From: Lachnospiraceae bacterium
GTDB lineage: Bacteria > Bacillota > Clostridia > Lachnospirales > Lachnospiraceae
Assembly (NCBI GenBank): GCA_029227035.1
Contig: JAQXZD010000023.1
Location: 1 to 41,543 of the forward strand
Length of the DNA stretch: 41,543 nucleotides
Direction: 5' to 3'
Shown here in pieces: positions 1 through 41,543 of the stretch. Under the pieces are notes generated by a model. The model ran no database searches, was not told the DNA's origin, and saw nothing but the letters and a program-made list of their open reading frames with translations. Every line of letters starts with the position of its first letter. Within the stretch, counting starts at the first letter, position 1. The position numbers and the translations under genes are program-made.

Positions 1-36
1 ACATGCATTGATTTTCTGCAAAAATTTAAAGGGGTG

Positions 37-64
37 TGGAATTTACCTCTGCACTGGAATTTAC
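37..64. repeat. 10-bp direct repeat, two copies
   Basis: TGGAATTTAC occurs at 37-46 and again at 55-64, an 18-bp period. It lies in the gene-free stretch upstream of the sortase and may belong to the control region of a gene beyond the left edge. Its function is unknown. Confidence 0.5.
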
Positions 65-80
65 TTTTTCAAGTTAGCTT

Positions 81-124
81 TTTCATTATTTCGTGTTGTT
101 TCGTAGTCTTTCATGTTATTTCGT
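81..124. promoter_or_regulatory. Phased TTTCRT array, possible DeoR-type operator
   Basis: The hexamer TTTCGT or TTTCAT starts at 89, 99, 109 and 119, exactly 10 bp apart, with a further TTTCAT at 81. Operators of DeoR-family sugar regulators such as AgaR are built from tandem TTTCR units of about this spacing, so an operator is a reasonable inference. Whether it serves the sortase or an unseen gene to the left cannot be decided here. Confidence 0.4.
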
Positions 125-146
125 ATAACATGGTATGGTTCAGTTC

Positions 147-176
147 TTGCATAACACCTCCATTTGCATATATAAT
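147..176 (+). promoter_or_regulatory. Probable sigma-A promoter of the sortase gene
   Basis: A -35 box TTGCAT (147-152), an 18-bp spacer and a perfect -10 box TATAAT (171-176) lie about 60 bp before the sortase start. Nothing else in 1-234 looks coding. Confidence 0.6.
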
Positions 177-234
177 AGGTTTAAAGTGTCAAAAAAACAG
201 GTGACTGTTCCAAATCGTCACCAAAGGAGTCCAT

Positions 235-1041
235 ATGAAAAAGAAAATAACCCCAAGAACCATTTTTATCACAGCCTGCATCTGCCTTCTGGTCTTCAGC
301 CTTCTCCAGATCGGCCTCCAGGCAAAGGATTATCTGCTTGGAGATTCCTCCAATCAGAAAATTGAACAGCTTTCCGGCATATCCCCTTCTGCGGCAGCCG
401 GTCTTCCTTCCGGGACCAAACCGGATCCGCTTCTGGAAGATGCCCTGTCCTGTTTTGCAGACTGTGACTTTGACGCGCTGACAAAGGCCAATGATGAGAT
501 TATCGCCTGGATCGTCATTCCCGGCACCAATATCTCCTATCCGGTCTGCCAGCATGCAGACAACCAGTACTATCTGGAGCACACCAGCAATAAAGAGGCA
601 AGCCGTATCGGTGCCATCTTCGCTGACTACCGCGTGGATGCTCCTTTTGAAGAATTCAACACCATCCTGTACGGACACCGCCTCTTAAACCAGACCATGT
701 TCTCTGCGCTCAAAACCTACCAGTCAAAGGAGAACTGGGAGAAAAATCCGTATATCTACATCTGTACGCCTGAGACCGTAAGCGTCTATGAGATCTACTC
801 CGCTTTCCGGGGCGATCCGGACGGCATCAGTTATGATGTGGGAATTCACTCGGAGAAAAAGAAACAGGCATTTATCGACTATTCGCTCTCCTGCGCAGAA
901 TACGATACCGGAATCATTCCAACCACAAAGGACAGTTTCCTCACCCTGTCCACCTGCACCGGAAGCGGACATACCCAGCGCATGATTATCCACAGCGTGC
1001 TCTGCGCGTCTGCCCCTAACCCTTCGTCCGAAGCTCAATAA
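235..1041 (+). CDS. Class B sortase
   Basis: A membrane-anchored cysteine transpeptidase of 268 residues that would cleave a sorting signal and attach a surface protein to peptidoglycan or to another protein. An N-terminal signal anchor (about residues 8-30) follows a basic start. The catalytic triad is visible: His148 in NTILYGHRL, Cys241 in the TLSTC motif, and Arg249 in QRMIIH. The pattern around the histidine (YGH, then MFSAL) and the TLSTC context are typical of class B enzymes. The start is supported by AAAGGAG seven bases upstream. No LPXTG-like substrate is encoded nearby, so the substrate is unknown. The 3' end overlaps the convergent PqqD-like gene by 26 bp. Confidence 0.9.
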   Translation: MKKKITPRTIFITACICLLVFSLLQIGLQAKDYLLGDSSNQKIEQLSGISPSAAAGLPSGTKPDPLLEDALSCFADCDFDALTKANDEIIAWIVIPGTNISYPVCQHADNQYYLEHTSNKEASRIGAIFADYRVDAPFEEFNTILYGHRLLNQTMFSALKTYQSKENWEKNPYIYICTPETVSVYEIYSAFRGDPDGISYDVGIHSEKKKQAFIDYSLSCAEYDTGIIPTTKDSFLTLSTCTGSGHTQRMIIHSVLCASAPNPSSEAQ

Positions 1042-1369
1042 AGCCGTATTCTTTTAATAATTCCAGATAAGTGATGAGCCGCTCATAGAGCGGCTCTGCT
1101 TTGTCTCCAAACCTCTTCTTTACAAGCTGTCCAATCTCATAGACATCCCTTTTACCATCCAAAAGCGGCCAAATATAGTTTCCCATCTCATCCAGATGAA
1201 TTCTTGATATCCTCGGTCTGTGGAAAATTTTCCTGGCAATCGTATGAAAAATGCCTTTATTCTCCTGCAACAGCGTAATCTTATCCTCCGCATCCGTTTC
1301 CCAGTCCAGAGTTTCCCTTCTGCCGGGAATCAGATCCAGATAATTTTCGCTTGTTTTCTTCTTTTTCAA
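1016..1369 (-). CDS. PqqD family protein
   Basis: A 117-residue protein with the winged-helix PqqD fold. PqqD-like proteins are known as peptide-binding partners (RiPP recognition elements) of radical-SAM enzymes, but many free-standing copies have unknown roles. Typical features are the segment MGNYIWPLLDGKRDVYEIGQ followed by a helix and the terminal YGFIEL. The start chosen is TTG at 1369. It overlaps the TGA stop of the upstream OPT gene (shared TTGA) and has AAAGGAG at the right spacing, whereas the in-frame ATG at 1393 has no good ribosome site. No radical-SAM enzyme or precursor peptide is nearby, so a role linked to the transporter is only an inference. Confidence 0.75.
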   Translation of the reverse strand: MKKKKTSENYLDLIPGRRETLDWETDAEDKITLLQENKGIFHTIARKIFHRPRISRIHLDEMGNYIWPLLDGKRDVYEIGQLVKKRFGDKAEPLYERLITYLELLKEYGFIELRTKG

Positions 1370-3249
1370 TTTTCCTTCTCCTTTTTTATGCATACGGATG
1401 CCACTACCACCAGAAGTGTGATTCCAGCAAGAAGCACAATTCCGCCAACTGTTCCTGTATGGACGATTCCTGAGATATCCAAAAAACCGCTGAGATTTGC
1501 CACCGCCAACAGCGCAAGAAGAATTCCCACCAGTCCTTCTCCCGCAATCATCCCGGAGCAGAACAGAATTCCCCTGTTGACCATCTCTTTTTGTTTCTTC
1601 CTGTCCACATACAGGCGAATCAATCCGCCTATCATGATGCAGGCAGACAGCTCCAGCGGCAGATACAGACCAATGGCAACCGGAAGCGCCGACACCCCCA
1701 CCAGCTCCACAACTACCGCAAGAAATACCCCAAGGAATACCAGTATCCACGGAAGATTTCCGTCCATGACTCCCTCCACAATCATCTTCATCAATGTGGC
1801 CTGGGGAGCCGGGAGCTCTGTCGTGCCAAAATTCCACGCGCTGCTCAACAGATAAAGCACCCCTCCGATGGTCAGTGCCGCACTGACGGTTCCGATAATT
1901 TCCCCAATTTGCTGCTTTTGCGGAGTTGCCCCAAGGATATAACCGGTTTTCAAGTCCTGTGATGTATCTCCCGCCATACCTGCAATAATGCAGATAATGG
2001 AACCGATTGCAATCGCTCCTTTCATCCCATGAATACCGGTATCTCCGGTTCCCTTCAGACAAAGAGTTGCAATGAGAAGAGTGGCGATTGCCATTCCGGA
2101 TACCGGATTGTTACTGCTTCCCACAAGTCCTACCATCCGCGAGGAAACCGTAGCAAAGAGGAACCCGAATACAACCACCAGAAAAGCGCCAAATAAAGAC
2201 ACCGGAATCACCGGAAGAAGCCAGATTAAAAGAACCAGAAGAAGAATCAGGGCAACCACCAGACGCATATCCATATCCCTGCCTGTACGCGCAATCTCAC
2301 CTGTGCTTCTCTTTCCCATGGATTTTACCGTATCCCGAAACGTTGTGATAATCAGCGGCAGCGATTTGACAAGACTGATGATTCCGGCGGCTGCCACCGC
2401 TCCGGCTCCGATATAGCGGATGTAGGAGGACCAGATTGCGGATGCCCCGCCGGTCTCATATATGGCTCCTATGGTTTCTGTACCCGGATAAATCACGCTG
2501 CCGCTTCCGAAGGTGACAATTGCCGGAATCAGTACAAACCAGCCGAGAACCCCTCCTGCCAGCATCTTGACAGATATTTTCGGTCCACAGATGTAACCCA
2601 CACCAATCAATGCCGGATACACTTCCGTGGAAAACTCTGTCTTAAGCATGTCAAATTTTGCCGTAATAACTCCCGGCACCGCCTTTAAGCCATCCACCAA
2701 AAACTTACCTGCCGCGGCAATTCCCATACCGGCAAATACCAGCTTTGCACTGACACCCCGTTCTTCTCCCGCCAGCAGGACCTCCGCGCAGGCTGTTCCT
2801 TCCGGATAAGGAAGCACGCCGTGTTCCCGCACAATCAGAGCGTTACGAAGAGGAACCATGAAAAGAACACCAAGCAAACCCGCACAGCCTGCAATCAAGG
2901 AGATTTCTACGATTCCCGGATTTTCCATCCTTCCCTCTCCTGCCCACAGAAACAGAACCGGCAAGGTAAAGATGGCTCCCGCCGCAAGGGATTCTCCCGC
3001 CGAACCGATAGTCTGTACCATATTGCTCTCCAACAGGGAATCCTTTTTCATGATAACGCGAATCGCCCCCATGGAAATAACCGCCGCCGGAATCGACGCG
3101 GAAACCGTCATGCCGACGCGCAATCCCAGATATGCATTTGCCGCACCGAACACCACCGCCAGCAGAATCCCCATCAGAATCGAGGTCAGGGTCAGCTCCG
3201 GTGTCACTTTTTCCGCCGGAATATACGGCTTAAATGTTTCTTTGTTCAT
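1366..3249 (-). CDS. OPT family oligopeptide transporter
   Basis: A 627-residue, highly hydrophobic membrane protein of the oligopeptide transporter (OPT/YSL) superfamily, expected to import small peptides or metal chelates by proton symport. The family N-terminus is clear: a short soluble lead (IPAEKVTPELTLTSILMGI), then the first helices with NAYLGLRVGMTVSASIPAA. About 14 membrane segments can be followed, and the SSNNPVSGMAIAT motif lies in the middle. The start ATG is preceded by AAAGGA. The gene ends overlapping the start of the PqqD-like gene, so the two are translationally coupled. It begins just after the terminator of the large operon at 3362-16539 and therefore should have its own promoter, which I could not define. 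Confidence 0.9.
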   Translation of the reverse strand: MNKETFKPYIPAEKVTPELTLTSILMGILLAVVFGAANAYLGLRVGMTVSASIPAAVISMGAIRVIMKKDSLLESNMVQTIGSAGESLAAGAIFTLPVLFLWAGEGRMENPGIVEISLIAGCAGLLGVLFMVPLRNALIVREHGVLPYPEGTACAEVLLAGEERGVSAKLVFAGMGIAAAGKFLVDGLKAVPGVITAKFDMLKTEFSTEVYPALIGVGYICGPKISVKMLAGGVLGWFVLIPAIVTFGSGSVIYPGTETIGAIYETGGASAIWSSYIRYIGAGAVAAAGIISLVKSLPLIITTFRDTVKSMGKRSTGEIARTGRDMDMRLVVALILLLVLLIWLLPVIPVSLFGAFLVVVFGFLFATVSSRMVGLVGSSNNPVSGMAIATLLIATLCLKGTGDTGIHGMKGAIAIGSIICIIAGMAGDTSQDLKTGYILGATPQKQQIGEIIGTVSAALTIGGVLYLLSSAWNFGTTELPAPQATLMKMIVEGVMDGNLPWILVFLGVFLAVVVELVGVSALPVAIGLYLPLELSACIMIGGLIRLYVDRKKQKEMVNRGILFCSGMIAGEGLVGILLALLAVANLSGFLDISGIVHTGTVGGIVLLAGITLLVVVASVCIKKEKEN

Positions 3250-3320
3250 AATATGATTATCCTTTCTGCTTTATTACCCACCAGAATGTAGCATGCGGAA
3301 ATCATAGCAGATTATGACAA

Positions 3321-3358
3321 AGAAAAAAAGGAGGCTGCCGCAATTGGCAGCAACTCCC
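3321..3358 (-). terminator. Rho-independent terminator of the MoxR/VWA operon
   Basis: Read on the minus strand, GGAG..GCTGCC pairs with GGCAGC..CTCC around a short loop and is followed by TTTTTTTCTTT. It sits four bases after the stop codon at 3362. Confidence 0.85.
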
Positions 3359-3361
3359 TAA

Positions 3362-5095
3362 TTAAGCTCTCCGATATCTGTTAAAACAGGAATAAATTTC
3401 CTGTATACGAGGGATTGCATAGCCCCCCGGAATATAATTTCCCTCTGCAAAAAAGGAAAGTCCCTTTTCTTCAAGCTGCTTTCCAAGATACTCTGCAATC
3501 TCCGAAAGCGTCTTCTTTCCATCAACCAGATGCTCCACGGCATACTTAAGCAAAAGTCCAAGCGCAGCCGTCTGCTCACTGTCCACAAGCTGTTCAATAT
3601 AACGAAGATCCACGGTCTGCTTTCCGATGGAAAAACCATCCTTTCCCTGTACCTTTACCTTAAGGCGCTCCGGCTCGCCCTGCCGGACCGCTCCTGTCCG
3701 ATAATCCCTCCGGCGGGTTGCACCGTTCTTATCCTTTGTCATGATGCGACAGCTCTTTGGAAATGCAAATGCAGCCGGTTTCTCATCGGAAATCGGAAAC
3801 TGCGCACACAAGGCTTTCGCCTTCTCTGTAATATCAACCGGTCTGTAACTGTCCATCTGAAGAATCGTGTCCGCAATATGGAAAAAGGCTCCGGAGCTTC
3901 CAGCCACAAGAATGGTGGAAATCCCGGCTTCCCGATACAGCTCCCCGGCGCGCGCCAGAAATGGTGTAATCGGCTCCTTATCCGGACTTACCACCTTCTG
4001 CATAAACGCATCCCGCACCATAAAATTTGTTGCGGATGTATCCTCGTCCAGAAGAAATACACGGCTCTTTGCCTCCATTCCCTCCACGATTCCTGCCGCC
4101 TGCGAAGTACTTCCGCTTGCATCCTCCGTCGAAAAGCTGTGGGTATCCTTCTTATTCGGAAGGTCATTGATAAACATGGAAATATCCACATCCTTAATAA
4201 ATCTTCCGTCCTCGGAGCGAAGCTTTAACGCCGTATCATCCGTTATTACATACTCTCGTCCGTCTCCTGCAATGTGATTGTATACACCTAATTCCAAAGC
4301 ATTAAGAAGTGTGGATTTTCCATGATAGCCACCACCGACAATTAAGGTGATTCCCTCCGGAATTCCCATTCCGGTCATCTCTCCGCGGTGCGGAAGTTTT
4401 AAGGTAATCCGCATGGATTCCGGCGAAGAAAAAGGTACGGAACCTTTCATGGGCTTTGAAGAAATTCCGCTCTCCCGCGGAAGAATCGCTCCATCCGCCA
4501 CAAAAGCAACCAGTCCATGCTCTCTCAGTGCCTCACGGATTGCCTGCTGATCCTCTGCCAGCTCAATGGCAAGTCTTAATGCCTCTGCATCCAGATTCTT
4601 ATAATATAACGACCTGCGGACACATTCCGGAAGATACTCAAACAGGATTTTCTCCAGTTCCCGCGCATTGATGGTTCTTCCATTTGCCGGAAATCCGACG
4701 GCAAACCGCACGGTAATCCCCTTTGGACTAACTTCACAGGCTGTGCGCTTCAGCACCTCCTGCTTACAGTGTGTCACCGAAATCAATCCGCTTTTTCCGG
4801 AACCCTTTGCCCGAAAAGTATAATGATTCACCTGCTCCTCAAACCTGCGTGTCAAAAAATCTGCCAGTGCCGTGCGTGTCAGCTCATCCTTTCTGCAGAA
4901 TTCCGGGAAACCGGAATCCTTCTGTTCCACAAATATACTGACACATGACGGCGCCGCAAACGGATCTCCCTGTACATGATCGATGGACAACCGAAATCCT
5001 GTAAACTGATAACATCCCTTTAAGGACTTGTACTGCGGATACCCTTTGTGGTCGATACTCCGCAGGCTGTTTGCCAAATCTCTTTCTGACTGCAT
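3362..5095 (-). CDS. ABC-class ATPase (COG3044-type)
   Basis: A 577-residue soluble ATPase of the family called predicted ATPase of the ABC class; the cellular role of the family is not established. The Walker A segment GGGYHGKST lies at about residues 254-262. A signature-like DASGSTSQ follows at about 325-332, and Walker B with the family motif LLDEDTSATNFMVRD at about 348-362. The N-terminal 240 residues form the family-specific domain. The length is normal. The start has AGGAG seven bases upstream. The gene follows the triple-VWA gene after only 10 bp and ends at a terminator, so it is the last gene of that operon. No membrane segments are seen; it is not a transporter subunit. Confidence 0.85.
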   Translation of the reverse strand: MQSERDLANSLRSIDHKGYPQYKSLKGCYQFTGFRLSIDHVQGDPFAAPSCVSIFVEQKDSGFPEFCRKDELTRTALADFLTRRFEEQVNHYTFRAKGSGKSGLISVTHCKQEVLKRTACEVSPKGITVRFAVGFPANGRTINARELEKILFEYLPECVRRSLYYKNLDAEALRLAIELAEDQQAIREALREHGLVAFVADGAILPRESGISSKPMKGSVPFSSPESMRITLKLPHRGEMTGMGIPEGITLIVGGGYHGKSTLLNALELGVYNHIAGDGREYVITDDTALKLRSEDGRFIKDVDISMFINDLPNKKDTHSFSTEDASGSTSQAAGIVEGMEAKSRVFLLDEDTSATNFMVRDAFMQKVVSPDKEPITPFLARAGELYREAGISTILVAGSSGAFFHIADTILQMDSYRPVDITEKAKALCAQFPISDEKPAAFAFPKSCRIMTKDKNGATRRRDYRTGAVRQGEPERLKVKVQGKDGFSIGKQTVDLRYIEQLVDSEQTAALGLLLKYAVEHLVDGKKTLSEIAEYLGKQLEEKGLSFFAEGNYIPGGYAIPRIQEIYSCFNRYRRA

Positions 5096-5105
5096 CTCTG
5101 ATCTC

Positions 5106-8100
5106 CTATTGATTTCTCTGATTTTTCTTGTTCAGCAGTGCCGAGGTATCCAGTGTCGGCTGTTCCTTCTTTTTCTGCGTATCCCTGCGTTTCTTTGCTT
5201 TTACGGGTGCCTGCTCTTTCTGTACCTTTTTCTCTTCCGGCTCTGCTTTCTCCTCTGCCATTATATGCTTTTTCCGGCGGTTCGTAAAGCGTCCCCTGAA
5301 ATACTGATACAGCCTTGTATCCTGCGGCACAAAGCAGAACCTGCGCATGGCAATATCCATGACAAACCAGATAATTGCAAGAATGAGAAGAAGTCTTGTC
5401 AGGTTGTATTTTCCTCTTGCAGAAGTCTTTCGGCTCTTCCAGAAATTGTCATCCGGCCTGATCAGTTTTCCGTACTTTTTGACAAAGGCACAGAATTTCT
5501 CACCGGTCAGCGCAAATTTATACTCATCCGAATACTGCACAACCGCCGCTGTCGTTATGGCATTCTCCGTCTCCTCCCCGTTCATCCTCCGAACACTCAG
5601 ATTATAGATTCCGGTGATGTCCGTATCCAGAGAAGTCTCAAACACTCCCGGCGCCGTTGCCTGCAGCTTCTGTGTCTTCGTGTTTCCCTCCGGATCGGTA
5701 TAGACCGCCTCCACGGAAGTATTCTCCGCATAATCCGAAGCTCTGTACAAAATCTGTGTGCTTCCGTGCACGGTTGTCACATCCAGGGAATCTTCACCCG
5801 GTCCTGTATTTCCGGCGCTGTAATCCATGATGCGCTTCCAGAGCTGGACATAATCGTCATAACCTGCCAGACTGCTGCTCCACCGGTTGGTTACATCCGT
5901 GTTCCATGCCACCGTATGTCCCAGTCCGTACTGCATCACGGACAAAATCGGATTCTTCTTCTCCGACTCTGCAATCAGCACATTCGCTGACGCTTTCGGC
6001 GTTGCACTGACATATCCAAGAATTTTCGGCCAGCCGTCCTCATACAGCCCTTTCGTAATCGCATGGGAATTGTTTGCTGCCAGAGAAAATGTTCCGTTCT
6101 GCAGATAAGTTTCACCGCTTAAATAAACCTCCTGGGCAAAGATCTTCGGAATATCCGTAGAGATGTCCGAATAATAATATCTGCCGTCACAGTTCTCCGC
6201 AAGCCGCTCTAAAAGGTTCGTATCCGCCCCCGTTCCCACAGCAACCGTGGAAAGGGTGACACCCTCCTCCTGATAAGCAGCAATCGCATCATCAAAATAG
6301 GAAGTCTCTCCCTGTCCGTCCGTAAGAAGTACCACATGTTTCACGGAAGCATCACTCTCCTGAATACACTTGAGTGCCTCCTTAAGCGCCGGCTTAATCG
6401 TGGTGCCGCCTCCCTCCGGAATGGCCTCAATCACTTCATGAATATGCTCCTTATCCGCCGCCTCCGTAATCGGAAGCTGCCACTTATACACATCGTCAAA
6501 GGTGAGCACTCCCACATAATCTTTGTCCCGAAGCGCATCCACTGCCTCTTTTGCCGCCGTAATTGCCAGATCCAGATTGGTCGCACCTCCTGCGGCGTCT
6601 GCAATATCACTCATACTTCCGGAGCGGTCAATCACCATAACCATGGCAAGGGAAGGCTGCTCGTTCATACCGCGCGGCTCCATATCCACCGGCAGAATCT
6701 TTTCCAGCTCCGTATCCCGGTATCCGCCCAATGCATAGCTTTCCTCCCCGCCGCAGCAGACCAGACCGCAGCCGTAATCTTTGACATAAGTGTCAATGCT
6801 GTTCAAAAATCCTTCCGGCAGATCATCCCGGTATACATTCTCCAAAACAATGCTCTTATAAGCCAACATCTCTTCCAGACTTTGCGGCGCATTGATTGCG
6901 GAGACCACATGATAATTACAGCCTGCCGTCTTGAGCAGATTGGAAAACTGTGTGCTGTCCTCCTTCATACCGGATATCACAAGCACTCGCGGCACGGTGT
7001 TGATTACCGCATAGGCACTGTAGCTGTTGTTCTCTTCACAGGTATCGCCTGCGGCAACCACACTCACCTTAAGACTCTCTGCCGTATCTGCTGTCACCTT
7101 CTGTTTCAGGACAAACCGGTTGGTTCCTTTGTTCAGATGTACCTTTGTCTTTGTTTTCTTACTTTTTCCCTTGATTACTTCAATCGCTGCATCCGTATCA
7201 TAATTGCTCACAACCGTCACTGTCATGGAATACGCATCCCCGGCATACAGATAAGCCGGCATCTCAACCTGTTCCATGTATGCATCTTTTCCCTGCGTGG
7301 TCTCATAAACCACCGACAGAAGCTCTACCTGTCGCGATTTCAGTACCGATGCCGTACTCTCCAGATCTCCCTTGGTCTCCTTGCCGTCGGTCAGGATGAC
7401 AAGCCGTCCCGACGTATCCTCCGGTATCATGGAAAGTCCTCTTGACACTGCTGCCTCCAGATTGGTTGCCGTCTTATCCGGAACAGACATAATCCCGGAA
7501 AAGCCCCTCTCCTTAGTCAGAAACTGCTCCACCAGAGAGTTGTTTCCAAAGGTCACAATTCCGTACTGGTTCTTATCCGGCATCTTACTGATTTTTTCCG
7601 ACAGATAATCATCCATGGCCTCCAGATTCTGTTCGTTACTGTTGGAGATATCAACCAGAAAAATCGTGGTATTTGCAGCACCCGATTTGCGAACGGATAC
7701 CCCAAGCACAGCAAGCACCACAAGAAGCAGGCTGATTACCCGCACCGCAAAATAGAATTTTTTTGTCTTTCTCTGCTGTCTTACATACAGAATCCACTCC
7801 AGAATCATCAGAATCAATGCCAGAATCAATAAAACATTCCGAAGCTGTTTTCGCACAAGCTGCCCCTGATAAGATGATGTTCCGGAAACCTGTTCTGCCG
7901 TAATTCTTCCGTCCGACTGTGTGGAAGCCGCAAAACGCACCACATAATGCTCCTTGATCTCTCCTGCTTCCACAGTAAAAATTCCTGCATGCTCCGTAGG
8001 TGCCTCGATGGTATCGGTGTCCACCTCATTCTGCGGATGAAACAGCACTTTTTCTCCCGCCTCATATACATTCTGTGCAAGCAGGGAACTGTCTCCCAGA

Positions 8101-9542
8101 AATCCCAGCGCATTTGCCATAAACACCGGGAATTCCGGCTGGAGGGCAAAATCCGATTCCCGGATGTCAAAGCCTATGACCACCTGCCGGATTCCGTCAT
8201 GCTCACCATAGTAACCGGCACAGTCCTCGCCATTCCACAAAAATCCGGTTGCCCACTCCGGCAGGTCATAGACATAAGTCTTGTTCACACCCACCGCAAA
8301 GTTTGTAATGCCTGCCGTAAGCTCCGTATCGGACACCGACAGACTGACATTCTTCACCTGCTGACCGGCACCGGCCTTATCGAAAAATACCATATGGCTC
8401 GCCGTATCGTTTTTCTTTTCCGCCGTATCCGCATCATAGATACGGATGGTGTCCTTCTTTACATCCAGCGTGCTCTCTTCTTTCGCCTTAGTAAGATTCT
8501 GCCCGGTAACCGCCTGATAGGCTTTCTCGATATAAGTATTTCCGTTTCCCACCAGAACGGCATCCACAGCCTCTGCCGTATCCGCCAGCGCATAGCAGAC
8601 ATTATCCGCATCCAGAGAATCCCCTTCTGTACTGTCTGCAAAATGAACAGAGGATATTTCCGTGCGAAGAGGCTCTCCCTTCCAGTCAATTTTCTCAAAC
8701 AGACAGGTGCTATTCTCTTGTGCCTCTAAAGAAAGTTTACGAACCGCAAGAAGCTTATCCCCTTCATAGAGACTGAGTTCCAGCTCTGCTGTATGATCAC
8801 TGTAATTGACCAGTCCGGCTGCCGCCGTATAACCGTCCTTTTCCTTCGCACAGGAAAGAAAGGTTCCCGCAACATTCGATACCGGTTCTCCCATCACACG
8901 AATTTCCGCAGACAAAAGCTTTGTAAAATCTTCTGCATACCGGGCACCGGTTCCGTCCGTAAAGACAAGCACATTACTTGCCTTCTTCTGCTCCCCGTCT
9001 CCGCAGAGTGTCTCCACGGTTCCCACCGCATCGGACAGTTTGCCTTCCGTATCCGTACAACTGATCTGTTTCAGCTCCCGGTACAGTTCCGTCTTATCGG
9101 AAACATTGACAGACACCGGAGTGGTTCCGCAGCCATCCGTTGTCACTATGGAAAAATGTGCTCCTTCGGAAGCTTCAATATAATTCTTTGCCTCTTTTAC
9201 GGCCTGCTCAATCCGCATGGTTCCATCCGAATTCTTATGCTGCATACTGCCGCTGGTATCAAGCACAAGAACCGTATTTCCGCCGCTGTTTCCCTGCCTG
9301 CGGATATACGGAGACATCAGGGAAAGTATCAGAAGGAGCAGTATTACTATCTGAAGATACATCAGAAGATTGTGAATGAATTTCTCTAGAAAAGTCTTAG
9401 ACTGCCTGTTTTTGAACAATTTTTCCCACAAAATATTGGAAGATACCTTCGTATCCTTTCCCTTTGGTACCAGCAAATATAGAATGATTACAATTGGAAC
9501 CGCCAGCAGAAAAGCAAGCGGCCATAAGCTTTCAAATATCAT
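5106..9542 (-). CDS. Large BatA-like membrane protein with three VWA domains
   Basis: A 1478-residue protein of unknown function. In order: BatA-like N-terminus with two membrane helices (about 6-26 and 59-77); VWA 1 with MIDAS D95-T-S-G-S; a beta-rich region; two more helices (about 567-587 and 598-616); VWA 2 with D631-I-S-N-S; an Ig-like segment; a class I amidotransferase-like fold (about 850-955, CGGEESYALGG); VWA 3 with D972-R-S-G-S; a last helix near 1400; and a Lys/Glu-rich tail. All three MIDAS motifs keep the metal-binding residues. VWA proteins encoded with MoxR ATPases usually act together as metal-dependent adaptors. The gene overlaps the DUF58 gene by 11 bp. Partner and substrate are unknown. 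Confidence 0.85.
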   Translation of the reverse strand: MIFESLWPLAFLLAVPIVIILYLLVPKGKDTKVSSNILWEKLFKNRQSKTFLEKFIHNLLMYLQIVILLLLILSLMSPYIRRQGNSGGNTVLVLDTSGSMQHKNSDGTMRIEQAVKEAKNYIEASEGAHFSIVTTDGCGTTPVSVNVSDKTELYRELKQISCTDTEGKLSDAVGTVETLCGDGEQKKASNVLVFTDGTGARYAEDFTKLLSAEIRVMGEPVSNVAGTFLSCAKEKDGYTAAAGLVNYSDHTAELELSLYEGDKLLAVRKLSLEAQENSTCLFEKIDWKGEPLRTEISSVHFADSTEGDSLDADNVCYALADTAEAVDAVLVGNGNTYIEKAYQAVTGQNLTKAKEESTLDVKKDTIRIYDADTAEKKNDTASHMVFFDKAGAGQQVKNVSLSVSDTELTAGITNFAVGVNKTYVYDLPEWATGFLWNGEDCAGYYGEHDGIRQVVIGFDIRESDFALQPEFPVFMANALGFLGDSSLLAQNVYEAGEKVLFHPQNEVDTDTIEAPTEHAGIFTVEAGEIKEHYVVRFAASTQSDGRITAEQVSGTSSYQGQLVRKQLRNVLLILALILMILEWILYVRQQRKTKKFYFAVRVISLLLVVLAVLGVSVRKSGAANTTIFLVDISNSNEQNLEAMDDYLSEKISKMPDKNQYGIVTFGNNSLVEQFLTKERGFSGIMSVPDKTATNLEAAVSRGLSMIPEDTSGRLVILTDGKETKGDLESTASVLKSRQVELLSVVYETTQGKDAYMEQVEMPAYLYAGDAYSMTVTVVSNYDTDAAIEVIKGKSKKTKTKVHLNKGTNRFVLKQKVTADTAESLKVSVVAAGDTCEENNSYSAYAVINTVPRVLVISGMKEDSTQFSNLLKTAGCNYHVVSAINAPQSLEEMLAYKSIVLENVYRDDLPEGFLNSIDTYVKDYGCGLVCCGGEESYALGGYRDTELEKILPVDMEPRGMNEQPSLAMVMVIDRSGSMSDIADAAGGATNLDLAITAAKEAVDALRDKDYVGVLTFDDVYKWQLPITEAADKEHIHEVIEAIPEGGGTTIKPALKEALKCIQESDASVKHVVLLTDGQGETSYFDDAIAAYQEEGVTLSTVAVGTGADTNLLERLAENCDGRYYYSDISTDIPKIFAQEVYLSGETYLQNGTFSLAANNSHAITKGLYEDGWPKILGYVSATPKASANVLIAESEKKNPILSVMQYGLGHTVAWNTDVTNRWSSSLAGYDDYVQLWKRIMDYSAGNTGPGEDSLDVTTVHGSTQILYRASDYAENTSVEAVYTDPEGNTKTQKLQATAPGVFETSLDTDITGIYNLSVRRMNGEETENAITTAAVVQYSDEYKFALTGEKFCAFVKKYGKLIRPDDNFWKSRKTSARGKYNLTRLLLILAIIWFVMDIAMRRFCFVPQDTRLYQYFRGRFTNRRKKHIMAEEKAEPEEKKVQKEQAPVKAKKRRDTQKKKEQPTLDTSALLNKKNQRNQ

Positions 9543-10410
9543 ATAACTCCCTTAAATCTTCAAAAATCAGTTTCTCCCTGTCCCTTGCAGTGTCACAGAC
9601 TGCATAAAATCCCCGGGCTTTGACACAGCCCTTTTTCATACGCTCCAACAGGCTTTGCAGTTCTTCCTCATAACTGCGTACCGCCTCCGCATCCATGGTC
9701 ACGCGAAGCTTCTGCCCCGTCTCCATGTCAATCAGGTTGCGCGTTCCGTCCATAAGGATATGCAGTTCCTCCGACGCAAGTGTCTGAAGCACTACCGGGC
9801 GCTGCCTGCGGTAATTCAGATATTGCAGGATCTTTTCATAGCCACTGTCATCCTTTTCCACCAGTGCCGGATTCAAAAAATCACTGATCAGAACCGTTAC
9901 TCCCTGCCCTCGAAGCGGCATACGCCTTGTCGCTTCCAACATGTCCGTTTCCCCTTCAAACCGGCGCAGATTCAGCCAGTCCAGAACTTTTGCAAAGGAC
10001 TTCTTGCCACCGCTTTGCACCAGAGGCCGGTTCATCTCCTTCATGTCATACAATATGAGACGATCCATATTGTTCAGCGCCAGAAAAGAAACCGCCGCCG
10101 CCAGTTCCTGCGCCAGCACGGACTTTTTCTGCTCCCCATAATCCATGGAAGCACTGGTATCCAGCAGCACATTCACAACGGCTTCCTTTTCCTCCATATA
10201 CTCCCTGATATACATGCGGTCCAGTCTCGCATAGACATTCCAGTCCAGCCTCCTTAAATCATCCCCCGGCATGTACTCCCTGAAATCCGAAAATTCCGCA
10301 GAAACACCCTTTTGCACGGACTTGCGGTTTCCGGACATATTCATGTTGCTTTTATGCGACAGAACCAGAGATAATCTGGAAAGCATATCGTAAAATTTGG
10401 AATCAAGCAT
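9532..10410 (-). CDS. DUF58 domain protein
   Basis: A 292-residue protein of the DUF58 family, which is regularly encoded between MoxR and VWA genes and has a VWA-like fold. The hallmark GDDLRRLDWNVYARLDRMYIRE, a DTSASMDY segment (MIDAS-like) and an LISDF strand are visible. The start chosen is ATG at 10410, which overlaps the MoxR stop by 8 bp; the longer reading frame to 10446 only repeats MoxR coding sequence in another frame. It is likely peripheral or cytoplasmic, as no convincing membrane helix is seen. Its job is inferred from context: adaptor or partner of the MoxR ATPase and the large VWA protein. Confidence 0.88.
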   Translation of the reverse strand: MLDSKFYDMLSRLSLVLSHKSNMNMSGNRKSVQKGVSAEFSDFREYMPGDDLRRLDWNVYARLDRMYIREYMEEKEAVVNVLLDTSASMDYGEQKKSVLAQELAAAVSFLALNNMDRLILYDMKEMNRPLVQSGGKKSFAKVLDWLNLRRFEGETDMLEATRRMPLRGQGVTVLISDFLNPALVEKDDSGYEKILQYLNYRRQRPVVLQTLASEELHILMDGTRNLIDMETGQKLRVTMDAEAVRSYEEELQSLLERMKKGCVKARGFYAVCDTARDREKLIFEDLRELYDI

Positions 10411-11359
10411 AGATTTTCCGTTCCTTTTCCTCAATGATTTTTGCAATTACCATATCCTCTGTAATCCCTTCCGAAATGGCATCAAAATTCAAAATCAATC
10501 TGTGCCGCAATACCGGAAATGCCACATTCTTTACATCCTCAAAGGATACATTATAACGTCCTTCCATAAAAGCTCTGGCTCGCGCCGTCCGAATCAGTGC
10601 CTGCGCCGCTCTCGGACTTGCCCCCTCCTTAATGTAAGGATTCGTTTCATGGGTTGCCATAACCAGATCCAGAATGTAGTCCATGACCGCATCCGCAATC
10701 GGAATCTGCGCCACATATTCACGGGCCGCAAGAAGCCCCTGCGCATCCATGATTCCCTGTATCTGCGGCTTTGCACTTCCCTCCGTCAGGTTTACAATCT
10801 CCTTAAGCTCGTCACGGCTCGGGAACTCCACCAGTATCTTAAAGAGAAAACGGTCAAGCTGCGCTTCCGGAAGCGGATACGTTCCCTCATTTTCTATTGG
10901 GTTTTGTGTGGCAAGAACCAGAAACGGTTCCTCCAGCCTGTGGCTTTCCGTACCAACCGTCACTGTATGCTCCTGCATCGCCTCCAACAGGGCTGCCTGT
11001 GTCTTTGGCGTGGCACGGTTAATCTCATCCGCCAGCACCAGATTTGCAAAAATCGGTCCTTTCTCAAAGCGGAAGCTGCTCTGATTATCCTGCCTTACCA
11101 TCACATTGGTACCGGTCACATCACTCGGCATCAGGTCAGGCGTAAACTGAATACGCTTAAAGGAAAGCAAAAACACTTCGCTGATGGTTCTGACCAGCAT
11201 GGTTTTTCCCAGTCCCGGCATTCCCTCAAGCAGTACATTGCCTCCTGCAAGCATCGCAAGCATCACCTGCCTGACAATCTCCTTCTGACCGATAATTCCC
11301 TTTCCGATCTCCTGCTCACACTCTATCATTTTCTGCTGACACATTTCCAAATCCGCCAT
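10403..11359 (-). CDS. MoxR-family AAA+ ATPase
   Basis: A 318-residue AAA+ ATPase of the MoxR family, members of which act as chaperone-like assembly or activation factors for partner complexes containing VWA proteins. Walker A GMPGLGKT is at 46-53 and Walker B LVLADEINRA ends near residue 115. The family motifs TQNPIENEGTYPLPEAQLDRF and GASPRAAQALIRTARARA are intact. The length is normal. A GGAAGGAAG ribosome site precedes the start, and the upstream coiled-coil gene ends 18 bp earlier. The DUF58 gene overlaps its end, so the two are translationally coupled. Confidence 0.93.
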   Translation of the reverse strand: MADLEMCQQKMIECEQEIGKGIIGQKEIVRQVMLAMLAGGNVLLEGMPGLGKTMLVRTISEVFLLSFKRIQFTPDLMPSDVTGTNVMVRQDNQSSFRFEKGPIFANLVLADEINRATPKTQAALLEAMQEHTVTVGTESHRLEEPFLVLATQNPIENEGTYPLPEAQLDRFLFKILVEFPSRDELKEIVNLTEGSAKPQIQGIMDAQGLLAAREYVAQIPIADAVMDYILDLVMATHETNPYIKEGASPRAAQALIRTARARAFMEGRYNVSFEDVKNVAFPVLRHRLILNFDAISEGITEDMVIAKIIEEKERKIYA

Positions 11360-11377
11360 ATTCTCTTCCTTCCTGTG

Positions 11378-12691
11378 CTAATCATTTAAATTTTTAAAGT
11401 AATCTTTGATAATATCTTCCATTCCACTGGGATACTTTCCTGAAGAAATTCCCTCATAAGCATCCTCCGTATATTCTCCGATGACGGAATCCAGACTGAC
11501 GTGATCTCCTTCCCAGGTCAAACCGTTCTGTGCTCTGTAGTAATCCGAATCTTTCTCATCATCCTTTTTTCCGCTGACTGCCGCATCATCTCCGGTTTTA
11601 TTCGGTACACTGACGTAATCATGCTCCGTCTCCTGCGAGCCTGTTCCGCGTCCGTTTCCGCCCCCGTTCTGTTTTCCGCTTCCGCTCCCATTTCCGTTTC
11701 CTTTTCCGTCACCGGAACCGCTTCCGTTCCCGGAGCCGTCTCCGTTTTGACTTTCATCTCCACTTTTTCCGTTATTTCCGTCTGATTTATTGCTTCCGTC
11801 TCCACTTTCGCCGTTCTTTTGTGTAGAGTCCTCCCCAGTTTCTCCACCGTCACCGGATGCGACCTGTTGCTCAGGAGAAGTTTCCGAAGTCTTTGGAACA
11901 GCATCTTTTGCCTCTGCCACCTGTGCTTTCTGCCCCTCGGTCAACTGTTTTTCGAGGTTCTCAAGTCCCTCTGCCGTCTGCTGATATTTATAATCCAGCT
12001 TCTGCTCTGCGTTCTCAAGTTTCTCTTTGGAATCCGCCTTCTGCAGTTCTTCTCTCGAAAGCTCCATAGACTCCAAAAGCTCCTCCAGCTTTGCCTTCTG
12101 CTCCTCGGTCATTCCTGCCGTGTCAATCTCTTCCAGCTTCTCCAGAACTTCTTCCAATTCGTCAATTTTCTCCTCTGCCATACGGCTGATGGCATGCTGC
12201 TCCTGCGCGGTATTCCTTGCCTGCGTCGGAATCAGTGCAAGCACGACGGCACAGACTGCTGACAGGAAAAAAGCAAGCAGATGTCTCTTATCCGGCAATA
12301 TTCTTATCCGGATTCTGTCCTGTGCCGCTGCCAGCTGCTCTGCCGCATCCTTTCGCTGGCGAAGAACGAATTCGCCCTCTTCCTCCAGCCTCTCATACGC
12401 TGTCAATGTCCGCTCCTTAAGCCCAAAGCTGTCCAGCCTTCCTGCGGCCTGTTTCATACTGCTTCGCCGTATGCAGGATAAAATAATTCCTGCCACAAGC
12501 ATCACCAGTACGCAAATCCCGGCGGCTGCATGCACATAATAGAACGGGATAAACAAAGACAGGGCTTCCAATATCATTGCCGCAAGCCCTCCCACAGCCA
12601 TGCAGCAGACGCAGTGCTCCAAAAGCCCTGCAACATTCATCTTTTTTCTGCAGTCTTTTATCTGTTTTTGTATATATCTCTTTTCATCCAT
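11378..12691 (-). CDS. Coiled-coil membrane protein with Gly/Asn/Ser-rich linker
   Basis: A 437-residue protein not assigned to a named family. Two membrane helices (about 23-46 and 50-73) are followed by a short soluble stretch, then a third helix (about 132-150). A long Glu/Gln/Lys-rich coiled coil (about 165-265) comes next, then a low-complexity region of Gly, Asn, Ser and Asp (about 280-355), and a small folded-looking C-terminus ending DIIKDYFKNLND. Its place just before MoxR suggests a scaffold or substrate of the MoxR/VWA machine. The GGAGGAGC site supports the start, and the ABC permease gene ends 12 bp upstream. The low-complexity part is encoded by repetitive TTCCG-like DNA. Confidence 0.75.
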   Translation of the reverse strand: MDEKRYIQKQIKDCRKKMNVAGLLEHCVCCMAVGGLAAMILEALSLFIPFYYVHAAAGICVLVMLVAGIILSCIRRSSMKQAAGRLDSFGLKERTLTAYERLEEEGEFVLRQRKDAAEQLAAAQDRIRIRILPDKRHLLAFFLSAVCAVVLALIPTQARNTAQEQHAISRMAEEKIDELEEVLEKLEEIDTAGMTEEQKAKLEELLESMELSREELQKADSKEKLENAEQKLDYKYQQTAEGLENLEKQLTEGQKAQVAEAKDAVPKTSETSPEQQVASGDGGETGEDSTQKNGESGDGSNKSDGNNGKSGDESQNGDGSGNGSGSGDGKGNGNGSGSGKQNGGGNGRGTGSQETEHDYVSVPNKTGDDAAVSGKKDDEKDSDYYRAQNGLTWEGDHVSLDSVIGEYTEDAYEGISSGKYPSGMEDIIKDYFKNLND

Positions 12692-12703
12692 ATGCTCCTC
12701 CGG

Positions 12704-13600
12704 CTATCCCATCCGGTCAATTTTCTTTGCAGCCTTCTTTGCCCCTCGCTTAGACAGGGGATTGATGCGCTTTGCCGCAATAACCAGAAACAGAAACGAT
12801 ATCGCCACAAACAGAATCGTGGATACGGTCATCCACACATAATGCATGGCATCCGTTGTCATCCACGCGGCCGTTCCCTGCCCCACATCAAACAATTCCC
12901 CGACCATGGAGTTTCCGCTCATTGCCCACACAAAGAATTCCGACAGATACACAATCGGATTGATCAGATAAAACCACGACATACTGCTTGTAAAAGTTGC
13001 CCGCATAATGCCCGCAAACAGACTTGGCAGTGCCGTCACGCAAAAGAAAAATCCGTATATGGCATAGGTCAGTATCACTGCGGAGATGGTTTTCTTGCAG
13101 ACCGAAGAACAAAAGATTCCCACGGAGGATGCAAAAAATGATACCAACAGTGTAATCAGAACAAACCACAGCAGATAGCTCCAGGACATGCCGCCAATCA
13201 CAAAGGAAAGTGCCATAACCGGCATTCCCGCAACCACATAAAACATGCCCGTCAGAACCGCCGATATCGTCTTTCCAAACACCACGGAAAAAGGCGTCAT
13301 GGCAGTTGTCATCATAATATCAAAAGTCTGTCTGTCCTTCTCCCCGGATATTGCGGATGCCGTGCGCACCGGTACAATCAGTCCCAGAAGCGCAATCTGG
13401 GTAATGGCAAGAACCGGGTACAGTCCCACAATCCTGCTGTAGATATTGTCGAAATTGTATATCGATTCCTCCTGAATAATCAGCATTGCGATAAAGTAAA
13501 CCAGCGCCATGATTCCCACATATGCAAAAACTCCCCAACTGATTCGCATGCTCCGCGCCTGAATTTTCACATCTTTCTTAACGATTGGATTCATCCACAT
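12704..13600 (-). CDS. ABC-2 type transporter permease
   Basis: A 298-residue integral membrane protein with about six helices, typical of ABC-2 permeases. The conserved segment ASAISGEKDRQTFDIMMTTAMTP marks the cytoplasmic coupling region. The start is set at the second ATG (13600), since GGAGG lies 8 bases before it and only 2 bases before the first ATG at 13606. The start lies inside the end of the ATPase gene, so the pair is coupled. Together with the ATPase and the secreted protein upstream it resembles a gliding-type (GldA/GldF) exporter. The substrate is unknown. Confidence 0.85.
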   Translation of the reverse strand: MWMNPIVKKDVKIQARSMRISWGVFAYVGIMALVYFIAMLIIQEESIYNFDNIYSRIVGLYPVLAITQIALLGLIVPVRTASAISGEKDRQTFDIMMTTAMTPFSVVFGKTISAVLTGMFYVVAGMPVMALSFVIGGMSWSYLLWFVLITLLVSFFASSVGIFCSSVCKKTISAVILTYAIYGFFFCVTALPSLFAGIMRATFTSSMSWFYLINPIVYLSEFFVWAMSGNSMVGELFDVGQGTAAWMTTDAMHYVWMTVSTILFVAISFLFLVIAAKRINPLSKRGAKKAAKKIDRMG

Positions 13601-14522
13601 TTTCATTTCCTCCTGTCAACTGCATAAACAGACTTTCCAGATTTCCTTCCTGCTTATGGAAGCCTGTTACCACCACTCCCTGATTGATGATATAAGCAAT
13701 CATTTTGGCAAGTTCTTCATTGGAAAGCTCATGAGAAATTTTAATCTCCTTCTCACCCACCGATTCCACTTTTATGCCGGACTGCTCCTTTAAAAAACGG
13801 ACGGCTGTCTCCATCTCATTCTCCACGGAAATGATAATCTTGTCATTTCCGAACACATTGGTCATGACATTCTCAATGGTTCCTGCCATCACCAGATTTC
13901 CCCGATTCATGATACCGATGCTGTTACACATCTCCGACAGCTCCGATAAAATGTGGGAACTGATGACAATGGTTTTTCCCATGCTCTTCAGATTCAAAAG
14001 CAGCTCCTTCATCTCCACCCGCGCACGCGGATCCAGACCGGAATTCGGCTCATCCAAAACCAGAAGTCCCGGATTGTGAATAAGGGCACGCGCCACGCAA
14101 AGCCGCTGCTTCATGCCTCTTGAAAGCGTATCCACATACACTTCCTTCTTATCCGACAGATTCACAAGCTCCAGCAGATCGTCCGCAATCCTCTCAACCT
14201 CCCTTGAATTCATGCGATACATGGAACCGTAAAAATCCATATACTCTTTGACCTTCAGATTATCGTACACCCCGAAAAAATCCGGCACATAACCAATCTG
14301 TCTCTTAATTTCCTTCGGATTGGTCAGTGCATCCACCCCGTTTATGACAATGTTACCGGCAGTCGGAAGCATCAGTCCGCAGACCATGCGGATGGTGGTG
14401 GTTTTTCCTGCTCCGTTTGGTCCGACAAAGCCGAACAGGTCCCCTTGCGGAATATGCAGGTTCAAATCCTGAACCGCCATAAATTTCCCATAATTTTTAT
14501 ATAAATGATTAATCTGCAGCAT
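13578..14522 (-). CDS. ABC transporter ATP-binding protein
   Basis: A 314-residue nucleotide-binding subunit that energises the ABC-2 permease encoded next to it. Walker A GPNGAGKTT, signature LSRGMKQRL, Walker B LLVLDEPNSGLD and the switch histidine in VISSHILSE are all intact. The start at MLQINHLYKNYG is fixed by AGGAGGT five bases upstream; the longer frame to 14663 lies within the upstream gene and was dropped. A C-terminal extension of about 80 residues follows the catalytic core, as in drug and gliding-type exporters. Confidence 0.92.
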   Translation of the reverse strand: MLQINHLYKNYGKFMAVQDLNLHIPQGDLFGFVGPNGAGKTTTIRMVCGLMLPTAGNIVINGVDALTNPKEIKRQIGYVPDFFGVYDNLKVKEYMDFYGSMYRMNSREVERIADDLLELVNLSDKKEVYVDTLSRGMKQRLCVARALIHNPGLLVLDEPNSGLDPRARVEMKELLLNLKSMGKTIVISSHILSELSEMCNSIGIMNRGNLVMAGTIENVMTNVFGNDKIIISVENEMETAVRFLKEQSGIKVESVGEKEIKISHELSNEELAKMIAYIINQGVVVTGFHKQEGNLESLFMQLTGGNENVDESNR

Positions 14523-16539
14523 TGGTAACCTCCTGTTTTGCAATGGTATAGAGACATCTGTACGCAATCTCCGAACATTTTCCCTTAAGTGTTTTCTCGG
14601 AATCCGAAATAACCGCAGATACCACAATGTCGTTTTCTCCCTGCGCACACTCTTTCTTTGCATCCAGAAGTCCGATGAACACTGCCGCTCTCAGATCTTT
14701 ATCCTCTGTGACGGTCTGTCTGTTGTCATAAGCCCCCGTCACAGTGTAATAACATTCATCCAGATAATCTGTCGGCTGCTCATAAACCACCCGGCTGCTC
14801 TTTTTAATCTTTGAAATATCTATGGTCTCCTGCGCCTTTACATCCTTAATAAGCATGAGATATTCATCCGATGCCAGCATCATATACGGCAGATCGTGTT
14901 CGGTCCGGTTGGTCACGCTTCCCTCCTGCTTATTGATCATCAGCGTCAGATTCTCCGTTACAATACTGCCTTCCTCAGAACCGGTTCCCTGCGCACACAT
15001 ATAACCTGTCTCAAAGCTCTTCTGAGGCTTCATGCCAATCTGTATTCCGCTTCCGTAATTTACCCGGTAATGGTAATCTCCCGGCCTGAGACTGGTTGCT
15101 GATGTCCCGTATTCCTCAAATGCCGAGCCTGCACAATCATAATTATCTTTAAGCTCTGCTGCCCATGCCTTTACGCCGGAACGATATCCGCTGTAGTAAG
15201 TGTGTATCTTCTCTCCCACCTTACCCTCAGCAGGCTCCGAAGTCACAGAGTACATCCGTATCCCATGAACATTCTGCGTCTGGCCGATGATAAACACCGC
15301 ACCAACAAACAGGATTCCAAGAATCGGCACACCGAACCAGTAGCCTTCTCTTTTCTTCATATGCTTTAATACCACATACAAAACCGGTCCCACCAGAACC
15401 ACATACACCAGAGTCAGGATTTTCAGCCACTTGAAATTCACATCCGTATGCTCCCTGTCAATGGTGGCAAATGCGTTCGGGTACAGATATGCATATTCTG
15501 CGGATACTGCGTAATTTCCTGATGAACCGGCAGAATACATCACCTCATCATAGAGGCATCTGCAGAACTCTGCATTAGCCTTCTGCATCTCATCCTCGCA
15601 AAATAATATTTTTGCCACGCCTATGCTTCCCTGTCCGTAGGATGTCACATATCCCGGGAAATTGTTGCTCTCATAACCGTTCGGCCAGTCAACAAAAATC
15701 TCTGCCTCACAAAGCTGCGTAGGATCAATGCCACTATCTTTCAGATTATAATAATCCCCGTTCTGATTCATCCTCTGAGAAATGGAATTTTCTTCCCCTT
15801 TTTCACTGATTTCGCCCACCTGCAGGTTGATAAAATCTTCGTCAAAGCCCTTTACGGTTGCCTCTCCTGCCTGACCGGTGCCGATAATCAGAAATCCTCC
15901 CTGATCAACCCAGTTCTGTATTGCCTGTATGATTTCTTGATCAAGAAGTGACGTATCACACTGATCCATCACAAGGAAATACAGTCCGTCCAGTTCCGAT
16001 ACGATGTTTTTCTCATTCAGTTCTACCAGCGATATCGGTTTTTCCGCGTCTCCGATTATATAATTTTCTCCATCCATATCCAGGTAGCTGAGCTTATCAT
16101 AGGCATCCGAATAAATTCCGACCTGGAATCCCTTCACTTTCCCTTCGAATATATTTCGAAAATTCTCAGACTGGATAACCTTTCCCTTTTTATTCAGAAA
16201 AGACAGTTTTCCGGTTCCCCGCGTGCCGCCAACAGTCAGCTCCGGGATGGTCAGCGTATACTGCTTCTTTCCCTGCGCCGGAAGTGAGATTTCCGTATCA
16301 AAAACACAACTTTGATCGGTGCTTGCATTAAGTTCCACCCGGACACTGCCGTCAAAATCCTTTCCCTGATTCTCTACGCTGACCTGCAGGACATAATTGT
16401 CCTCCTCTGCCTTCAGCATGGTTACCTCTCCGGAAAGACTTCCCGTCGTATCGGCATATACGGTCTGTCCGCCAAATCCCGCAAGAACACTTAAGATGCA
16501 CATCACCAACAGTCCTGCCGCCGCAATTCTCTTTCTCAT
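14509..16539 (-). CDS. Secreted/membrane protein, first gene of the MoxR/ABC operon
   Basis: A 676-residue protein of unknown function. A signal peptide (basic MRKR, a hydrophobic stretch, then QTVYAD) leads to a beta-sandwich region and then an amidotransferase-like segment (YFLVMDQCD, NWVDQGGFLIIGTGQAG). Two adjacent membrane helices follow (LKILTLVYVVLVGPVLYVVL and the stretch after EGYWFGVP), and then another beta-rich domain. This is similar in logic to GldG-like partners of ABC exporters and to BatA C-terminal domains. The start at 16539 has GAGGAGG upstream. Its 3' end overlaps the ATPase start by 14 bp. It probably lies outside the membrane and acts with the exporter and the VWA proteins. 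Confidence 0.75.
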   Translation of the reverse strand: MRKRIAAAGLLVMCILSVLAGFGGQTVYADTTGSLSGEVTMLKAEEDNYVLQVSVENQGKDFDGSVRVELNASTDQSCVFDTEISLPAQGKKQYTLTIPELTVGGTRGTGKLSFLNKKGKVIQSENFRNIFEGKVKGFQVGIYSDAYDKLSYLDMDGENYIIGDAEKPISLVELNEKNIVSELDGLYFLVMDQCDTSLLDQEIIQAIQNWVDQGGFLIIGTGQAGEATVKGFDEDFINLQVGEISEKGEENSISQRMNQNGDYYNLKDSGIDPTQLCEAEIFVDWPNGYESNNFPGYVTSYGQGSIGVAKILFCEDEMQKANAEFCRCLYDEVMYSAGSSGNYAVSAEYAYLYPNAFATIDREHTDVNFKWLKILTLVYVVLVGPVLYVVLKHMKKREGYWFGVPILGILFVGAVFIIGQTQNVHGIRMYSVTSEPAEGKVGEKIHTYYSGYRSGVKAWAAELKDNYDCAGSAFEEYGTSATSLRPGDYHYRVNYGSGIQIGMKPQKSFETGYMCAQGTGSEEGSIVTENLTLMINKQEGSVTNRTEHDLPYMMLASDEYLMLIKDVKAQETIDISKIKKSSRVVYEQPTDYLDECYYTVTGAYDNRQTVTEDKDLRAAVFIGLLDAKKECAQGENDIVVSAVISDSEKTLKGKCSEIAYRCLYTIAKQEVTNAAD

Positions 16540-16647
16540 AACATCCTCCTCATACTTATTCTCAGATGATTGCATAAATCACTGCATATTTATACTTTAC
16601 CATAACCCTCTGCTTCCTGTCTCTTAATAGTTCCTTAAGATTGCATG

Positions 16648-16675
16648 AAAAAAGAAGCGGAAAAAACCGCTTCTT
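16648..16675 (-). terminator. Rho-independent terminator of queT
   Basis: On the minus strand AAGAAGCGG pairs perfectly with CCGCTTCTT around a T6 loop and runs into TTTTTC. It lies just after the queT stop. The remaining 16540-16647 stretch holds no gene; it must contain the promoter of the large operon, which I could not pin down. Confidence 0.85.
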
Positions 16676-16678
16676 CGA

Positions 16679-17188
16679 TCATAAATTAAGTATATCCCGG
16701 TATCTGCCCAGTACGCGAAGCAAAATCCCTCCCAGTATACAAACCGAAATAACTTCCCCGATTCCAACCGTCAATGCGTTAAAAGGAATGGTCAGATTCA
16801 CACCTTTATAACAGACCGGCGGGATTCCATAAGCATAGACCAGCACAAATGGCACCACAATCATATTGACAATCACCGGTGGAAAAGTACAGGCCACTTT
16901 GTGTTTTCGAAGCTTGTATGTTGCAAACGCCGCAACCCCTGTCGCAAGGCTTCCGAAGATGACATCATAGATGATGGCACCTGTCAGAAGATTCGCAATC
17001 AGACACCCAATCCACAATCCCGGAATTGCCGCTGCCGTAAATACCGGCAGGATGCACAACGCCTCGGAAAAGCGCACCTGAATCGTGTGGGATGCAAGTC
17101 CCAGCGCATTTGCCAGAAAGGTCAGCACCACATACAAGGCTGCAATCACAGCCGCCTGAACAATAAAAGTTACTTTTTGGTTTCTCAT
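16679..17188 (-). CDS. queT: QueT family queuosine precursor transporter
   Basis: A 169-residue membrane protein of the QueT family, the substrate-binding (S) component of an energy-coupling factor importer for queuosine precursors such as preQ1 or preQ0. Five to six hydrophobic segments, the N-terminal AAVIAALYVVLTF and the VQVRF-like IQVRFSEALCILP motif, and GLWIGCLIANLLTG are typical. The shared ECF module is not in the window. The gene is expected to be under preQ1 control, as a matching riboswitch covers its ribosome site, and it ends at its own terminator, so it is monocistronic. Confidence 0.92.
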   Translation of the reverse strand: MRNQKVTFIVQAAVIAALYVVLTFLANALGLASHTIQVRFSEALCILPVFTAAAIPGLWIGCLIANLLTGAIIYDVIFGSLATGVAAFATYKLRKHKVACTFPPVIVNMIVVPFVLVYAYGIPPVCYKGVNLTIPFNALTVGIGEVISVCILGGILLRVLGRYRDILNL

Positions 17189-17198
17189 ATTCTCTTGT

Positions 17199-17242
17199 CT
17201 CCTTTAGTTTTGTTTTACGAGTGGAAGGTCTCGAACACTCGG
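17199..17242 (-). ncRNA. Probable preQ1-I riboswitch in the queT leader
   Basis: The minus-strand leader holds a 6-bp P1 stem CGAGTG/CACTCG (17236-17241 with 17218-17223) closing the 12-base loop TTCGAGACCTTC. An A-rich tail TAAAACAAAACTAAAGGAG follows. This matches the preQ1-I layout: P1, a loop starting TTCNAG, and an A-rich strand ending CTAAGG that contains the Shine-Dalgarno sequence. Binding of preQ1 would hide the ribosome site and switch off queT translation. The P2 pairing was judged by eye only. Confidence 0.72.
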
Positions 17243-17260
17243 TTATTTGTGACGTGTGCA

Positions 17261-17289
17261 AGTATAACACACTCCCGCACGAAAAGCAA
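17261..17289 (-). promoter_or_regulatory. Sigma-A promoter of queT
   Basis: -35 TTGCTT (17289-17284), 17-bp spacer, -10 TATACT (17266-17261). Transcription would begin just before the preQ1 riboswitch. Confidence 0.7.
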
Positions 17290-17292
17290 CGA

Positions 17293-17430
17293 TTACTGCC
17301 GGATATAAATTCCCTGGGACTCAATGAAATCATCCATCTCTTCCAAGGCTTCCGTTGCCCACTCTGCGCTCTTCGGTCCCTCTTTTTTTACTTCTTCCTC
17401 ATTCGGTTTGTTCTGTTTCTTTTCTTCCAT
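17293..17430 (-). CDS. 45-residue acidic microprotein
   Basis: A short reading frame of 45 codons: MEEKKQNKPNEEEV..., a Lys/Glu-rich flexible start, then SAEWATEALEEMDDFIESQG and the end IYIRQ. AAAGGAG lies 7 bases before the ATG, and a consensus promoter lies upstream, so translation is likely. It has no signal peptide or membrane helix and would be cytosolic. It lies between the divergent sigG and queT and does not overlap another gene. I do not recognise a family; the promoter, ribosome site and protein-like composition are the evidence. Confidence 0.7.
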   Translation of the reverse strand: MEEKKQNKPNEEEVKKEGPKSAEWATEALEEMDDFIESQGIYIRQ

Positions 17431-17469
17431 ACGCTTTCTCCTTTCCATACCTGCATCATTTTTGATGAA

Positions 17470-17498
17470 AGTATAGCATTATCTGAATAAAAATGCAA
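17470..17498 (-). promoter_or_regulatory. Sigma-A promoter of the 45-residue microprotein
   Basis: -35 TTGCAT (17498-17493), 17-bp spacer, -10 TATACT (17475-17470). It overlaps the candidate sigma-G -35 element of the divergent sigG gene. Confidence 0.65.
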
Positions 17499-17514
17499 AA
17501 AAAGAAACATCCTT
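17484..17514 (+). promoter_or_regulatory. Candidate sigma-G type promoter of sigG
   Basis: TGAATA (17484-17489), an 18-bp spacer and CATCCTT (17508-17514) resemble the sigma-G consensus TGAATA / CATACTA (5 of 7 in the -10). Autoregulation of sigG by its own product is known in Bacillus. The match here is by eye. Confidence 0.4.
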
Positions 17515-17547
17515 TAGATATACAAGATGTTTGGGAGGAATGGAATC

Positions 17548-18336
17548 ATGTCTTCATATAAAGTTGAAATCTGTGGAGTCAATACGGCGAAGCTGCCGAT
17601 TCTGAAAGATGAGGAAAAAGAAGCCTTGTTTAAACGGATTCACGAAGGAGATGCCGCCGCACGCCAGACTTATATCGAAGGAAATCTCCGCCTGGTTCTG
17701 TCTGTCATCAAACGCTTCAACAATCATAATGAAAATGTGGACGATCTGTTCCAGATTGGATGTATCGGGCTGATGAAAGCCATCGATAACTTTGATGTAA
17801 ACGTAGGGGTAAAATTTTCCACCTATGCCGTTCCCATGATCATCGGCGAAATCCGCCGTTATCTGCGGGACAACAGCAGCTACCGCATCCCGCGCTCCCT
17901 GCGGGACATTGCCTATAAAGCCATGCAGGCAAAAGAACGTCTCTCCCGGGAAAACCAGAATGAACCTACCCTCGATGAGATTTCCAGTGCCTGTGAGATT
18001 CCAAAAGAAGATATTGTCTATGCTCTGGATGCCATCCAGACCCCCTTAAGCCTGTTTGATCCGGTCTATACGGACGGCGGTGACACGCTCTATGTCATGG
18101 ATCAGATATCCGACAAAAAAAATATGGAAGAACACTGGGTGGAAGATCTGTCCTTAAGCGACGCGCTCTCCCGCCTGAACGAACGGGACGAGCGCATCAT
18201 TAAGCTGCGTTTCTTTGAAGGAAAAACACAGATTGAAGTGGCAGATGAGATTCATATCTCACAGGCACAGGTCTCCCGTCTGGAGAAAAATGCCCTCAAA
18301 AATATGTATCAATATCTGCGGACGGAAGGACTCTAA
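17548..18336 (+). CDS. sigG: RNA polymerase sporulation sigma factor SigG
   Basis: A 262-residue sigma-70 family factor that directs late gene expression in the forespore. The N-terminal YKVEICGVNTAKLPIL is the SigG hallmark (the target region of the anti-sigma factor). Region 2 NLRLVLSVIKRFNN...VDDLFQIGCIGLMKAIDNFD and region 4 HTH TQIEVADEIHISQAQVSRLEK are intact. The start is set at MSSYKVEI, with GGGAGG upstream; the ATG at 17527 has no ribosome site. In Bacillus and most Clostridia sigG follows sigE on the same strand. Here it is on the opposite strand and separated from sigE by the metallo-hydrolase gene, with which it is convergent and overlaps by 4 bp. Confidence 0.93.
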   Translation: MSSYKVEICGVNTAKLPILKDEEKEALFKRIHEGDAAARQTYIEGNLRLVLSVIKRFNNHNENVDDLFQIGCIGLMKAIDNFDVNVGVKFSTYAVPMIIGEIRRYLRDNSSYRIPRSLRDIAYKAMQAKERLSRENQNEPTLDEISSACEIPKEDIVYALDAIQTPLSLFDPVYTDGGDTLYVMDQISDKKNMEEHWVEDLSLSDALSRLNERDERIIKLRFFEGKTQIEVADEIHISQAQVSRLEKNALKNMYQYLRTEGL

Positions 18337-19934
18337 CGATCCCACTTGTCACAAAGTGCATTTATCTGGTCTGCAAACTTCGCCAGATCCTTGTTTGCCA
18401 TGCCCTGGCACTTCCGGATAACCGCAACCAGGCGCTCTCCCGCTGCAACCAGACGGTCGAATACAGAGGAAGCGGCACGCGATACTTTCGCTTTCTTCTC
18501 CACCAGAGTCCGGCTTCCCTCTGCAATCTGCTCTCCGGTAATCAGGTCATAGGCATCCCCGCTGTACGGTGCGGTTGCGTCAAATCCCACATCAGTTGTC
18601 ACATGCTTTGCGAATTCCACTGCGGTACTCTCCTCGCCGTGAACCACAAATACTTTCTTCGGCGCGGTTTCAAATGCCGATATCCATCTGGTCAGATGCT
18701 CTTTGTCCGCATGACCGCTGATACCCGGCAGGTTGACAATGTTTGCCTTTACCTCTATCTCCTCTCCGAAAAGCTTCACTTTTTTGGTTCCGTTTAAAAG
18801 TGCGTGTCCCAAAGTTCCCGGAACCTGATAACCCACAAACAGAACCGTCGAATCGGCTCTCCACAGATTGTGCTTTAAGTGATGACGGATTCTTCCGGCT
18901 TCACACATACCGGATGCGGAAATAATCACTTTCGAGTTTTGAGTAAAGTTAATCATTTTAGACTCATCGCTCGTAACCGCAACCTTGAGTCCCGGAAACT
19001 GAATCGGATTCACCCCGGACTTAATCAGTTCAAGCGCCTCATCACTGAAACACTCCGCCACATTCTTATGGAATACATTGGTGGCCTCCACAGAGAGCGG
19101 ACTGTCGATATACACTTCAAAGTTCGGATATTCCGGCAGAAGTCCTTCCGTCTTAATCCTTCGCATGTAATAAAGCATCTCCTGTGTTCTGCCGACAGAG
19201 AATGCCGGAATCACAAGATTGCCTCCTCTCGTAAAGGTTGCATTGATTACCTTTGCCAACTCTACGGCATAATCCGGCGGTGTATCGTGCTGCCGGTTTC
19301 CATAGGTGGATTCCATAATGACATAATCCGCTTCCTTAATATACTCCGGATTCTTAATCAGAGGACGGTTCCCGTTTCCGATATCTCCGGAAAAGACAAG
19401 CTTTCTCGTCTCCCCTTCCTCTGTCACCCAGATTTCAATGGAAGCCGAGCCCAGCAGATGCCCTGCATCAATAAACCGGACGGTAAGTCCTTCGCATATA
19501 TTGATCTTGGAATTATAATCACAGGCTGCAAAATGTTCCAGCACTCCCTGTGCATCTTCCAAATTATACAGCGGCGTCACTTCCGGACGTCCTGCACGAC
19601 GCGCTTTACGGTTCTTCCACTCTGCTTCAAATTCCTGAATGTGTGCAGAATCCTTGAGCATGATATTACAGAGTTCACAGGTTGCCTTTGTGGCAAAAAC
19701 CTGCCCCCGGAATCCATGATTATATAAAAGCGGAAGCAGTCCGGAATGGTCGATATGTGCATGTGTCACAAACACATAATCAATCGTTGCCGGATTCACC
19801 GGAATCTCCTGATTGACATACAGATCCGGTCCCTGCTCCATACCACAGTCCACCAGAAAATGCTTATCAGCGAACGACACATAATGACAACTGCCTGTTA
19901 CCTCACGATCCGCGCCTAAAAATTCTAGTACCAT
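18333..19934 (-). CDS. MBL-fold beta-CASP metallo-hydrolase (RNase-like)
   Basis: A 533-residue zinc-dependent hydrolase of the metallo-beta-lactamase/beta-CASP group, probably an RNA nuclease. The HxHxDH motif is THAHIDH, and GHLLGSASIEIW and FSGDIGN supply further metal ligands. The beta-CASP domain follows (STYGNRQHD, IPAFSVGRTQEML), and the C-terminal RMMBL region has ISGHADKEHL and VHGEESTAVEFA. A helical extension of about 70 residues follows. The start at MVLEFLGADREVTG has GGGGTG upstream; the longer frame to 19985 adds a segment unlike the family. It resembles the archaeal CPSF/YSH1-like branch (mRNA 3' processing factor homologues) rather than RNase J. It lies between sigE and sigG. 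Confidence 0.88.
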   Translation of the reverse strand: MVLEFLGADREVTGSCHYVSFADKHFLVDCGMEQGPDLYVNQEIPVNPATIDYVFVTHAHIDHSGLLPLLYNHGFRGQVFATKATCELCNIMLKDSAHIQEFEAEWKNRKARRAGRPEVTPLYNLEDAQGVLEHFAACDYNSKINICEGLTVRFIDAGHLLGSASIEIWVTEEGETRKLVFSGDIGNGNRPLIKNPEYIKEADYVIMESTYGNRQHDTPPDYAVELAKVINATFTRGGNLVIPAFSVGRTQEMLYYMRRIKTEGLLPEYPNFEVYIDSPLSVEATNVFHKNVAECFSDEALELIKSGVNPIQFPGLKVAVTSDESKMINFTQNSKVIISASGMCEAGRIRHHLKHNLWRADSTVLFVGYQVPGTLGHALLNGTKKVKLFGEEIEVKANIVNLPGISGHADKEHLTRWISAFETAPKKVFVVHGEESTAVEFAKHVTTDVGFDATAPYSGDAYDLITGEQIAEGSRTLVEKKAKVSRAASSVFDRLVAAGERLVAVIRKCQGMANKDLAKFADQINALCDKWDR

Positions 19935-20017
19935 ACAATCACCCCTTCTCCATGATGTCCTGTCACAATTAGTCTTTTTGCACAAAGCAAATCAACAAAA
20001 ATATTTTTTATATGTAT

Positions 20018-20023
20018 ATTATA
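20018..20023 (-). promoter_or_regulatory. Extended -10 promoter of the metallo-hydrolase gene
   Basis: TGGTATAAT (TGn plus a perfect TATAAT at 20023-20018) lies 84 bp before the start at 19934. No good -35 box is present at 17 bp, which fits an extended -10 promoter. Confidence 0.5.
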
Positions 20024-20046
20024 CCATATTTTTTCGAAAAGGACAG

Positions 20047-20784
20047 CTAATTTTTCTGTATTTCTCTTTTCAGACGGACCATAATCTTTTTTTCCAGTCG
20101 CGATATGTAAGACTGGGAGATTCCCATCCGGTCCGCCACTTCCTTCTGTGTCATTTCTTCCCCATCCTTTGTCCCGATTCCGTAACGCAGACAGATAATT
20201 TCTTTTTCTCTGGGCTGCAGTTTCTCTACCGCTTCCTTGAGCAGATGGATTTCTGCCTCCGTCTCCATATCCCGGTAGATGATATCCTCATCCGTCCCAA
20301 GAATGTCCGACAGCAAAAGCTCATTTCCGTCCCAGTCCACATTCAGTGGCTCATCAATGGACACTTCCAGCTTAACCTTATTATTTCGCCGCAGATACAT
20401 AAGGATTTCATTTTCGATACAGCGCGACGCATAGGTTGCCAGCTTAATCTTCTTTTCCGGATTAAAGGTATTGATTCCCTTAATCAGTCCGATGGTTCCG
20501 ATGGAAATCAAATCCTCCACACAAATTCCCGTGTTCTCAAACTTTTTTGCCAGATACACCACAAGCCGCAGATTATGTTCAATCAGCATCTGCTTCGCCT
20601 CCTCCTGCGAAAAGGTCGCCTGTTCCGTGCTGACAGAGGATAATGCCGTCAGACAGTTCTGCTCCTGCTCCCATTCCAACGGCGGCGGAAGGACATCTGT
20701 TCCTCCAATGTAAAAAACTTCTTCATCCATCATAAGTACTCTGATTTTCTTTATCATAATGTCAATAAAATGAATCATGCCCAT
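20047..20784 (-). CDS. sigE: RNA polymerase sporulation sigma factor SigE (pro-sigma-E)
   Basis: A 245-residue mother-cell sigma factor made as an inactive precursor. The pro-sequence is an amphipathic, basic segment ([21 protein letters not shown]) that is removed by SpoIIGA; the mature part begins around [12 protein letters not shown]. Region 2 [16 protein letters not shown]...[42 protein letters not shown] and region 4 [18 protein letters not shown] are almost identical to known SigE. The pro-region is about three residues shorter than in B. subtilis. It is encoded 53 bp after spoIIGA and shares its Spo0A-type promoter. GGAAAAG precedes the start; the ATG at 20778 is an alternative. Confidence 0.95.
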
Positions 20785-20837
20785 TTTCTTTTCCTTCTCT
20801 TCCTTTCTTTCCTTATTCCGGCAGTCTATCCCGTGCC

Positions 20838-21617
20838 CTACGGGAGATGAACGGCAGAATTGAGAATCACCTGATAGGGTTTATTGTGAAGAAGCCCCTC
20901 CTGCGCCATCCCCACCCACTGTGCTCCGTAGACATTCTTTCCCTTTTTCCCTTCGATGCACATGGATTCCAATCTGTATACCGCAATTATCCCTCCGTCC
21001 GTTCCAAGCGTCTGATAGGGAATCTCACAGACCGGCTCCCCGGCAAGAAGCTGTCCCAGCAGCTTCGGCGAAGCAATATGTACCGGCTCTCCGCTGTCCG
21101 GCATCCTGAGAAGGTTTCCCGAATCATACAAGCCCATACAGGAAGCACTTTTGCCGCAATTTACAAATGTTACCCTCATCCGGCAGTTCTGTTGATGAAC
21201 CGAGACCGCCAGCATGGACACCGTAATCTTCGCAACAGGAAACGCCAAAGCTGCCCCGTACAGATACAGGCTTTTTATTCCGAACAGATTTGACAGCGCA
21301 CTGATTATTCCGTCAAGCAATACAGCGGATAAGAGGCTTAGTCCGATTCGAAATATAAAATTGCGCCATCCGTCCCATCCGAAGGCCAGATACAGCATAA
21401 AGGGGATGACAAACACTGCCATGACAACAGCAGAGTATACATACCCAATGCCGAGCAGCAGAAGGATATAAAAAACACTTCCTGTCAACGCAGAAAGCGC
21501 CATCCGTAAACATCTCCTTTTTACCGGACTTTTGCAAAATATATTGGTCAGGGATAAAATGATGAGATTCATCAGAAAATTCTGTACAAAGAATACATCC
21601 ATGTAGAATACATAAAT
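20838..21617 (-). CDS. spoIIGA: Sigma-E processing peptidase SpoIIGA
   Basis: The membrane-embedded aspartic protease that activates pro-sigma-E after asymmetric septation. About five N-terminal membrane helices are followed by a soluble domain with the catalytic motif GLYDSGN and the later [19 protein letters not shown] strand region typical of the family. The start is unusual. AGGAGG (21631-21626) is followed by GTG that shares its last base, and the first in-frame ATG (21602) is 23 bases away. The only in-frame codon at normal spacing (8 bases) that could initiate is ATT at 21617. It would give a protein starting two residues from where B. subtilis SpoIIGA starts relative to the conserved DV. 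Length is 259 residues with that start. Confidence 0.9.
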
Positions 21618-21643
21618 AAAAATCACCTCCTGCTTCTGCCTTA

Positions 21644-21676
21644 ATTATAGGAAATTGCGTTCCTATTTTTTGGCAA
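21644..21676 (-). promoter_or_regulatory. spoIIG-type promoter with long spacer
   Basis: -10 TATAAT (21649-21644) and -35 TTGCCA (21676-21671) are 21 bp apart. The Spo0A-activated spoIIG promoter of B. subtilis has a similarly long spacer (22 bp). A 7-bp inverted repeat (ATAGGAA / TTCCTAT, 21647-21666) lies in the spacer. Confidence 0.6.
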
Positions 21677-21702
21677 AAACGGGAGGTTGTAATTCAAATA
21701 TT

Positions 21703-21719
21703 ATCGACTTATTTCGACA
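21703..21719 (-). promoter_or_regulatory. Tandem Spo0A boxes upstream of spoIIGA
   Basis: A perfect 0A box TGTCGAA (21719-21713) is followed 10 bp later by AGTCGAT (21709-21703, 5 of 7). The tandem lies about 27-43 bp upstream of the -35 element and only 4 bp after the ftsZ coding end, as expected for a Spo0A-dependent spoIIGA-sigE operon. Confidence 0.65.
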
Positions 21720-21723
21720 TACC

Positions 21724-22950
21724 TTATCTTTTGGAATTTTTCAGGAAATCCGGAATATTAATTTCTACCGGCTTTATCGTACTCTCCGGCTGCTTCGGCT
21801 TCTGAATACCGGAATATGTAGATGCCGATGGAGTCGGGGTTGGAGTTGTCGGTCTGGTGGTACCTGCTCCGGTAAAGCTGTTACCTGCCGTTGTAGCATG
21901 GTTAACGATTCCGGATACGGAAGAAGCAGTCCTTGTTGCCGTCTGATTCGGATATACCATACGGTTACCGATACCGGAAGTCTTTGTCTGCTTTGCCTGT
22001 ACATTCTCAAGACCGGTTGCAATCACAGTGATAATCGCTTCATCCGTCATTGTCTCATCATACTTTGCACCAAAGATAATATTGGCATCCTCTCCGGCAA
22101 GATCCTGTACATAAGATGCTGCGTCATTGGCATCCATCAGGGAGATATCTCCCGAAATATTGATAATGACATGGGTTGCGCCATTGATGGTGGTCTCCAG
22201 AAGCGGAGATGCAACTGCAAGCTTAACTGCCTCAATCGCTTTCTCATCGCCCTTTGCACTACCGATACCGATATGTGCCATACCCTTGTCCTTCATAACT
22301 GTCTGAACATCCGCAAAATCCAGATTAATCAGAGCCGGCAGATTAATCAGGTCTGTAATTCCCTGTACCGCCTGCTGTAATACCTCGTCCGCCTTCTTCA
22401 GTGCATCCGGCATGGATGTGCGTCTGTCTACAATCTCAAGAAGCTTGTCATTCGGAATCACAATCAGTGTATCCACATTTTCCTTCAGTCTCTCGATTCC
22501 TGATACCGCATTAATCATACGCTTCTTTGCTTCAAATTTAAACGGCTTTGTAACGACACCTACCGTTAAAATGCCCTGTTCTTTCGCAATCTTTGCTACG
22601 ACCGGCGCTGCACCTGTTCCTGTTCCGCCGCCCATACCACAGGTAACGAATACCATATCCGCTCCCTTTACTGCCGCGGACAGTTCCTCTGTGTTCTCCT
22701 CCGCAGCCTTCTCTCCAATCTCCGGCTGTGCTCCGGCTCCAAGTCCTTTTGTCAGTTTCTCGCCGATCTGTATCAATGTGGGAGCTTTGCAAAGCTGTAA
22801 TGCCTGCTTATCCGTATTTACTCCGATAAATTCCACTCCACCTATATTTTCATCAATCATGCGGTTCACAGCATTATTACCAGCGCCGCCAACACCGATT
22901 ACGATAATTTTGGCACTCGTATCTGTCTCTGTTGTTCGTATCTCCAGCAT
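21724..22950 (-). CDS. ftsZ: Cell division protein FtsZ
   Basis: The tubulin-like GTPase that forms the cytokinetic ring, 408 residues. The nucleotide-binding signature [10 protein letters not shown] is at 107-116, preceded by [13 protein letters not shown] near the N-terminus; the T7 loop [11 protein letters not shown] is intact. After the globular core there is a Thr/Pro/Ser-rich linker and the conserved C-terminal peptide [13 protein letters not shown], which binds FtsA/SepF-type anchors. GAGGAGG precedes the start. It has its own promoter within the dcw cluster. spoIIGA follows 97 bp or more downstream with Spo0A control. Confidence 0.97.
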
Positions 22951-23028
22951 GGTGTTTCCTCCTCTTTTCCAAAAGCCCTATGCCACTGTGAAACCCAAAA
23001 TAACGTTCCATATGTGCTCATATACTCT

Positions 23029-23057
23029 ATAATATATTTTTTCCATTAAATAATCAA
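23029..23057 (-). promoter_or_regulatory. Sigma-A promoter of ftsZ
   Basis: -35 TTGATT (23057-23052), 17-bp spacer, -10 TATTAT (23034-23029), in the gap between divIB and ftsZ. The hexamers and spacing are the same as in the mraZ promoter. Confidence 0.6.
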
Positions 23058-23064
23058 CAGGAAA

Positions 23065-23850
23065 TTATGATTTTTTCTTATCTTTTTTTGTTTTCTGGTC
23101 CTTATTCTCTATTTGGTCAAACACAATATTTGTTGTTTCTTCGGTCCAGTTTTCTAAATGTAGTGTTCCCTTCTTCCCTTCCAGCTTCGGCTTGATCTTT
23201 GCCAGCCGCTCCACCTTCTGTGTCAGAAGTTCCATGGATCCCATGTCCACTTTGATGTCACCGTAGATCAGTTCCGGCTCGTTTTCCACTCCGTAGAGAA
23301 TGGAATCCGGAATCAGGGAATTTCGTTTCAGCGCCTGCGTCAGCGTAAGAATTTTTCTGAGCTTTCCTCCGCCGATCGGCAGTTTTTCGTATAAAACCAC
23401 CTTGTCACAGTCAATTCCCATAATCTGTGGGATATCCGCAATCACCTCGGAGGATGTCTCCACGACAATTCCATCCTTATCAAAATAGGCATTGGCATTC
23501 ATCGCCGGTATGTACAGGTAGCCCATCATACCTTTTTCGTATACTTTAATGTGAAGTGTCTGCGGATTTTTCAGGGATATCTCCATCGTATCCACAAACG
23601 GTACCGCATCCGTGCTTACAAACTTGTACTTGAGGAACACATACAGCGAATTCCACGAATACTCGTCGTTTAACACGGCTTTTTCAATCACTTTCTCATC
23701 GTAAAGTTTGTTTCCCTCCACTTCCACCTTCTTAATCTTAAAGACATTCATAACCACAAGGGCTGCAATCGCCAGAAGGATTAGGACAAACAGAAGTGTC
23801 ATCAGGATATTTTTCCGTTTCCTTGCTTTTCTTCGTTCTTCTTTAATCAT
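23065..23850 (-). CDS. divIB: Cell division protein DivIB/FtsQ
   Basis: A bitopic divisome protein of 261 residues. A basic cytoplasmic start (KEERRKARKRKN) leads to one membrane helix (about 14-36), then a POTRA domain (IKKVEVEGNKLYDEKVIEKAV) and the beta domain of FtsQ/DivIB, and a charged Lys-rich tail ending QKTKKDKKKS. It forms a complex with FtsL and DivIC outside the membrane and stabilises them. Its start overlaps the ftsW stop by 8 bp, indicating coupling. Confidence 0.9.
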   Translation of the reverse strand: MIKEERRKARKRKNILMTLLFVLILLAIAALVVMNVFKIKKVEVEGNKLYDEKVIEKAVLNDEYSWNSLYVFLKYKFVSTDAVPFVDTMEISLKNPQTLHIKVYEKGMMGYLYIPAMNANAYFDKDGIVVETSSEVIADIPQIMGIDCDKVVLYEKLPIGGGKLRKILTLTQALKRNSLIPDSILYGVENEPELIYGDIKVDMGSMELLTQKVERLAKIKPKLEGKKGTLHLENWTEETTNIVFDQIENKDQKTKKDKKKS

Positions 23851-24985
23851 TTCTTACCTGTTCAATCTCCTCAAGTCGTATTCCCTTCGATACACTAAGA
23901 AGCAGCCCGATCTCCGCGAGAAGAAACACAAGTGACGTACCTCCGTAACTAATAAAAGGAAGGGTAACTCCGGTATTCGGAATGGTATTGGTGACAACCG
24001 CGATATTTAAGATAACCTGAATCGCGATATGTGACATGATACCGGTCACAAGAAGCGCCCCGTACATATCCTTTGCGTTGTTTGCAATCACCATCATTCT
24101 CCAGAGCAGAAGCACATACAGCAAAATCACGCAGACTGCGCCAAAAAGCCCCAGCTCCTCACAGATAATGGAAAAAATCATATCATTCTGTACCTCCGGC
24201 ACATTTCCCATCTTCTGCAGACTCTGTCCCAGTCCTTTTCCAAACAGCTTGCCGGAACCGATTGCATAGAGCGCCTGAAGAGTCTGAAAGCCTGCGTCTC
24301 CCGCCGTCTCCGGATGCAGCCATGCCCCCACTCGTGTGCTTCGGTATCCTGCAAATACAATACCCACAACCACAAGTGCCACTCCGCACAAAGCGATTAT
24401 GAAAAACTGTGCATACTTCGGGCTTGCCACAAAAAGCATGCAGACTGCGATTCCGAAAATGATGACCGCCGTACTGAGGTTATTGATTGCCACCACGCCA
24501 ACCAGCGGAATGATCATAATCAGTACCTTTAGCACCCCGGAAAGCCGCCCCATCTGTTTCGGTATCTTTTCAATCAGCATTGCCAGGAAAAGAATGACCG
24601 CAATCTTGGCAAACTCTGACGGCTGAAAACTGAAAGGTCCAAGATTCAGCCAGCGCGCCTGTCCGTGGGAGCTTCTGACCAGTCCCGGTATCGGCAGCAT
24701 GACAATCAGACACAAAAATGCCGACAGGATATAAGCCAGTGTCCCGAATTTCTTCCATACCCGGTAATCAATTTTTGCCAGAATGATCATCGGCACCAGT
24801 CCTACCAGAATATTACGAATCTGCAGTTTCAGATAATGTGCGCTGTCCCCGTACTTATTGGCGGAGGTATATGAACTGGAACTGTACAGCATAACCAGTC
24901 CGAAGCACATCAGAAAGATAATGATAAACAACAGATTGTAATCAAAATATGTGGTTTTCTTCTCTCTGCTTTTCTGTCCTGACAC
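23843..24985 (-). CDS. ftsW: SEDS peptidoglycan polymerase FtsW
   Basis: A 380-residue polytopic SEDS glycosyltransferase that polymerises lipid II during division, paired with a class B PBP. About ten helices are visible, with family motifs LPIPGLVRSSHGQARWLNLGPFSFQPSEFAK and VTLPFISYGGTSL. It starts with GTG. Its ribosome site AGAGGAG is formed by the last codons of murD, whose stop is 5 bp away. SpoVE is a close alternative name; with no second copy in view the division role is preferred because of the cluster. Confidence 0.93.
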   Translation of the reverse strand: MSGQKSREKKTTYFDYNLLFIIIFLMCFGLVMLYSSSSYTSANKYGDSAHYLKLQIRNILVGLVPMIILAKIDYRVWKKFGTLAYILSAFLCLIVMLPIPGLVRSSHGQARWLNLGPFSFQPSEFAKIAVILFLAMLIEKIPKQMGRLSGVLKVLIMIIPLVGVVAINNLSTAVIIFGIAVCMLFVASPKYAQFFIIALCGVALVVVGIVFAGYRSTRVGAWLHPETAGDAGFQTLQALYAIGSGKLFGKGLGQSLQKMGNVPEVQNDMIFSIICEELGLFGAVCVILLYVLLLWRMMVIANNAKDMYGALLVTGIMSHIAIQVILNIAVVTNTIPNTGVTLPFISYGGTSLVFLLAEIGLLLSVSKGIRLEEIEQVRND

Positions 24986-24990
24986 GAAAT

Positions 24991-26352
24991 CTACTCCTCT
25001 AATCCTCGAACGATTTCCTTAAAGATTCTGCCGCGCTCCTCATAATTGGAGAACATTCCCCAGCTTGCACAGGCAGGCGAAAGCAGTACTGCATCTCCAG
25101 ATGCCGCATGACTGTAACAATATCTGATTGCTTCCTCCAGTGTCTCACATTTTACGGTAGCCGTAAATCCGTGACGATGTGCACAGGCTTCGATTTTTCC
25201 GGCTGTCTGTCCGATTAACACCAGCTCCTTCACCTTTCCGTCAAAGGCATCAATCCATTCGTCATACGCCGACTGCTTATCATACCCTCCGCCGATCAGA
25301 TAGGTCGGGCGGTTCATGGCGCGGATTCCCTGAATCGCTGCATCCGGATTCGTTCCCTTGGAATCATTGTAAAAAGCTATGCCTCTCTTCTCTGTCACAT
25401 ACTCAATCCTGTGTTCCACCGCCTGAAAGCGCTTTAACACTTCGACAATCTTCTCCATCGGCACCCCGAAGCTGATGCACATAGCGCATGCCGCCATGAC
25501 ATTTTCATAATTGTGACGCCCCAGAAGCTGCAGTTCGTTGACATTGATCACAGGAACCGTCTCCTGAGCCTTTGCATACATAATCTCTTCGCCGTCCAGA
25601 TAAAAGCCTTCGGAAAGCTTGCGGGCACTGCTGAAATAGACAGGCTTCACCTTCGCCTGCTCCCCAAAAGCGCGGAGCACCTCATCCTCATAATTCAGCA
25701 CACACACCTGATTTTTCGTCTGATTTTCCGTAATCCGTTCCTTCATCTGAATATAGCATTCCATGGTGTGATGACGATTCAAATGATCCGGCGTAATATT
25801 TAAGATTGCCGAAACCTCCGGGTGAAACTCATGGATGGTTTCCAATTGAAAACTGCTGATTTCCGCAACCGTTACCGTATCCTCCGTCATGGTTGCCGCT
25901 TCCGACGTATACGGAATTCCGATATTTCCCACAACGCGTACATCCTGATAATAATTTTTCAGGATTTCTCCCACCAGTGCCGTGGTGGTTGTCTTGCCAT
26001 TGGTTCCGGTAATTGCAATCAGCCGCCCTTTTCCAAAATAATATGCAAGCTCAATCTCTCCCCAGATGGCAACATTCTGTGCGCGCAGCTTCTCCACCAT
26101 CGGACTGTCTACCGGCACTCCGGGACTTAATACCGCCACGGAAAATCCATGCATTTCTTCCTCGCTCAGTTCACCCAGAATCATCTGTACATTCTTAAGA
26201 CGCGGTTCTTCCTCGTACAGTTTCTCCGGATTCAGGTCTCTGTTTCCATCAAACAGCACAATCTCCACATTTTTATCCAGTAGAAGCTTTGCTGCGGCAA
26301 TTCCGCTTTTTCCGGTTCCCACCACCAGAACTTTTTCTTCCTCTATCTTCAT
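24991..26352 (-). CDS. murD: UDP-N-acetylmuramoylalanine--D-glutamate ligase
   Basis: The cytosolic Mur ligase that adds D-glutamate to UDP-MurNAc-L-Ala, 453 residues (normal length). The N-terminal nucleotide-binding start VLVVGTGKSGIAAAKLL, the ATP-binding loop GTNGKTTTTALVG, the ITPDHLNRHHTME motif and the C-terminal FYNDSKGTNPDAAIQGI and LLSPACASWGMFSNYEERG are all intact. GGAGG precedes the start. It ends with TAG immediately before ftsW. In most Firmicutes mraY comes just before it; here a PBP gene ends 42 bp upstream instead. Confidence 0.96.
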   Translation of the reverse strand: MKIEEEKVLVVGTGKSGIAAAKLLLDKNVEIVLFDGNRDLNPEKLYEEEPRLKNVQMILGELSEEEMHGFSVAVLSPGVPVDSPMVEKLRAQNVAIWGEIELAYYFGKGRLIAITGTNGKTTTTALVGEILKNYYQDVRVVGNIGIPYTSEAATMTEDTVTVAEISSFQLETIHEFHPEVSAILNITPDHLNRHHTMECYIQMKERITENQTKNQVCVLNYEDEVLRAFGEQAKVKPVYFSSARKLSEGFYLDGEEIMYAKAQETVPVINVNELQLLGRHNYENVMAACAMCISFGVPMEKIVEVLKRFQAVEHRIEYVTEKRGIAFYNDSKGTNPDAAIQGIRAMNRPTYLIGGGYDKQSAYDEWIDAFDGKVKELVLIGQTAGKIEACAHRHGFTATVKCETLEEAIRYCYSHAASGDAVLLSPACASWGMFSNYEERGRIFKEIVRGLEE

Positions 26353-26394
26353 GATATCCTCCAGTTGGTTTTAATTATTTTTAGTATATGCCAT

Positions 26395-28134
26395 TTATTC
26401 CCCCAATTCAAGGTAGGGCAGAATGTTTTCAAAGATTTCCTTTGCTACCGGCGCCGCAATCGTTCCTCCGTAGTATACACCGGTGGGATTTCGGATGATA
26501 ACAAGCACCAGCACTTTCGGATCATCTGCCGGGGCAAAACCCAGAAATGAAGAAATATACCGATTTGCAGAACGTGGAAGTGTCTGCGAGGTGGCAGTCT
26601 TTCCTCCAATCTGATAGCCTTCGATATACGCCTTATTGCCGCCTCCCTCCGATACGACTTTTTCCAGGAGATAACGCATTTTTTCCGAGGTATCCGCACT
26701 GCAGATCGCCCCGGTTGTCTCATAGCTGAACTTTTGGATGGAATTTCCGTCTTCATCCTCAACCTGTATTCCCAAATGCGGCGTTACCCGGCTTCCCCCA
26801 TTTATAATAGAAGAAACGGTAGCCGCAAGCTGAATGGGCGTAATCTGAAAGGACTGCCCGAAAGATACGGTAGCAAGCTCCACCAGTCCGATATTCTCGC
26901 GCTTATGCATAATCGTTGCAGCTTCTCCCGGCAGGTCAATACCGGTCTTATTCAGCAGTCCAAACTGCTCAAAATAATCATAAAACCGGTCTGCACCGAG
27001 GCGAAGTCCCACGTTGATAAACACCGGATTACAGGAATTCTCAATTCCCTCCACAAAGCTTTCCGCTCCGTGTCCGGTAGTCTTATGACAACGGATTCTC
27101 CTGTCCTCCACAACAATATAACCCGGACAATGAAATCTGTCCTCTAACGAGACAACCCCTTCCTCCAACGCTGCCGCCGCCGTAATCACCTTAAAGGTTG
27201 AGCCCGGCTCGTAGGTATCGTTGATGCAATGGTTTCGCCACATCTTGTTCCGGTAATCTTCTTCCTCATCCGTCCCCGCGTACTGCGCATACTCCCCTGT
27301 CAGGGTAAAAGGATCGTTCAGATTAAACTCCGGATAATCTACCATGGCAAGCATCTCTCCGTTGGACGGATTCATAACAAGAATACTCACGGAATCCGCC
27401 TCTTTTTGAATATAGGCTTTCTCTGCCGCCTGCATGGCAAACTTCTGGATATTAACATCGATGGAAGTGCGCAGATTGCAGCCGGCAGCCGGTTCTATCC
27501 GCTCCTCACCGATATTGTCAACCTCCACCCCTCTTGCATCCGTCGTGGTCAGGATGGTGCCGTCCGTCCCCTTCAGATATTCATCATAAACGCTCTCTAT
27601 CCCGATAATTCCCTGATTATCGCCTCCCGTAAATCCAAGCACCTTTGCACACAGGTCACCATAGGGATACTCTCTTTTGTAATCCTCATCCACTTTAACT
27701 CCGGCATAGCCATAGGCAAGAATCCGGTTTCCCGTCTCCTTATCCACGTTACTCTTTATCCGCTCAATGGACGAATATTTTTCAACCCGCTTTCTTACCT
27801 TCTCCTCCGGCAGGCTCAGTTCCTTCGACAGCATCTCAATGACCGCCTCCGGCTCCGTAATCTGATTATGTATCACGGAGATGGTACAGACGGATTTGTT
27901 GGATGCCAGAACCACACCGTTTACATCCAGTATTTTTCCCCGTGCCGCTTTAATCTGCCGCTCTCTCTGCTGCAAATCCGATGCCAGACCTGAGTAATAA
28001 TTTCCGCGGAATATCATAAGATATACAAGTCTTCCGCACAGGACTCCCGCGCATGCCAGCACTGCAAAAAAGATGACGCATATCTTTTTTCGGATGTAGG
28101 TCTTGTTGCGTTCCACAGGACTTTCCCCATCCAT
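26395..28134 (-). CDS. Class B penicillin-binding protein (PBP2/SpoVD-like) with KTA motif
   Basis: A 579-residue transpeptidase with one N-terminal membrane helix (about 18-40), a dimerisation domain (RGKILDVNGVVLASN) and a penicillin-binding domain. The active serine is in STFK (312-315) and SCN is at 367-369. The third motif is KTA (512-514, in GGKTATSQTLPRS) instead of the usual KTG. No PASTA domain follows. It makes cross-links in septal or spore peptidoglycan, probably with FtsW. It is the second of two adjacent class B PBPs and follows the first after 50 bp. The ribosome site is weak (AAGAGAG). Whether it is the vegetative FtsI or the spore SpoVD cannot be decided from sequence alone. 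Confidence 0.9.
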   Translation of the reverse strand: MDGESPVERNKTYIRKKICVIFFAVLACAGVLCGRLVYLMIFRGNYYSGLASDLQQRERQIKAARGKILDVNGVVLASNKSVCTISVIHNQITEPEAVIEMLSKELSLPEEKVRKRVEKYSSIERIKSNVDKETGNRILAYGYAGVKVDEDYKREYPYGDLCAKVLGFTGGDNQGIIGIESVYDEYLKGTDGTILTTTDARGVEVDNIGEERIEPAAGCNLRTSIDVNIQKFAMQAAEKAYIQKEADSVSILVMNPSNGEMLAMVDYPEFNLNDPFTLTGEYAQYAGTDEEEDYRNKMWRNHCINDTYEPGSTFKVITAAAALEEGVVSLEDRFHCPGYIVVEDRRIRCHKTTGHGAESFVEGIENSCNPVFINVGLRLGADRFYDYFEQFGLLNKTGIDLPGEAATIMHKRENIGLVELATVSFGQSFQITPIQLAATVSSIINGGSRVTPHLGIQVEDEDGNSIQKFSYETTGAICSADTSEKMRYLLEKVVSEGGGNKAYIEGYQIGGKTATSQTLPRSANRYISSFLGFAPADDPKVLVLVIIRNPTGVYYGGTIAAPVAKEIFENILPYLELGE

Positions 28135-28184
28135 GCACTCTCTTTCTTATACTATATGAATCCACCAATTCCAAAAGAACCCTT

Positions 28185-30116
28185 TTATTCGCGCTTTTTT
28201 GTCCCATCATTTTTCCCGGTATACTGCGCGTTTTCTCCGGTGACATCCAGCCCCTTATTGCGTCCGGTCTTTTTCTCATCCGGATAAATGTTCATATACG
28301 GAAGCACTTCCTCAAGAATCTCTCTGGAAATATTCTGTGCGAAATAACTGTGTGCCTGATCTGCGGCATTTGGCTCGTCCACCACGCAGTAAATGACTAC
28401 CTGCGGATCATCATACGGTGCAAAGCCCATAAATGACACAAGATATTTACCCTGTTTTCGCGGCTGTTTTTCTCCGGTTCCGGTCTTTCCGCCCATGGAA
28501 TAGCCGTCTACCTTTGCCGTTCCTCCGGTTCCCTTGCTCACCACATCCTGCAGATAATCCTTCACCTTCTTGCTGGTGCGCTCCGAAACGGTCTGCTTCA
28601 CCACCTTCGGCTCTATCGTGGAAATAGTATTGCCGGAGGCGTCAGTAATCTTTGTAACAATGTGCGGCTGATAATAATATCCGCCATTGATCAGGGAGCA
28701 GAATCCACTGGCCATCTGAATCATGGTACAGTTGTAATTCTGTCCGAATGCGTTCGTCGCAAGATCGATCGCCTTCATATCGTCCAGCGAATAGACCAGT
28801 CCCGATGTATTTGCTTCTCCCGGCAGATCGATTCCCGTTTTCTGTCCGAATCCGAACACGGACTGGTATTCGGAAAAATTCTCCTTTCCGATCTTATAAG
28901 TCATCTGCATGATTGCATCGTTACAGGAGTCCATCAGCGTCGTGCGGATTGTCTCCACTCCGTGTCCCTGTCTTGCCACACAGCTTACCGTCTGTCCGTT
29001 AATCTTCTCATGTCCGTCGCAGTCAAAGGTCATCTTGTCGTTAATCGTTCCCGTATCCAGACCGCATGCCACGGTAAACGGCTTCTGCACGGAACCCGGT
29101 TCATAGGTGGCAGTCACACAGTAATTCTGCCAGAGCCCGTTCAACGCGTTCATCTGATCGTCTTCGGACATCTTCGCAACCTTTTTCTTGGAATAAAGCC
29201 CACTCAGATCTCTCGGATTGTTCAGATCAAATCCCGGATAATCCGCCATGGCAAGCACCTCTCCGGAATTCGGATCCATCACAACCACGGCCGTGTTGAC
29301 ACTGCCCTTGCCTTTATAATAGTTGTTTTTGTATTTCTTATTAAATTCTGCGATTTTTTCTTCCACAATGGACTGGATGTTCGCATCCAGAGAACATACC
29401 AGTGTGTTTCCATCCTGTGCCTGAATTACAGTCTTTTCAAAGGCACTGTCCGAATTCAGATATCCATACTCCCTTCCATTGACTCCGTTTAACACATCAT
29501 TGTAATAATTCTCCAGGCCGATGGTTCCTACATCCCCGGAAGACGTAAAGCCAATGACGGAAGCCGCAAGCGAATCATACGGATAGTTCCTCTTGTACTC
29601 CTTTTCAAACCATACACCATTGATGTTCGGATGAACCTTGTTTTTCTTCTCGTCCACTTCGTTCTGCAGTTCCACAAAAGGCTGTACCTCGTTATACGGA
29701 ATCTTCTTTGCCAGAATGATGTAACGGTTATCCTTCTCTTCCTTTGCATACTTTTCCAGCTCTGCCCGATCCAGCTCCGGGAAACAGGATACCAGTGCAT
29801 CAATCGTCGGCTGGATATACTCTTCCTTGCTGGTCATGACACTGCAGTCCAAAATAACATTATAAACAGCCACACTCGTAGCAAGCACGGTACCGTTCCG
29901 ATCTACAATGTCACCTCTCTGGTACGGAATAATCTTGCTGTCGTATGACTGCATGGATAATACTTTTTTCTCATATTTGTCTCCGTCTGTATGCTCGATA
30001 TACATCAGTCTTCCGATCAGAACACACAGAAGGAACAGAATTCCGGAGAAGAGCACCATCAGCTTGGCTCTCATTCTCCTTGTAAATTTTTTGACAGGTT
30101 TCTTTCTTCTTGCCAC
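28185..30116 (-). CDS. Class B penicillin-binding protein (FtsI/PBP2-like)
   Basis: A 643-residue transpeptidase. A basic start (MARRKKPVKKFTRRMRAK) precedes one membrane helix (about 19-40). The dimerisation region RGDIVDRNGTVLATS follows, then the catalytic domain with SVQK (342-345), SCN (397-399) and KTGT (544-547), all canonical. The C-terminus is a charged tail without PASTA repeats. The start is GTG at 30116, with TAGGAG six bases before it. That TAG is the stop codon ending the full ftsL frame, so ftsL and this gene would be tightly coupled if ftsL were read to its end. Confidence 0.92.
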   Translation of the reverse strand: MARRKKPVKKFTRRMRAKLMVLFSGILFLLCVLIGRLMYIEHTDGDKYEKKVLSMQSYDSKIIPYQRGDIVDRNGTVLATSVAVYNVILDCSVMTSKEEYIQPTIDALVSCFPELDRAELEKYAKEEKDNRYIILAKKIPYNEVQPFVELQNEVDEKKNKVHPNINGVWFEKEYKRNYPYDSLAASVIGFTSSGDVGTIGLENYYNDVLNGVNGREYGYLNSDSAFEKTVIQAQDGNTLVCSLDANIQSIVEEKIAEFNKKYKNNYYKGKGSVNTAVVVMDPNSGEVLAMADYPGFDLNNPRDLSGLYSKKKVAKMSEDDQMNALNGLWQNYCVTATYEPGSVQKPFTVACGLDTGTINDKMTFDCDGHEKINGQTVSCVARQGHGVETIRTTLMDSCNDAIMQMTYKIGKENFSEYQSVFGFGQKTGIDLPGEANTSGLVYSLDDMKAIDLATNAFGQNYNCTMIQMASGFCSLINGGYYYQPHIVTKITDASGNTISTIEPKVVKQTVSERTSKKVKDYLQDVVSKGTGGTAKVDGYSMGGKTGTGEKQPRKQGKYLVSFMGFAPYDDPQVVIYCVVDEPNAADQAHSYFAQNISREILEEVLPYMNIYPDEKKTGRNKGLDVTGENAQYTGKNDGTKKRE

Positions 30117-30125
30117 CGCTTACTC

Positions 30126-30272
30126 CTATTGTTTTGGTATATCACCATATTGATCCATAAAATTGCTGTTGTCAATAGAATAGTATACCACTTGATCCTC
30201 TGTTGGGTAAGACATTCCAAGCTTATTTATTGCAACATCTTTGATATGCTGCAAATCAACGGAAGTTGTAAT
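30126..30272 (-). other. In-frame continuation of ftsL after the amber codon (C-terminal part)
   Basis: Directly after TAG at 30275-30273 the same frame stays open for 48 codons, to the TAG at 30128-30126. It encodes ITTSVDLQHIKDVAINKLGM, then SYPTEDQVVYYSIDNSNF and MDQYGDIPKQ. The VDLxxIxxxAxxxLGM...Q..Y pattern is the usual C-terminal region of FtsL/septum-formation-initiator proteins in Clostridia. No ribosome site or usual start codon at its beginning suggests independent translation. Confidence 0.8.
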
Positions 30273-30596
30273 CTAATTGTAACGCTCATCATTGTCTGCC
30301 CGCATGTCAATCACCTTGCTCTCCAGCGCTGCCACTCTTCGCATATGATGTGTCATCTGGGACTGAACCCGGATAAACATAACTGCCGCAAATGCCAGCA
30401 TAAGCACACAAACTGTAAGGAATGCCACATACCCCATGCTCATCTCCATCGCTCTCTGTCTGTTTCTTCTCGCCGCATTTCTGCGATTCTTCCGACGTCT
30501 TGCCTCCTCGATTTCCCTTCTTGTATTAGGCGTCTGACGAACCGGAGCCTCCAGCTCCCGCACTGTATTTCCATTCACGTAATAATTTTTCGTCAT
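30273..30596 (-). CDS. ftsL: FtsL-like divisome protein, cut short by in-frame TAG
   Basis: A bitopic division protein (FtsL/septum formation initiator family), encoded at the usual place between rsmH and the PBP genes. The 107 residues before the stop hold a long basic cytoplasmic part (about 1-53, RRKNRRNAARRNRQRAM), one membrane helix (about 55-75) and the start of the external coiled coil (VAALESKVIDMRADNDERYN). An intact frame would give 156 codons including the internal TAG. In known systems the part outside the membrane pairs with DivIC/FtsB and binds DivIB, so the truncated form lacks much of the interaction surface. The ribosome site is weak. The gene may be broken, read through, or affected by a sequence error. 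Confidence 0.8.
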   Translation of the reverse strand: MTKNYYVNGNTVRELEAPVRQTPNTRREIEEARRRKNRRNAARRNRQRAMEMSMGYVAFLTVCVLMLAFAAVMFIRVQSQMTHHMRRVAALESKVIDMRADNDERYN

Positions 30597-30617
30597 ACTG
30601 CATCCCTGCTTTCCTTT

Positions 30618-31559
30618 TTATTTTTCCTCTCGCTCAAAGACCCTCAACTTCGCACTTTTTGAACGACTGTTTTCGCTAATCTCCTCTTCAGTCGGCAGAA
30701 TCGGTTTTCTCACTGCCACATGTCCTTTGGACTTTTTGCCGCACACACATACCGGAAAATCCGGTGGGCAGGTGCACGGGTTCTCATTCTTCTTGAAATT
30801 CGACTTAACAATTCTGTCTTCCAGTGAATGAAATGTAATCACGCAGATTCTTCCACCGTCATTTAACATTTCAATCATCTCGTCCAGATGTTCCTGCAGA
30901 ACTTCCAATTCATGATTTAATTCAATCCGTATTGCCTGATAAGTCCGCTTGGAAGGATGTCCTCCGGTTGCCTGTACCTTCATGGGAATGGCCCCCCGGA
31001 TAACCGCATTCAGTTCTCCGGTTGTCTCGATCGGTTTCTCTTTCCTCGCCCGTACAATATGTTTTGCAATATTCTTGGCGAAACGATCCTCTCCGTAGTC
31101 CCGGATAATCCGGTACAGTTCCATCTCACTGTATTCATTGACAATCTCCCTTGCGGTAAGACTCTGTCTCTTATCCATCCGCATGTCCAGAGGTGCATCC
31201 TCCACCCGGTAGGTAAATCCCCGCTCCGGCGTGTCAAGCTGATACGAAGATACTCCCAGATCCAGAAGAATTCCATCCACCTTCTGGATGCCAAGCTCTT
31301 CCAGCACCTCTTTCATTTGTGCATAATTGCTTCGTACAATTGTCACTTTATCCTGATAATCTTTTAATCTCTCCGTTGCTGCCGCAATTGCGCATTCATC
31401 CTGATCAATTCCAATCAGTCTTCCGGTTGTCAGCCGCCTGCATATTTCAAGGGAATGCCCGCCGCCCCCAAGGGTGCCGTCCACATAGATTCCATCCGGT
31501 CGGATATGAAGCTGTTCAATTGTCTCCTGCAGCAATACCGAAGTATGCTTAAATTCCAT
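30618..31559 (-). CDS. rsmH: 16S rRNA (cytosine(1402)-N4)-methyltransferase
   Basis: RsmH (MraW), an S-adenosylmethionine-dependent enzyme that methylates C1402 of 16S rRNA in the decoding centre. The 313 residues show the opening [13 protein letters not shown], the SAM site [29 protein letters not shown] with the following [15 protein letters not shown], and [13 protein letters not shown] near the end, with a Cys-rich loop [21 protein letters not shown] precedes the start. It follows mraZ after 30 bp in the standard dcw order. Confidence 0.97.
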
Positions 31560-31589
31560 CGCTTAATCCTCCCTTGAAAACGGTTGTTA

Positions 31590-32021
31590 TTAGATTCCAA
31601 TTCCAAGCTCTGCCATATGCTCGGCAATCTCATCCATATCGTCAAAGTCGTTATTCTGCTGGTATCTTTCCTTGCTCCAGATTTCCACTCGGCTGAATAC
31701 GCCCACGGAGACGACTTCTTTATCAATCCCTGCGTACTCTCTCAGATTCGCTGGAAGAAGAATTCTTCCCTGCTTGTCCACTTCGCAGTTTGCAGCACCT
31801 GCGAAGAAGAAACGCATGAATTTTCTTGCATCTTTGGAGGTGAGAGGTTTCTCCCGAAGGCTTTCCTCAATGCGCTGCCACTCTTCCAGGGAATATACAA
31901 ACAGACATCCGTCCAGTCCCTTTGTGACAACAAACTCGTTTCCGAGCTGTTCCCTGAACTTGGACGGAACAATCATTCTGCCTTTTGCATCAACCGAATG
32001 ATTATATTCACCCATAAACAT
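31590..32021 (-). CDS. mraZ: Transcriptional regulator MraZ
   Basis: A 143-residue DNA-binding protein with two AbrB-like SpoVT domains, known to repress its own dcw operon. Both domain signatures are present: [25 protein letters not shown] and [21 protein letters not shown]. The start is set at MFMGEY (32021), with AGGAGGT upstream; ATG at 32015 is possible, and the GTG at 32033 overlaps the ribosome site. Four GTGG boxes lie just downstream of the promoter, as expected for autoregulation. It is the first gene of the cluster. Confidence 0.95.
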
Positions 32022-32100
32022 AACAGCGCTCACCTCCTCTTCCTCTAAAGTGTGGCCTATGATGTGCGGGAGGTTATCAACAATATTATCAACTTATCCA

Positions 32101-32145
32101 CCACTTTGCACCACTATATGGATTTTTTACTCCACTTTCTACCAC
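32101..32145 (-). promoter_or_regulatory. MraZ-type operator, four phased GTGG boxes
   Basis: Minus-strand GTGG boxes lie at 32145-32142, 32135-32132, 32114-32111 and 32104-32101, spaced 10, 21 and 10 bp, all on one helical face. Two are within AAAGTGG, like the MraZ boxes described in mollicutes. They lie immediately downstream of the predicted start of transcription. Confidence 0.6.
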
Positions 32146-32154
32146 CATGTATCC

Positions 32155-32183
32155 ATAATACTCCATAAATGCCGAAAAATCAA
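32155..32183 (-). promoter_or_regulatory. Sigma-A promoter of the mraZ/dcw operon
   Basis: -35 TTGATT (32183-32178), 17-bp spacer, -10 TATTAT (32160-32155). The leader to mraZ would be about 125 bases. Confidence 0.6.
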
Positions 32184-32242
32184 TGTTTTTTCATGTTTTT
32201 TCAGCTATCCCAACATCTTGTGGTACGAGGTTTTTCTGGCAC

Positions 32243-32286
32243 AAAAAAAGACGTTTTTACGCATTTTTTACCTGCGCAAAAACGTC
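32243..32286 (-). terminator. Rho-independent terminator of lgt
   Basis: On the minus strand GACGTTTTTGCGCA pairs with TGCGTAAAAACGTC (one mismatch) and is followed by TTTTTTT. It separates lgt from mraZ. Confidence 0.85.
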
Positions 32287-32303
32287 CATTTTCTATTTTT
32301 TCT

Positions 32304-33164
32304 CTACTCTTTTTTTCTGAGCCGGATGCGTTTAACCACAATCCACACGGCTGACATCACCACCAGAACAGCCGCCAGTGCTTTTGACACCGGATAACCG
32401 ATTCCCGGTATGAGAAGCTGGTCCGTCCTAAGGGATTCAATCCAGAATCGCCCTACTCCGTATCCCAGTAAATACCACAGAAACACTTCTCCGTCAAACT
32501 TCTTATGCTTTGTATAAAGCAGCAGCAGAATCAGAAGCAGCAGATTCCACATGGATTCATACAAAAAGGTCGGATGTACCTGAATAAAGGAAATTCCTCC
32601 AATATCCACCACTTTTTCCATCAGACGCGGAGTCACTTCCGAAGCACGCACCGCAGAAAGCGGAATCTGCATGGCAAACAGGCCGTCCGTGTAATCTCCA
32701 AAGGCTTCCCGGTTGAAAAAATTCCCCCAGCGACCGATAATCTGCCCTAAAATCAGACCAAGCCCTGCCGTGTCAAACAACAGTCCCGGAGAAATTTTCC
32801 GCGCCTTTGCAAATATAAACGTTGTGATAATCGCTGCAATAATTCCACCATATATGGCAAGTCCACCCTCCCGCAAATTAAAAATACTAAGAAGGTTATC
32901 CTTATAAAGATCCCAGCGGAACACTACATAATAAATTCTTGCTCCGATTACAGAACAGACAATTGCAATCAATGCCAGATCAAAATAAGTATCCGTCTTC
33001 TGTCCGGTCTTCTTTGCCACCTGACACGCCAGCCCCAGTCCTGCCAGCATACCGATCGCAATCACAATCCCATAATATGCGACCGAAAAATTGCCGATCA
33101 TAATTTTCTTTCCGACATGTTCCAGATAAATATGTAAATGTGGAAAATAGATCTGATAGTCCAT
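32304..33164 (-). CDS. lgt: Prolipoprotein diacylglyceryl transferase
   Basis: Lgt, the polytopic membrane enzyme that transfers diacylglycerol from phosphatidylglycerol to the lipobox cysteine of prolipoproteins. The 286 residues hold seven helices with SVAYYGIVIAIGMLAGL, GLAIYGGIIAA, and the family signature GQIIGRWGNFFNREAFG; the C-terminal FLWYLLGYGVGRFWIESLRTDQL is also typical. The start at MDYQIYFPHLHIYL has AAAGGAG upstream; the longer frame to 33227 begins with sequence from the preceding terminator and was rejected. It follows the thrS operon terminator closely, so it may depend partly on readthrough. It ends at its own terminator. Confidence 0.95.
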   Translation of the reverse strand: MDYQIYFPHLHIYLEHVGKKIMIGNFSVAYYGIVIAIGMLAGLGLACQVAKKTGQKTDTYFDLALIAIVCSVIGARIYYVVFRWDLYKDNLLSIFNLREGGLAIYGGIIAAIITTFIFAKARKISPGLLFDTAGLGLILGQIIGRWGNFFNREAFGDYTDGLFAMQIPLSAVRASEVTPRLMEKVVDIGGISFIQVHPTFLYESMWNLLLLILLLLYTKHKKFDGEVFLWYLLGYGVGRFWIESLRTDQLLIPGIGYPVSKALAAVLVVMSAVWIVVKRIRLRKKE

Positions 33165-33177
33165 ACTTCTCCTTTCC

Positions 33178-33209
33178 TTAAAATGAGGATGGCATGCGCC
33201 ACCCTCATT
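33178..33209 (-). terminator. Probable terminator after the DUF1540 gene
   Basis: On the minus strand AATGAGGGTGGC pairs with GCCATCCTCATT (one G-U) around GCAT, then TTTTAAGG. The T-run is short, so partial readthrough into lgt is likely. Confidence 0.55.
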
Positions 33210-33217
33210 CTGCGAAG

Positions 33218-33541
33218 CTATCTGCAAGATGCACAGTCAAAGCTGCCGCACTCCGTCTCCTTGCCTGAGTCCGCATGTCCTCCTGCAATACCGATATGGC
33301 TGGCAGAACATTTTTTGTTCTCATTAAATCTGCACTCAGAAGCCTCACAGGCTACCTGCGTCTCCTTCTTTGGCTCACTCATGGTATTGGTGCCGCAGCC
33401 ACATCCCTTCGGTGCAAAGCTTCCGCAGCTTGTCTCCGACGGTGTCTTTGCCTGCGTTCCTTCAACCTGAATATCCGTTCTCTTGCAGGAGTTTTCCTCA
33501 TTATACGCACAGTTTACCACACTGCAATCCAGTTTTGTCAT
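33218..33541 (-). CDS. Small Cys-rich protein with two DUF1540 repeats
   Basis: A 107-residue cytosolic protein made of two copies of DUF1540, a short Cys-rich domain that probably binds metal. The first repeat runs from LDCSVVNCAYNEENSCKRTD to ETSCGSF and the second from VACEASECRFNENKKCSASH to ETECGSF. Each has four spaced cysteines, and the linker holds GCGCG. The start at MTKLDC has GGAGG 8 bases upstream. It follows thrS after about 75 bp and ends at a hairpin. Its role is unknown. DUF1540 proteins are common in Clostridia. Confidence 0.85.
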   Translation of the reverse strand: MTKLDCSVVNCAYNEENSCKRTDIQVEGTQAKTPSETSCGSFAPKGCGCGTNTMSEPKKETQVACEASECRFNENKKCSASHIGIAGGHADSGKETECGSFDCASCR

Positions 33542-33616
33542 ATCACACACCTCCTAAAATCCGAATCCTTTATCACGGATTCCCGAATAGTATGTGCGAT
33601 TAAACCGGAAGTATTC

Positions 33617-35587
33617 TTATTTCGTCTCCTGTGCTTCCTGTTTTATCTCTTCACGAATGGTCTTGGTACGAATCTCTTCGCAAATCTGGTCAATAAATTC
33701 GCCAAGCGGCTTTACTCCTTCGTCTCCTGCAAAACGGCTTCTCACAGAAACGGTCTTATCTGCCTCTTCCTGCTGTCCAACCACCAGCATATACGGAAGC
33801 TTGTCCAGACGTGCCTCACGAATCTTGTAACCGATTTTTTCTGAACGGTTATCAACCGTCACGTCCACATCATGCTTCTTCAGTTCCTCTGCCACGGTGT
33901 TTGCATAGTCCAGATATTTTTCGGATATCGGAAGTACACGCACCTGCTCCGGACACATCCATGTCGGGAACTTTCCTGCATAATGCTCAATCAGCCATGC
34001 AAGGGTTCTCTCATAGCAGCCAAGAGAGGTTCTGTGGATGATGTACGGACGGATTTTCTCGCCCTTCTCATCAATATAATACATATCAAAATTCTCAGCG
34101 ATGGCACAGTCGAGCTGAACCGTACACATGGTATCCTCTTTTCCGTACACATTCTTTGCCTGTGTATCAATCTTCGGACCGTAGAACGCAGCCTCACCCT
34201 CTGCTTCCACAAACGGAAGATTCTCTTCTATCAGGACCTGGCGAAGTGCATCCTGTGTCTTTTCCCAGTATTCATCATCCCCAAGATATTTTTTCTTATT
34301 CTTCGGATCCCACTTGGACAACCGGAATGTCACATCATCCTGTAATCCAAGAGTTCTTAAAATATGCAGTGTCAGATGCAGACAGTTACGAATCTCTTCC
34401 TCTGCCTGATCCGGACGTATTACATTGTGCGCTTCCGTAATCGTAAACTGGCGTACACGAGTCAGTCCGTGCATTTCTCCGGAGTCCTCACAACGGAAAA
34501 GTGTGGAGGTCTCACTCATACGATACGGTAAATCCCTGTAGGAATGCTGTTCATTCTTGTATACATAATACTGGAACGGACAGGTCATCGGACGAAGCGC
34601 AAACACTTCCTTATCTTTCTCCTCGTCTCCCAGTACAAACATGCCATCCTTATAATGATCCCAATGTCCTGAAATCTTATACAGATCCGACTTTGCCATA
34701 AGCGGTGTTCTGGTACGCTGGTATCCCCACTCTTTATCCTCCAGATCTTCGATCCAGCGCTGAAGTTTCATAATCATTTTCGTTCCCTTTGGAGTAAAAA
34801 GCGGAAGTCCCTGGCCAATCACATCAACAGTGGTAAACAATCCCATTTCACGTCCAAGCTTGTTGTGATCACGCTTTTTGGCATCCTCCAGCTTCTCCAT
34901 GTGAGCTTTCAAATCATCCTTCTTATTAAATGCTGTTCCGTAAATTCTCTGAAGACGTGCCTTTTCGGAATCACCTCTCCAGTATGCCATGGATGAAGAT
35001 ATCAGCTTATATGCTTTCACTCCCTTGGTGCTCATCAGATGCGGGCCTGCACACAGATCCACAAAACCGCCCTGATCGTAAAAACTGATCTCTGCATCCT
35101 CCGGCAGATCTTCAATAAGTTCTACTTTGTAAGGCTCATTGCGCTCCTGCATAAACTTGATCGCCTCTGCTCTCGGCAGGGTAAATCTTGTAATTTCATG
35201 ACCTTCCTTGATGATTTTTTTCATCTCAGCCTCTAACTGGTCCAAATCCTCTCTTGAAAACGGCTGTGCATCGAAATCATAATAAAATCCGTCATCAATT
35301 GCCGGTCCGATAGTAACCTTCGCTTCCGGGAAAAGACGCTTTACCGCCTCCGCCAGGATATGGGATGCCGTATGGCGGATTACCTGAAGTCCCTCCGGAT
35401 CACTTGCCGTGATAATGTTTAAGCTGCAGTCCTTATCAATAACGGTACGAAGGTCAACAACCTCTCCGTCCAGTTCTCCTGCGCATGCCACACGCGCCAG
35501 TCCCTCACTGATGTCTGCCGCAATCTCATATACGGATTTTGCTTCACTGTACTCTTTTGCAGAGCCGTCTTTTAAAGTGATTTTCAT
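33617..35587 (-). CDS. thrS: Threonine--tRNA ligase
   Basis: Class II threonyl-tRNA synthetase, 656 residues (normal length). The N-terminal TGS domain, the editing domain with the zinc-type HTASHILAEAVKRLFP, and the catalytic core with motif 2 FRCEDSGEMHGLTRVRQFT and motif 3 RPYIIHRTSLGCYERTLAWLIEHYAG are intact, followed by the anticodon-binding domain (VRVLPISEKYLDYA). AAAGGAG precedes the start. It is transcribed behind a T-box with an ACC specifier, so uncharged tRNA-Thr should raise its expression. A 57-codon gene sits between T-box and thrS. Confidence 0.97.
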   Translation of the reverse strand: MKITLKDGSAKEYSEAKSVYEIAADISEGLARVACAGELDGEVVDLRTVIDKDCSLNIITASDPEGLQVIRHTASHILAEAVKRLFPEAKVTIGPAIDDGFYYDFDAQPFSREDLDQLEAEMKKIIKEGHEITRFTLPRAEAIKFMQERNEPYKVELIEDLPEDAEISFYDQGGFVDLCAGPHLMSTKGVKAYKLISSSMAYWRGDSEKARLQRIYGTAFNKKDDLKAHMEKLEDAKKRDHNKLGREMGLFTTVDVIGQGLPLFTPKGTKMIMKLQRWIEDLEDKEWGYQRTRTPLMAKSDLYKISGHWDHYKDGMFVLGDEEKDKEVFALRPMTCPFQYYVYKNEQHSYRDLPYRMSETSTLFRCEDSGEMHGLTRVRQFTITEAHNVIRPDQAEEEIRNCLHLTLHILRTLGLQDDVTFRLSKWDPKNKKKYLGDDEYWEKTQDALRQVLIEENLPFVEAEGEAAFYGPKIDTQAKNVYGKEDTMCTVQLDCAIAENFDMYYIDEKGEKIRPYIIHRTSLGCYERTLAWLIEHYAGKFPTWMCPEQVRVLPISEKYLDYANTVAEELKKHDVDVTVDNRSEKIGYKIREARLDKLPYMLVVGQQEEADKTVSVRSRFAGDEGVKPLGEFIDQICEEIRTKTIREEIKQEAQETK

Positions 35588-35607
35588 TTTATAATACTCT
35601 CCTTTTC

Positions 35608-35781
35608 TTATTCTTCCTCTTTGGAATCTTTTTCATAATAAGCTCCATTGTTATTTCCGCAGCAGATGGTCTTGCGCGGGGAAAAGAACATACCGACAAT
35701 ACAGCCCACAGCGGCTGCAAGCGCAATGGTCAAAAACTGTTCTTTCGGCATGGTTACCAGATACTCTTTCAATTTTTTCAT
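35608..35781 (-). CDS. 57-residue membrane microprotein in the thrS operon
   Basis: A small protein: basic start MKKLKEYLVTMPKEQF, one membrane helix LTIALAAAVGCIVGMFF (about 17-33), the cytosolic-looking SPRKTICCGNNNG with a Cys pair, and an acidic end KDSKEEE. AAAGGAG lies 7 bases before the ATG. It starts just after the T-box terminator and ends 20 bp before thrS, so it is induced together with thrS on threonine starvation. The shape recalls YtxH-like small proteins, but I do not assign a family. The longer frame to 35838 enters the terminator and was rejected. Confidence 0.75.
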   Translation of the reverse strand: MKKLKEYLVTMPKEQFLTIALAAAVGCIVGMFFSPRKTICCGNNNGAYYEKDSKEEE

Positions 35782-35802
35782 AGGATTCTCCTTTCTCGTA
35801 TC

Positions 35803-36039
35803 AAATAAAAAAGTCCCCAATGTCAGTATGCCTGACACTGGGGACGATTACTCGCGGTTCCACCTCAGTTATCCCGAACAAAAATACTCGGAATCTCTCA
35901 TTGGATGATAACGGAATCACCGGACCGGATTGGGGTCACTCAGAGCTGGTCTTCGGCACATCTCCTATGCGGATGCTTTCAGCTCCCTTCCGGGGCATCC
36001 TTCTCTGTCACATTCCATATGCTTACTCGTCTCTTCACC
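35803..36039 (-). ncRNA. Threonine T-box riboswitch (thrS leader)
   Basis: The conserved T-box core AGGTGGAACCGCG is at 35865-35853. It is followed by a terminator stem (GTCCCCAGTGTCAG-type arm at 35845-35832 with 35826-35813, then TTTTTTATTT). Upstream, Stem I shows GGTGA, AGAG and the AGTA loop (36027-36024); the opposite side reads GACCAG-CTCT-GAGTGACC. Pairing AGAG/CTCT and GGT/ACC leaves a kink-turn-like GA/GAGTGA and puts ACC (35950-35948) in the specifier loop, a threonine codon. Uncharged tRNA-Thr would stabilise the antiterminator and permit transcription. Confidence 0.9.
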
Positions 36040-36055
36040 GTGTTCTTTATTGTGA

Positions 36056-36119
36056 GTAACTATTCAGAACCTGCCAGACATTCGCATTTCCGCACTCTCT
36101 GTGAGTTCCGAACCGTTAC
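36056..36119. repeat. 64-bp imperfect palindromic element in the thrS leader
   Basis: GTAACTATTCAGAACC (36056-36071) and AGTTCCGAACCGTTAC (36104-36119) are imperfect inverted copies (12 of 16 positions) flanking about 32 bp. It lies between the thrS promoter and Stem I of the T-box, so it would be transcribed as a hairpin. The core TAACTATTCA recurs at 40140 and 40416 and, inverted, at 40438. Confidence 0.5.
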
Positions 36120-36132
36120 CTGTTTACTTATG

Positions 36133-36160
36133 ATTATAAACATCTTTTTTACAAAATCAA
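36133..36160 (-). promoter_or_regulatory. Sigma-A promoter of the thrS T-box operon
   Basis: -35 TTGATT (36160-36155), 16-bp spacer, -10 TATAAT (36138-36133). It lies just before the end of the SEC-C gene. Confidence 0.65.
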
Positions 36161-36169
36161 GCCTGATTT

Positions 36170-36670
36170 TTATTTTCCACAGCAGAATTTATACTTCTTT
36201 CCACTGCCGCAAGGACAAGGATCATTACGGCCGACCTTCTTGCCCACAATCACCGTACCGGACTTCTTCTGCTCCAGATACAGTCTGTGTCTGGTCTCCT
36301 CATCAAAGATGTCCTTCCACATCGGAAGATTGTATAACCAGTCCGCCTTCGCATCCACCATGTTCTTGTAAAGCTTCTCTTTATCAAAAGCAAGACTTAC
36401 CTTTGTGTCCTCCTCCATTGTCTCAATCGGATTCGGCTCAATCAGGCTGTCGTTGATACCATCCAGAAATCCTGCCATCTCTAATACGGAAAGCTCATAT
36501 TTCTCTGCCAGTTCCTTGACGGTTCCCTCTACCACTTCATCCGGGTTCGAAAGGAGCTTCTCATACACGCCCTTTTCCAACAGGAAATATCTCTGCCAGA
36601 ACTTCTGTAATTCCCCCTGATTTGCTTTCTCATTGTAGGCAATCTTCTGCCACTCTTGCAATATAGCCAT
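36170..36670 (-). CDS. SEC-C motif protein
   Basis: A 166-residue soluble protein ending in a SEC-C zinc-binding motif ([21 protein letters not shown]), the same motif found at the end of SecA. The N-terminal 140 residues are helical ([36 protein letters not shown]) and belong to a group of hypothetical proteins seen in Clostridia; its role is unknown. The start at MAILQEWQ has AAAGGTGG upstream; the frame open to 36781 covers its promoter and was not used. It is a single gene, divergent from the 74-residue membrane protein. Confidence 0.85.
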
Positions 36671-36725
36671 AATTATACCACCTTTATCAATTACGAATTT
36701 GCATGCTGACTCACATGTACATCCA

Positions 36726-36754
36726 TTATAGCAAACCCCATGCATTTTTCCAAG
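36726..36754 (-). promoter_or_regulatory. Sigma-A promoter of the SEC-C gene
   Basis: -35 TTGGAA (36754-36749), 17-bp spacer, -10 TATAAT (36731-36726). Confidence 0.65.
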
Positions 36755-36772
36755 TACCAAATACAAAAGAAT

Positions 36773-36801
36773 TGACGGCAAAATTTTTTTTCGTTATAGT
36801 T
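36773..36801 (+). promoter_or_regulatory. Sigma-A promoter of the 74-residue membrane protein
   Basis: -35 TTGACG (36773-36778), 17-bp spacer, -10 TATAGT (36796-36801), back to back with the SEC-C promoter. Confidence 0.65.
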
Positions 36802-36849
36802 ATGTCCAGATGATAATAAAATCAAGCCGTTAGCAAGGAGGTTATTTCC

Positions 36850-37074
36850 ATGAAACGAATCAAACAAATACTCGCCATTCTTGGCATTATTCTTTTGGCA
36901 GCCCTCTATCTGATTACCTTAATCTGCGCAATCACGGACAACACCGACACCATGAGTATGTTCAAGGCATCCATATTTGCCACAGTGGTCATCCCGGTCT
37001 TAATCTGGATTTACACCTTTATTTACCGCCTGATTCACAAGGACTCCGAAGAAGATCCAAAAAAAGAGGACTAA
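36850..37074 (+). CDS. Small two-helix membrane protein
   Basis: A 74-residue protein with two membrane helices (about 6-28 and 39-62), a short acidic loop (TDNTDTMSM) and a charged tail HKDSEEDPKKED. AAGGAGG lies 8 bases before the ATG and a consensus promoter is about 50 bp upstream, so it is clearly expressed as its own unit. I do not recognise a named family; similar small proteins are common in Lachnospiraceae. Its stop codon is only two bases from the stop of the convergent GldF-GldG gene. Confidence 0.8.
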   Translation: MKRIKQILAILGIILLAALYLITLICAITDNTDTMSMFKASIFATVVIPVLIWIYTFIYRLIHKDSEEDPKKED

Positions 37075-37076
37075 TC

Positions 37077-39191
37077 TTACTTTTTTCTTCGAACCGCAAA
37101 AATGACAATTCCCACAATAATCAGTATCAGCGGAACAAACAGGATAAAAGTCAGTCCCAAAAGCACCGCGAAGAGTGCATTGACCGTGAGCCTGTCAAGC
37201 GAATAGGATTTCGCCGGTATCACAGAAGCCTCTGCATTGGTCTGCGGAACCAGTGCACTGATGGCATCCTCGAACAATACCGCATTGTTCCCCGTCAACT
37301 GGCTTGCTTCGTCTCCAAATACATACGGTGTACCGAACACCAGCATCTGCATGGTATTCTCATCATCAATCTGCTTTTCCACCGCAAGTCCCACGGAAAA
37401 CGGTCCCTTAACATCCCCATCTTCATATCCATAATCCTGCATCTGATCCGGATTTGCCTTTGCCACGGCATCTTCCGTGGTATCTACAAGAGAGGTATAG
37501 GTCACATCATCTGTGCTGTCCGGATATGTGATACCAAGCGTTGCCGGAATGTAGATATAATTTCCTCCCATGCTTTCTGTATAAGCGGTACTGTTCACAT
37601 CGGAAAGCAGATACAAAGGTCCTCCCATTGTGTAATAATGCTGTGCATCATTTTCCGCAATAATCCCCGGCGCAAATTCCACCTCATACTTTTTGAGAAC
37701 AGACTCAAAATTCGGCAGCGGAGTATTGGTATAGGCACCGACTATAATCGCCTTTCCGCCAGCCTCCAGATAATCAATCACTTTTTCTGCATCTGCCTTG
37801 TTAAAATCCGTCTGCGGTGCATTGATGATAATGGCGGCTGCGTCCGCCGGAACACTCTCCTCATTCAAAAGCTCCACGGAAGACAGCGTCATATTCGCTT
37901 TGGTTACCGCATCCTTAAAGGCGCTTCCCAGTCCGCTCTCATCATGCCCGGTAATCTGATATACTACCGGCAGTTTCTCCGCATCCATGGTCACATAAGA
38001 AATGGCACTGGTCAGTTGTCCCTCCGCATCAAATCCGGTCAGCTCATTGGTGTAAGATGTTTCATACTGATAGATATCATAATAATCGATGACTCTCGAA
38101 CGCGCATCACTTACCACAATCAGACTGTTTGACGTCGGTTCGACATCGGTATAGTCCTGATAAAAATATGGCTTGCTTGAAGGATTGATATACTTCACTT
38201 TAATGTGCTTTGACATATCCTTATAGCGCGACAAAATCTCATCAACCTGCACATCTTTATTGCTTTTTGCAACCAATGCATAGATAGTGACATCCTGATC
38301 GAGATTCTTCAACACTTTTTTGGTGTCATCCATTATGGAATACAGCTTGGAATAAGAGCAGTCAATAGCTGTCTTATTGGACGGAATCGCATTGACTCCC
38401 ACATTCACTCCCACCGTAGCCGCAAGGGAAACAACAATCATTCCAATCGAGAAAACTCCCGTTGAAAGTTTCTTCCGGCTCATACAAAAACGCCGCTTCT
38501 GTATAGATTGCACTGTCAGGAAATTTAGAAATGCAATCACACTCACATAATATACGATTGCGGTAAGATCCAGACAGCCTCCCGCGAATTTATCAAACGG
38601 TGCATAGAGATCCAGACAGTTTAATATCTCCGTCAGCCAGTTTCCGTCGGATGAAATCAGTCCCGTAATCCCCTGCATCATATAACTGATAAACAGCACG
38701 GCAAAACTTAATACCGCCGCAATTACCTGACTCTCCGTAAGGGCCGATATCAGCATGCCGACCGCAATGCAGGCACAGCCGTACAGCCAGAATGCCAGAA
38801 TGGAGATATAGCTTTCTCCCATCGGCACCGTACCAAAAGCCCGCAGGATAAGCGGTGCAAAGCAAAACAGCAACACATCAACCGAGAACACAGACACCAT
38901 TGCGAGATACTTGCCCAGCACAATCTTGCCGACGGACACCGGAGCCGTCAACATAAGCTGGTCTGTCCTGTTTTTCCGCTCCTCCGCAAAACTGCGCATG
39001 GTAAGTACCGGCACGGCAATCAGAAAAATAATGGTGACGGAACTTAAACTGTAATAAACATAAGGATACCCCTGCATCAGATTATAGGCATAAAAATACA
39101 GGCCAAACAACGCTAAAAGTGCCGCAACAAATAACCATCCGATCACACTGTGAAAATATGCCTTGAATTCTTTTTTCCATATTGCAAACAT
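37077..39191 (-). CDS. GldF-GldG fusion: ABC-2 permease with auxiliary domain
   Basis: A 704-residue membrane protein joining two modules that are separate in gliding-type exporters. Residues about 1-235 are an ABC-2 permease with six helices (MFAIWKKEFKAYFHSVIGW, LTMRSFAEERKNRTDQLMLTAP). A further helix near 250 leads to the extracellular GldG-like domain (ABC_transp_aux type; VTIYALVAKSNKDVQVDEILSRYKDMS, VVYQITGHDE) and a last helix near 680-700. The start overlaps the ATPase stop (TAATG), so the pair is coupled. The substrate is unknown; the gliding name does not imply gliding motility here. Confidence 0.9.
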   Translation of the reverse strand: MFAIWKKEFKAYFHSVIGWLFVAALLALFGLYFYAYNLMQGYPYVYYSLSSVTIIFLIAVPVLTMRSFAEERKNRTDQLMLTAPVSVGKIVLGKYLAMVSVFSVDVLLFCFAPLILRAFGTVPMGESYISILAFWLYGCACIAVGMLISALTESQVIAAVLSFAVLFISYMMQGITGLISSDGNWLTEILNCLDLYAPFDKFAGGCLDLTAIVYYVSVIAFLNFLTVQSIQKRRFCMSRKKLSTGVFSIGMIVVSLAATVGVNVGVNAIPSNKTAIDCSYSKLYSIMDDTKKVLKNLDQDVTIYALVAKSNKDVQVDEILSRYKDMSKHIKVKYINPSSKPYFYQDYTDVEPTSNSLIVVSDARSRVIDYYDIYQYETSYTNELTGFDAEGQLTSAISYVTMDAEKLPVVYQITGHDESGLGSAFKDAVTKANMTLSSVELLNEESVPADAAAIIINAPQTDFNKADAEKVIDYLEAGGKAIIVGAYTNTPLPNFESVLKKYEVEFAPGIIAENDAQHYYTMGGPLYLLSDVNSTAYTESMGGNYIYIPATLGITYPDSTDDVTYTSLVDTTEDAVAKANPDQMQDYGYEDGDVKGPFSVGLAVEKQIDDENTMQMLVFGTPYVFGDEASQLTGNNAVLFEDAISALVPQTNAEASVIPAKSYSLDRLTVNALFAVLLGLTFILFVPLILIIVGIVIFAVRRKK

Positions 39192-40117
39192 TACTCCCGT
39201 CCTCCTTCTTGGGTAATTTCAAGGAATACATCCTCCAGCGACCTGGTAACCGTATGCATTTCCAGAACCGGAATCCCGCTGTCCGCCATCCGGCGAAAAA
39301 CTTCTTCCCGGACATCCGCACCCTTTTGGGCATAAATCATCAGTTTATCTTCCTCCGCTTCTACTCTGTCAATCTGTTCTACCGACAACAGTAATTCTTT
39401 TGCCCGCTCTGCATCCCGCCTTACCACAAGCTCGATTTCCTGCTCTCCAGACATCATGCTAAGCAGATTTTCCGTTGTATCACTTGCCACAAGTTTTCCT
39501 TTGGATATGATAAACACATGATCACAGACCGCACTGATTTCCGTCAGAATATGTGAACTTAAGATGACGATATGTTTTTTCCCAAGCTCCTTAATCAAAT
39601 CCCTGATTTCAATAATCTGCTTTGGATCCAAACCTACCGTCGGCTCATCCAGTATGATAATCTCCGGATATCCGAGAACCGCCTGAGCCAAGCCAACTCT
39701 CTGCCTGTAACCTTTGGACAGGTTCCGTATCATGCGCTCCGAAACCTCCGTAATTCCGGTTGTCTCCATCGCCTCTTTTACATAGGCTTCCCGTTTTTTC
39801 TTTTCCAGTTTCTTAAGCTCCGCGGCAAAATCCAGATACTCCCGCACCGTCATATCCGTATACAGTGGCGGAATCTCAGGCAGATAGCCGATACAGCTCT
39901 TTGCCTTCTCCGGCTCCTTAAAAATGTCATGGCCGTTTACTTTTACTTCCCCGGAGGTTGCCTCCAGATAACCGGTAATGATATTCATCGTGGTTGATTT
40001 TCCTGCCCCGTTCGGTCCCAGAAATCCGTATATTTTTCCCTGTTCCACCGTCAGTGACAGATCATCCACGGCAACATGATCTCCATATTTTTTCACAAGA
40101 TTGTTTATCTCAATCAC
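39191..40117 (-). CDS. ABC transporter ATP-binding protein (GldA-like)
   Basis: The 308-residue ATPase partner of the GldF-GldG fusion. Walker A GPNGAGKSTTMNI, signature LSKGYRQRVGLAQA, Walker B IIILDEPTVGLDPKQ and the switch His in LSSHILTE are intact; a C-terminal domain of about 90 residues follows. The start is GTG at 40117 (VIEINNLVKKYG), with AAAGGAGG upstream; the longer frame to 40204 has no ribosome site. The ATPase is upstream of, and overlaps by one base with, the permease gene. Confidence 0.92.
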   Translation of the reverse strand: MIEINNLVKKYGDHVAVDDLSLTVEQGKIYGFLGPNGAGKSTTMNIITGYLEATSGEVKVNGHDIFKEPEKAKSCIGYLPEIPPLYTDMTVREYLDFAAELKKLEKKKREAYVKEAMETTGITEVSERMIRNLSKGYRQRVGLAQAVLGYPEIIILDEPTVGLDPKQIIEIRDLIKELGKKHIVILSSHILTEISAVCDHVFIISKGKLVASDTTENLLSMMSGEQEIELVVRRDAERAKELLLSVEQIDRVEAEEDKLMIYAQKGADVREEVFRRMADSGIPVLEMHTVTRSLEDVFLEITQEGGRE

Positions 40118-40139
40118 TGCGAAGTCCTCCTTTTCACTA

Positions 40140-40252
40140 TAACTATTCACAGCCGATTGCAATCCCCCTGAAAACAATGATCCCATTAGAGCTACAACAT
40201 TCACAGGATTGTATCATATTTTGTTCAAGTCAAAAATCGAATTTGTATCATG
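40140..40252. repeat. Repeated motifs upstream of the ABC exporter
   Basis: The gene-free stretch 40118-40558 holds TAACTATTCA at 40140-40149 and a direct repeat TTGTATCAT at 40210-40218 and 40244-40252, with another GATAC-type copy (ATGATAC) near 40317. The spacing suggests binding sites for a regulator of the exporter operon; no regulator is encoded nearby. I could not fix the promoter. Confidence 0.4.
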
Positions 40253-40415
40253 AACGATTTCAAATAGTCTCTGACAATATGCAACATTTATGCCATTATC
40301 TTTATTTAATGGAACCATGATACTGTCGATTTTTGGCCTTTCACAAAACACGATACGATCCTGCAAAATTTCAATATTAATACAATTGTTTTCAAGGGGT
40401 TTCGCAATCGTTTAA

Positions 40416-40447
40416 TAACTATTCAAATTTTACCTTATGAATAGTTA
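40416..40447. repeat. Perfect 10-bp inverted repeat TAACTATTCA / TGAATAGTTA
   Basis: The arms at 40416-40425 and 40438-40447 are perfect inverted copies separated by 12 bases. The same 10-mer occurs in the thrS leader and before the ABC exporter. It could be an operator or a degenerate mobile palindrome. Confidence 0.55.
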
Positions 40448-40512
40448 CGCTTTTATATATAGTGTAATAAATGAACGTGTGTAAATCATGGAGAAATTGT
40501 GTCCATTATGTG

Positions 40513-40546
40513 AAAAAAGAGCCCGTCTTTGAAAAAAGACAGGCTC
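40513..40546 (-). terminator. Rho-independent terminator of purA
   Basis: On the minus strand GAGCCTGTCTTT pairs with AAAGACGGGCTC (one mismatch) and is followed by TTTTTT, 12 bases or so after the purA stop. Confidence 0.85.
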
Positions 40547-40558
40547 TCAATGCGCTAT

Positions 40559-41543
40559 TTACCTGCTCAGCGGGGACTTACGATAAATAATATCGTTACG
40601 TCCAGGTCCGTTGGATACCATGGTAATCGGATATCCAATCTCTTCCTCGATAAACTCGATATACTTACGGCAGTTCTCCGGAAGTTCCTCATAGTTCTTA
40701 ATTCCCCGGATATCGCATTTCCAGCCCGGAAGTGTCTTAAGAACCGGCTTTGCCTTCTCAAGCTTGCTGGTTACCGGGAAGTCCGTGGTCACTTCACCAT
40801 CAATCTCGTAACCGACACATACCGGAATCTCATCCAGATATCCCAGCACGTCAAGCACCGTAAATGCCACATCCGTGGTTCCCTGCAGGCGGCAGCCGTA
40901 TTTACTTGCCACACAGTCGAACCATCCCATTCTGCGCGGACGTCCGGTTGTAGCTCCGAACTCTCCACCGTCTCCGCCTCTGCGGCGAAGCTCATCTGCC
41001 TCATCTCCGAAAATCTCACTGACAAAAGCTCCGGCTCCGACTGCAGAAGAATATGCCTTACATACCGTAATTACCTGCTTAATCTCATAAGGCGGAATTC
41101 CTGCGCCGATTGCTCCGTATGCTGCCAGAGTCGAAGAAGATGTCACCATCGGATAAATTCCGTGATCCGGATCCTTCAAAGTACCAAGCTGTCCCTCCAG
41201 AAGAATTGTCTTGCCTTCCTTCAGTGCTTTGTCCAGATACAGTGAAACATCACATACATACGGTGCTACCATATCCCTGTACTCATGCAGGGTTGCAAGC
41301 AATTCATCCGTATCAATCAACGGCTTGTGATAGAGATGCTCCAGCATAATATTTTTCTGTTCTGCTACCCGTACCACTTTTTCCTTTAAAAGCTCCTCAT
41401 CAAAAAGCTCGCTTACCTGGAAACCAATCTTTGCATATTTATCGGAATAAAAAGGTGCAATACCGGATTTGGTGGATCCGAAAGATTTACCGCCAAGACG
41501 CTCCTCCTCATACTGGTCAAACAGAATGTGATAAGGCATTACG
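40559..41543 (-). CDS. purA: Adenylosuccinate synthase, partial (N-terminus beyond the window)
   Basis: The last 327 or so residues of PurA, which joins IMP and aspartate using GTP in the first AMP-specific step of purine synthesis. Visible family segments are MPYHILFDQYEEERLGG, STKSGIAPFYSDKYAK, EGQLGTLKDPDHGIYPMVTSSST, GEFGATTGRPRRMGWFD and the C-terminal SNGPGRNDII. The frame is open to the edge of the window; the first Met at 41539 aligns with an internal position of the family, so the start is missing. Full-length family members are about 425 residues, so roughly 100 are missing. It ends at its own terminator. Confidence 0.95.
   Translation of the reverse strand, partial: VMPYHILFDQYEEERLGGKSFGSTKSGIAPFYSDKYAKIGFQVSELFDEELLKEKVVRVAEQKNIMLEHLYHKPLIDTDELLATLHEYRDMVAPYVCDVSLYLDKALKEGKTILLEGQLGTLKDPDHGIYPMVTSSSTLAAYGAIGAGIPPYEIKQVITVCKAYSSAVGAGAFVSEIFGDEADELRRRGGDGGEFGATTGRPRRMGWFDCVASKYGCRLQGTTDVAFTVLDVLGYLDEIPVCVGYEIDGEVTTDFPVTSKLEKAKPVLKTLPGWKCDIRGIKNYEELPENCRKYIEFIEEEIGYPITMVSNGPGRNDIIYRKSPLSR

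What the first reader, a model, noticed from the sequence alone, without database searches (positions are those of the whole stretch)
30126..30596. Essential divisome gene ftsL is interrupted by an in-frame amber codon
The FtsL-like frame stops at TAG (30275-30273, codon 108), in the middle of the external coiled coil. The same frame then stays open for 48 codons with typical FtsL C-terminal sequence (VDLQHIKDVAINKLGM, then DQVVYYS). It ends at a TAG (30128-30126) that merges with the ribosome site of the next PBP gene. One base change (for example CAG or AAG to TAG) would explain it. FtsL is essential in studied Firmicutes, so truncation, suppression, readthrough and sequence error are all open. 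TAG is used as a normal stop by several genes here, so it is not reassigned.
Basis: partly seen in the sequence, partly recalled or inferred. Interest (0 to 1): 0.82.

Follow-up and report, generated by a model that had tools for sequence, protein, structure and literature searches.

The report
Lone stop codon in ftsL gene
A cell-division gene in a draft gut-bacterium genome carries one stray stop codon not found in the relatives examined; the sequence after the stop is still well conserved, so this is most likely an assembly error or a rare recent mutation rather than a new mechanism.

Summary
The minus-strand ftsL frame (30596-30126) has an in-frame TAG at 30275-30273 (codon 108), then 48 open codons to the usual end. 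The genome is a draft of 121 contigs, estimated 85.6% complete, Agathobacter/Roseburia-like. All 107 other loci with a match are open across the site; of 61 genus genomes with a match, only this one has a mid-gene stop. The tail still looks selected: pN 0.10 against pS 0.36 versus the nearest relative, 2 of 48 residues private. No second ftsL, no CUA anticodon among 45 tRNAs and no PylS over cut-off were found; release factor 1 is intact. TAG ends 68 of 244 clear genes in 375 kb; of 32 doubly coding stops there, ftsL's alone lacks a gene start behind it. In S. aureus, FtsL without its last 23 residues fails to complement (PMC11988411); here 49 are lost. Best reading: a consensus error or a very young rare allele. 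Reads or a second genome of the species would decide; neither was available.

The parts
30273..30596 (-). ftsL, N-terminal 107 codons and the in-frame TAG: cytoplasmic basic part, membrane helix (about residues 54-76), first part of the outer coiled coil
   Evidence: membrane helix and coil read from the sequence, not predicted by a tool
30273..30275 (-). in-frame TAG (codon 108) that interrupts ftsL
   Evidence: absent from the 107 other loci with a match
30126..30272 (-). ftsL, 48 open codons after the TAG and the usual terminal TAG; holds the conserved C-terminal part of FtsL
   Evidence: (TIGR02209 positions 63-84, 14 bits, below its cut-off)
30114..30128 (-). terminal TAG of ftsL overlapping the AGGAG ribosome site and GTG start of the next gene
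28185..30116 (-). penicillin-binding protein (PBP dimerisation and transpeptidase domains), intact
26395..28134 (-). second penicillin-binding protein (SpoVD/FtsI-like), intact
30618..31559 (-). gene upstream of ftsL, named rsmH (mraW) from recall of the sequence and the cluster; open frame
   Evidence: the name comes from no family search

Best explanation
The TAG is an isolated single-codon defect in the assembled sequence of an otherwise normal ftsL. It is either a consensus or assembly error of a draft (probably metagenome-derived) genome, or a very young, rare nonsense allele that the assembly picked up. Most living cells of this species probably make full-length FtsL of about 156 residues in the ordinary way: a bitopic protein whose outer coiled coil works with DivIC and DivIB to help switch on the septal PBP. 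Shown: the stop, its absence in the relatives examined, conservation of the tail, and absence of special decoding parts in the sequence held. Inferred: that no cell line lives long with it, that the genome is metagenome-derived, and the function, which is taken from studied FtsL.
For: All 107 non-focal loci with a match are open across the site. Of 61 genus genomes with a match, the only other main match with a flagged stop (G061) has it at the normal end. The tail is not decaying: against G030, pN 0.103 and pS 0.361, and 2 of 48 private residues against 16 of 109 columns in the head. It is the only such stop found in 375 kb, and the other window genes compared with relatives show no clear interruption. 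No second ftsL match in the sequence held. No CUA anticodon in 45 of 45 tRNA places, no PylS over cut-off, RF1 present, no unusual RNA fold after the TAG (z -0.07). In S. aureus, FtsL without its last 23 residues does not complement, with about 1% survival (PMC11988411, section read), so the 107-residue product should not work. The genome is a draft: 121 contigs, 85.6% complete, 2.59% contamination. A public record of another relative also shows a broken ftsL frame (L065), which I take to be a record error.
Against: The defect is isolated: the 375 kb scan finds no other mid-gene stop of this kind, so the assembly is not visibly error-ridden, although that scan does not see frameshifts. The site is not in a homopolymer of four or more. 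The codon before the stop is also a private change, at a position that is Lys in 27 of 28 relatives printed, which could mean real local change. The head has more private residues (16) than that of any of the seven relatives compared (2-13), many of them just before the stop, which could mean real lineage-specific evolution. Against G030 the tail's dN/dS (about 0.23) is higher than the head's (about 0.10), so a slight recent relaxation is not excluded. No reads and no second genome of the species were available.
Confidence: 0.68

Rival explanations
1. Real and fixed in this lineage: a 107-residue FtsL that still works, perhaps because partner proteins compensate, with the tail only recently lost.
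For: The frame up to the stop is intact with its membrane helix. The coiled coil before the stop has several private residues. DivIC is present and uninterrupted. The tail's dN/dS against G030 is higher than the head's.
Against: The tail still shows purifying selection and 2 of 48 private residues, so the loss cannot be old. No genus member with a match has a shortened FtsL of this kind. In S. aureus FtsL without its last 23 residues fails to complement (PMC11988411); here 49 are lost, including the LGM stretch that is invariant in the 12 sequences.
Confidence: 0.12
2. The stop is partly read through or suppressed (near-cognate tRNA, a suppressor tRNA not in the assembly, or low-fidelity ribosomes), giving reduced amounts of full-length FtsL, possibly as a dosage control.
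For: The tail is conserved. FtsL of B. subtilis is described as an unstable protein and the target of several regulatory mechanisms (PMC6126333, passages), so its amount may matter. In-frame stops in genes under purifying selection are reported across bacteria and read as frequent readthrough (PMC7918605, abstract, passages and section 2.1). The genome is incomplete and no Trp or Ala tRNA was seen, so a suppressor could be missing.
Against: No CUA anticodon in 45 of 45 tRNA places. No PylS over cut-off. RF1 present. TAG is the terminator of 68 of 244 genes. No stable structure after the stop. The stop is not shared by any relative examined, as an established regulatory one should be. The same paper holds that most such stops are short-lived and assumes that most have no functional recoding.
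Confidence: 0.13
3. Split gene: the tail is translated separately by re-initiation and acts as its own small protein.
For: The tail frame is open and conserved.
Against: No ribosome-site-like motif with an in-frame start within 25 codons after the stop. The tail alone has no membrane helix and would stay inside the cell (read from the sequence).
Confidence: 0.02
4. Overlooked lineage-wide recoding of TAG as a sense codon.
For: None beyond the single open tail.
Against: TAG ends 68 of 244 clear genes, and the scan of 375 kb found no other TAG between two strongly coding stretches without a gene start behind it; RF1 present.
Confidence: 0.005

Closest known systems
FtsL of Firmicutes (B. subtilis, S. 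aureus)
   Same: Position before the septal PBP gene, short bitopic protein with basic cytoplasmic part and outer coiled coil, conserved C-terminal part (general features from recall and PMC6126333/PMC11988411 passages)
   Different: Here the frame carries an in-frame TAG that removes 49 residues; the relatives examined are uninterrupted at this site
Isolated in-frame stop codons in bacterial genes under purifying selection (Belinky et al. 2021, PMC7918605)
   Same: Single stop in a gene whose sequence after the stop still shows purifying selection
   Different: To limit artefacts that study focused on stops in orthologous genes of two or more species, shown at the same position; this one is seen in a single assembly, so it would probably not pass their filter
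Amber suppression / pyrrolysine decoding
   Same: An in-frame UAG with a conserved continuation
   Different: No CUA tRNA found, no PylS over cut-off, no recurrence in the genes scanned or in relatives

Membership tests
FtsL | Sequence relatedness over the whole length to FtsL-position genes of relatives | tested here: met
   Profile of 12 relatives matches positions 1-156 at E 2.3e-82
FtsL | Curated FtsL model above cut-off | tested here: not met
   The halves were searched apart: TIGR02209 14 bits (cut-off 42.45) on the tail, NF049847 12 bits (cut-off 50) on the head. Intact relatives were not run as a control
FtsL | Place in the division/cell-wall cluster directly before the PBP gene | tested here: met
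   PBP at 28185-30116; loci of relatives fetched through that PBP have the FtsL frame ending just before it
FtsL | Intact outer coiled coil with the conserved C-terminal part | tested here: not met
   TAG at codon 108
Nonsense suppression by a CUA tRNA | tRNA with CUA anticodon | tested here: inconclusive
   None in 45 of 45 tRNA places, but the genome is 85.6% complete and no Trp or Ala tRNA was seen
Pyrrolysine decoding | PylS | tested here: not met
   Only 25 and 19.5 bits against a cut-off of 178.15
Programmed stop readthrough | Stop conserved in relatives | tested here: not met
   0 of 107 other loci and 0 of 60 other genus genomes with a match have a stop at or near this place
Programmed stop readthrough | Stimulatory RNA structure 3' of the stop | tested here: not met
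   Fold of 123 nt from the stop: z-score -0.07; pseudoknots not tested
Programmed stop readthrough | Full-length product in cells | not testable with these tools
   Needs mass spectrometry or ribosome profiling

The most novel reading that the evidence does not exclude
A natural amber stop has become fixed in the essential ftsL of this species, and cells live on a low level of UAG readthrough or on a suppressor tRNA not in the assembly, so that division is throttled by translation accuracy.
Probability: 0.06. Interest if true: 0.7.

Novelty: new member of a known kind. Interest (0 to 1): 0.2.

Why it matters
If the stop were real and fixed, it would show that an essential divisome regulator can be run through an amber codon or without its C-terminal part, against deletion data from S. 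aureus. In the likelier case it is a caution: a single consensus codon in one draft genome can look like the loss of an essential gene.

Tried and rejected
Homologues that normally end at this point: none among those examined. Second ftsL copy: no second match in the sequence held, which is incomplete. Other flagged stops in relatives: those in G061, G214, G403 and G126 are the normal terminal stop; weak second matches in G044 and G031 that also hold stops (E 4.6e-5 and 9.1e-4) lie elsewhere in those genomes, which have intact ftsL matches, and were not followed. Chimeric join at the stop: the tail is closer to G030/G038/G046 at synonymous sites than the head (pS 0.36/0.36/0.32 against 0.67-0.71), though not to G002, G044 or G053. 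Identity along the locus (overlapping 90-base windows) climbs from 0.67-0.69 before the stop to 0.89 at 30210-30121 against G030, the highest printed for that relative, then drops to 0.66; other windows vary nearly as much, and I saw no clear breakpoint at the TAG, but overlapping windows would blur one. Recoding of TAG: counts speak against it. RNA signal after the stop: none. Phages and viral contigs for a second copy of the locus: nothing. Papers: the search for 'ftsL' with 'nonsense mutation' gave 6 papers, of which only listing and abstract starts were seen, none evidently on this; two searches on nonsense errors in draft genomes gave none or, in the 12 of 15 listed, nothing apt apart from PMC7918605. 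An early scan with a low threshold gave 86 candidates that I sorted only by eye. In one search my start-site filter was too lax, because it also accepted starts before the stop, and it hid ftsL; one search is the corrected version. In one search, overlapping hits were merged regardless of strand into 28 places. The stops it flags outside ftsL were judged by their positions to come from antisense shadow frames or gene ends, for example the + strand hit 22253-22972 opposite the 408-residue gene at 21724-22950; they were not each tested separately.

Full report
What is there. On the minus strand the frame 30596-30126 reads 107 codons, TAG at 30275-30273, 48 codons, and a terminal TAG at 30128-30126. 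The terminal TAG overlaps the AGGAG of the next gene, which starts with GTG at 30116. The gene lies between a gene I recognise as rsmH (30618-31559; name from recall) and two penicillin-binding-protein genes (28185-30116 and 26395-28134; Pfam transpeptidase and dimerisation domains). The window is contig 23 of a 2.40 Mb genome in 121 contigs, estimated 85.62% complete and 2.59% contaminated. The best-matching records at this locus carry names such as Agathobacter sp., Roseburia faecis and uncultured Lachnospiraceae. That it is a metagenome-derived genome is an inference from these figures.

It is ftsL. Curated FtsL models score below their cut-offs on the two halves, but the place in the cluster and a profile of 12 relatives (E 2.3e-82 over positions 1-156) leave little doubt. 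Residue numbers for the membrane helix are read by eye.

Relatives are intact here. With the stop written as X, 109 of 111 loci held at that time gave a match; two of these are the window's own, and in all 107 others the frame is open across the site to the usual end (91 distinct C-terminal sequences; some loci are the same genome reached by two searches). In one of them, L065, the frame is broken further upstream. L103, cut off upstream, and L031, a locus brought in by a 52-base DNA match elsewhere, gave no match. In the genus search 61 of 62 genomes have a match; among the main matches, stops are flagged in this genome and in G061, and G061's is the terminal stop. In a family search, 384 of 397 genomes match; only part of the rows is listed, and among those listed G214, G403 and G126 are flagged besides this genome. 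All three are terminal stops. The unlisted rows were not examined.

The tail is not decaying. Against the closest relative (G030), the 48 tail codons have pN 0.103 and pS 0.361 (dN/dS about 0.23), and the head pN 0.148 and pS 0.672 (about 0.10, with synonymous sites near saturation). Against seven relatives, 2 of 48 tail residues are private, against 16 of 109 columns in the head; the seven relatives themselves have 0-8 private in the tail and 2-13 in the head. Several of the private head residues, including the codon just before the stop, lie in the last 26 positions. So if the stop is real it is much younger than the split from these relatives, or the tail is still made. With 48 codons these ratios are rough, and the tail's ratio is above the head's, so a slight recent relaxation is not excluded.

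Special decoding has no support. None of 45 tRNA places has a CUA anticodon, but tRNAs for Trp and Ala were not seen either, so the set is incomplete. PylS gives only sub-threshold hits. RF1 is present over its cut-off. In the window plus 20 further stretches (374,617 bases), 68 of 244 clear genes end in TAG, 128 in TAA and 48 in TGA. In the same DNA, 32 stops have strongly coding sequence of the same frame on both sides; 31 are followed by a ribosome-site-like motif and in-frame start (read as ordinary gene junctions) and only the ftsL TAG is not. The score threshold was set after the ftsL score was known, the coding model was trained on the same DNA, and the scan does not see frameshifts. 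The RNA after the TAG folds no better than shuffles.

Would a truncated FtsL work? In S. [quoted passage not shown] Here 49 residues are lost. FtsL of B. subtilis carries an 'E' in the divisome table of PMC6126333, whose legend I did not see, and titles in its reference list call the gene essential (passages). DivIC is present and uninterrupted in this genome, and FtsZ, MurD and the FtsW- and DivIB-like genes of the window are open (names from recall), so the division machinery is not decaying in general.

Conclusion. A lone, private, very young or spurious stop in an otherwise selected and probably essential gene of one draft genome is best explained by a consensus error or a rare allele. Isolated in-frame stops in genes under purifying selection are a described class in bacteria; the authors expected a substantial fraction of raw cases to be artefacts and focused on stops in orthologous genes of two or more species (PMC7918605, abstract, passages and section 2.1). 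This case would probably not pass that filter. Readthrough or a tolerated truncation is not excluded, because neither reads nor a second genome of the species could be examined.

Noticed in passing
L065 (Eubacterium plexicaudatum ASF492, NZ_AQFT02000001.1), locus 1800-2420: The ftsL of this public record changes reading frame near the membrane helix, as if by a small insertion or deletion; probably a sequence error in the record. A second example of a broken ftsL in a public assembly.
   Followed up: partly
window 30126-30272: The ftsL tail is closer to G030/G038/G046 at synonymous sites (pS 0.32-0.36) than the head (0.67-0.71), but not to G002, G044 or G053; possibly extra constraint near the next gene's ribosome site, or old recombination.
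   Followed up: partly
window 30276-30350: The coiled coil just before the stop has a cluster of residues private to this genome among the eight compared, at spacings that could follow the coil's heptads.
   Followed up: no
G000 contigs C46, C65, C101: Three tRNA-Glu genes with anticodon CTC on three contigs, two of them close to contig ends; may be true copies or repeat-edge assembly.
   Followed up: no
window 26395-30116: Two related penicillin-binding-protein genes in tandem after ftsL, both also matched in the five relatives compared.
   Followed up: no
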